From the NCBI GenBank assembly GCA_025435555.1, contig JAIWWG010000051.1, positions 161,501 to 225,500 of the forward strand: a stretch of 64,000 nt of DNA, read 5' to 3'. The stretch is from Chytriomyces cf. hyalinus JEL632 (taxonomy: Eukaryota; Chytridiomycota; Chytridiomycetes; Chytridiales; Chytriomycetaceae). The position numbers were made by a program, and so were the translations under genes. The notes beneath the pieces were generated by a model that did not search any database, was not told the DNA's origin, and worked only from the letters and a program-made list of their open reading frames with translations. This document shows, piece after piece, positions 1 through 64,000 of this stretch. Within the stretch, counting starts at the first letter, position 1, and every line of letters starts with the position of its first letter.

Positions 1-993
1 TTATTTTTTTTTATATTTTTTTGATTTTGGCTTGAATTTATGAACCGTCGCATTGACCCACTCGACCCTCACAGACGTACCCATTCTTTGATCACCGCAA
101 CACGCTCGAAGGCGTGTTTGGTCTGGACCTTTCCTTCGCAGACATCCACGACACGCTCCAAAACTATCTCCAAACTCCAAACGCGTTCATATACGTGACT
201 TCTACTGAAGGTATCCTGGTGGGCACTTCGTCCTCAGATACCATGGTCGATGGCGAAGGAAACTTGATTCTCGCTAAGGATTCCAAGACAAGGTCCACGC
301 AAATCACGGGCCAGTACCTATGGCACGTGAATCGAACAGCACCCGGTTATTTACAAAGTTTGCACGGTCAGATGCTTGAATCTGGCGGCTTTTCTTTCCA
401 AGTACGGACAATGGACAGCGCGCCTTACTTTGTCATTGTCAATGGGGCCCCCAAAAGCGATTACACGGGGGACATTGATTTGGTTCTGTCGGATCTTGAA
501 AGTGCATTGGCAACCAATATGAAGGTTGTTGTTGGCATATCGATGGCAGTGTTTGTTGTTGCTGTTGCAACCAGTTGTGCGTTGACTTATTACTCAATCA
601 CGGTTCCGTTGTCGAAAATTACGAGCGTTTTAAGAGATGTGAGTTGCCGTGGCATGCATCTTTTTTGTGATTGTGGAAATAACTCCCCCTTGATATCGGC
701 AGGCAACGAATTTTGACTTCACGGCATATAAACGCCTCCAAAAGGAAAAGTACAATTATATTCGAGAACTTGGTACCATGGAGCACGTGTTCTACCTGAT
801 GATTGCCAAGTTTGCAGCGTCAATACGGAGCCAGGATACGCTGAAGAGCGCGAGCATAACTGCTTCTGCCAAGAAAGGCGTTGGATCGCACGCCGAGCAG
901 AGAGTGACTTCGAGATTGGAAATGTTGAATTCTATGAGAAAATAGTTATAAATAGGATATCTTTTGAGCTTGAGTTGGTAAATAAAGTGTTGC
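1..993. repeat. Inverted repeat, left arm (>=993 bp)
   Basis: This arm is the reverse complement of 10390-11382. Position 1 pairs with 11382 and 993 with 10390 with no net indel, and every stretch compared was identical. The arm runs off the left edge, so its full length is unknown. It carries the last two exons and the polyadenylation region of a double-Cache receptor gene. It ends 42 bp before the start codon of the TBC gene. Near-identity including introns means a recent duplication, gene conversion, or an assembly artefact at a contig edge. Confidence 0.92.
75..945 (+). CDS. 3' fragment of a fourth double-Cache receptor gene
   Basis: Only the last two exons are inside the window: 75-638 and 703-945 (stop TAG 943-945), separated by a 64-bp GT-AG intron; 1-74 is the end of the preceding intron. 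The exons encode the second half of a Cache sensor (GVFGLDLSFADI region), a membrane span followed by a HAMP-like Pro-Leu stretch, and an 80-residue cytosolic tail with the TMEHVFYLMIAKFAAS motif. The sequence is identical to the 3' end of the gene at 10438-14176, on the opposite strand. AATAAA at about 981-986 is a plausible polyadenylation signal. Whether the gene is complete to the left cannot be seen. Confidence 0.85.
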
Positions 994-1034
994 GAAGATC
1001 AATTTACAAACAAAATTGCCTTAAAAAAATCATC

Positions 1035-2701
1035 ATGAACGAGGGAACAGCAGTAACAGCCGAGCCAAGGCCTGACGGGACTCCTCTGATCGAAGGGCCG
1101 CTCGACGACGGCAGCGATTTTATCCTCGCCCGTGTGCAGACCAACCCATCGCCGCAGTCACCGCAGACGGCCCGCTTCACGCTCGGATATCTTGCCTCTG
1201 GACTCAGAAAGATTGTCACGCAGACTCAGTCGACATCCCTATCATCGCCATCCCATCAAACCGTCTCGGTCATGGACGATCAAGATGACTCGGCTGAAAA
1301 CATTGACTGGCAGTTTTGGGGATCCATCGTCAACAGCTACGACGAAGTGGCTCGCAGGCAGCCAAGGCTTCTCACCAAGAAGCTCATGCAGGGTATTCCA
1401 GATGCAGTCAGGGGCACTGTTTGGATGCTTATGTGTAAGGCAAAGAATGAGGATATGGAGAACACGTATAGGGCGCTCTTGACACGCGACAGTTCCCATG
1501 AGAAGGCAATTATAAGGGATCTGGATCGCACATTTCCGAAACACAAGCATTTCGCAGACAAAGGCGGACCTGGCCAGGAAAGCCTGCTGCATGTCATTAA
1601 GGCTTACTCAGTTTGGGATACGGAGGTTGGATACTGTCAAGGGATCGCATTCATTACTGGACCACTGCTGCTGAATGTGAGTGCGGGCGGGTACTTGAAT
1701 TGGATTACAATTGCTGACCACTTTTCATATTCAGATGCCTGATGAAGAAGCATTCTGTGTCCTCGTCAAACTCATGAACGACTACAACTTTCGAGAATTA
1801 TACACACCAAACATGATTGGCCTGCAATTGCGACTCTTTCAATTCGAGCGCCTTTTAAAAGACTTGTTTCCCGCAATTTCGAAACATTTCGACACTCACG
1901 AGATCAAAGCGACCATGTACGCGTCGCAATGGTAAATCTAAGTCTAAACTACATTGCTCCACATCTAACAACCTCAACAACCGAAACTGAAACAAAAGGT
2001 TCATGACAGTGTTTGCATATCGATTCCCTCTCGAAATCGTGTTCCGCATCATGGACATGATCTTTGCACAAGGCATCGAATCCATCTTCCGCTTCGCTTT
2101 TGCCCTCCTCAAAAAGAACCAAGACCAAATCCTGCAGCTCAACGACATGCAAAGCCTCCTCGATTTCCTGAAAACAGGTCTCTTTGACCCGTATGTGAAC
2201 AATGTCGATGCGCTCATGCAAGATGCGGCTGCAATCAAGATTTCGAAATCAAAGTTTGACAAATTGGCTGTGGAACATGTGGAGGAGTTGCGCAAGAATA
2301 ATCCGGATCTTTTAAGCGGCGATGCGTTGCGGGCAGAGAATCGGCGGCTTGCTGCTGCGCTGAGGAAGGCGGAGGAATCGTACGAAACACTTAATCGCGA
2401 ACATATCCAACTTGTAAAGGAACACATTGAAATGCGGACACTGAAGGAGCGTGCGGCTCAGAAAGTGGAGGAACATGAAATTACAGTTGAAGGCCTTAAG
2501 AGCGTCTTAAATAGCGAGCGCAAAGAAGCTGAGGAGCAAGTCAAGGAAGAGATGGACAGGCTTGCGCAGAAAAACTACAAATTGACAATGAAAAATGAGG
2601 AGCTTCAGGACACTGTGGATCGAGTGGAGGGGATCGTGTTGGCTCAAAGCGCGCGACTGAAAGAGTTGGAGGCAGTGGTCAACACTCTGCGGGGGAACTA
2701 A
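1035..2701 (+). CDS. TBC-domain Rab GTPase-activating protein
   Basis: Predicted Rab GAP that accelerates GTP hydrolysis on membrane-traffic Rab proteins. Three exons, 1035-1676, 1735-1931 and 1999-2701, give 513 aa; introns are 58 and 67 bp and the total is in frame. The TBC domain spans roughly residues 110-370 and contains both catalytic fingers: the Arg finger in GIPDAVRGTVW and the Gln finger in VGYCQG. The WFMTVFAYRFPLE block is rebuilt exactly across the second intron. Residues from about 400 to the end are a Lys/Glu-rich coiled coil, as in Gyp5/EVI5/RabGAP1-like proteins. The ATG at 1035 is chosen because upstream in-frame codons offer only TTG. The 3' end converges on the receptor gene stop 57 bp away. 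Confidence 0.93.
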
Positions 2702-2758
2702 GTAAAGAATAGACGGTCATTTCGTTGCATTTTCATTCAATAAAATTGTATTTCGAGT
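2702..2758. terminator. Shared 57-bp convergent 3' region
   Basis: This gap separates the stop codons of the TBC gene (plus) and a receptor gene (minus). It contains AATAAA on the plus strand (about 2739-2744) and TTTATT near 2757, the minus-strand counterpart. The transcripts must overlap at their 3' ends. Confidence 0.5.
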
Positions 2759-5700
2759 TTATTTCTTTGCGGAATCTCTTAAGGAGATCATGTTCCTTTT
2801 CGTAAACGAGACATCTTCAGAAAGTCGCGCGGTGGTGCTTCCTCGAACATTGGCGGCAAACTTTGCAATCATTACGAAAAAGACTTGCTCCATGGTCGCA
2901 ATCTCGCGGATGAAGTTGCCGTTGCTCTTTCGCATGGACTTGTACGACGTAAAATCGAAGTGGGCGGCCTTTGGAAGGAATCAAGATAAAACCCGACGTA
3001 TCATATGACTTATAAAATGCAACCTACATCTTCAATAATCCGCGTAATGTGAGCCAATGGAATTGTCACATAAAGCCGTGCCAAAACGCAGCTGATCAGC
3101 ACTACGACCGCAAACACGGTGCTGGACACTCCGATCATTATCCGGAGGTTATTTCCAAGCTGCACATCCAAGTCCGCAAGGACTGCATCAAAGTCGCCAG
3201 TATAATCGCTCTTTGGCGCACCGTTGACGATTACGAAATGCGGCGCGTTGCTCATTGCCCGCAACTGAAACGCCAGGCCGTCGTGATCCCACATCTTCCC
3301 ACCCAGAAGCGACAAGTCAATTTTATCGCTTGGAAACTGGCTCCACAGGAACTCTGACGTGGCTCGCGTTTTTGGGTTCATGGATTGGTTCGCAAAAATC
3401 ATGTTCCCGGCAAAGTCGATCAAGCTTTCGTTGGAGGAGCTTCCCACTAACAAACCCTCTCGGGTGGTGACGTACATGAACGCATTGGGAGTTTGGAGGT
3501 ACTTTGCGAGGGTGTCGTGCATGTCTTGGAAGGAAATGTCGACACCATAAACTGCTGACAGCTGACCCAGGTGATCAAAGAATGGGTACGTCTGAATAAT
3601 TCAATGAAAACAAGCAGAGTTAAAGAAGGAACAGCCTCGAAAGGAGCGGAAAGAGGACTTGCCGCAGTGATTCCTGGTGCCGTATTCAAATTCATCAAAT
3701 CAATCAGAAACATGAACCCGCAATTAACGCTCGCAATTACCTGATACAACATCCGAAAAATTCCCCCTAGCTCCCAATGCAAACACATACGGCTCCGTAA
3801 ATTGGATCCGCGCATTCGCCGCCGTAAGGAGTGCTGCCTGCTTGAACCAAGGACGCAGCGTCGCTCGGTACGATTTATTCTGATATCGAAACTCTCCATA
3901 TGTCAAAGAAGTTTCATTCCACACTGCCGCTGAAAGGGATCCGTTATGGCGGCGAGTCCATTCCCACTCTGCATCAGTCCAGTTTTGACGCTCCCGGCGA
4001 CAGATTTCACACTGCGGATCGCGATACTCTGGGGGTAAAATGAGCATCACTCCGAATTTATCAGACTTTTGAAGAAAGACGGCGGCATCGGTGGTCGTTG
4101 CAAACAGCAAGTGGAGGGGGATGTGGGTAAACTTGATTTCATTCGCAAGGGCGTACAACACCCCGTCCATGTTTGACTGGTTACTGTATACTGTAAACAC
4201 CTTGCGCATGTCCAAGACGTGGTCGGTAATATCGTCAATTAAAGATGCTGAAGGCGGTCAGGTCAGACACACGTCCGACTGTTGAACGCCAAAAAAAACT
4301 CACTGATGGTCTCCATTGCAAGCCCAACTTGGACTTGCTGAATCTTGTCTGCGAGAATTTCCACAGCTGTGCGAGTCGCAGTTGTGCTGGCGTTGTTTGA
4401 ATATGCCATCAACGGGAAATACGTACAAAGGGGAGTCGACAGTACCGCGACTGCCTGATTCACAAAGTAGGCGGAATTAGAGTATTCGTGTGGTGCTTGA
4501 TTTAAATCAACTCAACTGTCAGCAGTGTTTGAATAAATACAACCAAAAGCAGGGACATTGTAAACTGCTTCGGCACGATCTGCTTCTTTTTCCCGAGCGT
4601 TTCTGGGCCTTCGAACAGCCTAATCTCATGATACATGAACGCATTCTGTGCTCCGCCGACGCGTTGAATATTTTGCGTTTCTTCGACAGACTCTGCAAAC
4701 GTGGATATCATGTCTGCAAACGCACTGCCCATCGCCGCTAACTCTTTAATATGCGATTTGAATGCGCTGGTTTCAGCCGAGTTGGAAAAGTCCAACTGTG
4801 TCGCCTGAGGGAAGGTGAGTTTGAACACGCACAACCCGTGATGCTACTCACCTCAACCATGATCGACGATATCCTTGCGAGCGGCCGAAGGATTAACAGA
4901 TAATTGAACAAGCTTGAAAACAAAACAACAGCCACAAATGCAGCTAGCGACATGCCAATCATTTTTGGCGTATTTTCCCTTTCCAGTTGTTTCAATTCAG
5001 CGTACACGGTGTTGATTTGTTCCGAGTAATCGCTTTTCGGTGCCCCATTCACGATCACGAAATGCGGGTCTTGTCCCAGTGCCCGCAGTTGGAAAGTAAA
5101 GTCCCCTTGGTCCCACCGTCTTCCATCGAGTGCTGTAAAGTTCTTTTCAGCCGAATCCGAGAGTGGCCACAACACTTGCGCAGTTCTCCTCGTCGTATCA
5201 GCTGACGAATCAATCGCAAGAATTAGGTTTCCATCATTGCCGGTAAGCGTTTCGTGCAGCGAGGACCCGACAAGCTGGCCCGACGGTGTCATGAGGTACA
5301 TGAACGAGTTGTTTGTTGTCAAGAATCCCGCGAGCGTGCTGCTCATGTCTGCGAATGAAATGTCGCTTCCGTAGACGCCTGCAAGAGTTTTCGTGTCGTC
5401 GAAAAACGGCATGTTCTGAGTGGAGAGTTGTGAGTGATTTTGAAACATGCAAAAATGGTGCACATGTACTCAACCACAGAAATCCCTGCGCTCGCACAAT
5501 GAAAAGAAATGAAAAAGAATCACCTCGAGAACGCAATGCTTTAAAGAAAGAATCGCACCTGCAATCCTTGCCGCGCTTGCGCCTCCATACAGGTACGGGT
5601 GGGTATACTGAAGATGCACATCATTCAAGTTGAGGCTGGCGGCTTGTTTATACCACGGCCGTTGCGTGCAGTGATAAGTGGAATTGCTAGATTCAAAGTT

Positions 5701-6444
5701 ACTGTAGCTCATTGATTCTTCGTCCCAGTCTGCGAACGCAGAGAACCCGCCTCTGGACAGCCCCCATCCCCGCTCCTCCGCTGTAAAATTCTGAGTGTAC
5801 AACTGGCACATCTTGCAATCATTGTCTGTGTAGTTTGACGGCATCCAAGTCCAAATTGCCCGAGATCCGTTTTGTTGAATCTGAATAAACGCGTCGCGGC
5901 TGGTTCCATAAAACATGGGCAGCTTGTAACCCGTGTATTTCTCATCGTTGGCCATAACGCGTAAAACTGATTCCAAGTTTTTCAAATTGGTTTCGAGTGA
6001 GATGGCTTTGCGCATGTGCATCGTCTTTTTGTTGATTCTGCGGATGAACGATCCTGGGAGAACCCATCAGCTTTTCTTGACATTAAAATCAGTTCGAATC
6101 GTGAATTACCAATGTTTTCAACTGCTAAAGATGCTTCGGCGCTTTGTATTTTCACCGCCAAGCTTTCCGCGACTCGCTTCCCAGTCGATGTGCTCAGCGC
6201 ACTTGACGATGACATTGTTGAGATGGCGATAAACAGAGGGATGATCAGAACAACCGTAGCCTAATGTGGGTAAGTTATTGGCGAGCAGACGTTCAATCTC
6301 TCGCGGCCTAACTACCACAATCAGAGTCTGCAAGAACACAATGATCAGAAGCGGAATCGAGCATGCCCTGCGTTTCAGTTTCGGACCCGTAGTGACGCTC
6401 GTTCTTGAGCTCGTTTGAGACGATAGCGGGTCAGAGTCATTCAT
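2759..6444 (-). CDS. Tandem double-Cache four-span receptor, copy 3
   Basis: Eleven exons (descending): 6444-6316, 6260-6110, 6053-5559, 5485-5475, 5415-4852, 4804-4517, 4454-4304, 4247-3741, 3673-3663, 3591-3028, 2968-2759. They sum to 3081 nt, 1026 aa. Architecture: short cytosolic N-terminus, membrane span, extracellular Cache sensor with RPWYKQA, membrane span, about 70 cytosolic residues, then the same layout again (second sensor with RPWFKQA) and a 70-residue tail. No kinase, cyclase or methyl-accepting output domain is visible. Exons 4 and 9 are 11-nt microexons. The intron 3592-3662 starts with GCAAGT, so it is a GC-AG intron. The ATG at 6444 gives a first exon of the same 129 nt as copy 2; an in-frame ATG at 6531 is the alternative. 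Ligand unknown. Confidence 0.9.
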
Positions 6445-6588
6445 CAAAATTGTTGACAATTCTACAACATTTTTCCAGTAAACCCTCGTGTCTGCGCCAG
6501 TTGCTTTGATTGCTTTTTTTAATGTTTCCACAGCCTTAGCAACGTTAATTCCGAATGAATAAAATCGCGTTTATTGTTCTCATAGAAT

Positions 6589-9500
6589 TCACAGCCTCTC
6601 CATCCGCGATGCTCTCTTCTTTTCAGGAACAGATCCCGCCGTTTTCCTCGTCCCAATACTGTCTGCGCTTGAACTTCGCACGCCGTTGCTGCCTCGTATT
6701 GACGCTGCAAACTTGGCAATCATCATGTAGAAGACATGTTCCATGGTGCAAATCTCGCGAATGTGGTTGAACTTTTGTTTTTGTAAAGGCTTATATGCTG
6801 AAAAATCAAAGTTGCTGGCCTGCATGCGGAAGTAATGCATGTTTTTTGCGGTGTGAATTGCGCTAATTAAACGCCCAACAAAGTAACACTCACTTGGCGA
6901 AGACCCGCCGTCACTTTCGAAAGCGGCAGCACAATAAAATAATACGTCCAAGTATTGCTAGCAGCGACAGAGAGTACAAATACTGCTGCTGACACTGCAA
7001 TGACAACCTTGGTGATGAACGCTAATCCCGCGTCAAGGTCTGAGAGTACCAAATCTATATCTTTTGTGTAATCGGTTTTCAGAGCGCCGTTCACAATTAC
7101 AAAGTACGGTGCGTGACTCATGACGCGCAGCTGGAATAAATAGCCTTGATCCTCAAGCATTTGATTGCTCAGCGTGGACAAGCCGCTGTTGTTCGTAGCA
7201 AGGTTTCGATTCCACAGGTACTTCCCCGTTATTTGAATAGAAGCCGACTTCGAATCTTGCGCGCTAATAAGGTTCCCAGCAGAATCGAGCATCGTTTCAC
7301 TTGTTGATGTGCCAACTAGGATCCCTTGCCGTGTGGCCACATAAATGAACGCATTAGGAGATTGAAGAGAAGTCTTGAGGCTGTTGCGGATATCTGCGAA
7401 TGACACGTCCAGTCCAAAGACGCCGTCAAGACCGCCACTGCTATTGAAAAACGGGTACGTCTGGCGCACTTTTTTTTTAATTCACTTAACTTGGTAAAGC
7501 TTAAGCAATCAAAGAATGTACATACCGCTGTTATTCCTGAAGGTCATGAAAATGAATTCGATGACATCAGACTTGAACACGGAAAAAAGCAAAACAAAAA
7601 CAAACAAAAAACATTCAAAAACCTGTCGCAAAATCCAAGAAGTTCTCCTTCGACCCCGCCGCATACACGTATGGATCCGTAAACTGTATTCTGGCATTTG
7701 CTGCGTCAAGAAAGGCTGCTTGCGCGTACCAAGGCCGTGACTTGAGTTGAAACGTAACGTTTGTGTATTCAAAAGGGGTCAGTTCTTCCGACTTTGAATT
7801 CCAACTGGCGAACGAGAGAGAACCGTTTCTTTTTTGAATCCACTCCCACTCAGCCTTGGAGAATGAGCTTTGAGACTTGGCGCAAATGATGCAGCTCGAG
7901 TAGTTTGAGTTGAGAGGGAGAGCAACAAAGACACCATGTCCCGCCGTCTGCTGCAGCGATATAAACGCGCCATCAACATGACCGTACAAGAACCCAAGTT
8001 GCGACTTTGTGCACTGCACTTCTCTCTCGAACGCTTGAAAAACAGAGTCCAAGCTCGCCGGGTTACTGTACGCGAAAATCACTTTTCGCATCTCTAACAT
8101 TGTTTGATTTATACCGGAGATCATAGAATCTGTTCACAAATTCTTGTTTTAAGCGAGAATTGGTTTTGAATCAAACGAGACTTACGAATAGTCTCTTCCG
8201 CGAGATGTCCCTGCACGTGTTGAATCTTCAAGGCCAGGCTATCGACAATCTGCCTGCTTGAAGAAGTGCTGTACACATTCGAATGCGCCATTGCTGGAAA
8301 GAAGATGTTCAAAGGCGTTGAAATCATGATGCCACCCTGAGAATTGTGTGAGCTGCTTTTATCAATTGCGCTGCCGATACAGCACTTACAGACACTAAAG
8401 ACTGAAGGAATATCACAATCATGACTGGTATCGAAACTCGACTCTTTCTCACTATCGGAGCTGGCCGTGCATTTTCTATTTCGCAGGGTTCGGAACTTTG
8501 AAAAATGAACGCGTTTTTGGCTCCCACACGGAGAAGTCCTTGCGACTCTTTCGCCGAGTCGGCAAAATTTGCGACCATCACAAAGAACTCTGTCTCCATC
8601 TGCGAAATCTCGTATATTATCGTTCGATACTGTTGGCTCATCTTGGCCAGTGCGGTAAAGTCAAGACGCGCTGCCTGCACTTGGTTACTGCAGGCATTGA
8701 ATGAAAATAGTTTCTTATCACTCACATGAACCATGACAGATGTGATTTGCTCTAACGGACGAACAATGGCCACGTAGTTGAGCGACATGCTCATGCCAAC
8801 CACCGCCACAAAGCAGACTGCCGATATCCACACCAACATGCGCAAACAACTGTCTTCCAATTCTTTCAGCTCTTGTTTCAAGTCGTTTATCGTTGCCGCA
8901 TGGTCGCCTTTCAAAGCTCCATTCACAATAACAAAATACGGAGCCTCTTTCATTGCACGCAGTTGAAACGACATGTCATCCAGCTCCCATCGCAAACCAT
9001 CTAGCTCTGTAAAATCCTTATTTCCTCCTGAAAGCTGAAGTTTCCATAAAAACTGCGCAGTCGAACGCGTCCACCGTGATGTCGATTCATTTGCGCGGAT
9101 CAAGTTTCCGTCAGCGTCGACGAGCGTTTCGTTTGATGAAGATCCAACAAGTTGTCCGTCACGAGTCATGACGTACATAAATGCTGTTTCAGACTGCAAG
9201 AACTCGGTGAGGATTTTTTGCATGTCTACGAAAGTGATGTCGCTGCCGTAGACGCCCGTGAGAAGTCCTTCTGCGTCAAAAAATGGGATATTCTGGTGTT
9301 GGATGAAGCTTCAGCAGAAAACATTTGTGAAGCGGGACGGATAATATGTTCCTCTACCACGGTGATTCCTGTTTACAGTCCTGTAAGTTTTGGATCCAAA
9401 AATGCATGTTACAAAACGCGTATATCTACCTGCCAAAGAAGATGCGATGCCTCCAGCAAAAATATAAGGTTCAGTATACTGAACATGAACGTTGTCTGGA

Positions 9501-10331
9501 TTCAAACTTGCGGCCTGTTTATACCAAGGCCTTTTTGTGCAATGGTAAGGTTGATCGCTAAAGGAAAAGTTGCCAGCCTTGAACGATTCCTGATTCCAGT
9601 CGGCCCATGCTGCAGACATATTCTGGCGTGCAGACCAGTTGGCGTGCGCGCGAGTCAAGCTCTCGCGAAGCTGTTGGCATATCAAACAATCTGGGTCTTG
9701 GTAGCCAGCGGGAGTTGTAATCCAGATGGCTCTTTCCGCAGCGACTTCCAGCTGAATGAACGCGTCATCCCGCCGCCCATAATACATGATGAGGTTGTAT
9801 CCGGTGTATTTGACTTCGTTTGCGAATATGCTGAGGATGGAGTCGAGATTTGACTCGTTGCCATATGCTGAAATTGCTTTGTACATGTGGACAGTCTGTT
9901 CGTTGATGATTCTCACAAAAGAGTCTGAAACAGGGACATTAAAAGGGAAAACACGCGATTTAACTCGTCAACGAAAACCTATTCGCTCGAGTGCAAGAGA
10001 AGCCTCCGCGCCATGGATCTGGACAGCGAGGCTCTGCGCCACTTCCAGACCCGACGACGTGCTGAGCTCGTTGGCTGCTTCCATGGCAGCAAAGGATATG
10101 ATCAGCGGAACAACGACAACGAATGATGCCTGAAAAGGAGATATGACGGAGGATGTGTCAGTTGGCGGTGCTTTTGGAGAAAGTGCAGGTTTGTGTATTC
10201 ACCGTGATGAACGTTTTCAGGAAAATGACTGCGAGAAGTGGAACGGTGCAGAACCGCAGCCGCGACCGTGATATGATTCCATCTCCTGAAGCGTTGAAGT
10301 CTTCTGGAGGCAGCGTTTCGGATCCCTGCAT
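6589..10331 (-). CDS. Tandem double-Cache four-span receptor, copy 2
   Basis: Eleven exons (descending): 10331-10203, 10129-9979, 9924-9430, 9368-9358, 9292-8726, 8674-8390, 8336-8186, 8129-7623, 7536-7526, 7460-6894, 6819-6589. They sum to 3105 nt, 1034 aa. The layout matches its neighbours: two extracellular double-Cache sensors (RPWYKQA and RPWYAQA), four membrane spans, a cytosolic linker and a C-terminal tail. Both cytosolic parts share an amphipathic motif with ME, FF/FY and FA positions. Span 2 is followed by VRPLEQI, which resembles the start of a HAMP helix. Exon lengths 151, 507, 285, 567 and 11 nt match copy 1 exactly at the corresponding positions. The start lies 106 bp from the stop of copy 1, so the promoter must be very compact. 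Probably a small-molecule sensor; effector unknown. Confidence 0.92.
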
Positions 10332-10389
10332 AGACTGCTGACTGCTGATTTACGCTGACAATCTTTGAGCAAATGTGTAAGTTGATGGG

Positions 10390-11382
10390 GCAACACTTTA
10401 TTTACCAACTCAAGCTCAAAAGATATCCTATTTATAACTATTTTCTCATAGAATTCAACATTTCCAATCTCGAAGTCACTCTCTGCTCGGCGTGCGATCC
10501 AACGCCTTTCTTGGCAGAAGCAGTTATGCTCGCGCTCTTCAGCGTATCCTGGCTCCGTATTGACGCTGCAAACTTGGCAATCATCAGGTAGAACACGTGC
10601 TCCATGGTACCAAGTTCTCGAATATAATTGTACTTTTCCTTTTGGAGGCGTTTATATGCCGTGAAGTCAAAATTCGTTGCCTGCCGATATCAAGGGGGAG
10701 TTATTTCCACAATCACAAAAAAGATGCATGCCACGGCAACTCACATCTCTTAAAACGCTCGTAATTTTCGACAACGGAACCGTGATTGAGTAATAAGTCA
10801 ACGCACAACTGGTTGCAACAGCAACAACAAACACTGCCATCGATATGCCAACAACAACCTTCATATTGGTTGCCAATGCACTTTCAAGATCCGACAGAAC
10901 CAAATCAATGTCCCCCGTGTAATCGCTTTTGGGGGCCCCATTGACAATGACAAAGTAAGGCGCGCTGTCCATTGTCCGTACTTGGAAAGAAAAGCCGCCA
11001 GATTCAAGCATCTGACCGTGCAAACTTTGTAAATAACCGGGTGCTGTTCGATTCACGTGCCATAGGTACTGGCCCGTGATTTGCGTGGACCTTGTCTTGG
11101 AATCCTTAGCGAGAATCAAGTTTCCTTCGCCATCGACCATGGTATCTGAGGACGAAGTGCCCACCAGGATACCTTCAGTAGAAGTCACGTATATGAACGC
11201 GTTTGGAGTTTGGAGATAGTTTTGGAGCGTGTCGTGGATGTCTGCGAAGGAAAGGTCCAGACCAAACACGCCTTCGAGCGTGTTGCGGTGATCAAAGAAT
11301 GGGTACGTCTGTGAGGGTCGAGTGGGTCAATGCGACGGTTCATAAATTCAAGCCAAAATCAAAAAAATATAAAAAAAAATAA
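10390..11382. repeat. Inverted repeat, right arm
   Basis: Reverse complement of 1-993. It covers the last two exons, the intervening introns and the 3' flank of the copy 1 receptor gene. The inner boundary is sharp: similarity stops at 10390, between the copy 1 polyadenylation region and the copy 2 start codon. Confidence 0.92.
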
Positions 11383-14176
11383 AACAATGCGTAACTGCTG
11401 TTATTCCTGAATATTATGTCAGGTACTTTGTTGGAACGCATGTAGTGTAAGCATAAATACCTGTCACCACGTTGGATATATTCCCTCTACTTCCAACAGC
11501 ATAAACATAGGGCTCTGTGAATTGCAATTTTGCAGAACTCGCATCCAGCGATGCAGCCAGCTTGTACCACGGCCTGTCCATCGCATGGTACGAGAAATTG
11601 CCAAACGTAAAATTCAAGTTCCTTCCTGACTTTATGTTCCACTGGGCAAATGATATGGAGTTGTTGCGTTTGCGAACCCACTCCCATTCTTCGTTCGAAA
11701 ACCGCGCCTGCGACTGCGTACAAATGCTGCAAGCGGGGTCATTGAAATCTCCGGGCAACGCCACAAACATGTTGTTTCCATTGCTGTTTTGGAGAAACAC
11801 AAATTCGTCCTTTCTCGTTGTATAGAGAAGCGCGAACGGTAGTCCAGTGTATTGGATTTCGTTCGCGAACGCGTTAAATATGGTGTCTATGTTTGACTGG
11901 TTGCTGTATGCGGAGATTGTCTTGCGCATGTCTGAAGTGGTTGCGTTGATGCTGGAAATGATTGACTCTGTTGTTTTTTTTATCAGAATATCAAGTTCCG
12001 TTTTCTACGTCAAGCGGCAAAGAAGTCTGGCCTCACCCATCGTTTGCACTCCAAGAAATCCTTGCACGTTTTGAATCTTTCGCGCCAACTCATCAACTAT
12101 TTGCCTGCTAGTCGTGGTACTGTAGTGATTCGAATATGTCGCGTATTGAAAGAAAATGGCCAGTGGCGTCGAGATGACTAAACTTGCCTGAAAACAGTTT
12201 CAGTTTTTTACAAGTCAAAATGAATAAAACTCACGCAAAGAAGAGTTTGAAGCAGCGCAAGAAACGCAATGGACAATAGCCACCATTTCTTACGGCCTTC
12301 CCTCAACAGAGGAACCTTGACGGCATCGGACAATTCGGAGCTTTGATAAATGAATGCGTTTTTGGCACCGACACGTAACAAGCCTTGTGACTCTTGCACC
12401 GAGTTTGCAAAATTGACAACCATGATAAAAAACTCTTTTTCCATCTCTGTAAGCTCTTTGATGAATGTTCGAAAGGATTGGCCCAATTTCGCGGAGGCTG
12501 TGAAGTCGAGTCGCGCAGCCTGAATGCGACGGTTCGTTTCTCTCGCATCTGAAACAAACCAAAAACAAAGCTTACATGAACCATCACAGAAGTAATTTGC
12601 CGTAGCGGACGCACCACCGTCAAATAATTGAACAAAATTCCCAAACTGACAACAACAGCGAAACTAATTGCCGATGCCTCCATCAACACATACAAGCATT
12701 TTCTCTCAATCGCAGTTAATTCGCTTCTTAAAGTGCTGAGTGTGGCTGAGTAATCTTCCTTCAACGCGCCATTCACAATCACAAAATACGGCGGTTCAAG
12801 CAATGCCCGCACTTGAAACGACACATCATCCAACTCTGCCTGGAATCCGTCCAACAATGTGAAATTCTTTACATCAGCTTCAGGCTCAAGCGTCCATAAA
12901 AACTGTGCCGTGGAACGCGTCCATTTGGACATTGATTGGTTTGCATGGATCAAGTTGCCGTCATCTCCGACAAAGCTCTCGCTTGAAGAAGAGCCAACTA
13001 GTACCCCCGTTCTTGTCATGACGTACATGAACGAGTTGTTGGATTGCAGAAAGTCTGTCAAAATGTCGTGCATGTGGTTGAACGAAATGTCGCTGCCGTA
13101 CACCCCAGTTACAACGCCATTTGAATCAAAGAATGGAATATTCTGAAGGATATAAAGAGGTGGAGTTGCTATTAGGTTGGATCAAAGGATCAATCACTGC
13201 GCGGTACTCAACCACTGTGATGCCTGAGCAGAAAGAGTAGTTGTCAGTATAAACCCAAAAAGATGATCTAACGCAGAAAAACTCACCCGCAAGTGAAGAA
13301 GGTCCGTCGTCCTCATAAATATACGGCTCTGTATATTGAATCCGTACAGTTTCGGTAGTCAAACTTGCCGCCTGAATATACCACGGTCGCTGCGTGCAAT
13401 GATAAACCGAGTCTGAAAACACAAAACTCGTATCTGCCCAGCTTTTTTCATCCCATTTCGCATTTCCAGCGGCCATAGTTGTGTGGTCAGCCCAATCATT
13501 TTGTTCTTTTGTAAAATTCCGCCGAAGCGCGTTGCAAATGACACAGTCTGGATTTCTGTAGCTGGCCGGAATCGAAAGCCCAACAGCCTTTCCCTCCATT
13601 TGAATGAACGCGTCGTCCTGCCGACCGTAGTACATGATCAGCGGATACCCAGTATACTCGACTTCGTTTGCAAAGGAATTAAGCAAAGAGTCGAGGTTGG
13701 ATTGGTTGCCATGGACAGAAATGGATTTGTAAACATGCGTCGTTTGCTCGTTCACGGATTTGATGAAGGACTCTTTGAAATTAAGGAAATATGAGATAGA
13801 TAGATGATAAGGAGTCAAGTACGCCCTACTTATCCGATCGAGTACGAGCGATGCCTCGGCGCTCTGAACCTGAACCGCCAAGCTTTGGGCCACCCTCCGG
13901 CCAGTAGACGTGCTTTGTTCGTTCGATGCTGCCATTGCCGAGAATGATATCATGAGTGGAATAAGGAGTACCAGAGCGGCCTGTCAAAAATCAACCCGTG
14001 TCAGAGTTAGTTCGTGATCAAACTCAGGTTCCAAAGTATCGAACCACAAATAACGTCTGAACAAAGACTACAACGAGAAGAGGAATTGCGTAGGCTCGTG
14101 GTTTTGATCGCGCGCTGACTGTGTCATGCGGGGAGCTGTGCTGCTCGTAGCTGGAAAGGGGATATACTTCCCGCAT
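10438..14176 (-). CDS. Tandem double-Cache four-span receptor, copy 1
   Basis: Eleven exons (descending): 14176-14045, 13980-13830, 13772-13287, 13223-13213, 13142-12576, 12519-12235, 12187-12037, 11967-11461, 11406-11396, 11308-10745, 10680-10438. They sum to 3108 nt, 1035 aa. Hydrophobic spans lie near residues 29-60, 413-436, 526-560 and 918-942. Between the first pair and the second pair are extracellular Cache sensors with RPWYIQA and RPWYKLA signatures; dCache-type sensors bind small ligands in bacteria and eukaryotes. Cytosolic parts are about 75 and 80 residues without a recognised output domain. The ATG at 14176 puts 28 residues before span 1, like copies 2 and 3; an upstream in-frame ATG near 14312 is possible. 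The last two exons are inside the inverted repeat. Confidence 0.92.
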
Positions 14177-14469
14177 CGTCACAGGTGGGGCGTTGATGAC
14201 AATGTTTGCGGCGATCCGGAAGTGGCCAGAATGCAACCAGAATGCAAATCCGGCAAAGTTTTTTATTCCATTGATCAATGCCTCTTCATCTGCAAGCAAC
14301 CTGCCTGCCAGCAATTGTCAAGCTATAAAGAAAATCTGACCAACCGTTGCAGCCATCAATGATATGCACTGAGCCGAGATGCGATTTCAGCCACACAGCA
14401 AAACACAAGCCACCCCTTGGCCGAAGAAGCCTAAAACGAAACGATAATTTTTAAAATCAGATACGCTCG
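14177..14469. promoter_or_regulatory. Divergent promoter region, receptor copy 1 / F-box gene
   Basis: A 293-bp gap between the minus-strand receptor gene and the plus-strand F-box gene. It must hold both promoters. An in-frame extension of the receptor ORF to about 14312 overlaps it. I see no recognisable element beyond A/T-rich stretches near 14445-14460. Confidence 0.4.
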
Positions 14470-15527
14470 ATGCATTCGACATACCCCGTCTCTGTCCTGG
14501 AGAAAAACTCGCTGGAACGCGGCGCTTGTTCAGACTCAGCCGTGAACCTCGACGTAAAAGCCGGGCTTACTGCGCAGCCTGTCGAGCTCATGTACTTTGT
14601 CGTTATTTATGCTTTTCTTTACAAGCATGCCAAAACAGTTGAAACAGAACGCGTGTGCTCGGATTCCTCGACGCAAAGAGCGCGCCCCGAGTGTCTCAAA
14701 CGTGCCGCCTACTCTTTTCGATCGCAACTCAAGACTTGCTGTGGAAGAACCTGTGCAAGCAAAGATGGGCCGATAAAATGCACGCGCCGTTGAAGTTGCA
14801 TCCGTTTGTGGACTACACACATCTGCTCGCAAAGTTGGACCGTCAGGAGAAGGTTGATATCCTGCAGCGGCGATTTGATAACGGCTTTCAACCTACCCCG
14901 CCGAGTATGGATGAAGAAGGGGACGTGGTGCTGGCGGAGCGCGTTTTTCGTTCGACGCCAGTGGGTATTGCGGATTTGACTGTGTTTCAGCCCAAACTTT
15001 GCGGAAAGTGGCAGGTGACCTTGAGTTTGTTTACTGAGAACTGAGATGCATTCTGACTGGAATCTTTCCGTTTCAGGCTTCATACATTGCCGCTGAATTA
15101 GACCAACACCGCGAGCGCATTACAATGAACGAGCTGAACGCGTATATCTGGAGCTATCAAGAAAGCTGGGGTTACTTCGGAGCTGGTGTTGATTCGGGTG
15201 GGGGTGCTTGCTTGGGTTCTTATTTTGATTTCAAATTACTTCAGCTGACTTTCCATCACAGGATATGCCCTGAGAGTCAGATTCTTTCCGAACGGCATAA
15301 GGTGACTTGTGTTTATTCCATATACCTCTTTATTTAAACAGCAGCTTCCCTGCAGAGCCAACGCCATTGAGGACGACACTCCCCGCCGTCCAAGGCCCAT
15401 GCCTTACAACTTCACCGCAACCGGCGCAATTCAAGTCGGGCAGTACCCAACCCACTCGAAGCCCAGACGCCTCGCAAACTGGGGGTGGGAGTTTTCGAAT
15501 TCATACGTGACTTATAAATCCCTTTGA
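14470..15527 (+). CDS. F-box protein, copy 1
   Basis: Five exons, 14470-14591, 14648-15014, 15077-15197, 15262-15301 and 15356-15527, sum to 822 nt, 273 aa. The F-box (QPVELI-TRVLGFLD ... ATQDLLWKNLC) is rebuilt exactly across the first intron, which supports the model. F-box proteins recruit substrates to SCF ubiquitin ligases through Skp1. The remaining 190 residues contain no WD40 or leucine-rich repeats. They are conserved with the next gene, including CGKWQASYIAAE, IQVG and NWGWEFSN. The end of exon 3 has alternative GT donors nearby. Target unknown. Confidence 0.85.
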
Positions 15528-15900
15528 GGATCTGTTAATGTTATTTCAGTTGAATAAAAGCTCATTGAATTTTGTCATATCGATCGATGGATCGGATGGA
15601 CCGCACGGCTAGATCAGGTGGAACATGTCTCGATGATACTTTTCTTTCAGCTGAACCTCACTCACAGTCATGATTCCGTCGTAACAGCGAAGGGGCACCC
15701 TCCCACAAACAAGAAGCCAACCAAGAAGCGTATCCAGATTCGTAAGGCTTCACTACTTCTTACAACAACTGCCTCCCACCCATCTTTACTCGATTCGCAG
15801 GAAGGGGCAAACGCGCATCTTCAGAATCTAAATCGAGTTCAGGTTTGATATCCTTCCCATCAAATGACCCAGCTTCTAATCAATGCATTTCTAAGATGAA
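15528..15900. other. Intergenic region between the F-box paralogues
   Basis: 373 bp with short unconvincing ORFs. AATAAA near 15554 probably serves the upstream gene. No repeat, RNA gene or conserved coding stretch recognised. Confidence 0.4.
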
Positions 15901-16962
15901 ATGCCTCAAGACTTTTTATCAACGCAGCCTCCTGAGCTCATGTTCGCCCGCGTCTTTGATGATCGTGATGTTCATTTCTAAACAACCACTTGACCCGACA
16001 ACAGCGGCAGGGTGCTCAACCATCTAGACGCCCTGGATCTCTCAACAGTGTCTTTAGCCTCAAAGTATCTGTTCCAACTTGCAACACAAGATTTTTTATG
16101 GAAGCAACTATGGTTCGTTGCTACTGTATCTTCTGAGATTGCGCGAAACTGATACAAAGTCACTCCCAGCGAAATACATTGGTCAGACAAACAGCATCAA
16201 TCGCTGTCACTTCATCCTCTCGTAGACTACACTAGACTTGTTGCGCAGTTGAACCGCAGCGAGTTGTTGGAAATCTTGCATCGGCGTTTTCTCGCGACCG
16301 ATGATTCAATGTCGGAGCAAGAACTCGCAATACGCGTTATAAACACGACACCGACTGGGTTTCGCGATGTTACAGTGTATACGCCTTTGGTTTGCGGGAA
16401 GTGGCAGGTTGGCGAAATGGAATTGACTCGTTCGGTTCAATTTTGATGCGTTATTCTTATGGTAGGCGTCTTATATTGCCGCGGAGATGGATCAGGATCG
16501 AGAGTGGATCACAATGAAAGAGCTTCAGGCATACGATTGGGTGTTTCGAGGTGACTGTCAAGCAGGCGTTCATTGAACTTTGAATAACATTCAATCGAGC
16601 AGAGCAATGGGCGTACGATGATGAAGACGATGAAGGTATTTTACGCACTTCAGTGTTGGATACATGATATACTGACAACGAACTCAGATGAAGCTATCAA
16701 AGTCAAATTTCGTGCTGACGGTGTCACCTAATCCTCCGCTCTCCTTATAAAACAAAATTTGAGAGAATTCTGTCTGACATACGCATTTCAAACGAGATTG
16801 AATGCATCGGACGCGCAGTCACGGCCAAGACCGCAGACATACCAGCTCCTTGCCAGTGGCAAAATTCAAGTCGGCAATTTCCCAATACATTCTCGACCCA
16901 CGCGTCTTGACGACTGGGGTTGGCAGTTTTCCAATGTCTACGTGACGCATACGTCCATTTGA
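15901..16962 (+). CDS. F-box protein, copy 2
   Basis: Tandem paralogue of the gene at 14470. Exons 15901-15941, 16005-16112, 16170-16407, 16466-16550, 16603-16635, 16688-16720 and 16766-16962 sum to 735 nt, 244 aa. The F-box reads QPPELI-GRVLNHLD ... ATQDFLWKQLC. The C-terminal block (CGKWQASYIAAE, GKIQVG, DDWGWQFSN) matches copy 1. It has two extra introns relative to copy 1, within the second F-box half and in the acidic DDEDDE stretch. The last intron (16721-16765, 45 bp, acceptor GAGAG) is the weakest call, because the equivalent junction in copy 1 has a different phase. If it is wrong, the gene would end prematurely after 16730. Confidence 0.72.
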
Positions 16963-17007
16963 CCGAATACACTTTCTGAATAAATGCGTGCCAAAATAAA
17001 ATAAAAG

Positions 17008-17079
17008 TTCGAGCATCGGGATTCGAACCCAAGTCCTCACCTTGGGAAGGTGAGATGCTAACCACTACACCATGCTCGT
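17008..17079 (-). tRNA. tRNA-Gly (anticodon CCC)
   Basis: A 72-nt cloverleaf on the minus strand. The anticodon stem TCACC/GGTGA encloses loop TTCCCAA (U33 present, anticodon CCC). The T arm TTGGG-TTCGAAT-CCCGA and a standard D arm (box A-like GTGTAGTGGTTA) are intact. Acceptor pairs 2-71 to 7-66 form, but 1-72 is A-A in this alignment. A T-run directly downstream (minus strand, about 17003-17006) is a Pol III terminator. The retroelement cluster begins about 9 bp upstream of its 5' end. Confidence 0.88.
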
Positions 17080-17083
17080 CATT

Positions 17084-17088
17084 TCACT
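17084..17088. repeat. Target-site duplication TCACT (left)
   Basis: Left copy of a 5-bp duplication flanking the retroelement cluster, immediately before the LTR that starts at 17089. Confidence 0.85.
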
Positions 17089-17364
17089 TGATAGGGAATT
17101 GACCAAGAGCTGCGGCGTGGCTACGTGATCAATTAAGGAGTTTGGATTGAGTTGGAGAGTGCTAAGAACAGAGAGAAGATTGAGAGGAGACTGCTCTTTA
17201 TTGAGGTGATATTGCACGCTTTAAATAGCGTTACAGAATAAAGAGGAAGTAAATGATTGGTGATGGGGCATTGTGGAGGGTGTGTCATTGTGTTCGGTCA
17301 AGAAAAAGGGTGTCCATTGTTCTCAATTAGAGACGCGTGACGTAATCCGACAGATTACGTAACA
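17089..17364 (-). repeat. Element 1 3' LTR
   Basis: 276 bp, beginning TGATAGGG and ending GTAACA on the plus strand. Nearly identical to 22274-22549. Confidence 0.93.
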
Positions 17365-20300
17365 CCCGCCTCCAAGAGCGTACGTGATGAAAAAGGGAGC
17401 GAGCTCGGCTGTGGCTTGTCTTGCTGGATGCGACGAAGGAGCTCTGGTGTGGAATTTAACCAACAGTTGTACACAGGGTGATGGTCTTTCCATTGTACGA
17501 GGACTTGTTGGTGGCCGTCTAAGACGCGTTGTGATAGTACTTTGTCAATAGTACGGATGGCAATTGGCTGGCTTTCAAGAGGGTGTTTGGTGGTGTCGAA
17601 GTAATATGGCTTGAGTTTCTCAGGATGGAAAACTGGGTGGACTCCCCAGTCTGAAGGTAAGGCTAGTCTGCAGGAAGGAGCAGCTCCAACTAGTTCAATG
17701 ATCTTGTAAGGTCCGGAATATTGTTCAGAGAGCTTATTTGTCTGGCGGTAACGGAGATTGGGAGGCTTGAATTCTTTGGCAGAAATGAGGACGAGGTCTC
17801 CAACTTGGAATGGCGAGCAAAGACGTTTACGATTGGCAATGGCTGCGTACTTGTCTTGTGAGTCACGAATGCGATCTTTGACAACTTGATATTCGGCGCG
17901 AACATCTTTGATGGACAGAGGAGCAGAGAAGGGCATGTTAATGTTGATCATGGAGCGAGGATGGCGACCATACTCGAGGTAGAAAGGTGTGTAGCCAGTG
18001 CTAGAGTTGATGGTGTCGTTGATACCAAATTCAATCTTTGGCAGATGTTCGTCCCAGTCGTCTTGGTAAGGGGCGACAAAATGTCGGAGGGCTTGGAGGA
18101 CCCAGTCGTTCTTTTGTTCAGTTTGGCCGTCAGTTTGTGGATGCGAGGAGGTAGAGATGGTGAGCTTTATCTTGAGGGAGTTGCAGAGTTCTTGCCAGAA
18201 GTTGGAGGTGAACTTGACGTCGCGGTCAGAGATGAAGTGGACTGGAATGCCATGGTGAGGGAAGATGTGTAACTCAAACAGGTTGGCAATGTCGCGTGCA
18301 GTAGAGGTGGTGTGGCATGGAATGAGTCTTGTGCGTTTAGTTCCAGAGTCGACGACTACCATAAGAGAATCGTATCCAGACTTGGTGAGTGGGAGCTTGG
18401 TCATGAAGTCCATTGAGCAGGTGTGCCATGGATAAGGTGGGACATCGTGAGGCTGGAGGAGTCCGTATGGAGCGTGACGAGCTACCTTGAGGCGTTGGCA
18501 GTTGTCACAGTTTTGGCAAAGGCGCTGGACGTCGCTGTGAAGCTTGGGCCAGTGGAAGTAGCGAGTGAGTCGTTCTGAGGTACGTTCCCAGTTGTTGTGG
18601 ATGGCTGGACCGTAAGAGTGAGCTTTTTCAAGAAGTGAGTGACGGAGAGGGGCTGGGACGTAGAGACGGGCGTGAGTCTTGTCAACGTAGTGGAGGAGTC
18701 CATCTCGTAGGCGGTAACGTGCTATCTGAGAGACTAAGTGCTTGGGAGCTTTGGATGGGTCGTTATCGAATGTGTCTGGATTCAGTGGATCAACAAGGTA
18801 TTGTGCAATTTCTAGGAACTGAGGGTCGGTAGTGTTCATGTCCTTGATGTCGGCCGTGAGGTCATCAGTGATTGTCAAGGAGGTTGTATTGAGGAGAAGG
18901 TATGATTCTGGTACTTGGAGGATGGTGTGGACAGAGTTCTTGTAGGTGTTGACTTGAACGGATGCATCTGTAGCGAAGCGGCGCCTTGACAGTGCGTCAG
19001 CAATGGTATTCCACTCCCCCGGTGTCCACTGAATCTGGAAATCGTTGGCAAGAAGGTCAGCGAGCCAACGGTGATGGACAGGGCGGAGCTTGGGTTGCGT
19101 GAGGATGTGGCGGAGGGACTGGTGGTCTGTGAAGGCGAGGACGTTGTTTCCGACGAGGTACTGACGGTAGTATCTGAGACATTCGACGAGGGCGAGGATT
19201 TCACCCATGTAGGGATGATAACGAGTTTCTTCTGGCTTGAGTTTGCGGGAGTAGTAGGCGATGGGCTGATCGATGCCATTGGAGTCAGGCTGAGCAATGT
19301 ATCCCCCAACAGCGCGGGCGGACCAGTCAGTGTACAGGTGGACAGGAAGTTCTGGATTGAAGATGGCGAGCATGGCTGGGGATGAGAGGAGGGTCTTGAT
19401 TTCGCGGAAGTGATGACGTGCTGTGTCATTCCATTTGTCGGTAAAGGAGGTAGTCTTGTGGTCTCGTAGGAGGTCAGAGAGAGGCGCGACAAGTGAGGCG
19501 TGACCTTTGATGAAGCGATGGACAGTATTGGCAAGGCCGAGGAAGGAGCGGAGTTCTGAGAAAGAGGTAGGTTCCTCAAAATCTCTGATGGACTGAGTTC
19601 TGGAAGGAAGGACAGAGACTGATCCTCTATTGATTTGATAACCGAGATATTCGAGTTGTGTCTGGAAGAAGGAACACTTGGAGAGGCGTAGGTGGAGTTT
19701 GTGGTTTTGGAGTCACTGGAGTACCATGTCGACATGGCGGAGATGGTCTTGTTCATTGTCAGAGAAGATGAGGATGTCGTCGATGTAGACTATGACAAAG
19801 ACGTCAATGAAGTCTTGGAAGATTGTGCTGAGTGTGGTCTGGAAAACACCTGGAGCGTTGGCGAGGCCAAAGGGCATAACAACCCATTCGTAGTGGCCGT
19901 ATTTAGTGCGGAAGGCAGTTTTGGGGATGTCAGATTCTACAATCCTGATTTGATGGAAACCGGACTTGCAGTCGGCTTTGGTAAAGAATTTGGCCTTGGA
20001 GAGGCGGTCGAGGGATTCTAGGATGTTGGGAAGGGCGGCGCGGTTCTTGACGGTCAGTCTGTTGATGGCGCGGTAGTCGAATACAAGGCGGAGTTTGTCT
20101 TTCTGTTTGACAAAGAAGACAGGAGCGCCAAAGGGCGAGGTGGAAGGTCTGATGCGGTGATGCTTGAGGAGGTAGGTAAGTTCTTCTTGAAGGGCCTTCA
20201 GTTCTGGAGCGCTCATGGGATAGATGGGTCGGTAGGGAGGTTCAGCGCTTGCTGTTGGATCGAGGTCAATTTTCATGTCAGTAGGTCGGGACGGAGGAAG

Positions 20301-21083
20301 GCCTTCAAAAGGCGCGAAGACATCTGGGTACTTGGAGACCAGTTCTTGGACGTTAGGAGGGAGGGACTTGCGGACAGCTTCATCTTTTTCGTCGATCTCG
20401 GCTGAGGTAGTGGTGGTTGATACTTCTTGTTCTTCAGGTATTATGGCACCAAGGAAGTCATCAGGCTGTAGGGTTTCAAGGAGGTTCAGAAATTGGTTGG
20501 CAGTAAGGATCTCCGGCGTGGAGCGTGGGGAGCGGCATTTCCAGCTGTGTGGACCAATGCGGACTTGGTTTGTCGGCCAGTCGATAGAGGGATTGTGGGC
20601 GTCAAGCCAGTCCTTTCCGAGGATCAGGTCATACGCGAGTTCAGGAACGGTAGTGAAAGAGTGAGAGTCGCTAAAGGTAGTGTCATTTATTTTCAGTTTA
20701 AGGGTTTCGGTACGCTGGCCCTTAACTATGGATCCATCAGCTAGCTTGATCTTGCAGGCCTGAGGAATGAGAGATTTATCTTGGAGGAACGGTAGGTTGG
20801 AACGGATGAAACTGGGGTTGGCACCAGAGTCAATGAGGATGGAAACATGATGATCGTTGATGGTTCCTTGGCAGATGAGGAGGCCAGGAGTGTCAGAATA
20901 TGGGGCATGGTGTTCAGACTTGACGTGGTACAGGGGGCGCTTGGGACGTGGGACTTGGACAGGAAAAACAGGGACGGTAACGGCAGTTAGATTGTCAGGT
21001 GGATTATCAAAGGGCAAGGCGGAGAAACGATTAGAGTTCGTGATCGCTATCTTCTTCTTCATCTTGGGCTTGAGTTGCGGCAT
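17355..21083 (-). pseudogene. pol: Element 1 pol polyprotein (one in-frame stop)
   Basis: Pol reading frame, +1 relative to gag. Domains in order: aspartic protease (ILIDSGANPS), reverse transcriptase (YIDDILIFS), RNase H (YTDWSARAVGGY), integrase zinc motif (CQNCDNC) and DDE core (CSMDFM, ISDRD, HPQTDGQTEQ), and a C-terminal segment resembling a divergent chromodomain (VLVQWKDHHPVYNCW). A TGA at 19713-19715 lies shortly after the YIDD motif where element 2 has CGC or an equivalent sense codon; the frame is otherwise open. The ATG at 21083 is nominal, since the product is expected from frameshifting out of gag. Confidence 0.9.
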
Positions 21084-22185
21084 TGTTAATTCTGGAAGTG
21101 GATGGCTTGGCGGAGAGCTGGGCTTGACGGGCACGGAGCTTGGGGCAGTGGTCGGTGTCGTGGTCCTTGGCTTGGCAGTAGACGCACCAACCTCTGGAGC
21201 GGAAGTGGGCTTTCTGTTCTGGGGTGAGACGTGGGTAGGGAGATGTTTGCTGAGTGTTTCCAAGGTCCATAGGGTCGGATGAGTCGGGGATGGAGTTCTT
21301 GAGTGTATGGCCTTGGGCTGGTCGAAAGGACTGTGTGCGTGTGGTGGAGGAAGTTGCGGTATTTTTACGAGTGTCGGTGGCGGTACGTTTATTGTGGCGG
21401 TAGGTGAGATCATCAAGTTTCTCAGCTTCATACTGAAGGTGGTCGAGATCGTCTTCAATAGCAAAAATGGCAGGATTACTACGGATGTGGAACTTGAGAC
21501 CTTGGAGGTATTTGACGCAGAGATGCCTGGCTGGGTAATCGATTCCTGAGGCGGCAATGGCAGAGACAAGTTCGTTGAATTTGCAGGAGTAGGTTACTGC
21601 TGAGCTGGTTTGTTGGAGGTCCTCCATGGCTTCGATAGCTTGTTTCAAGCTCAGATGAGAACCGAAAGTTCTCTTGATCCAGGCGGCGTATTCGTTCCAG
21701 GACATATAGAATCGTTCTGTTTCGGACAGGCGGCGCCAGTATATGCGTGCGTTACTGCATAGGCCTTCGGAGACAAAATGTACGTATGTTGGTTGGTCTT
21801 GTTTAGTAATGTGGTCAGTAGATAGAGCGAAGCCATGAAGTCTGCAGGTTGAGGATGAGCGATCGAGGTAATCGTCGAGGTAGTTTTGTATTTCGTGGGC
21901 TGGCCTATTTCGATGGTTCCCAGAGAATTCGAGAGGTTTGATTGATGGCATTCTGAAGATAGGTAGTTGACGTTGAGCTGGGACTGGGGCATTAGATTCG
22001 TCCAGGATGGCCTGGTTGATAGTTGGGGCTGGTACTGGTACTGGAGGGTTGGGAGGTTCGCGTTCACGTAGGGTCGTTACTTCAGCAAACAGTCGTTGGA
22101 CAGCTTCAGTCAGTTGGGCCAACTGAGTTTCGTACCGCTGGATGATGTGGTCTTGATTACGGTCGTTTGGGGTTTCTGGGTTCAT
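21031..22185 (-). CDS. gag: Element 1 Gag
   Basis: 384 aa from the ATG at 22185 to the stop at 21031-21033. It forms the virus-like particle and packages element RNA. A C-x2-C-x4-H-x4-C zinc knuckle (CVYCQAKDHDTDHC) lies near the C-terminus, followed by an acidic end. The N-terminal start matches element 2 Gag (MNPE...). The long overlap with the pol frame means that many apparent upstream pol codons are really gag shadow. Confidence 0.92.
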   Translation of the reverse strand: MNPETPNDRNQDHIIQRYETQLAQLTEAVQRLFAEVTTLREREPPNPPVPVPAPTINQAILDESNAPVPAQRQLPIFRMPSIKPLEFSGNHRNRPAHEIQNYLDDYLDRSSSTCRLHGFALSTDHITKQDQPTYVHFVSEGLCSNARIYWRRLSETERFYMSWNEYAAWIKRTFGSHLSLKQAIEAMEDLQQTSSAVTYSCKFNELVSAIAASGIDYPARHLCVKYLQGLKFHIRSNPAIFAIEDDLDHLQYEAEKLDDLTYRHNKRTATDTRKNTATSSTTRTQSFRPAQGHTLKNSIPDSSDPMDLGNTQQTSPYPRLTPEQKAHFRSRGWCVYCQAKDHDTDHCPKLRARQAQLSAKPSTSRINNAATQAQDEEEDSDHEL

Positions 22186-22273
22186 TATGGACGGCTGGAA
22201 GGCAAGTATTTCTTTAGGACTTAGACGGTTGGTTGGAGGTTTCTTGGACGGAGGGATTTCCGATGCTACCAAT

Positions 22274-22549
22274 TGATAGGGAATTGACCAAGAGTTGCGG
22301 CGTGGCTACGTGATCAATTAAGGAGTTTGGATTGAGTTGGAGAGTGCTAAGAACAGAGAGAAGATTGAGAGGAGACTGCTCTTTATTGAGGTGATATTGC
22401 ACGCTTTAAATAGCGTTACAGAATAAAGAGGAAGTAAATGATTGGTGATGGGGCATTGTGGAGGGTGTGTCATTGTGTTCGGTCAAGAAAAAGGGTGTCC
22501 ATTGTTCTCAATTAGAGACGCGTGACGTAATCCGACAGATTACGTAACA
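22274..22549 (-). repeat. Element 1 5' LTR
   Basis: 276 bp, one visible difference from the other LTR. It lies head-to-head with the 5' LTR of element 2, separated only by TCACT. Confidence 0.93.
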
Positions 22550-22554
22550 TCACT
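22550..22554. repeat. Target-site duplication TCACT (shared, middle)
   Basis: This single 5-bp copy is both the right flank of element 1 and the left flank of element 2. Confidence 0.88.
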
Positions 22555-22875
22555 TGTCACGTAATCTACAGATTCCTTCACGCATGTCCAGAAGCTTCGC
22601 CACGCCAATCAAAATTCCCACAGACACAAAATTTACTCACAGCAATTCCAACACTCTAACACTCCCCAGACACGATCGCATCTTCGTTATTACTTTTTCT
22701 ATCATTTCAAGTGCCACTGTTGTCTTCCTTACATTTGCCACAAAGGCTATTTAAGAAGGCCTTTCTTGATTCAATAAAAAAAAAGTCTCTCAATAATCTC
22801 TTAACTCTCTCAACTCCTCTCAAGTCCTCTCCCAGTCTTGAAGCTGCAATCGAGCTCCTGACTACTTCCGTAACA
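22555..22875 (+). repeat. Element 2 5' LTR
   Basis: 321 bp with TG...CA ends. It contains an A-rich run and AATAAA near 22780, likely the polyadenylation part. Confidence 0.92.
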
Positions 22876-22877
22876 AT

Positions 22878-22890
22878 TGGTAGCATCGGC
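22878..22890 (+). other. Primer-binding site
   Basis: TGGTAGCATCGG begins 2 bp after the LTR. TGGTAGC is complementary to a tRNA 3' end reading GCTACCA, as in initiator tRNA-Met. The identical sequence follows the 5' LTR of element 1. The exact primer tRNA is inferred. Confidence 0.6.
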
Positions 22891-22960
22891 AAATTCCTCC
22901 AAGTAACTACCGACCTCTAAGAAAACCCCAAGAAAAACGCGTCCCATCACGAATCAAGAA

Positions 22961-24091
22961 ATGAATCCAGAAGCCCCAAGTGAACAAGTCCAAGTCCAGT
23001 TTCAAGCAGTAATCCAGAGGTACGAAGACCAACTCTCCGAGTACCGTGAAGCCCTCCACAACCTCCACAACGAAGTAGCAGCCCTCCGCACACCTCCAGT
23101 ACCAGTCCAGACCACCCCAAGCGAACCTCCTGCCACCATCCAACGTCCATTGCCTCTCTTCAGAATGCCAGCTGTCAAGCCCCTCATCTTCTCTGGGAAC
23201 CACCGCAACCGTCCCGCTCATGAAATCCAGAACTACCTCGACGATTACCTCGAACGCTCCCGTGAAATCTGTACCCTCTATGGTTTTGCTCCTTCCACCA
23301 ATGACCTGACCCAACAGAACCAGCCTACCTATGTCCAATTTGTTTCCTCTGGTCTCTCTGAAACTGCACGTGTTGCCTGGCGCCATTTCCCCGAACAAGA
23401 ACGCCACCACATGACCTGGAATGACTACGCCACCTGGATCCAGAAAGCCTTTGGTTCCCACCTCACTCTCAAGCAAGCCATTGAAGCCATGGAAGACCTC
23501 CAACAGACCAGCTCAGCCACCCTCTACACCTCCAAGTTCAATGAACTCGTCTCTGCTATCGCCGCCTCAAGTGTCCAGTACCCAGTCAAGCATCTCTGCA
23601 TCAAGTACCTCCAAGGCCTCAAGTTCCACATCCGTACCAACCCAGCCATCTTTGCCATCGACGAAGACCTTGACCACCTCCAACAAGAAGCTGAAAAACT
23701 CGATGACCTCACTTTCCGTCACAACAAACGCAACGCCGCTGAAATCCGCAAGAACCCCTCAACGGCCTCCACGTCCCGTGCTTCAACCAATCAGTCCTTT
23801 CGATCAGCCCAAGGCCACTCCTTCAAAACAGCCATCCCCGAAACCAACGACCCGATGGACCTTGGGAACACTCAGCAAACAACACCCTACCCACGTCTCA
23901 CCCCAGAACAGAAAGCACTCTACCGTTCCAATGGCTGGTGCGTTTACTGTCAAGCCAAAGACCACGATACCGACCACTGCTCCAAACTCCGTAACCGTCA
24001 AGCCCAGCTTGCCACCAAGCCCCGAGCCAGAATTAACAATGCCTCAACTCAAGCCGAAGGTGAAGAAGCAGACAGCGAAGTCGAACTCTAA
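22961..24091 (+). CDS. gag: Element 2 Gag
   Basis: 376 aa, intact, start MNPEAPSE. It has the same CCHC zinc knuckle (CVYCQAKDHDTDHC) and acidic C-terminus as element 1 Gag. The pol frame is +1 relative to gag, so expression of pol would need +1 frameshifting or an equivalent bypass. Confidence 0.92.
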   Translation: MNPEAPSEQVQVQFQAVIQRYEDQLSEYREALHNLHNEVAALRTPPVPVQTTPSEPPATIQRPLPLFRMPAVKPLIFSGNHRNRPAHEIQNYLDDYLERSREICTLYGFAPSTNDLTQQNQPTYVQFVSSGLSETARVAWRHFPEQERHHMTWNDYATWIQKAFGSHLTLKQAIEAMEDLQQTSSATLYTSKFNELVSAIAASSVQYPVKHLCIKYLQGLKFHIRTNPAIFAIDEDLDHLQQEAEKLDDLTFRHNKRNAAEIRKNPSTASTSRASTNQSFRSAQGHSFKTAIPETNDPMDLGNTQQTTPYPRLTPEQKALYRSNGWCVYCQAKDHDTDHCSKLRNRQAQLATKPRARINNASTQAEGEEADSEVEL

Positions 24092-27000
24092 TTGGTTCTC
24101 TGCCCTCCCCTTTGACAATCCACCTGACCACCTGAACCCAGTTACTGTCCCTGCTCCTTCCGTTCAAGTCCACTGTCCCAAGCTTCCCCTGTTCCAAGTC
24201 CAGACCCAGCACTCCACGCCCTACGCCGACAGTCCCGGCCTCCTTGTCTGCCAAGGTACCATCAATGAACACCCCATCTCCATCCTCATTGACTCTGGAG
24301 CCAATCCAAGTTTCATCAACTCAAGCCTACCGTTCCTCCAAAACAAGCCCCTCGTTCCTCAAGCCTGCAAGATCAAGCTCGCCAACGGTTCTGTTGTTAA
24401 AGGCCAGCGTACCGAGCCTCTACAAGTGAAAATAAACAATACTTCCTTCCAAGACTACCGTTCTTTTACTACTGTCCCTGACCTCACATACGACCTGATC
24501 CTCGGAAAAGACTGGCTCGATGCCCACAATCCCTCCATTGACTGGCCAACAAACCATGTCCGCATTGGTCCACACAGCTGGAAATGCCGTTCTCCGCGTT
24601 CCTCTCCGGAAGTCCTTACCGCGCAGCAATTCATCAATCTCCTCCAGACCCTCCAGCCCGACGATTACCTCGGAGCCATCCTGCCTCAAAAGATGAAGGT
24701 TACTACGTCCGACAGTGACAGAGGCGACGAATCTATACGTACCTCCCTCCCGCCAAACCTCCAGACGATCGTGGACCGATATCCAGATGTATTTGCCCCA
24801 TTTGAGGGCCTACCGCCATCCAGACCTACCGACATGAAGATCGATGTAGATCCTTCTGCCAACTCCAGCCCTCCCTACCGACCAATCTACCCAATGAGCG
24901 CCCCAGAACTCAAGGCCCTCCAAGAAGAAATCGCTTACCTCCTCAAGCACCAACGCATCAGAGCCTCCACTTCCCCTTACGGAGCTCCTGTCTTCTTTGT
25001 CAAGCAAAAGGATAAACTACGCCTTGTCTTCGACTACCGCGCCGTGAACAAACTCACTGTCAAGAATCGCGCTGCCCTCCCAAACATCCTCGAGTCCCTC
25101 GACCGCCTCTCCAAAGCCAAGTACTTCACCAAGATCGACCTCCTCCGGCTTCCACCAGATCCGCATCCAAGAATCCGACATCCACAAGACTGCCTTCCGC
25201 ACCAAGTATGGCCACTACAAATGGGTCGTTATGCCCTTTGGCCTTGCAAATGCTCCCGCCGTATTCCAGACTACCCTCGGCTCCATATTCCGTGACTTCA
25301 TTGACGCCTTCCTCACTGTCTACATTGACGACCTCCTCATCTTCTCCGAGACCCTCGAAGACCACCTCAAGCACATAGACCAAGTACTGCAACGCCTCCA
25401 AGCCAACAAGCTCCACGTTTGCCTTTCCAAGTGCTCCTTCCTCCAGCAAGAACTCGAATACCTTGGCTATTGGATTGCTAGAGGTTCCATCTCTGTCCTA
25501 CCATCCAGAACCAGCTCCATCACTGACTTTGAAGAACCTTCCAACTACTCCGAACTTCGTTCCTTCCTGGGACTCGCCAACACCGTCCATCGCTTTATCA
25601 AGCACCACGCCGCCCTCATTGCACCTCTCTCAGACATCCTCCGTGACCACAAGACTACCTCCTTCTCCGACAAGTGGAATGACACAGCCCGCAGCCATTT
25701 CATCAACATCAAACGGATCCTCGCCTCTCCAGAATTGCTCGCCATCTTCAACCCTGAACTTCCTGTCCATCTTTGCACCGACTGGTCCGCCCGCGCCGTC
25801 GGTGGCTACATCGCCCAACCAGACTCTACCGGAACTGACCAGCCCATTGCCTACTACTCCCGCAAGCTCAAGCCAGAAGAATCCAAGTACCACCCCTACA
25901 TGGGCGAAATCCTCGCTCTTGTTGAATGCCTCAACCACTTTCGCCATTACATTCATGGCAATCAAATCCTCGCCTTTACCGACCACCAGTCCCTTCGCCA
26001 CATCCTCACCCAACCCAAGCTCCGCCCTGTCCACCATCGCTGGTTAGCCGACCTGCTGGCCTACGATTTCCAGATCCAGTGGACTCCGGGGGAGTGGAAC
26101 ACCATTGCTGACGCACTGTCAAGAAGAAGATTCGCAACTGATGCCTCCGTTCAAGTCAACCTCCAAGGAAACACCGTCCATTCTACCGTCCAGATCCCAG
26201 AATCTTACCTCCTGCTCAACACCACGACCCTGACCATCACTGATAACCTCATGAACGATATCAAGGACATGAACACTACCGACCCCCAGTTCTTAGAAAT
26301 AGCGCAGTTTTTAGTTGACCCACTGGACCCAGAAACCTACGACCATGACCCATCCAAGGCTCCCAAGCACCTCCTCCCTCAGATCTCAAGATATCGACTC
26401 CGCGACGGTTTCCTCCACTACGTTGACAAAACCCACGCAAGACTCTACGTTCCAGCCCCTCTCCGCAACTCGCTACTCAAGAAAGCTCACTCCTACGGTC
26501 CAGCAATCCACAACAACTGGGAACGCACCTCCGAACGCCTCACCAGATACTTCCACTGGCCAAAACTCCATCGCGATGTCCAGCGACTCTGCCAGAACTG
26601 CGATAACTGCCAACGCCTCAAGGTAGCACGCCACGCCCCTTATGGACTCCTCCAGCCTCACGACGTCCCGCCCTTCCCATGGCACACTTGCTCCATGGAC
26701 TTCATGACCAAGCTCCCTCTCACCAAGTCAGGATACGATGCCCTCATGGTAGTTGTCGACTCTGGAACCAAACGAACAAGATTAATCCCATGCCACACCA
26801 CCTCAACTGCACACGATATTGCCAATCTCTTCGAAACTCACATCTTCCCGCACCATGGTATTCCAGTCCATTTCATCTCTGATCGAGACACCAAGTTCAC
26901 CTCCAACTTTTGGCAAGCACTCTGCAAGTCCCTCCGAATCAAGCTGACGATCTCCAGCTCTTCCCATCCTCAAACTGACGGCCAGACAGAACAAAAGAAT

Positions 27001-27783
27001 GACTGGATCCTCCAAGCACTACGACACTTTGACTGGATCCTCCAAGCACTACGACACTTTGTTGCTCCCTACCAAGACGACTGGGACATCCACCTACCCA
27101 AGATCGAATTTGGGATCAACGATACAGTCAATTCAAGTACTGGTTACACACCTTTCTTCCTCGAGTACGGTCGCCACCCTCGCTCCATGATCAACATCAA
27201 CCTCCCGCCTGACACCTCCCTCTCTATCAAGGACATCCGCGCAGAATACCAAGTTGCCAAGGATCGAGTTCGTGACTCTCAAGACAAGTACGCTGCCATC
27301 GCCAATCGCAAGCGCCTCGAATCCCCCTTCAAAGTTGGAGATTTAGTTCTTGTCTCAGCCAAGGAATTCAAGCCTCCCAACCTTCGATACCGACAGACCA
27401 ACAAGCTCTCTGAACAGTACTCCGGCCCCTACAAGATCATCGAACTTGTCGGACCTGTCCCGTCCTGCAAGCTAGCTCTTCCCACAGATTGGGGAGTCCA
27501 CCCTGTCTTCCACCCTGAAAAACTTCGACCTTACTTCTTCGACACAGCCAAACATCCTCTTGACAACCAGCCCATTGCTTTACGCGTCATTGACAAAGTC
27601 CTCTCTTCTCGTATTCTTGACGGTCACAAGCAAGTCCTCATCCAATGGAAAGACCACCACCCTGTCTACAACTGTTGGTTAAATGCGACTCCAGAACTCA
27701 TGCAACGTGTCAAGCAAGACCAACCTCTGCCAAGTTCACTCCCCTTTTCATCGCGTACGCTCTTGGAGGCGGGTGTCACGTAA
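24039..27783 (+). pseudogene. pol: Element 2 pol polyprotein (frameshifted)
   Basis: Protease (ILIDSGANPS), reverse transcriptase, RNase H and integrase (CSMDFM, ISDRD, HPQTDGQTEQ) are all present. Near 25140 a 2-nt deletion relative to element 1 shifts the frame inside the reverse transcriptase: the first open segment ends at 25295 and the rest is open in another frame from before 25231 to 27783. A perfect 30-bp tandem duplication at 27001-27060 repeats ten integrase residues in frame (DWILQALRHF twice). The C-terminal segment is chromodomain-like, as in element 1. Inactive as it stands. Confidence 0.9.
27001..27060 (+). repeat. 30-bp perfect tandem duplication in integrase
   Basis: Two adjacent identical 30-bp units, in frame. 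Element 1 has one unit, so this is a private duplication in element 2. Confidence 0.95.
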
Positions 27784-29132
27784 TCTACAGATTTGTCGGT
27801 ACAAATGGTGGTGGCACGCAGTACGAGGGTTTGTGACTTGAGGACTAGGTGCTACAACGATGATTTTGGTCTAAGAAGATGTTTATTTGCCTTGTGGAAG
27901 CTCTACCATTTATACCCTTTGGAATAGAACATGAAAGAATCACTCATGGGTGGAAAATCGTGGGTATCTCCATGGTTTTCTATTTTTTCACGGTAGAAAT
28001 TATAAAGAACCGAGATGGAAATCCCCCGAACGTCCCCAAAGACTGTTGGGCCTTTACCAATCCAAAAAGTTACGATTTGAATAAGAAACTATCCAACCAA
28101 CGTCCAAAGTGCATATGACTGTATCCTTGGACCTCTGACGGGGGCTCTCCCACCTGGGCAGGGAGCCATGGGTCCAAGTGACGGTGTACAGGTAAGCAGC
28201 GCTGCCTGCTGTCCATGTACGTTTCAGCGTGTCAGTTTGACTGTGGTGTACTAACTTTGAACTTTGCTTATGCAAGATCTGGGTCCTCAAGTGCCGCCTG
28301 TCCAGGCTCAAACCTTCGTTTCAACTACACAAGCTATGTACTGGTGTGTTTCTGCCGAATGCTTGGTGTTGCAGGTAGTTTGGCTTAGTACTGTTGGTAT
28401 TCTCTAGAGTGATAGAGTCTGACACCTTATGATGACTTGGTGAGGGTGTCATGTGATGGTGTGTTATCGTGGTGGATCGTTTAAGGTCCCAACTTTGTGT
28501 AAATAAAGCTTTATTGGGGTCTTGGCAGTATGCCTCACAACTTCTCATCCAGTGACCGTAAATAGCCGTGGATGGCACGTGGGTGCTCGTAGGACTTGGC
28601 AGATGTGCCAGAGACCTGTGCGTGTGATCGACGGTGTATTACCGCCCCCGTGGCTTGTCTATATTTACACGAAGTCGTGTGTATTTCATGTCTTTGTTAC
28701 GTATGGGGTCTGCAGGTGCTCAAACACCTGTTTCCCACATCTTCATGCATTCCAGAGATTTTGAGCTCTCCTTTATGTTGAGTACATGAGGAGACCGCTG
28801 GTCCACCTTGACCAGGATCCGCAACAAGATTCCGTCACGCACGTCCAGAAGCTTCGCCACGCCAATCAAAATTCCCACAGACACAAAATTTACTCACAGC
28901 AATTCCAACACTCTAACACTCCCCAGACACGATCGCGTCTTCGTTATTACTTTTTCTATCATTTCAAGTGCCACTGTTGTCTTCCTTACATTTGCCACAA
29001 AGGCTATTTAAGAAGGCCTTTCTTGATTCAATAAAAAAAAAGTCTCTCAATAATCTCTTAACTCTCTCAACTCCTCTCAAGTCCTCTCCCAGTCTTGAAG
29101 CTGCAATCGAGCTCCTGACTACTTCCGTAACA
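27774..29132 (+). repeat. Element 2 3' LTR, split by insertion
   Basis: The first 20 bp (27774-27793) match the 5' LTR start and the remainder resumes after the nested element. Once the insert and its AGATT duplicate are removed, the length equals the 5' LTR. Confidence 0.9.
27794..28826. mobile_element. Nested solo LTR (1033 bp)
   Basis: Sequence starting TGTCGG and ending GCAACA, flanked by the 5-bp duplication AGATT (27789-27793 and 28827-28831). It has TG...CA ends and no coding capacity, so it fits a solo LTR left by LTR-LTR recombination of a different element family. It carries an AATAAA/TTTATT stretch near 28502. Orientation not determined. Confidence 0.8.
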
Positions 29133-29137
29133 TCACT
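29133..29137. repeat. Target-site duplication TCACT (right)
   Basis: Right outer copy, directly after the element 2 3' LTR. Confidence 0.85.
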
Positions 29138-29378
29138 CAGTAGTCTAATGTTGTTTATATTGGTTATAGGATAGACTTCAGATTTGCCTGGGGAGTGAAA
29201 ATCAAACGTATCGTTGGTGTTACTTCGTTATATGAACATGCCATTCAAAAAAAAAAAGGCCAAGTCCTGATCCTAGATGCATTGTCCATGCAGCTTGAGG
29301 CCACGTTGGAGGACTTGAACAACGAGTGTTTTATGTGAGTTCAACTTTATTTACGAAACTGCGAAGGCGGACCAAGGA
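29138..29378. other. Region upstream of the RA-PH gene
   Basis: 241 bp of original flank. It has an 11-A run near 29248-29259, followed by a short open stretch that could encode an LDALSMQLEATLEDLNN-like segment and a GTGAGT donor-like site at about 29334. It may hold a missed 5' exon of the RA-PH gene, but the frame is not open through the A-run. Otherwise nothing recognised. Confidence 0.35.
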
Positions 29379-32300
29379 ATGGCGGACGGCAGCGACCAAA
29401 CATTCCGCATGCCATCGTACCTCACTGCGGTAGTGAATGCACAGCCGGCAGTCCTTCTCCGGGAGGGGGGCCCTTCTGTGCAAGTGCCAAGTTCCCCACC
29501 CTCCTACAGATACGCCTTCCCCCAGGCACCTTCCTCGCCGCCCGCTTACCATCCCACCATGCCCCCAACGCCACACACCAACAACCAAACAGCAGATCAG
29601 GATTTGCATGATGACATTATGGACTTTTACGCATCCACCTCACCAAACAATACGCAGCAGCAGCGACAAGAAACCTCAAGCCATACACCGAAACAGCAGC
29701 GGTTCAGTTCACAATCACTCGCAAATTCGCCGTCGAGCGGGTCAGTCGTGTTTCCGCGGACAACTCTCGTCAGCAATAAGTCTCTCGCTGCATCCATCCA
29801 GCGGGGTCAGTCGCCCTCCATTTCGCAATTCTCGCACTTTTCGCGTCCGTATCAGTCAGGCAGTCAGTGGGGCGCAAACATAACAGACTTGGATTCGGAA
29901 TCGGACTCGGATTCGGACAGCGCAATTGACGAAAAAGCAGAAGCGGAAAACGAAAGCGATGAAAGTCGGGACTTTGATTTCAATGAGCGCCAGCGAAATG
30001 TTACTTTGGAAATGGGGGAACGGGAGGTCAAAGCGGAGGAACCCGCTGCCAAAAAAGCGCCGCGAGTTTCTTCTCGCGTCATGAAATCCGTGATTGCACC
30101 GGCGCCGAAATCAACTGCGAACGATTCAGAGTCTGATGACGACGAAGCACCACTGGGCGTCATGGCTGCGCAGTTTAAGCAGCAGCAGTTACAGTCGAGG
30201 ATAACCTCGCCGCTGCGATCATTATCATTGGATCCCGCAACTACCTCGGCCCTATCACCAGCTCGAGCAAATGACGCATCTGCTACAATTTCAAATCTAT
30301 TGAATTCACTTTCCACCGATGGGAAATTGCCCACAAACGGCACTGATTTGGAGAATTTGGAAGGTCTTGTTGGCGTGTTGAACACGCTCATCACCAGAAA
30401 ACGAATGGACGAACAGCAGCATCAGCAACAGGACAATTCGAACGAACTGAGTGCTTTGAAAAACGCAAATAGCCGTTCTATAAAGATACGGTCCTTGCCA
30501 GTTCCTCCTCCAAATCGGCCAGCCGACGACAGCGAGGACGATGATTTACCCTTGGCGCAAATTCACAAACCGGCACCACTGGATGATGGTGTGCCGCCAA
30601 AGCTAGCTAATCGTATTCCTACCAATTCTGGCAGTGCCATGGTCCGTTTATTGTTGCGATGGTTTTGACGGCAGAAGTGGCTGATGAATTTTGTAATATT
30701 GCAGTCTCGCGGCGCCACAAACAAGTCGACGAATCCCGCGCTGAAGCCAAAGGAATCTGCGCCAGCCATGCAATCATTCCACCAGCCACCTCATCCGCAG
30801 CAAAATCGCATTTCAAGCAGCACGACCACAGCATCGGCTCAAGTGTCACCGACGGTCCCGATTCCTTCCAAGGCAGCAGCAACAACAAATGAGCCCTTAA
30901 AATCCACAACGGATCCCATTCCAACCAAAAAAATCACGATTCGAATTCATTTGGAACTTCATACCATTCCATCGGCCTCGCAAACAGCTTTACCAAGTTA
31001 CAAAACCGTTATTCTGACGGATTTATTAACTTCAGACATGATTGTGGATCAACTCCTGTCGCTTCTTGAGCAAGGTAATTATGGATTTGTCGACGATGGC
31101 ACGTGGACGCTGTTCGAGGTATGCAATGACTTTGGGTTGGAGCGACCCTTGCGAGACTGGGAGATTGTAACGGACGTTGTGGGTGCATGGCTTGAAGGCG
31201 GAGACGGAATCACTCCGTACAAAGGATCCAATGATGCGAGTGGCTTATCTGGCAACAAATTATGGCTCAAGAGCTACGGATTCAGGAACACTCTTGTTCC
31301 CAGGGTGAGATTATTTGATGTCCGTTTTGATGTGTTTAGCACTCATATTCCATGAATTCAGTGCATCATTGGGAAATGGCCGCGAGTCGAGGGACGGTTT
31401 GACATGGAAATGAAACCTGGGAAATGGAAACGGAGATACTTTATTCTACGAGAAGATTGCGTGTATTGGAAGGACCGCGAAAGTGATGTTAGTCTAGACC
31501 CTTTGCCCGTCACCTTTTCTGGATTAACTGAATTGTTTTGTTTGAAAAGACCCGTGACACATTGTTGTGTCGCCTTAACAGCTATGATGTTTACACGCTC
31601 CTTCAAGCGCGAAAGAAAGCACCGTCGCGATATTGCTTTGCGCTGCGATCCACGGCAAGCATGACCATTTTTGAAAAGGCCGATGAATACGCACACTTTT
31701 TCTGCGTTGATACCCAGGATCAATTGGCTGATTGGGTTTTGGGGATTCGTCTCGCCAAGGTAAAGGTTCCTTCATCAAAACACCGGTGGTGTTGCTGACA
31801 TTATAATTTACAGAATGAGTGCATGTTTGCCGAATACCCTGATTTGTTTGCAGACTACGACGACATCCCCGCGCGCAAGCATCCACCTTTAAAACCTGCA
31901 GTTGTCAGTGCTGCCATTACAACCAGCGTTCAACAGCAGCAGCAAGCTTTGACATCCGCAACCGGGCGAATAGCTGACGCGGCAGTGGTTGCGGCTGTAG
32001 AGAATGAACCTGTTCTTCCACCCACCTCGCTTTTAGCGCAGTCCCTTGCCAAAAAGAAGGAAGCCATTACTTTGGTGAATCCTGTCATTGCAGCGGCTCA
32101 GCAAGCTGCTTTGACGGGAAAGCCGCTCTTGTCATTTGGAATGAGCCCGTTTGAACAAATGCAGCAGAATGACGGACCCACCCTTGTTTCAAGGTCGAAA
32201 TCAAAACGAGCGAGCGGTGGCAACAACGCAAATGTACCTACCCCCGCTCTCGCTAACAGCACTTTGAAACGAGGAATCGTGGGCGAATATTTCAACCAGC

Positions 32301-32998
32301 TTGCATATCATCAACAGCAGCAGCAGCAGCAACAACAACAACAGCAACATCATCACCAACATCAAACCGGAGCAGTGGCTGTTGAGCCGGCAACATTACT
32401 GCTTGACCAAATCACTGAGGCCGCCGAAATGCCGCGGTATCCAATGCAGCCAATGGACGCTTCATATGACGACGCGTCTTTACGCGATCTACAAATACGG
32501 CTTGACCGCGCGTGGGAATTGGAACAACAGCAAGCTCTTGCGCTTGTGGAAGCTGTTAAAAGTGGAAGCGCGGTCGGAGCCGCAAGTGGTGGAAGCGGAA
32601 TGGGACGACGAAGCAGCACGGGAGAAAGTGAGAAAGCCCCGCTTGGAAGGCGTTTTGAGCAGCACAAACAGCAGCAGCAACAGCAAAAGGAGCAGCAGCC
32701 CACAGCGATCCCTGGACCACAACAGCAACAACCGAAACAGCCACTTATCAATTTGGGATTGCAGCGCAGCAAGAGTGTCGGTGGTTTGAAACAGAGACAA
32801 CCTTCAGATGCGCAAGCTCCCGGCCCTGCCACACTCGGAAGAAGCAGCGGATCGAAACCGTTGATTGACATGACCGACGCCAAAAACTGCAATATTTGCG
32901 GATGCAGCGAATTCAAAACAGTGTATAGCAGTGCAGGGACTATGCTGAATCGAGATGGGAAAAGAGTGTGTGGTAACTGCCGGCATGCGCATAAATGA
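29379..32998 (+). CDS. RA-PH domain adaptor with C-terminal zinc motif
   Basis: Five exons, 29379-30641, 30705-31304, 31362-31487, 31550-31759 and 31814-32998, sum to 3384 nt, 1127 aa. Residues 1-420 are disordered (Pro/Ser-rich, then acidic). A Ras-associating domain lies near 500-610 (KITIRIHLEL onward) and a PH domain near 622-735 (KWKRRYFILRED ... FFCVDTQDQLADWVLGI). RA directly followed by PH is the core of Grb7/10/14 and RIAM/lamellipodin proteins, which link Ras-type GTPases to membranes and actin. A poly-Gln/His tract lies at 32311-32360. The C-terminus has CNIC ... CGNC, a possible zinc site. The first donor (GTCCGT) is non-consensus; the other junctions are sound. No SH2 domain is seen. 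Confidence 0.85.
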
Positions 32999-33003
32999 CT
33001 TGC

Positions 33004-33415
33004 ATTGTTTTTGATTTTTACCAGGATTTTTCATCACATTTTATTGTCACATTTTTTTTGGGTATTCCATTCAATTAAAAATCCAGTCGCATATCTAGTC
33101 AGAAATAATGTTTTTTTTTTACTTACCATCATTGGGTATCTCCCAGATTGTTCATGCTTCCAGTCGCACTCGTCGGAAACTGACTCGTGGGGTTCCCCAT
33201 CGGATCAGACACTGTATGGTTCCAGTATACAACGGCGATTGCATCTTCACCATTCCAGGGTGAACCGGCAATCCACGAGCCATCGCCGCCGTGGCAAGCT
33301 GTAGTTGCTGTTGATGTTGACGCTGTAACTGAATTTGTTGCTGTTGCATAAGTGCAAGCATTTGCTGTTGAGTGATCATTGCTGGCATCCCGGGAATAGG
33401 GGCTTCGGTTGGACG
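33004..33415 (-). other. Gln-rich open stretch downstream of NAF1
   Basis: After an in-frame TAA at 33416-33418 the NAF1 frame stays open for about 85 codons (to about 33152), with a Gln/Met-rich sequence (QQQQIQLQRQHQQQLQL). This looks like the expected low-complexity NAF1 C-terminus. It could be a further exon, read-through, or a coding segment cut off by a nonsense change. The final 150 bp hold no clear gene. Confidence 0.4.
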
Positions 33416-35005
33416 TTACGGTAGATGCGAAGTCGCTGATTGCGGTTTTGGAGGAAGGCTGTGATGCATCGGTGCGGACGGTGCGGATGGTGCTTGTTTT
33501 TGGAATGAATTCGATGACGCTGAAACGGGACGAGGGAAATTTTCGTGTCCGTTTTGGTTCGAGGGAGTCTCGTGATTGCGATTGTGATCACTGCTATTTC
33601 TTCGGATACCACCACCGTGATTTTCGTAGCTACCATTATTGCCCCGAGATGGCAAGTCGTGTGTATATTGCCTAGGATCACTGTCGTGGAAACCGCCTCT
33701 TCCACCGCCACCGCGGGAAAACGCATCACCCCTGCCGCGACCGCCACCAGCGCCGCGACCAACGCGGTTTCCTCGATCACTTCCTCGAGTGCTACGATCA
33801 TTTCTGGTGGGACCATTATTTCGATGTTGAGTTGGGAAGCTTTCAGCGTCATCCACTACTTGACCGTCTTCTTCCTCTTCTGGGTCATTGTGTTTCGTAT
33901 TTTTCTTTCTTTCCAGCTTGCGTCGAGCGCGAAATTCTTGTTCTTGTTCGTCATCAGAGAATTCGCGTTCCTGATGTGAGAAATAGCAGGGTCCGAGGTG
34001 TTGGAAACGCACAATGCACAATAGAACAAGTGGACATACATGATCCGCCACCTCCTCGTCATAGAAATTTGAAGCGTCCGATCCCTTCATGGCTTTAAGT
34101 TGCGCGGCAAACACAAACTTGGCCATCTCAGAAACGTAAAACACCTTGTCACCCACCTCCACCTTGACATCATTCACATCCGGACTGTACAAGACAGAAT
34201 ACATGGGTTCCTTGACGGGTCCGAACGTTTCAAACACTTTTCCAAACACTTTTCTGTCTGCAGTGCATAGAATTGAGTCCGCGTCGAGAGTGATGGATTC
34301 GATGGGTGTGGATTGGATCACAAGAGTGTTGTTGACGAGGGCAAAAACTTCGCCAATTTCTTTGAGGGCTGCGGTTTGTGGGATAACAATGCCCAGTTTT
34401 TCGATGGGCGGAAGCTGGGTGGGGGTAGATAAACAAAAGATAATGCATAAGGAACGAGAGATTGAAAACCGACGCGTCTTTCTGCTGAATATGCATTAAA
34501 AAGAAGATGTGTTTTACTTACATCCATTTCGTTCTTTGTTTTCAAGGGTCCAACGGGTGCAGGTCCATCTTCGTCCAAGTCATCGTCATCAAGATTTACC
34601 GCTTTTCTTTTCGGATTCGGTTTTGATTCTTGCTCCGATTCTTCAGAATCTGAGTCGGATGAAAATTCAAAGTCTGAAGTGTCCGAGCCGGAATCTGTTC
34701 TTGGCAGCGTCGGATGGATCTGTGTCCATCGCTTGAACGGCAGCATCGCCCTCAGATGGAGTGTTTTCCGCCACAATTTCCCCGACGGCGGCAGGCCGGA
34801 TGGGTTGAGCATCCGAAGTCTGGGCAGGCTGAGCAGCGTAGTCTGAACCCAGGATATCTCGCTGAATCAAGAGCAGATCCTGGGAGACGGCCATTGCATG
34901 CTCCCATCCCACGGTCCACTTCTCCTTCTCAAGGGCTTCGTTTGAATCGTTCAGACCGTCTTTCGCCTGTGGATCGAGATCTGCGTAGATATCAAAGCCG
35001 TCCAT
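33416..35005 (-). CDS. NAF1: H/ACA snoRNP assembly factor NAF1
   Basis: NAF1 binds the Cbf5/dyskerin-containing pre-H/ACA RNP and is later replaced by Gar1. The Gar1/Naf1 barrel is clear: EIGEVFALVNNTLVIQ, LDADSILCTADRKVFGKVFETFG and EPMYSVLYSPD. An acidic Ser/Asp region precedes it and a Gly/Arg/Asn-rich tail follows. The start is ATG 35005 (MDGFDIYADLD). The donor GTAAGT after KNEMD is clear. Between the N-terminal piece and the acidic region (about 34720-34790) the frame changes; a 57- or 69-bp intron with a weak donor, or an indel, would explain it. The tail around 33960-34030 also needs an intron. The 70-bp spacer to the divergent gene at 35076 is a shared promoter. Confidence 0.82.
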
Positions 35006-35075
35006 TTGTTGTTCAAAAACAAAAAACAAAGAAACTCGAATTTAACAACATACACACGCGATCCTCAGCCAACGA

Positions 35076-37097
35076 ATGCTCGCTGCATCGACACTCACTG
35101 CGGCGCAGAAGGAGCGCCAGAGACAACTCGAGGAGTACAAGCGCAAAAAGGAGTTGGGCAAGAAGCAAGGCAAACCCATCGGTCGTGGCAGCATTGACAC
35201 TCTGAACATGCAAACAGGGTCGTATCTCAGAAAACTTCTCGCTCGTTTGTTGTTCCGGTGACTAAGCGGGATCCCACATCAACCTTTGTTCCGTCCATCA
35301 TCCGTCCATCAAGTCCGACAAAGACAGACACGAAGAAGAGTACGCTCAATCAGTCACACAAACGCTCTCAAAAAGACTCTCTCGAACTTAATTCCGTTCA
35401 GAAACACGCGCAGTTTGTTGCCTTGTTTCGACAAAGTCTCGATACTGCCTTGAACAGTGCTTCGGAATTGGCCGTGTCTGGGCAGGACAGGGCGTGCGTG
35501 TTAAAATGCAGGGACGCCGTTGACAAGGCCTTATCGAATTCATTTGTTCGTTCATCTCCATCTCATCGCAAAACTTCATTCGTGGAAAAAACGACCCCCA
35601 TTCACGATGCCGTCTCAACAATGACACCTCTCACGACTCTACCTCCGACTCTCGCCTTTCTTGAATACCGGGAGACTAAGCGGGATGATGAGGACGTTGG
35701 TGATGAGGCTCCCACTGAAGCAGAAGATCAATTACTTTCCTCCAGCGAGATGCCAAACTATAATGACGAAGATGACGAAGTAATCATGATTGGAATTGAC
35801 GATGACGATGAAATTGCGTTTGATGCTACGCCCCCAAAATCAAAGTACTTCGATCTTCTCTTGGTAAACGATGAAATGGACGAATTTGATCCTGCCATGA
35901 TTCCTCAAGACCGTCCTGATTTGGACGATTCTACCGTGAAAGAAATTAGCGATGCATGGCCCAGATCTCCATCCAAAGAGTTGCTGGAAAAGTACAAAGC
36001 ATTGGCAGCATTGGCAGCATTGGCAGCAAACAGCCCCGATTCATTGATGAATCGAAATAGCCTTCCAGTTCATCCAACAAATGGCACCCCACATCCGAGA
36101 AAGATCGGCCTCCGAAGTCGAAATTCTTCTCCCACAATGAACAGCATCACGTCACTTCTGTCATCTGTAAAAATCAGCGCAAATGAACCAATGTCTCCCT
36201 CTATGAAGACAAAAACTCCAACCAACGCGCATTCTGTTCGCAAAATGCGGTCAGGGAAAGAAATGCGCGTTGGATTCAAAGATTCTCCAACAATTTTGAA
36301 AGTGAAACAAGAAGACCACGAAGAGGTTATTACCGGAGAACCCATTGCAGGCGGAAGCGTCATTGTTCTCACTCCCAGGAAAGCAAATCGAAAGGAGAAA
36401 GAAGGTGATGATTATTTATACCAAAATACATTGATCGATGTGTTAAAACAGATGTCACCATTTCACATCAAAGAACTCGGAGTGGACTCTGTTGTGACTA
36501 ATGCACGCCGCTCTACACGCTTCCTCCCCGCTGCTGTTGATTTGACTCAATCCCCGACAGCCACGTCCTATTCCGGTTCAGACTCTGCTCACATCAAGTC
36601 AGAAAACAGCCCTTTCACTGCGTGTTCATTCAAGGCTGGCTGCCTTTGGCGTCACAAACTGCCCACTCTCCGCTTTTGGACCCGATGCACGGGAGCGCGT
36701 GCAAAAACTCCTCGAAGAACATGGAAACGCGTTTGTACCCAACAAGGTGAGCCAAAAGAATTCTTTGAAAGCTCAAACATTGGTTTCGTGATTCAATGTT
36801 CCAGCTCATGGCATGGTTCAACCTCAAACAACGCCAAAGAGTGCATCCAAAGTTCGCACTCCCATGACTGGATTATTCTCTGCGTCGGCTGGAAACACAA
36901 CGCCTGGATCGCCATTCACTGTGCATTCGGTGGGAAAACTCGGTGGCAGCCAAGAAACACTAGAGGAGGGCGAGTTGACGCCGCGTCCTAGAAATCCTAA
37001 TTTAACAACCATTGTTACTGTTCAGCCGTTTATTGTTTCTTTCGTTTTGGAAAATGTTTTTTTACGAATAAAAAAGGACTTTTTAGTGATCGCATGA
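35076..37097 (+). CDS. Unrecognised acidic nuclear-type protein
   Basis: I do not recognise this protein. Visible parts: a basic N-terminal helix (QRQLEEYKRKKELGKK), a Ser/Thr/Lys-rich stretch, a strongly acidic middle (NDEDDEVIMIGIDDDDE), a GGSVIVLTPRKANRKEKE block, TNARRSTRF, and a TP-rich C-terminal region (TPMTGLF, NTTPGSP, EEGELTPRP). The layout loosely recalls CKAP2-type spindle proteins, but this is weak. The frame changes near 35150-35240 and near 36560-36640, so at least two introns or indels are unresolved; the intron with donor GTGAGC at about 36750 and acceptor at about 36805 is clear. The stop is 7 bp from the convergent hydrolase stop. Confidence 0.6.
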
Positions 37098-37104
37098 ATA
37101 TATT

Positions 37105-38192
37105 TCAGTGCGCGTGCATCCATTTGGACACCAGTTCAAAGAACGCGGCGTCTTTCAGAACGTCGTCGTGATTTGAAGAAAGCTGACCCACATTATAGTC
37201 AAGCGTCCACTTGTCCAGAGCACTTCCTCCATTCTTCTTGATGTCACTTAATGTGTCGAGCCAGCTCTTCGCTTGTGCAACATCGACAAGCTCGTCACCC
37301 ACAGATTGGATAATCAAATGATCCGCTGGTGGCATGGAATGGAGCACAGCCGTGAGACGCGTTGGAGACCCCAGAGCCCATGCACCTGTTTCCTCCTCCC
37401 CAAACGCATCCACAATAAACCAGTCTTTATACGTGGGAAAGTTTTTCACAAGCAACGGAATATCGTAGATCCCTTCCGCGCCAATGTAACCCTTGATTCG
37501 CGGGACCCATGCAGACGGTTGGATATTCTGGTGGGGAGTATCATTCAGAAGCAATTTGAGTGGAGCATGAATGTATTCGGAATCCATAAACAGCAGGGAT
37601 CCAGTATGTGCACCGCATCTGCAATTCTCGCTGAGTTAATCTCTTGACCTAGAAGTCCGAAAGGAAAAAAGGGGGGGACTTACGAATGACCCAGCACAAA
37701 TACACGCTGTGGATTCCACGAATTCAACACGCCTGCAGCCTTGTCCTTTGTCTCATTGCCAGTCGCAGTTGCTTGGCCGTCAAACAGGATGCTTGCCATA
37801 AGCCACGCCACTGCAGCACCGACATCGTGAGTGTGCGCAGGGTGTTTGATGGGCGCAGTAGCTGTGTCTTTGATGCGTGTCGAGAGTCTGTACCCGACGA
37901 TTGCCACGCCCACAGAGTGGTTTTGAGAAAAGGTCACGCCAAGGTCTGCATAGCCGCTTGGCTTGTTACTGCGCCATGCGCCGCCGTGGATGAATCTGAT
38001 TGAGATGACGAGGTGTTGAGAGTCATGCGCGAGGATAGGTCATGAAAGAGACACTCACACAAGCAGCGGCGTCTCCTTCCCCACCCCTTCCGGCACGTAC
38101 AAATCCACGGTCTGATACGCGGGACCGTGCTCTGCTTGGCTGCTTGGCACCTCAGCGTCTCCGGTCGTAATGGGGATGTCGAGCAGCTGCAT
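37105..38192 (-). CDS. Alpha/beta hydrolase, kynurenine formamidase-like
   Basis: Three exons, 38192-38059, 37995-37684 and 37618-37105, sum to 960 nt, 319 aa. The oxyanion-hole motif HGGAWR and the nucleophile elbow GHSCGAH (rebuilt across intron 2) place it with esterase/arylformamidase-type hydrolases. Bna7-type kynurenine formamidases, which make kynurenine in tryptophan breakdown and NAD synthesis, share HGGxW and GHSxGAH. A plausible acid is the Asp in VGDELVD and a plausible His is in SSNHDD. There is no signal peptide, so it is probably cytosolic. Substrate not proven; another small-acyl esterase is possible. Confidence 0.75.
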
Positions 38193-39793
38193 ACAAGCCT
38201 GTTGGTTTGCAATGCTACAACCGGTTCATTGGATATTTATGCGTGGTGTGGTGAAGCCAAATACCATCAGGGTTCTGTCCGCTGCTCACTTGCGATGTCA
38301 CGTGCACTCAGCCAGCAACAGCGTCTGCGAATGTCGATGGCAGGTGGAAGGGATCCCTGCGATGCCGCTGCTGCAGAGGGCCCGACGTACGAATCGCGCA
38401 TCTTTGTCTTGTTCGAAGCTCGTCAGTGACGTCCTATACTCAATTATAGCTGCGGCCTTGTTGCACGCAGCAATACCCAGCAATGCCAACACATACGAAC
38501 AACACCAATCGATGCCTCTGAAGCAGCGTCACAGCCCCCTCAAAGTTGCGCAGTCTCTTCAATACACTTGGAAGGGAGAAATCTTTTCGGCAGAATCGCT
38601 CGCAACAGTTGCGCGGCATCAGGGCCTCTCGGCAACCGTGGTTGAATGGCGCAACAGCACACAACTTGCTCAACATTTGCTGATGTGCGCGTTGTGTGTT
38701 GTTGCGCACGACAAGGGCCGGGAACCACGAACCGTGTTTAAAACGCGGGACGAACGCGCATTGGGCGTTGATCCATGGCAACCCTTCTTTTTGTTTTTTG
38801 CTCTTGTTTCCGTTGATTGTTTGATCGCCCGTCTGATTTCGAGAAAAGGCTTTGTTGCGATTCAGGACTTCCCGAATATCTGCTGTGCAAGCACGGCAAG
38901 TCCTTGCATGAGGCGGTGTGGTCTTCCAACGCCTTGTTCGAAAGCTGCTGGAACATGGAGAGTGTCGCGCGGTTTTCGGAATGTCTCATCTCAGACAAGT
39001 AACCCTCCACAAGATGACAACTACTTGGAACTGGATCAATCCATCAGTGCAGAAGATATCATAGACAACAATGCTGGTGATGGGTATGTGCTCCCCAGTG
39101 CGGATGGTTGTTTGAAACCCCTTCTGGCAGGCAAGATCGTTCTTCTCAATAAAGTGCCGCTGCAGTTGTGAGAAAAGGCGAATTGAGTTTCAATATGAGA
39201 TTCTGAATGAACGCAATCCATCTGACTTCGACACCTGTGTCCGTAAAAACAGACTACTCCAAGTAATCAATCAGGGTGCGCAAGCGAGACACGGTTAAGC
39301 TGCAACGATGCCGATGTTATTCTCTCTCCAAAGGTTCTGGATTGACAGCATGCCTTTGACAGCATGCATAAGAGGTCATTGTTGTCTTTTTTCAAATGTT
39401 TTTGTTTTTGTTTTACTGGATTTATTTACCTGTGGCTGATTTTAATTTTACTGCGACTGTAAAGTGGGACTTGTAAGATGCAAAAGAATTAAGGTCAGTC
39501 TTTGACGCAGCAGCTGGTGCTCAAGCAGCAGATTCTACAGTACCACCAGCAAACGGCCAAGAGGTTACTCTTTGAGGTTGTTTCGGTTCGTTGGGGGGGT
39601 GAGGTAAACAGATAAACAGTCAAAGAATTTCGACCAATGCCGAAGCCAGGCAAGATTGTTCTTCTCAATAAAGGGCTCGTGCAGCTGTGATAAGACACTG
39701 AGAGATGTAAGCTGCCTCGCTTCTTCGCCCCACTTTCAGTCTGCCAAGGAAATGTTTGCCTGTCCTGGTGACAGTGCTCCCATATTTATTTGC
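38193..39793. other. 1.6-kb region without a convincing gene
   Basis: A plus-strand ORF of 333 codons (38170-39171) crosses it, but it starts antisense inside the hydrolase and shows no domain or biased composition. A segment around 39126-39172 recurs in similar form at about 39649-39692 (GTTCTTCTCAATAAAG core, with a matching GKIVLLNK reading). This suggests an old local duplication or decayed element. No RNA gene recognised. Confidence 0.4.
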
Positions 39794-42700
39794 TCATTCT
39801 TCCGCTTCATGCCCACGCATCCGCGTTTCGTGAATACCCTGCTCCACCGTATTTTCTACGTAAAAACGAACGATTTTGACAGTCTTCTCCTGGCCTTTCC
39901 TCAGCACCCGAGCAACCCCTTGCTTCTCTGATGCGATTGCGTGCTCATCATTCTGAGAATAGAATGGATGAAGGATGATACAGTGCGATGCTGCGGATTC
40001 ATAGTCAATGCACAGAGTTAGAAGGGATCCAGGGAGTGAAATCCATTACCTTCGGTCAAGTTCAATCCACTGACAGAATCACGTGCAGAAAGCATAAGAA
40101 CTTTCACTGGCTTCTTTCCCTTCTTTTCGGAGGATGAGTCTGTTTTAGCAGCCTTCTTTGGTGCTTCGTCTTCATTGAAGGCTTCCGTTGCAACACGCTT
40201 GCCCTTCCCTTTTGGGTCCGAAACATCTTCCGGCGCCTTAACCACATCATTTACATCGACAGGTTTTTCGCCATCAGCAGCTGTAATGTCCACGGTTTTC
40301 GCTGGTATTGGCTTCGATAATCCCGCTCGGAAGAGCTTGAGCGCGTTTTCTCGTTCGCGCCACCCTCGCTTCACGCGTGCCGTCAGCACTCCGTATGTGT
40401 TAAGTGCTGCAGAGACAAGGTCCGCCAAATCAGAAAACTGAATAAAAACAATGAATCGGTGCTCATCGGACTTGGTAGTCTCTTGTCGAATGTATTTGAC
40501 CATTTCTCGAATTTTGGAACCAAACTGGAATGATTTTGATAACATTTTAGGAATGCTCTTTGACAACCAATGAGAGGAAGGAAATATCAGTTACCATATC
40601 TGGATCCAGTTTCTCGCCTCCATCCGAACCTTCTCCATCTTGCTCGCCATTCGCATCATTGTCAGGAGTAACATCTGGTGCTGGCGGCTGAACGCGCATG
40701 ATTTCGCCAGCCTGAATTGGCTGTCGGCAACTCGGACATTTTCCTTGCATTTTGAACGCCTCTTCAGCGCAAGAGTGGCAGAACGAATGTCCGCATGGAA
40801 CAATCCCAATGTCTCCTTGAATATCATCGTCCAGGCAAATGTTGCATTCGATTTTCTGACCTCCTTTCGACAGGTATGTGCTCACGAAATTCTCGAAAAA
40901 GTTGTATTGCCCTTGCAGCGTCATCAAGTTGCCTTCAGAGGCTTCGAGCAATTGGTTGCAAGTCTTGATTTTGGCCTTGATGGTCTTTTCTTTTGCTGCG
41001 TGTTTGTCTGCATCCAAGGTTTTAGATCCTGACTTGTAAAGCAACGCCAAGTCCGCATCCAGTTGAGCCAGCTCCGCCAGCGTCTTTTCGATTTGCCGCT
41101 TCAATGCATCGATTTCGGTTTTTCGCGTCTTTTGCACAAGCTCCGTCACTTTTTCAATGGACATGGCTTCGAACGCACCCAACCCGGCTGCATGGTTCCC
41201 GATTTGGTAATGGTTGCACAGTTTGAGTAAATTCGAGACGCTCAAGTTTAAACTCGACTGGTAAAACGCACGTTCCATTGGAGTTTGTTGGCATTTGAAC
41301 GTCTCGTAGTCAGGTGCAGGGAATGTCACGTCGGGCTCGTTGCGGCGCACGCGGTTTTGGATGAAGCGGAATGATTCTTCTTCGGGTGTGATCCAGGTAT
41401 TTGTCGCGTCAATGTTCAAGAAGTCTGCAAACTTGCAAACAGTTTCTGTGTTGTTAAAACATGGGGTTCCTGTAAGTCCCCATAGGCTCTCTGCTTGCAT
41501 GTTTCGAATTTGTGTCTGAAAAACAAATTGCGTAAATACAATGCCCTTCCAACAATTTCCGAATGTTGAAGTAGCAATTCCGCTTACTTTGATGGCAGCG
41601 GTTTTCGACAACACTTCGTGGAACTCGTCGCAAACAACGCGATGAAAATGCACCCAAGTGAACGAAAAGTCTCCTTTTCTCCCCTTCACAAACTTTTTAC
41701 AATCTTCGACGCTTGTATCCAGGTTCAAGTTGGCGCCGAAATTTCCTACATGGCGTCCATGATCTTTGCAGCCTTTGTAGGCGGGATTTATCAGAAACTG
41801 ATATGAAACAATCAGGTAATCACACATTAAAATATCTTCGAGACTGGTTTTCATGTAAGCTGCTTTTCCTTTGATTTGGATCACAGACACTGTGTCTCCG
41901 AGGCATTTTCGGATTTCCTGTTCCCATTGGTCGGCAATATTGTTGGGAACAAACAGCGCCGTCGCCTTGGATCGAAAGAGTCCAGCTTTCATGGTGTAGA
42001 GGTAATCGGGAGAATCAAAGGGTCGCGTGTGGCAGAGAGCAAGCGTTGTGATTGTTTTTCCGACACCTGGTTTGTCCTGTCAAATCCAATCAGAATGATG
42101 ACTTCGCAATGCGCACATCGGAGAGATTAAACTTACTGCAATAATCCCACTTCGCACGTATTGAGTTTTCAGCATTTCCGAATCCGCCTTCAGAAACTGT
42201 CTCCCACGCAAGTCGACAAACATATCGTCATACTCTTCGCCCAAGGGGATGATGCTGGACGCATAAAACAAGGCGGCTTCACCATCTTCGATTCCTTGCA
42301 TCCATGCGAGTGTGCGAAGCTGATAGTCATACAGTTCCAGAGCAAACGGCTTATCAGGCCCAACACAAGGAGCAATATCAAACGTGGCTGGAACCTTGAG
42401 ACTTTCGAGAGTGCAATCCACACCACCTTCGGCGTTGTGCGACCACACAAGTTTGTGATCCACGATCAAGAACGGCATCCCACCATTCGCCCAATATCGA
42501 GCAACAAAGCCGTCTTGCAAGGCTTCAGGCGTTTTCAAAGCATCCTGGTCATTGTCTTTCCAGCGGACTTGCAATTCCAGGTTGGCCCTGTAGTAGCCAT
42601 CCTGATTCCCGAGAGTTCTTTTCAACCAGAACTCTGTGCCGTTGACATTCACGGCTGCCTCGCAAGCCATCTGCCTGAAAGCTGTGGAAGCCAGGTTGGC

Positions 42701-43090
42701 TCTCTTGTGGCCCTTTTCGTACCCAACCAATGCGAATCCAGACACAAGTTGCCTCACACTGACACGGACATAGTCGCCTTTGTTGCCTGCTTTTTCATAT
42801 TCCTCAAACTCATAGCGTGTCGTGTAGAGGTCGGACGTGCACATTGTCCCGAGCAAGATCTGCTCTTTCTCGACCTTGGCAACGGGTTTTGTTGGTTTGG
42901 CCTTCTGCTTCTTCCTTTGCTTTTGGTCTTCGTATTCGGCGAGGTCCTCGTCTTCGTTCACTTCGAAGGTCGCGGATCTGCTGAGCGTGCGCTTGAGTGG
43001 GACGGTGGTGGATGGGCCAGCATCGGACACGGCTCCTGCTCCCATTTTTTTTGGATGCTGTTCTTGGAAACAAAAACTGTGACTGGGCAT
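39794..43090 (-). CDS. SNF2-family ATPase with internal RING finger
   Basis: Exons (descending): 43090-42137, 42076-41588, 41515-40595, 40524-40050, 39990-39794, giving 1011 aa (996 from the inner ATG at 43045). Helicase motif I reads DKPGVGKT, across intron 1, and motif II is DEFH. A C3HC4 RING (CNICLDDD ... CGHSFCHSC ... CPSC) sits between the two helicase lobes after a long coiled coil. Lobe 2 has the SARDSVSGLNLTEA and QGVARVLRKGQ motifs, the latter in the last exon. A RING between SNF2 lobes is typical of Rad5/HLTF and SHPRH, which couple DNA translocation to ubiquitin ligation at stalled forks; the Rad5 HIRAN domain is not evident. Without the final intron the protein would stop at 40018 and lose motif VI. 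Confidence 0.88.
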
Positions 43091-43161
43091 AGCGAAATAA
43101 ATCAGTCCATTTTTATGCTCAGTCTTTGTTTATTCTCCCATTGGCTGAAACCTTGGTGCCA

Positions 43162-45177
43162 TCAGTGCTTCCATCTGTTGAGCAGGAAATGTGAACAACG
43201 AGGTTCAAACACATTGAAACCAACACTTACATTTTGACGACACGGTCTTTGCCCCCACTTGCCACTTTGTCACCGCCGGGACTCCAATCCACGCTGAACA
43301 CTTCGTCTGCATGACCTGGTAGATCCATTTTAAGCTTACGCGTTTTTAGATCCCACACCTTCAGCGTCGAATCTCGCGAGCCAGAGAGCACTTGCCGAGA
43401 GTCGCTCGAAAATGTGACTTGATATACTGCGCCGACGTGCCCTCGAAGAGTGTCGATGAACCTGGAATGGAAGAAATCTTGAATAAACAATTTCTTTTGT
43501 GTGTCAGAACTTACTTTCCGGTAAATCCATCCCATAATTTCACAGATTTGTCAAAACTCGCGCTGGCTAAAGTTCGGCCGTCTGGAGAAAAGCTAATATG
43601 GTTCACCAGCTGCATATGACCTGTGATAACGAGCAGAGACATGTTGGTAAACCAAAAACAGGCGCCGAAAACTCGCTAAGTCAAACCTGTCATTCTGGCG
43701 ATAGGCTTTTTGCTTGTTTCAGGATTCCACAGAAAAATGGTGAAATCGTCCGAGCATGATGCCAAACGCTCTGGTCCTGTTCCTTTGTTGCTGTTATACC
43801 GTTCAACGGCGGCTTGGTGGGCTATTTTTGACAAGAAATCTTGAGAATGCCATAAAAACAATCGGACGGAGTGCATACCTTCTTCAGCATTCTCGAATTT
43901 CTTGCTCGTGTGGTCCCAACCTCCAGTTCTCACCAAGAATTCACTGCTGACAGCAAGACTGTTTACCCAATGTCCATGTCCTTCCAGAACACGTACAAGC
44001 TTTCCATCCTTCGAATCCCACACACGAACAGTCTTGTCCCGGGACGCACTGTACAACAGTCCGCTTCCACCCCATTTGATGCAAGTCACGGGTGCGGTGT
44101 GCGATGTCATTGTGATGATGACTTGTCGTGTGATTGCGTTCCAGATTTTGATAGATTGATCTTTCGAGCTGGACGCGAAGCGGTTGCATTGTGCGTTCCT
44201 AAATTTTAACCGTAACAAGTTCTAATAATTAATCGATTCGTCCATTTATCCCAGAAGATTATTCCATACAAGTGAAGAGGCTCCCAGGCAAGTCCAGTAA
44301 TTAGTTGCGTGTGCGACTTCAACGCATCTCCCATCGCCTTTCCAGTTTTAGGGTTCCAGATTCGAATTGTTTTGTCCATGCTTCCAGAAGTCAGCATTTT
44401 TGCGTCAGGACTCCAAGCGAGCATCTGGACCCAGTTGGTGTGCCCTGTGTTGTTTCGACAGTTTAGAAACGTGTGATTGATATAATTGAGCATCTGAAAA
44501 GACGGATCTCCACCTTGCAGAGTGTGACGCGGAGTCTCAGTGTTCAAGTCCCAGATTCGGATAGTTGTATCGCCTGAGTGCGCAGTGTTTAGTAAATAAC
44601 TCCTCTTGCGGACATTCATTCAATCCACCTGATCCCGTCGCCAGCATCGATCCGTCCGGACTGAAAGACACAATCAAAACAGCTTCCGTGTGTCCATTGA
44701 GACTGCTCGAGCATCGAGTCACGGTTCGGACTTTGAACACGGCTTGTGGTCGATACGTAATCGTGATCATTTCTTCGGACGACTTTCCTTGGTTCACGAT
44801 AATGTCCTCGTGAATTGTCGAAGACAGTTCTTTCGAATCGACAAAGAAGGCGTACGGCAGTGGGTCCTCCTGTCAGCAATATTAGCATCCATTGCGCGCA
44901 TTTCCATCGACAGCAAGATTACATTCAGAAGCAGTTGGTTGACTATCTCTGCCAATTGCTGGATTGTGGATCCCACAGGTAAGTTGAGCAACGGTCCCAG
45001 CACGGAATCATCCTCGTCAGACTTCAACTGGGCAACAATCTTCCTGTCCGGGTCGATGTCTGCAAGGGCAGCGTCCCTCGCGGCCTTGTCCAGCTGCTTC
45101 TTGATCCGTGGCTTTACGTATCTCTCGCCTGGCGTCAGTGCCTGGGGTGCTGGCTCGTCGTCCATGCGGTGTTTCAT
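43162..45177 (-). CDS. NLE1: Notchless/Rsa4 ribosome assembly WD40 protein
   Basis: Nine exons (descending): 45177-44923, 44869-44629, 44573-44514, 44444-44270, 44198-43879, 43821-43687, 43620-43515, 43461-43231, 43174-43162. They sum to 1536 nt, 511 aa, normal for the family. An N-terminal NLE domain ([18 protein letters not shown] ... DPLPYAFFV) is followed by about eight WD40 repeats ending in VVKIWKH. Rsa4 sits on pre-60S particles and is pulled off by the Rea1/Midasin ATPase through its NLE domain. The last exon is 13 nt and supplies the final Trp of the propeller. The start could also be 45165 (MDDE). Its stop is 71 bp upstream of the SNF2-RING start, same strand. Confidence 0.93.
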
Positions 45178-45500
45178 TTCTGGCAGTTGTAAGTATTTGC
45201 TTGGGGAAAAACAAAAAGAAAAAGAAAACAAGCTCGTGTGCTTTCACCCAAAACAGCTGGCATGAACTGTCGTTGCATTTACTCACAAGTAACTCAATAG
45301 ATGGCTAGTAGCCACCACGAGTAGTCCCCACTCATACACAGCTGCCACTGTGCACACTCACCTGTCTCTACGAACACTTCCCATGTCTCTTCCAGTATCC
45401 TCCACTTAATATACACAGCCCCTCAATGCGCCGCCAAGGGCTGATCAACCACAAAACATGGGGCGGTACAAACCCTAAACCAAGGCAAAAAAGAAATAAA
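45178..45500. promoter_or_regulatory. Divergent promoter, NLE1 / C1-THF synthase
   Basis: About 320 bp separate two divergent housekeeping genes. Pyrimidine-rich stretches and CCACT-type repeats occur, but no specific element is called. Confidence 0.4.
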
Positions 45501-45521
45501 ATGAAGCGCGAATGCGACTAA
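45501..45521 (+). promoter_or_regulatory. Six-codon upstream ORF overlapping the mitochondrial start
   Basis: ATG at 45501 followed by five codons and TAA at 45519-45521. It overlaps the longer-form start codon (45512) in another frame. It could divert ribosomes to the downstream cytosolic start at 45611. Confidence 0.5.
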
Positions 45522-48500
45522 ATCCACTCCGATTTAAACTCTTGCCTGCACCCTCGTTCCCTCGCTTCTTCCCCCGCTTCGTCACCCAGCCTCGTCGATA
45601 CTCTGCTGCCATGACAAATCCCATCATTCTTGACGGAAAGTCCATTGCAGAGTGAGTTGCTTAGCGTGATCGAATAGTGGACCGTTGCCAACCAGTCTCG
45701 TGCGCCAGATCCATTCGGGAAAAGCTGCACAAGGAGATTGCTGAACTCTCTGCAGCAACAAACGGTCACTTCCAGCCCCATCTTACAATCATCCAGGTTT
45801 CAATTCCACACGCCACATGCGAATCCCCAATGCAAACTATTCAACGATACAACTATCCAACTATCGAAACCAGGTCGGTGCCAGAGAGGACTCGAGCGTT
45901 TATGTCCGCATGAAGCAACAAGCAGCCCAGAAGGTTCGTATTCATGGCCACCTTGCAACTGCGTTTGCGATGCTTATCGGCTCCCTCTTCCACTTTGTCC
46001 AGGCAGGCATCAAATTCTCTTTGCACAAGCTACCCGAAGACGTGTCTCAAACTGAGGTTTGCTCTCTTCACTTTTTTACGTGACCATTTCTCATATTTGA
46101 GTGCAGTTGCTCGCTCTTGTCGCATCGCTGAACGCGGATCCATCCCTGCACGGAATCCTTGTCCAACTTCCTCTGCCAAAAGGATTCGATGAGCGACTCG
46201 TCACGGAATCGATCGATCCCAAAAAAGATGTCGATGGGTACGAAAAAAAGGAACGCCTTCAAAAGAAATCATGCTCACTCCCATTTCTACGCGCATGCAA
46301 ACTATACAGCTTCCACTCCATGAACATGGGTGAACTCGTAAAGCGTGACTCCGAGCCCATGTTTATCCCATGCACACCAAAGGGAGTCATGGTCCTTCTC
46401 GAACACGCCAAGGTCGATCTCTCAGGGAAAACTGCAGTCGTTTTGGGCCGCTCGAACATTGTGGGATCTCCCGTTGCAACGCTGCTCACTGCGAAGGATG
46501 CGACCGTTACCATTTGCCACTCTCGAACCAAAAACATTGAAGAGATAGTCAGAACTGCGGATGTGCTTGTTGCAGCTGTCGGAAGACCCGAAATGGTCAA
46601 GGGTTCTTGGCTGAAGCCGGGATGTGTTGTGATTGACGTGGGAACGAATGCTATTCCTGGTAATGCGTTCCTTTTGTTTGGAATATGCACAAAAATTGAA
46701 TTCCGACTCGTTTCTACAGATGCCACTAAAAAGGCTGGCGTTCGTTGGGTAGGCGATGTTGCTTACAATGAAGCCTTGCCCATCGTTTCTGCCATCACGC
46801 CTGTCCCAGGCGGTGTCGGACCAATGACTGTCGCAATGCTCCTGGACAACACTGTTCTTTCTGCCAAGCGATTCTTGAAAGGATTTAAGGCACCTTTGGA
46901 GCCTTTGCGATTGAAACTCCTGGAACCCGTTCCTAGCGACATCGAAATCGCAATGGCGCAAAGGCCCAAACCAATCAAGCGAATCGCCGAAGAGCTCGGA
47001 TTATTTCCTAATGAGTTTGAAGAGTATGGTCCTTCGAAAGCCAAGATTTCTCTGTCGATTTTGGACCGTTTGAAGCACAAGAAGGATGGAAAGTACATTG
47101 TAGTGACTGGGTAAGCAACCGGGTGTTCATATTCTCCCGTGTCTCTCGTGTCGAAACTCAAATTTTGTGCGTCTTAGAATCACTCCAACCCCACTTGGTG
47201 AGGGAAAGTCCACAACCACCATCGGTCTTGTCCAAGCACTCGGTGCACACCTGCGTAAAACTGCTTTCGCTTGCGTTCGTCAGCCTTCGCAAGGCCCCAC
47301 ATTTGGAATCAAAGGAGGCGCAGCAGGTGGTGGTTATTCGCAAGTGATCCCCATGGACGAATTCAACCTTCACCTCACCGGCGATATTCATGCCATCACT
47401 GCCGCCAACAACTTGCTCGCTGCTGCGATCGACGCGCGTATTTTCCATGAAGCGACTCAATCCGACACGGCCCTGTTTGACCGTCTATGCCCCAAAAAGA
47501 AGGGTGTGCGTTCGTTCAGCGAGGTCATGAAGGGTCGATTGGCGAGGTTGGGAATTTCTGAAGAAAAGTGGAGTAACCCGGAGCTTTTGAGTGCCGAGGA
47601 GCGATCTGCGTTTGTGCGGTTGGACATTAACTTGGAGACGATCACCTGGCAACGTGTTTTGGACACGAATGACCGCTTTTTGAGAAAAATCATGGTGGGT
47701 CTTGGACCTCAGGAGCAAGGAAAGACTCGGGAGACTGGGTTTGATATTGCTGTTGCGAGTGAGTGCATGGCTGTGTTGGCCTTGACGGCAGACATGAAGG
47801 ACATGAGGGAGAGGTGCGTTTTGTTGTTAACTTTTCTTCAAAGTCACTGCTGCTCATTCTCACTCTGGGATTTGACAGACTTGGAAAAATGGTCGTTGCA
47901 AGCAGCAAGAGTGGCCGTCCAGTCACTGCAGATGACATTGGCGTCGGCGGTGCACTGACTGTTTTGATGAAAGATGCCATCAAACCAAACTTGATGCAAA
48001 CCATTGAGGGAACCCCTGTTCTTGTGCACGCGGGACCCTTTGCAAACATTGCGCACGGAAACAGCTCCATTCTCGCCGATCGTATCGCATTAAAACTCGC
48101 CGGAACCGACCCAGCTCTGACGGGCGCCGATACCGAAGAAGTTGGATACGTAATCACTGAAGCTGGATTCGGCGCGGACATTGGAATGGAAAAGTTTTTT
48201 GACATCAAGTGCCGTTACTCGGGTTTGGTTCCAGACGCTGTCGTTCTTGTTGCGACTGTTCGTTCGTTGAAAATGCACGGCGGTGGCCCTGAAGTTATTG
48301 CTGGAAAGCCATTGTCGGAAGTGTACCAGACTGAAAACTTGGCGTTGTTGGAGGTTGGATGCGCTAATATGATGAAGCATGTGGCGAATGCGCGCAAGTT
48401 TGGCATTTCTGTCATTGTTGGAATCAACAAGTTCAGTTCTGACACAGACGCGGAATTGCAGCTTGTGCGTCAAAAGGCGTTGGATGCTGGCGCTGCGGAC

Positions 48501-48977
48501 GCCGTCATTTGTAACCACTGGGCTAAAGGTGGCGCCGGTGCCATTGACCTTGCAAACGCCGTGATTCAAGTCACTAACGCGCCCAAGCCAGTCGACGGCG
48601 GATTCCGCTTCCTGTACGACTTGGACCTTCCAATCGAACAAAAAATTGAAATCATTGCCAAAGAAATGTACGGCGCCGATGGAATCGAGTTGAGCGAGCT
48701 TGCAAAGACCAAGATTGAAGTCTACACGCGTCAAGGCTTTTCCAAGCTTCCCATTTGCATGGCCAAGACCCATCTGTCGTTTTCGCATAACCCCAAGTTG
48801 AAGGGTGTTCCCACTGGGTTTGTTGTTCCTGTGCGGGATATTCGTGCATCTGTAGGGGCTGGGTTTTTGTACCCGCTTCTGGGCGAGATGAGCACAATGC
48901 CTGGGTTGAGCACGAGACCTGCGTTCTTTGACATGGATGTTGATATTGAATCAGGCCAGATTCAAGGGCTTTTCTAA
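45512..48977 (+). CDS. C1-tetrahydrofolate synthase (trifunctional)
   Basis: Nine exons: 45512-45651, 45709-45796, 45874-45933, 46003-46056, 46107-46237, 46310-46659, 46720-47110, 47178-47813, 47879-48977. They give 982 aa, or 949 aa from the internal ATG at 45611. The N-terminal third is methylene-THF dehydrogenase/cyclohydrolase ([36 protein letters not shown]). The rest is formate-THF ligase ([23 protein letters not shown]). Together they interconvert one-carbon folates for purine, thymidylate and Met synthesis (yeast ADE3/MIS1, animal MTHFD1). The extra 33 residues of the long form are Arg-rich, without acidic residues ([12 protein letters not shown] ... QPRRYSAA), a typical mitochondrial presequence. 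This suggests dual localisation from one gene. Confidence 0.95.
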
Positions 48978-49135
48978 GAAAGTGACTTTTTTTCCCATGC
49001 GAAGGAAACCCCAGCATATGAACATGAATAAAAACGCCATGTTTTGATATTGTTTTATGTATGTTGCACATTTTTGTCATCGCGCGTTTCCGAAGTTTGA
49101 GAAGCCATCCTTCCGTGACGAGCGCGGCGTAATCT

Positions 49136-49849
<714 letters not shown>

Positions 49850-49949
49850 TTTTGATTTTATTTATTTTCTCGTCAGTGACCTGCCCTTGCCACAAACTTC
49901 GGCGATCGAGATACAATGTCGCCTTCGAATGCGGGTACATATAAAAGAC

Positions 49950-51253
49950 TCAGTGCTGATGCTCATCCTTCTTCAACTCGGCCAAATTCTTTGTAACCTC
50001 TACAGGACTTCCAAACAGCGCCAACTTATTAATCACAGTCGTCTCTTCGCCGCCTAGATTCTGCCCTACAAACAGCGTAATACTGTTGACGCTCTGGTAC
50101 TTTACAAAACGCAGCGGAACTGTGGCTGAGACGAGATCGCCCTCTGCGGTATAGACGGCTGAGAGGTCGATCACTTCGATAGGTTCGATCGAGTCTCCTT
50201 CTTCGAAGGACAGCGTTGTGGCGCGGTTGATGTAGGTTTTGATTGATTTGGGAGCCTTGTCTGTAAGTTTGTTTTGTTTTGTTATTCGTGGCTTCAGCAA
50301 CTGTATCAGCGGTGCCGAAATAATAGAGTGAACGAAACCTTTTGGCCCCGAGATCACCAACGAATGCAGTTTGACAACTTGATTGAACGGAACCACGAGA
50401 ATGATTTGCTCGTCCACGTCAGACTCCAGAAACTGCTTCGCGTCTGTTCCAAAGATGCTTCCGACTGTATGGTCGTCTGATTGGTTCAGGCATTCGATTT
50501 GACGCGCGTCAATAAACTGTGTAAGGTTGCCCTGGGGAAAAAAGATTTGTTTTTTGGTCCCAGAGCACACAGATTTTGTAAAAATCTCTTTATACGAACA
50601 TGTGGACCGACAGAAGGACCCGCAGAGCTCTCATTTTTCGGGCCTTGATGTTGTTCGACAAGTGTCTGGAATACAAAAAAAAAAAAGTTGTGGACGCGTT
50701 CATGAAGTTTTTTTAGTTGAGAAAAAAAAAGAATCTGGGGTACAAGTTCATGTACCTGCAATTGACGGGGATCAGCTCCCTTCATACTCGCCACGAGTTC
50801 ACCGCCTTTGTAAAAATGGAATGTTGGAACAGACTGAATCGAGTTTTTCGCAGCAGTTTCCTGGTTTTTTCATGGTGGGGAAAGATACGTATTGCGTCCC
50901 ATCAGCAATTCCATCCGCATTAACGAACGACAGTATATGAAACCTTCAACTGATCGATATCGACTGTGACGAAAGTAACGTGTTTGTATTTTGAAGCGAG
51001 TTCAGCGTAGAGCGGCTTGATAGCTTTGCACTGAAAGAATACACTTAGATGGGATGCGAATATAATTCGGGATGCAGAGAGCCACTCACGGGTCCGCACC
51101 AAGTGGCTGTAAAGTCAGCGACAACCTGCACAAAAGAACACCGGTTAGTTCACACGCATTCACGGCATGCAACGCAAATACAAAAAAGCTACAAACAAGT
51201 TGCGTCGGTGCAGCCGTTGAGATGGTCTCGTTGAACTGGGCGTCCGTCGCCAT
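49950..51253 (-). CDS. Thioredoxin-like protein with PITH domain (TXNL1-type)
   Basis: The N-terminal thioredoxin domain (VVADFTATWCGPCKAIKP, VDIDQL, SVPTFHFYKGG) keeps both redox cysteines. An intron (51031-51089) falls inside the WCGP-CK active site. The C-terminal PITH domain (GNLTQFIDARQIECLN ... VKLHSLVISGPK ... APKSIKTYIN ... LFG) binds the 26S proteasome in TXNL1. Exons include 51253-51197, 51125-51090 and 51030-50944, then one starting GETAAK near 50870, one ending at GPH near 50610, and the PITH exons, with an intron between GPK and DKAPK. The inner ATG at 51253 (MATDAQ) is preferred; 51271 is in frame upstream. The protein is probably cytosolic. Confidence 0.9.
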
Positions 51254-51319
51254 GCTCTTTACAAACGCCATTTCCGAATATTTTTTTTTATTTGTTTTAC
51301 TTTTACTTTTTATCTTCCT

Positions 51320-51361
51320 CTCTCTTTATCCCTCTCTCTTTATCCCTCTCTCTTTATCCCT
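51320..51361 (+). repeat. 14-bp minisatellite, three units
   Basis: Three perfect copies of CTCTCTTTATCCCT in the gap between the TXNL1-type gene and the methyltransferase. Too short to assign a role. Confidence 0.9.
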
Positions 51362-51365
51362 CTTC

Positions 51366-52168
51366 TCACAATCTCTCCCAAACGGAAATCTTTTGCGCGC
51401 CATAATCGTCTCGGTTAATTCCCACTTTCGGCTTCTCAGACTCTTCTACTTCGCGAATGTAGATTTGCTTAAAATTGGGCGACAGCAATTCTTGGTACAC
51501 TTCAACAGACAGCGCGTACGGTGGCCCCTTTTCGTCTGCATCACGCAGTGGGAACATGAGGCATATTAAATGGCCTCCCTTGTTGACAAGGTCGCTCATT
51601 CGTTTGGCCCACGCAGATCGCAGCGCCGGCACCAATGCGCACAGGAACCTGGGGGGGTTGGATACACGCCATTGAGTTCACGCATTCATTAATAGAAGCA
51701 GAGAGAGAGAGCAAAGTCTCACGTATGATCAAAGATGATGTCAAACGGAGCAGATGGACTGAATTCGAAAAAGTCGGCAAGTTGAACTCGCACAGTCTCC
51801 TGAGAAAGACCCCGCACTTGATGTAATTCCTTGTCTGCCTCAGCGACTCCCTGTGTTTTGCGTCAACTATAAGCCAAAAAAAAACAAACGCGCGCGACAA
51901 CGGTAAAGAGACATACAGTTGGACTAATGTCAAGCCCAACTGCCGAGACACCCTTCTTTGCAGCGAATGCGGCTAGATCGTATCCTCGTCCGCATCCAGG
52001 AATGAGCACAGACCATTGCGACTTTGAAGTTGGGAAGAGAACTGATTCATGCGACTGAAGGACGGACAGAAGCGCTGGAGTGGCATCGCCCAGGTCCCAT
52101 CCAGTGCGGCCTTCCTGCCACGCAGACTCCCACCGTTCCAGGTTCACGTGTGCTTTGATGTCTGTCAT
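51366..52168 (-). CDS. TPMT-family S-adenosylmethionine methyltransferase
   Basis: Three exons: from ATG 52168 to donor GTATGT after DISPT; a middle exon (GVAEADKEL ... FDIIFDHT); and the last exon from FLCALVP to stop 51366. The fold is a class I SAM-dependent methyltransferase: motif I VLIPGCGRGYDL, then GLDIS, with WQEGRTGWDLG at the N-terminus and WAKRMSDLVNKGGHLICLMFP downstream. These are hallmarks of thiopurine/thiol methyltransferases, including plant and fungal thiol and halide methyltransferases that methylate sulfide or halide ions. About 230 aa, the usual length. Substrate inferred from family only. Confidence 0.9.
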
Positions 52169-52257
52169 GATTTTGTGTGGAGATTTGCCTTGTTGCGGTT
52201 GGAATTTATTTTTCTCGTTTTGATCAATTCGAAATCCAACAACATTAACCGCTTTTT

Positions 52258-53690
52258 TTAGATTTCTTCAAACACTTCGTCGTCGTCGCTGTCCTCTTCA
52301 TTCGGCCGCTGCTTCTTTGTGGTGCTGTCGCCAAAGTCTTCCTCGCGTTTTCCAAAAATATTAAAGTTGGAACTGCCAAGAATACTCTGAGGCGGTAATG
52401 CTGTGGATGACAACATGGACGATGAAACTGCAACAGGTGCTGGCTGTGCACTCTTGACTTGCTCTTGCAATCGTTGATAGTATTCTTGCATCACTGAATG
52501 AATAACAAAAATAGAAAAAGACATCAGCAACGATAAAAAATGAAAAAGCAGAATTTAAACTTACGCGCATCCTTGTCATCCACTTTACTTTCATATTCAT
52601 CAAACCCATTTTCAAATTGGTCTCCCCGTGACACATCGTTCCCGTCATCCCCATCGAGTTCAACTTTGACTTGATTCGGGAGTGCGTATGCTTGAGCGGC
52701 GGCTCCTAGTTTTTTCAAGTTGGGGAATATTTCATTTTCATGGATCTCGATGTAATTCATGGACAAGTCTTACCCGCAGCGGAGGTTGTCGCAATTTCAG
52801 CATCTGAGGGTGGCACAAATTCTGGAATATCGCGTCCTTCCGTTTGTCGCAAAAGATTGAGAATCGGTGTTCGTTCCGTGTTGAATCTGCGCGTATTGCG
52901 CCATTCGTGTTATTTTTAATATTTCAATGTCTCGCATGCGAAAAAAAAAGGATTTACCTTCGTGACAAGTCGTTTTCAAAGTCGGTTCCTTTTTCCTGCT
53001 CGAGAACAACTTGGCAATGCTCACATACAAACATGCCATCTTCTGGACGAATCATTCGAAGCACTTGGAACGGGTCGTATTTGCTGGTGCATTTCGGACA
53101 AAAGTACGAGAGATTCTTGTTGTGCTGGAGAGAGGATCGAAAAATAAATGAATACAAAAAAAAAAAAAAAAAAAGAAAATAACAAAGAAAAAGATAGATG
53201 AATAGAATACCTCGTCAATCTCCTTCTTGATCAGGTCCTGAATCATGACCATTTTGTACTTGATGACATTGAGAAACGATTTGTAGTCAATGTAGTAATA
53301 CGTCTTGGTCGTCTTTTTGGCGTACTTTCCGTGGTTTAGAACAATCATTGTCGAGTTTGCTTTGATGATGCGGTCCAGTTCGAGCTTTTTGCACATTTTG
53401 CGCGTGTCCAGGGGTGAGATGCGCAGAGCTGCAGCCATGTCTTCTTCTTTTACGGCCCTGGTTATGTTTTTGTTGAAAGTTTGATGGATGGGTTGGATGA
53501 GTTCGAGAGGGTTTTTGGATGGGATGAGTTGAATCATTCTGTGAGAGCATGCATGCAGAGATGTGTGTGTTTACCCGCGCAGAGCGAGAATGTCCAATAT
53601 GATGATAAAGTGCTGCTGGTAATAGTTGCGTGCTACAGTCATGATGAGCTCTGTGAGGACGGTTTTGACGGGTCGTTCTTCGACAGACAT
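52258..53690 (-). CDS. TFA1: Transcription initiation factor TFIIE alpha subunit
   Basis: TFIIE recruits and stimulates TFIIH at RNA polymerase II promoters. The N-terminal winged helix is split by an intron (ILALRG-MIQLIPSK...). The C4 zinc ribbon YFCPKC ... FVCEHC follows, interrupted upstream by an intron containing a poly-T run. An acidic C-terminus (EEDSDDDEVFEEI) ends at TAA 52258-52260. The ATG at 53690 (MSVEERPV) is chosen because the first helix VLTELIMTVARNYYQ matches the family start. Six exons in outline, with donors at RR-F, SAAG-KKLG and KDAR-VMQE junctions. It ends a run of four closely spaced minus-strand genes. Confidence 0.9.
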
Positions 53691-54532
53691 GTGTGTGTGT
53701 GTGTGTGTGTTTTTTTTACTTTAAATATTTATTTTTATTTACTGTGATTATTTACCATTAAATCTGGACCGAAGCATTGGGCTGTCAAAATAAAGTGACG
53801 CTCACAATAACAATACAGCATGAAGGGCATCGACGGCAGTGGCCGCAGTGACCATATGTTCTTTACATTCCTTTCGTTAAAATCAAGTGCAAACGCGCGC
53901 GTGTTCAAATCATGGCAACAGTGTTTTATACTCGCAAGAGCAGTTTGTCTTTCATCGGGGGGTTCATATGACGAGGGCGTTTGTTTTTGGCACGCGTTGA
54001 CAAAGACGGAAAGACGGATTTAGGCTCGCCGGATTTAGCGCTTGTGGGATATGTGATATGGGTGGAATTGAAATCTTTTTTAATTTTTTTTTTAAAATGG
54101 GCATTTTTGCGATGGATTACTTGATACACACTTGATACGGGCTTTTACGTGAAATTCTTGATGAAATGGGGGGGGCAATGAATACAGATGCTGTACGTAT
54201 GCTCATGTTGCTCTGAACTAAATCTGAGAGAGAGAGGGTATGCGATGCGATGCGACTAAACAGTTCATGTTCATGCCCATCTTCTGACAATACAATCTGA
54301 TCTGATCTGTCCCCCATTGGTTGAAGCAAGTGGAGATGCCGAATAAAAAGTGTTTCACAAAATATTTATAAATATATCCCAAAATGACTTTTGTCTAAAA
54401 TTATTAATCTGTTTTGTGGCTTGAACAAACTTAAACACTCACTCGCATTCCATATATACACATACACACATACATCCATCACACACACATACACACACAC
54501 ACATACACACACATACACATACACTCGCATAC
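53691..54532. other. Intergenic region with microsatellites
   Basis: About 840 bp. A (GT)n run at about 53691-53710 abuts the TFIIE-alpha start codon. A CA-rich, TACA-interspersed microsatellite at about 54457-54532 abuts the start of the next gene. Short ORFs in between look random. Confidence 0.6.
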
Positions 54533-55477
54533 ATGAAGAACACCACCGTCACGGCAATCTTCATTGCAGCCATGGCATTCGAGCTGAGTCTCAAGGGTCT
54601 CATCATGTCCATCCGCAAGGTCATGACCGGCCATCTCATGGCACCAAAGATTATGGTCGCCGTCAACTTTCTCGGTCTGATGTATGCCCCGCTGTTTGTA
54701 CTGAGCAACTTTGGTGCTGCCAACTGCCAGCACAATGCCCTTCTGTTCAAATTCAACATGCATGCATTCTTTCTTTGCTTCGGTATGTGCTTGCGCCTGT
54801 TTCCATGTTGTGCAGTGCCCTTAACTCTTTACGAAAAACAAACAGACTTGTTTCTTCTCTACAAGACGTGGGTCGTTGCCCAAAAGCGAAAGTCCGTGGC
54901 CATTCTCGGAGTACTCCTTCTCATCCATCGAACAGCTTGGGCGTGTGTAGACTGCCTCAGATCATACGCATTCACAGATGACACCACTGGAATGTGTCTG
55001 TATTCGCAAGACCAGCTCGGCGCAGTTGGGTTTCTGTTGGGCGACTTGTTTGTCGATATTTTCTGCACAGCGACAACAATCTACAGCGCCAACAAAGACG
55101 TCGACCAAACTTCAACAAAGATGCAGAGACTGTATGCAGTGCTGATTGCAGATAACGGTGACTAGTTTCTCTACTGATGGGTCCAATTCTAAAATCAAGT
55201 TTTGTACAGTAATTCGCACAGTGCTCACTCTGACATCCAACATTGTACTGCTGTGGTTTGGTCTGTACGGGTCGCTGAAAACAGACGCATCTGCGAATTC
55301 AAACGCAACGCTGCTGATCATGCCGTGTCTCACATACTGTGAGTTGTTCTGATTTTTAGCAACTCCGCACTTTGACCCCACTAAAACTCTTTGACAGACA
55401 CGTACGCTTTAGCACTGAATCTCGAGTATTTCTGGATGGCTGTTCGATCGAATCTGATGCGTTCAAAATACGTTTAA
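54533..55477 (+). CDS. Seven-span membrane protein, copy 1
   Basis: Four exons, 54533-54782, 54846-55157, 55210-55338 and 55398-55477, sum to 771 nt, 256 aa. Seven hydrophobic segments are visible, with a short N-terminus and a short cytosolic C-terminus. Conserved points with copy 2 include FFLLYKTW/LFLLYKTW, VDIFCT.AT, KMQR.Y.VLIADN and the final EYFW/EFFW. No named receptor or transporter family is recognised. The topology resembles a GPCR or a small solute carrier, but there is no DRY, retinal-Lys or similar motif to decide. The ATG directly follows a CA-rich microsatellite. Introns fall at the same places and phases as in copy 2. Confidence 0.82.
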
Positions 55478-55692
55478 CGTTTTGTACATAGCAAATAAAT
55501 ATTACTAATCAGAAAGAGCCATAATGAATCGGGCACTTTACTCATGGGTTCATGAATTTTACCGAAATCACAATTTTTCATTCGACAAGAATGACAGCAT
55601 AAAAGGAGTCGTCTCCATTCTTGCATCACGCCCGCATCATCTCGCCAAATATATACAGACATCCTTCTTCCTCAAATGGCAACCTCCATCCG

Positions 55693-55815
55693 ATAACGTT
55701 CTGAGAAGCGTATCAATCATGGCGGTGAATGGGTTCACGTTGAATTATGCAGTGTGTTCCAGTTTGCAGGTGATTCCGGGGACTCCGAGTGTCATGATTT
55801 TGATTCCGTCCGTGT
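55693..55815 (+). pseudogene. Decayed fragment of the seven-span family
   Basis: About 40 codons (VLRSVSIMAVNGFTLNYA ... IPGTPSVMILIPSV) match exon 3 of the 56385 gene (VLRTLSVMAVNAFTLNYA ... IVPGNPTIMVVIPA). No other exon of the family is recognisable on either side. This is a remnant of a third tandem copy. The surrounding ORF (55524-55874) is otherwise unrelated. Confidence 0.75.
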
Positions 55816-56384
55816 GCGCTGAATGTCGAGTTTTTCTGGTCGAGTGTTTGGAATGGGATTTTGAGGGGGGATGATGAGGGGCGGGAGATTCGGATCACGT
55901 CGGCGCGGCTTGTTGATGAGAAGGATGGATCTAGATGCTGAAAGTGCCTGAAACGCGTGTTTAAATAAAATGTAGAAAGCGCCGAATCACTCACAGCTGA
56001 GGTCCTTGTACAACAGGTGCACTTATTTGTGACAAACGATGTGTAGACACATGCACAGACGGTGGGAGGGAGTTGTTGGTTGTCGGCTTCATGTTCGTAC
56101 GTTCAGACGGCACCGGCAAAGCATGTTCAGCTGGTGTCTAAGATCAGAGTTTAACACAAGCATAAACAGAAACGAATAAATTCTGGATAACAAACCAATA
56201 TAACAAATCCAGGGCTGGCGGATTAAAAGATTTCCCACGTGAGCAATTTCAAGATTGGAAATCTCATTTCCAAAAGACATCTCCAACAACCCAGTCACAA
56301 AAACAACCAGCTGACCCCCATCCATCTGACCCCATTCTTCTACCCATCAAACAACCTACCAAGCAAACAACAACAACAGCAACC

Positions 56385-57469
56385 ATGTCCATGTCTCTCG
56401 AAGCCCCCATTGTCACCGCCATCTTTCTCTGCGCCATGGCCTTTGAGAACGCATCCAAGGGTCTCATTCTGTCCATCCAAAAGTTTGGCCAGAGCAAGAC
56501 CCCTGTCCCAGCCATCATGATTGTCGCCAACATCCTGTCGCTGGCATTCGGTCCCATGTATATCTGGTCCATCCTTGCAAAGACGGACTGTCAGGACTCT
56601 TCGCTGGCTTTTAAAGTTGTGATGCACTTGTTCTTTACGTCGTTTTGTAAGTGTGTTGTGTCTACTGTTTCTTGAAGGGGCTGTTTTAAGACTCACACGG
56701 TTCAAATTCGCAGCCTTCTTTCTGCTGTACAAAACCTGGATTGTCTCCCAGAAACGCACGTTGGTAGCAGTTGGTGCTGTGATTCTCATTCTGAACCGAG
56801 CGTCATGGACAGTGCTCGACTGGATGTGGTCCAAGAGTGAGGAAACTAAATTTGGATGCCATTACATTCAGGACAAGACTGCGATTGTGGGAATCTCGAC
56901 TGGAGGCATTGCTGTCGACATTTTCTGTACGGGAGCAACCATCATTAGCGCTTTCAGGGATGTGGATGATGATGCTTCGTCCAAGATGCAGCGTATTTAT
57001 CGGGTACTGATTGCTGACAATGGTGAGATTTGCTTTTTGGTGACGGTGGTTGTGCTGGATACTGAACAGCACTCATGCTTGATCAGTGCTGCGCACACTC
57101 TCAGTCATGGCCGTCAACGCATTCACACTCAATTACGCAATGTACTCGAACCTGTCCATCGTGCCTGGCAATCCGACCATTATGGTTGTTATTCCAGCCA
57201 TCTCCAACTGTGAGTTATATTTTTTATTTTAACTTCCACTTTAACGTTATACTCACCAACGCTCACAACCACACGCAGTTGTGTACACGCAGGCAATCAA
57301 CATTGAGTTCTTCTGGATCAATGTCCGAAACGACATCTTAAAGACGCCCGAGCACGAAAACGAGCACGAACGAGAAAACATTCGAATGACGAGCGTCCAG
57401 ATTCGTTACAACGACGACAACGAGAACGAGAAGCGGCCCAACCCCGTCTTTCCACCAAGAAACCATTGA
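56385..57469 (+). CDS. Seven-span membrane protein, copy 2
   Basis: Four exons, 56385-56646, 56714-57022, 57087-57209 and 57279-57469, sum to 885 nt, 294 aa. Seven hydrophobic segments lie near residues 9-31, 45-65, 75-100, 108-130, 145-170, 190-212 and 225-250. A hydrophilic Asn/Glu/Arg-rich tail of about 45 residues follows, absent from copy 1. Exon boundaries and phases match copy 1, so the two are tandem duplicates. Function unknown. A signalling receptor is an inference from topology and from the neighbouring PTEN-like gene, not from any motif. Confidence 0.85.
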
Positions 57470-57606
57470 TTTTTGATTTAACAAAAATCTTTTTTTTCAT
57501 TGTAGAATAACTTGCGCTTTCCCACCCTTTTTGTTTTTTTGTATTCTGTGTGTGTGTGGAGCTGGGGCGGAAAAACGCGAAAATAAAATTAAAATACATC
57601 TGGAGT

Positions 57607-58235
57607 ATGCAGGGTCTCCATGAAGCCCAGGTTCTCAGTGTTGTGCATGGTCCCACCGGGTCGGGCGGATCACCCTTTGACGACCTATCTGCTGTTCCCG
57701 GTGGAAGGACCATCGCATACATTCATCGCATCACCGGATCCTCTGGACTCTTTTGGTGCGTAAGCTAAACACGGTCAAGGCACTTGTGCACAATTGCATG
57801 TCTTTCAGCAAGCAACAAGCATATCAAATACAGGAACACCCACGCACTGAGTTTGCAGTTCTTTTATATCCTCGACGACGGGTCTGAATGGACGCCAGGT
57901 CCTCGCGGGATCCTGCAAACTCACGGCATGCTCAACCGTTCGATCTTGTCTTTCCATCAAACTGACGACATTGAAAGTGCAACAGTCTGGAACGCGTACT
58001 TGCACGAAATTGGCCGTATCGTGTCGGGATCGAGTTTCATTGCACAAACAAAACAAGGCCGAGGTTTAAGAGCAAGACTGGTATCATGTTGGTTATCATG
58101 ACGTCGATGCTCACTCCTCAGTGGGCTCTTTTCGCAAACATTGTTCTTCCCGGTCGCGTTGTTTGCAACAATGGAAGAGCGGGTATGGTCTTGGATGGTC
58201 TTCAGTTTTACCACTTGTCGGGAACTTGTGCATAA
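57607..58235 (+). CDS. Jacalin-type lectin-like protein
   Basis: Reads like a single jacalin-related beta-prism domain: HGPTGSGGSPFDDL at the start, GGRTIAYIHRITG, YILDDGSEWTPGP in the middle and MVLDGLQFYHLSG near the end. This order and the Gly-rich loops are typical of mannose- or galactose-binding jacalin lectins. A clear intron is 57760-57858 (donor GTAAGC). A second, between EIGRI and the block ANIVLPGRVV (about 58020-58130), is needed but its borders are unresolved. There is no signal peptide, so it is probably intracellular or unconventionally secreted. About 150-160 aa. Sugar specificity cannot be told. Confidence 0.7.
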
Positions 58236-58341
58236 ACTGTGTGAGCTTGAAACAACAAAGAAACGCTGACGCAAAGCCTTATTCACCCGCACTCCTCCTC
58301 ACGCATCTATCCTCTGATTCCTGCCATCGATTCACCTCAAA

Positions 58342-59683
58342 ATGTCTCTAAAGGCTGCAGTTTCTCTCGGAAAACGGCGCAGGAAATATGCCCAACTTGG
58401 AACAGATCTTGATCTCGCATGTATTCTTGACTACCTTTTTGTTTTTCAGAGCGGTGCCTTATCCATCCATCTAATTTTATCAACAGACTTGACTCCAACA
58501 CTGATTGCGATGGGATTCCCGTGCCCAAGTCTGCCAAAAACTTTGTATCGAAACAGCATAAACCAGGTTCGTAATCCATGTGCGCACTCTGGCTCTCTCT
58601 CGATATCTTTTGTCCCATCGATTAAGTACTCTGACTGTAACCAGGCTCTCAAGTTTCCAGATTCGAAACACGGCCCAGACCATTACTTTGTCTTTAACCT
58701 ATGTTCTGAGCCAGGATGGTCGTACCCTTCAAACTCTTTTCATGGAAACTGTACGCGCGCAAATTCAAATCATGTATACTCTGTCCAACCACTAAAAAAC
58801 CCTGCACACTCAAATCACTACAAAAGATGTCCAATACCCTTTCGACGACCACCAACCCCCACCCTTCCACCTCCTCCTCCAAATACTCCACCACATTCAC
58901 ACATGGCTCCAACGCGATCCACGTAACATTGCCGCAGTACATTGTAAAGCGGAAAAAGGCCGAACAGGTGTCATACGTTGCGCGTACTTGCTCTTGACGC
59001 GCGTTTTTCAAGATGCAGATGCAGTGCTTGCCGGGTACACGAGGTTACGCATGTTGGAGGGATGGGGGGATGGATTGACTGTTGCGGGGGCAGGTGAGAT
59101 GGGTAAGGTATTTTGATGGGGGTTTTTTTTTTGAAAAGGGTGGTGTTGGGGAGATGCTTTCGAGGGAGATTCGTCGGGGTGACGTGGAAGTGTTGCAGAG
59201 CTGTTGGAAGATTAGGTGGAGGGCGGGACCTGAAAATGGGGATGCAGGTTTCGGAATGTATCGGCCGATACAGCGTACAGTTTCGAAAATTGGGTTGCGA
59301 GGAGGTTCCAGGCCGCAAGGTGAGATATTCAAATGAACGCCTTGGTCGCGATTTATCTAATTCAGCCTGACTTGGACATTATTTTCGAAATTGCGTCCAA
59401 TGACCAGATTGTGTGGTCATCAGTTGGTACTGATCCTCAAATCGGTGAAACACAAATCTGCTTCACGCCCAAAGACTCTTTAAGATTGGAGGGAGATGTT
59501 TGCATCCATGTGTACCTGTCCACGAAAAGAAGGCGAATTTGTCGAGCGTGGTTCAATACGTTTTTCATTGGAACTGCCATCCATCCTGGGAACCAGATAT
59601 TGCTTCAGAAATTGGATGTGGATGGATGGAGACGGTACAGACGGGTTGATCCGAGTGTGTTTGAAATCGCCATTGACTTTTAA
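58342..59683 (+). CDS. PTEN-like phosphoinositide phosphatase
   Basis: The N-terminal exons 58342-58420, 58487-58566, 58645-58750 and 58827-59093 splice cleanly into a PTEN-type catalytic domain: LDLAYL, LIAMGFP, YRNSI, FPDSKHG, NLCSE, YPFDDHQPP and the P-loop HCKAEKGRTG. PTEN removes the 3-phosphate of PIP3 and opposes PI3-kinase signalling. The nucleophile Cys and the Arg are present; the P-loop has Glu where PTEN has Gly. The last exon (from about 59367 to stop 59683) ends in a C2-like CRAWFNTFFI block. Between 59094 and 59320 the frame breaks: QVRWVRYFDG, expected next, is reached only by a shift at a G-run near 59086-59091. It may be an indel, an odd intron or damage. Confidence 0.75.
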
Positions 59684-59791
59684 TCGCTTTTGTGAGCAAA
59701 TATATCAGCAATAAGACTTATAATATGTTTTCGAAAAAGTTTCGAATAGAATTCAGTTGGGCAAGGGCAAAAAAGACTCAACGAAAAAGGA

Positions 59792-59864
59792 TGTTCTCGC
59801 CCGGGATCGAACCGGGGACCACAAGTGTGTTGGACTTGTGTGATAACCACTACACCACGAGAAC
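59792..59864 (-). tRNA. tRNA-Val (anticodon AAC)
   Basis: A 73-nt cloverleaf on the minus strand with a perfect acceptor stem (GTTCTCG/CGAGAAC), D arm GGTGTAGTGGTTA and T arm CCCGG-TTCGATC-CCGGG. The anticodon stem CAAGT/ACTTG encloses loop CCAACAC: anticodon AAC, but position 33 is C instead of the nearly universal U. A T5 terminator follows (minus strand, about 59780-59784). No intron. Confidence 0.85.
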
Positions 59865-60069
59865 TTGGAATCATCACATAGTTTGGTACACTATTAAATT
59901 AAAATCAATAGACCTGTCACAACTTCAAGAACCTAAATTTCAAGTTTGGAACAGTAAAAGTCGATGAGTTTTGTGTGTTTATTGATCAAGGAATAGAGTT
60001 GCGCACATGTGTAGCGGCAGAAGACACATAATTTCCGCAAACGTGTCGACGCAATCCGCAGGAGTCCAG

Positions 60070-60873
60070 CTATTTTCTCTTGATTGATTTTCTGGCATGG
60101 AAACCTTCCGTCTTGATCCGATACTGTAAAAGAATCAAGAGAACAAGTTGAGAAAAAAAAACGCGATGTGATTTTGAATGTCAGGAATTATACATTTCGC
60201 TGCTTCTTCAACCATGCACGGTACCCTTGTACGGATTTGATGCTTTCTCCGTAGTAGTCTGGCATAGGGTTCTATTTTCATATCAACGGAGTTGGGAGGT
60301 TAAACATTACCGATGAGTCGAAAGAAAAAAATGGCAGATACAAACATCGACAGACAAGCGAAGCTGGCCTTGAGGTCTGTACTGCTGAATACGTTTAAAG
60401 AATTCAACGTCTTTCGCGTCGATCGCATCGAGAATTCGCCTGTTACAGGACATGAAATGTTGTTTTTAGTTCAAAGTCTCGAAACTCGATTGAAATCAGT
60501 CACACCTGTTTGTGACTGTTCTCCATACAGCTGTTCCAGCAAACACACCCGCGACACCGCCCAACACACCCACACCGAGAGCTCCCAGCGAATAAGCCAT
60601 ACTAGCATCCATCACGCCAAACACCAATTCGGTTGGGTCAAACTCGGCAACCGCCATGAAATAGTAAGATCCGCCGAAAAAGAAGAGGGAAAATCCGGCG
60701 ATGGATGAAATGCGTTCGAATGTTTTGAGTTTGCTTTTTTGGTCAAAGTATTGGGTCCATGAGAGAGAGACTGGCGATGATGCTGATGATGCGAGGCTGC
60801 GGGCATGGAATGGAGTAATGGCAGGGTTGAGGCGCATCCTGGCCGACTGCGTAAAGAGGCGAACGAGACTCAT
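60070..60873 (-). CDS. PAM17: Mitochondrial import motor subunit Pam17
   Basis: Four exons, 60873-60506, 60439-60352, 60271-60194 and 60123-60070, sum to 588 nt, 195 aa. An Arg/Ser-rich mitochondrial presequence is followed by SLSWTQYFDQKSKLK, two membrane spans (GFSLFFFGGSYYFM and AYSLGALGVGVLGGVAGVFAG), and the family C-terminus with MPDYYGESIKSVQGYRAWL. Pam17 helps organise the Tim44-Pam16/18 motor at the TIM23 channel in fungi. The third exon, with PDYYGE, is found only by splicing; the donor of exon 2 (GTCGAT) is weak. Its 5' end is 87 bp from a divergent mitochondrial ribosomal gene. Confidence 0.9.
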
Positions 60874-60960
60874 GACTGTGACAGTGTTTAGGCGATTTAA
60901 ATTGGAGAAATATATTTTCAGTTTTTCTGGTCTATTTGAAGCAGCTTTACTTGTCGATAA
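60874..60960. promoter_or_regulatory. 87-bp bidirectional promoter, PAM17 / uL6m
   Basis: Only 87 bp lie between the two divergent start codons of two nuclear genes for mitochondrial proteins. No specific motif called. Confidence 0.55.
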
Positions 60961-61614
60961 ATGCACGTCTCCCTTGTTGCTCTCAGCAAAGTGGGCAAAC
61001 AGCTGCTCCGACTGCCAGTTGGCGTGACAATCACACGGCAGCCACTGACGAAAACTCTGCTGACGAATGTTCCGCTCGGTGTCAAGAGCGCCGTTGTTGT
61101 CAGCGGCGCTCTCGGGACTCTCGCAATGCCTGTTGCACCGTGCGTCTCTCTCGAACTTCCGCTATTGGAGAAGAAGGATTCCTCGGATGAGAAGAAGGGG
61201 GTTGAGAAGGTGGCAAAACGGTTCGTTCGTGTCTCTGTCAAAGATCCCAAGGACAAGAGACACAAGTCAATGTGGGGAACTACTAGGAGGCTCATCGAAA
61301 ACATGGTTACGGGAGTTTCTGAAGGCTTCGTCATTCCTATTAAGCTGGTCGGTGTCGGATACAGGGCCGCGCTTGAGGATCAGAAAGTCTTTCTCAAACT
61401 GGGACACTCGCATCCAATCACTGTCAACGTGCCGCAAGGTGTTGATGTTAACGTCCCCGCTCCGCAGCGTTTGATTTTGCGGGGCATTGATCTCCAAGTC
61501 GTTTCGCAATTTGCCGCAAATATTAGAAAGCACAGGCCGCCTGAACCTTACAACCAAAAGGGCGTATTCGTCGGTGACGAAACCATCAAGAAGAAGGAGG
61601 GAAAGAAGCGTTAA
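60961..61614 (+). CDS. MRPL6: Mitochondrial ribosomal protein uL6m
   Basis: Single exon, 217 aa. Bacterial-type L6 with both half-domains: VTGVSEGFVIPIKLVGVGYRA, LKLGHSHPITVNVPQGV, LRGIDLQVVSQFAANIRKHR and PPEPYNQKGVFVGDE. The first 25 residues are positively charged and free of acidic residues, as expected for mitochondrial import. It lacks the cytosolic uL6 (L9) features. It shares an 87-bp divergent promoter with PAM17, and both products act in mitochondria, so co-regulation is plausible. Confidence 0.94.
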   Translation: MHVSLVALSKVGKQLLRLPVGVTITRQPLTKTLLTNVPLGVKSAVVVSGALGTLAMPVAPCVSLELPLLEKKDSSDEKKGVEKVAKRFVRVSVKDPKDKRHKSMWGTTRRLIENMVTGVSEGFVIPIKLVGVGYRAALEDQKVFLKLGHSHPITVNVPQGVDVNVPAPQRLILRGIDLQVVSQFAANIRKHRPPEPYNQKGVFVGDETIKKKEGKKR

Positions 61615-61758
61615 TAATACCACTCGAAATACATACGAAAATAAAAAACGTGCATGTGAGCTGCGACAGATGGATTCGGGGCATATATTAAACACGCATT
61701 TGTATGGCGACAAAATTAAAATGATAGCGTTCCAGTTCACTTGAACAAGTCGCGTTTT

Positions 61759-63976
61759 CTAGTTGTTAGGCTTCCCTCCGAACTTTTTAAACTTGTGGAA
61801 CATGGCCGCCTTGTTTCCGCCGGTTTGCTCGGCTGCTTTCGCACCGGCTGCATCCACTGCAAACGAAGTCACAACAGCGCCAGAAGAAGCTACGGATACA
61901 GGGGGTTGCCCCAATCCAGACATGGCACCAGCACTTGCAAACTTGGCCAGCTCCAACTCATGAATCTCGAGCAACACGTCATCGTCATCCTCTTCTTGTT
62001 GACAACCTTCAAGTTTCCTTTTTTGCTCTGCCGCACGCATTCCCCTGATTTCTCTCAAAACTTCTTCAGCGTCCAGAAACTGCACATCCAAATCATCCAT
62101 GCGCAGCGCACGCTTTCCATCGCGTTCGTACCACTTGACCCAGCGCGGAGGAATTGGGTCGTCTGGAATGGCATCATTTCCTGCAGCTGCAGCATCGCGC
62201 CTTCGACACTCCATCAGTGCCTTCAACACTGCCTCACCAACTGGACTTGCACTCAGCGCTTCCTTTTGCGCTAGCGTTGCCACGCGTCGGCTCAGACTTG
62301 GGAACATGTCCAGCACTTCCCGCCCACTCTTTTTCTTCAAGTAGAACGCAACTTGCAAGTCCACAAAGAAGAATTGCTTTGAGCCGGCTTGTGATGTTGC
62401 CTCTATGTTTGCAGTGCCAGTTGTAGTGCTTGCGGCAGATGGCGCCATTTTAAATGCTTTTTTCGGCAGAGTTAATGCTGCCGTTGATGGTTGAGGTGGG
62501 GCAAGTGGAATTTTGTACAATGGAAGGCAATGGTATCGTCTGTGGGATGCTTTTTGTTGCGTTTTCTTCGAAGTCGGGGGCTGAGATACAGGGATTGGAA
62601 TTTGCTGCTGTGGTATTGGTGCTTTCGTTTCAGGTGTCGATGCGACTGATATTGAAAGCGCAGATTTTGATTCGATCGTGGGAGCAATGATGATGTCTTC
62701 TGATTTAAAAAGATCAGTTGACGAGACGTTCGAAGAAAGGGTGCCAGTCGCTGCGTTATCTTCGTCATCTGCTTTCACAGAAGCGACGGGATTGCTTGAT
62801 TGCGCTTCATTTCCGGCTCGTTGGTATCCAGATATTCCAAACAGATTCTTCTTTTTGGGCTTCTTTTTAGGCGGAGAAACGGGGGCTGTCGCCAATGAAT
62901 TTGCTGCAGGTGCGTGCGATGGTAGAGGAGGTATCGGGGTATTTTGCTTTCGTTGAAGACCATCCGCTAGCGGTAAATGCTGCCGTGCCTGATGCGAAGA
63001 GCGAAGTTAATTTTAAGGCGAGAGATCATTCCGAAAGCAAACGTATCCAGACCTCGGAATGTTTTGATGTCGGTCCTAATGCAGACAATGAAGTCGATTT
63101 TAAAAGTCCCTTTTCTTTTCCTTTGGGAGCACTTGCAGGCACAGACTTTCCAGCTTCTTTTTTGACTGAGTCTTCGTCAACTGGCATTTTGTCCCTCATG
63201 GGGGATCTGTTTGCGGACACAGCATCTTCTTTCCCAGTGCCAACGCTCGTCGAGGAAGGAAACTTTTTGAATTTCAATCCAGCGGTGACTGCATCCTGGG
63301 TGTTCGCAGCAGCCTTTTTTTTCAGAGCTCGCACGGTATCCTCATCAGAAGAGTGACCTGCAACTTCTCGCGCCCGCGACCTCTTCAATCCTTTTCCTGC
63401 AACCTCTTCGCCAGCGCTTTCGTCCATATCGTCGTCTTCGTCGCTTTTGCTAATGCTGCTACTGCTACTACTGGTACTTCGTTTCTTCACACGCTTATAC
63501 CGACTTTCTTTCTCGACTGCAGATTCGGAATCATCACCCGAGTCTCTATCAGATTTTCGTCCGCGCTTGCTTGCACGGCCGCCACCATCTTCATCTTCCT
63601 CATTGTCACTTTCCGATGATTCGTCCTTGTGCTTCTTGTATTTTCTCTGAGCAACAGACTCGTCTGATGAATGTTTTTTCGGCTTCGGACCCGTTTTTGC
63701 TTTCAACGGCGCAGGCGCCATTGCCTGGAAATGAGCATGCGCAGACACTGAATACGGCCCACCGCCAATGACCCCAGCCCCGGGTTCAACACCACTTCCA
63801 TTGCCCCCGCCGAGCGTTTTTAGCAACGCGTTGAATTTTCGCTCTTCGCGTGAACTCACAAAGGGACCTTCACGATCGCGAGGGTCCAAACCACCCCAGC
63901 TGAAGCTATTGGGTCCACCCAGACCAACTGCAGCTGCAGTTGTGGCGGATATGGATGGACCTTTTGAGCCTGGCAT
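61759..63976 (-). CDS. Unrecognised Lys/Ser-rich protein
   Basis: Two exons, 63976-63053 and 62988-61759, sum to 2154 nt, 717 aa; the intron is 64 bp with donor GTCTGG. Not recognised. N-terminal residues 20-55 have NSFSWGGLDPRDREGPF and EERKFNALLKTLG. Then comes a long disordered region with Lys-Lys/Ser/Asp runs, a Pro-rich middle and two basic clusters (KKKPKKK) suited to nuclear localisation. A more ordered C-terminal part (about 500-660) includes VDLQVAFYLKKKSGREVLDMF, PPRWVKWYERDGKRALRM and LREIRGMRAAEQKRKLEG. It ends FHKFKKFGG. Codon use and openness over 2 kb argue that it is real. Confidence 0.7.
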
Positions 63977-64000
63977 TTAAATATTGCGTGAGCTGAGTTG

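Follow-up and report, generated by a model that had tools for sequence, protein, structure and literature searches.

Fused twin-sensor dCache genes encode putative amino-acid receptors in a chytrid fungus

Results

The window, a 64,000-nucleotide stretch within contig C190 of a 37.8-Mb assembly, contains three tandem genes on the minus strand between positions 2759 and 14176 (g1, g2 and g3; Table 1). Homology-guided splicing reproduced exactly the outer coordinates and the product lengths of 1026, 1034 and 1035 aa that a preliminary description had given for three adjacent genes. Each gene has 10 introns (GT-AG in 29/30 and GC-AG in one, at 3662-3592 in g1), and the intron positions are common to g1, g2 and g3 and to both halves within each gene. 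Two exons per gene are only 11 nt long. The intergenic spacers, from the gene-model coordinates, are 106 and 144 nt.

Table 1. Coordinates of the twin-sensor genes and their parts in the window.
Feature	Position	Strand	Details
g1 twin-sensor gene	2759..6444	-	11 exons, 1026 aa; homology-guided splicing
g1 last exon, HAMP-like tail	2759..2968	-	
g1 second sensor unit	3028..4454	-	RPWF at 3855
g1 junction exon	4517..4804	-	
g1 first sensor unit	4852..6260	-	RPWY at 5661
g2 twin-sensor gene	6589..10331	-	11 exons, 1034 aa; homology-guided splicing
g2 last exon, HAMP-like tail	6589..6819	-	
g2 second sensor unit	6894..8336	-	RPWY at 7737
g2 junction exon	8390..8674	-	
g2 first sensor unit	8726..10129	-	RPWY at 9532
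g3 twin-sensor gene	10438..14176	-	11 exons, 1035 aa; homology-guided splicing
g3 last exon, HAMP-like tail	10438..10680	-	
g3 second sensor unit	10745..12187	-	Exons 7-10, starting within TM3 and including TM4; RPWY at 11575
g3 junction exon	12235..12519	-	Unit 1 tail fused to unit 2 start, TM3 begun
g3 first sensor unit	12576..13980	-	Exons 2-5, starting within TM1 and including TM2; RPWY at 13389
g3', fourth twin-sensor gene, 3' part	1..993	+	Most of the gene lies upstream of the window; 100% identical to 10390-11382, in inverted orientation

The two Cache sensors proposed for each chain were recovered by PF02743/PF22673 profile searches: in g1, g2 and g3 alike, the Pfam models dCache_1 and MCP-like_PDC_1 matched two separate stretches. 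PF22673 was above its cut-off in all three chains and PF02743 in two (g2 and g3), with g1 at 39.5 bits against a cut-off of 45. Two RPW[YF]xxA copies per chain were also present in g1, g2 and g3, as described earlier, and the motif core occurred 0.024 times per residue-shuffled chain versus 2-3 times in the real ones. The N-halves and C-halves were 32-37% identical in all pairings. The fold that characterises the dCache_1 superfamily, a long helix bearing two PAS-like modules, was also found.

An amino-acid motif for the dCache_1AA class, [YFWL]....[RK].W[WYF] ... [YF] ... D, is printed in the Methods section of PMC11237719, and it is present in all six sensors of g1-g3. The sole sequence match to the sensors among solved structures was the chemoreceptor PctA, a weak match (E 0.037) in which the motif columns align. 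We also inspected AlphaFold models of a twin relative (P0002; mean pLDDT 64, below 50 in the cytosolic parts) and a single-unit relative (P0025; pLDDT 68). In both cases the best structural matches were to dCache domains from amino-acid chemoreceptors, and the sensors for amines and uracil and those of histidine kinases matched nearly as well. The modelled dCache fold by itself does not specify the ligand. Taking motif and models together, the sensors of the twin chains probably bind amino acids.

Hydropathy confirmed four hydrophobic spans per chain, one of them appearing as two adjoining windows in g1 and g2. The cytosolic parts had been put at 70-80 residues, which was too short: with 19-residue windows the middle loop and the C-tail are each about 88-99 residues. 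The claim that no known output domain is attached held, as Pfam gave no match to an MCP signalling, kinase or cyclase domain in g1-g3 up to E 10 and no output domain in eight relatives at E ≤ 1. Eleven aligned cytosolic segments have a common pattern resembling the second HAMP helix, judged against the general HAMP pattern and seven E. coli sequences. PF00672 (HAMP) matched 1/11 segments at E 0.019, below the membership cut-off, and an exon-by-exon scan of the genome gave no HAMP match at E ≤ 1. A profile comparison with the seven E. coli HAMPs scored 19.4, versus at most 14.2 in 60 column shuffles, at a probability of just 16-33%. One relative, P0039, has a source name starting with 'HAMP domain-containing', and Pfam places no HAMP in it at E ≤ 1. 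The segments are more than bare tails: they are conserved, evolve under purifying selection and resemble HAMP in their pattern, which falls short of establishing HAMP identity. A hidden output domain in the tails was considered and rejected: DUF3862 matched just 1/11 segments (E 0.002), and apart from the weak HAMP match there was no other Pfam match. Complement factor B, the sole match of the segment profile among solved structures (E 1.8-2), was taken as chance.

Two separate mRNAs per gene, starting or stopping around the junctions, had been named as the sign that each gene is really two; no stop occurs in any of the three junction exons. On the gene strand, every one of the three genes has an AATAAA at its end or no more than 36 nt away, and the junction exons have none; this is weak evidence for one chain per gene, because about 3.9 copies are expected by chance versus 5 found in the stretch, and because the variant ATTAAA lies within the g1 junction exon (4750). 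That variant, and an in-frame Met right before TM3 in g1 and g2, are what two separate single-sensor proteins per locus might leave behind, with the fusion an artefact of the gene models. Source annotation gives this reading some footing, since it splits the g3'/g3 locus at the junction into two genes (P0024 and P0031) and contains further half-length models (P0006, P0028 and P0032). However, P0024 tracks g3 to residue 544 and ends at the junction only after departing from the g3 frame; P0031 tracks g3 residues 594 to 955 and then enters intron 10. Moreover, P0016 is identical to g1 residues 263-1017 (755 residues) and unbroken across the junction, and P0001, P0002 and P0008-P0014 carry both halves in one chain, some of them without an exon.

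The opposite case, read-through of neighbouring twin genes into proteins with four sensors and eight spans, is suggested by P0038 (2029 aa, C. hyalinus) and P0039 (2050 aa, C. confervae), in which g2-like and g1-like genes are joined, and by the shortness of the spacers. Nevertheless, in-frame stops terminate g1, g2 and g3, those of g3 and g2 are kept in their copies on contig C13, P0004 and the partial P0007 terminate at g2, and joining requires an intron that removes the stop. We regard such longer chains as very improbable.

The family is amplified in this genome. All eight large twin-gene blocks occur in order at 11 loci (exon-block tblastn over the window and 12 fetched stretches): g1, g2, g3, the inverted g3' and one more on C190, five on C13 and one on C33. 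This is not a count of independent genes, because the groups on C13, C190 and C33 may be haplotypes or duplicated segments. Block matches also revealed four incomplete or interrupted places (C190:138.6-141.5k, C13:494-498.7k, C33:30.4-32.9k and C33:52-61k), and further family fragments outside the 11-locus count lie on C24 and at C190:142.7k. Reading frames were examined in g1-g3 and, exon by exon, in three C13 copies of g1-g3, in which there was no internal stop. The genome additionally has five single-unit loci. Two of these, read in every frame of their strand, end in the same tail of about 70 residues and a stop, and visual inspection showed no output domain; the other three were classed from block matches and annotated relatives.

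Three protein searches returned 18, 24 and 24 relatives in overlapping lists, all carrying the name of one of three Chytriomycetaceae genera, Chytriomyces, Siphonaria or Rhizoclosmatium. Twin chains came from Chytriomyces only, and the Siphonaria and Rhizoclosmatium matches were single-unit; with only about 8000 candidates scored per search, this does not prove that the family is missing elsewhere. Full-length relatives of 1007-1040 aa are annotated at source in C. hyalinus and C. confervae (P0001, P0002 and P0008-P0010), with P0001 and P0002 matching g3 over the full length at 88% and 86%. The sensor motif scan missed the second sensor of P0004, P0005 and P0007 and gave zero sensors in P0037. 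An exon is missing at that place in P0004 and P0007, whereas the models of P0005 and P0037 are short. By their listed Pfam domains, none of the 18, 24 and 24 matches carries an output domain such as a cyclase or kinase. HMA in P0003 and P0004 and ArgJ in P0034 look like adjacent genes merged by annotation. With a reach of close relatives only, a search for a prokaryotic donor confirmed 0/53 pattern matches in genome contigs and found none in plasmids.

The anatomy of the twin gene is that of a fusion. The single-unit gene has five large exon blocks (N1, N2, N3, C5 and T) and, counting the 11-nt exon, presumably six exons; in the 11-exon twin gene the last exon of copy one runs straight into the first exon of copy two, with no intron between them. 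In a tree of 40 units, 13 N-halves formed one clade (support 98), and a C clade of 13 units (support 93) comprised the C-halves of C. hyalinus, C. confervae and JEL632 together with P0028, which is annotated as single and seems to be a gene model that was split. The branching order of the five lineages agrees between the N and C clades (weakest node 67). Therefore, in the main twin lineage, a single fusion preceded the copying of the fused gene. The root of the tree is not settled, because deep nodes among the single-unit groups have support of 38-49. P0015, from Chytriomyces sp. MP71, departs from the single-origin tree, its halves resembling the two tail types in reversed order, and may represent an independent fusion (support 47). 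Incomplete or merged models (P0003, P0016, P0017, P0018, P0023 and P0024) were dropped beforehand, models such as P0005-P0007, P0031 and P0032 were outside the tree list, and entry needed the RPW[YF] core, leaving out units without it (e.g. the second half of P0004).

The twin genes are under purifying selection. Against the C13 copies, dN/dS was 0.15 overall (3052 codons, 11-nt exons left out), with 0.11-0.16 in the sensor units, 0.17-0.22 in the junction exons and 0.09-0.13 in the tails. The short first exon evolves faster (0.59 in g2, 0.56 in g3). The lone stop in the count is the natural g3 stop, common to both copies. Constraint on the junction exons and the congruence of the N and C trees both argue against separate single-sensor proteins at each locus, a reading we consider very improbable. 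The chains might instead be receptors decaying after loss of an output domain, or ligand-binding decoys, and the four incomplete or interrupted places on C190, C13 and C33 are what decay would produce. Yet none of the relatives listed has an output domain among its Pfam matches, the block set is full at 11 loci and the overall dN/dS is low, so there is little to recommend decay or decoys.

Discussion

The preliminary description held that dCache sensors usually occur once per chain. This needs a qualifier, as each chain of animal α2δ and CACHD1 has two dCache domains (PMC9901441; PMC7615972). Like the twin chains, they place two dCache domains in one eukaryotic polypeptide, and they act on partner membrane proteins. 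This precedent raises the possibility that the twin chain is an auxiliary subunit, an amino-acid-binding chain that tunes an adjacent channel or transporter with no cytosolic cascade. The absence of an output domain from g1-g3 and the eight relatives would suit such a role, and Foldseek gives α2δ-1 among its weaker matches (E 0.012). However, α2δ and CACHD1 combine a VWA domain with a single membrane anchor, whereas in the twin chain every sensor has a span of its own on either side. Pfam found VWA in 0/11 chains tested (g1-g3 and the eight relatives), so the twin chain is not an α2δ protein. A subunit acting only externally would, furthermore, need neither four spans nor cytosolic segments that are conserved and kept by purifying selection. 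We consider an auxiliary role unlikely, though the best placed of the alternatives.

Because an output domain is absent, the twin chain belongs neither to the chemotaxis proteins nor to the kinases or cyclases. It differs from the dCache_1AA chemoreceptors (the sensor domains of PctA, Mlp24, Tlp3 and CtaA) in its two units and four spans and in having no MCP signalling, kinase or cyclase domain. It is a dCache_1 protein that would work like the sensor pair of an amino-acid chemoreceptor. Close counterparts are also the single-sensor chytrid relatives (P0021, P0025, P0029, P0030 and P0033) from Chytriomyces, Siphonaria and Rhizoclosmatium, which have the same sensor and tail in one unit of about 500-530 aa, and the single-sensor loci of this genome, which have the same exon blocks. 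According to a 2016 survey, Cache in plants and fungi is restricted to histidine kinases (PMC4822843); those proteins also have Cache sensors, whereas the twin-chain family has no kinase domain. Among the literature matches listed, which covered few subscription papers, we recognised no description of the twin-dCache, four-span architecture.

Our preferred reading, to which we give a probability of roughly 0.55, is that the twin chains are chytrid surface receptors for amino acids, derived from fused tandem single-sensor genes and signalling as covalent pseudo-dimers through a partner. The ancestral gene would have encoded TM-dCache_1AA-TM and a HAMP-like tail, and fusion of two tandem copies would have given one chain whose two amino-acid pockets, now diverged, face the outside of the cell and whose membrane helices number four, as in a bacterial chemoreceptor dimer. 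Ligand in one or both outer pockets may then shift the helices of this pseudo-dimer, and the two HAMP-like cytosolic segments may relay the shift to a separate partner protein. That a chain with two sensors could bind two ligands or act as a built-in dimer had been proposed before; of that description, the two sensors, the four spans and the lack of a known output domain are supported. The built-in dimer, in which the halves would pair, is now the best reading, because the ancestor of the fused chain was a gene with one sensor and two spans. A stricter version, in which the chain would be a heterodimeric receptor with obligate covalent linkage, its two diverged sensors sharing one four-helix membrane bundle and computing on two ligands or concentrations for a separate effector, we put forward tentatively, at slightly under even odds. 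On that version the fungus would have made its own form of chemoreception from a sensor best known in bacteria. We found no output or partner for the twin chains. Exon-by-exon Pfam matches in the genome include at least 55 guanylate-cyclase and at least 10 HATPase_c domains, which are only possible partners because none lies on C13, C190 or C33, the contigs with twin loci.

If this reading is correct, the family would be a candidate set of amino-acid receptors for flagellated fungi, lying outside the histidine kinases to which the 2016 survey confines fungal Cache (PMC4822843). It would also supply a natural covalent receptor dimer in which each half is open to mutation on its own. The small sensor domains could be produced in laboratory E. 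coli, and signal sharing between two Cache-receptor subunits would become testable in one polypeptide.

An inverted copy of a twin-sensor gene

The fourth twin-sensor gene (g3'), which lies mostly upstream of the window, is a whole gene that matches g3 as an inverted copy. Along C190, the contig holding the window, the two were 100% identical in every 100-bp bin with a start from 158900 to 162300, and identity was lost sharply outside these bins; in the first exon, protein identity was just 75%. This pattern may reflect a recent inverted duplication, gene conversion or an assembly error. A block on C13, a contig with further twin-sensor copies, has the same layout as g3' and g3 on C190, but its arms have diverged.

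Conserved features of the sensor units

All six sensors of the tandem genes g1, g2 and g3 carry a CxxC pair in the outer module, with both cysteines invariant across a six-unit alignment, and these possibly form a disulphide. An 11-nt exon is conserved (6/6 units). The gene g1 has a GC-AG intron at a place where g2 and g3 use GT-AG. Elsewhere in the genome, on contig C1 (762.7-765.6k), a further Cache-type region is followed by TPR and VWA-like frames, the VWA match being weak and below the cut-off; this architecture is unlike that of the twin-sensor genes g1-g3.

Features of the twin-sensor genes and their neighbours (window positions unless stated)
Feature	Location	Strand	Basis or remark
g3' vs g3	C190:158.8-162.5k (window part 1-993) vs C190:171.9-175.6k	inverted copy	sequence comparison
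CxxC, g3	residues 171, 674
CxxC, g2	residues 173, 676
CxxC, g1	residues 173, 676
GC-AG intron, g1	3662-3592	minus	splice model
11-nt exon, g3 first and second units	13223-13213; 11406-11396	minus	splice model
11-nt exon, g2 first and second units	9368-9358; 7536-7526	minus	splice model
11-nt exon, g1 first and second units	5485-5475; 3673-3663	minus	splice model
RabGAP-TBC gene	about 1034-2701	plus	between g3' and g1
F-box-like frame	14643-15044	plus	next to g3
Retrotransposon polyprotein piece	17355-19712	minus	RNase H and integrase domains
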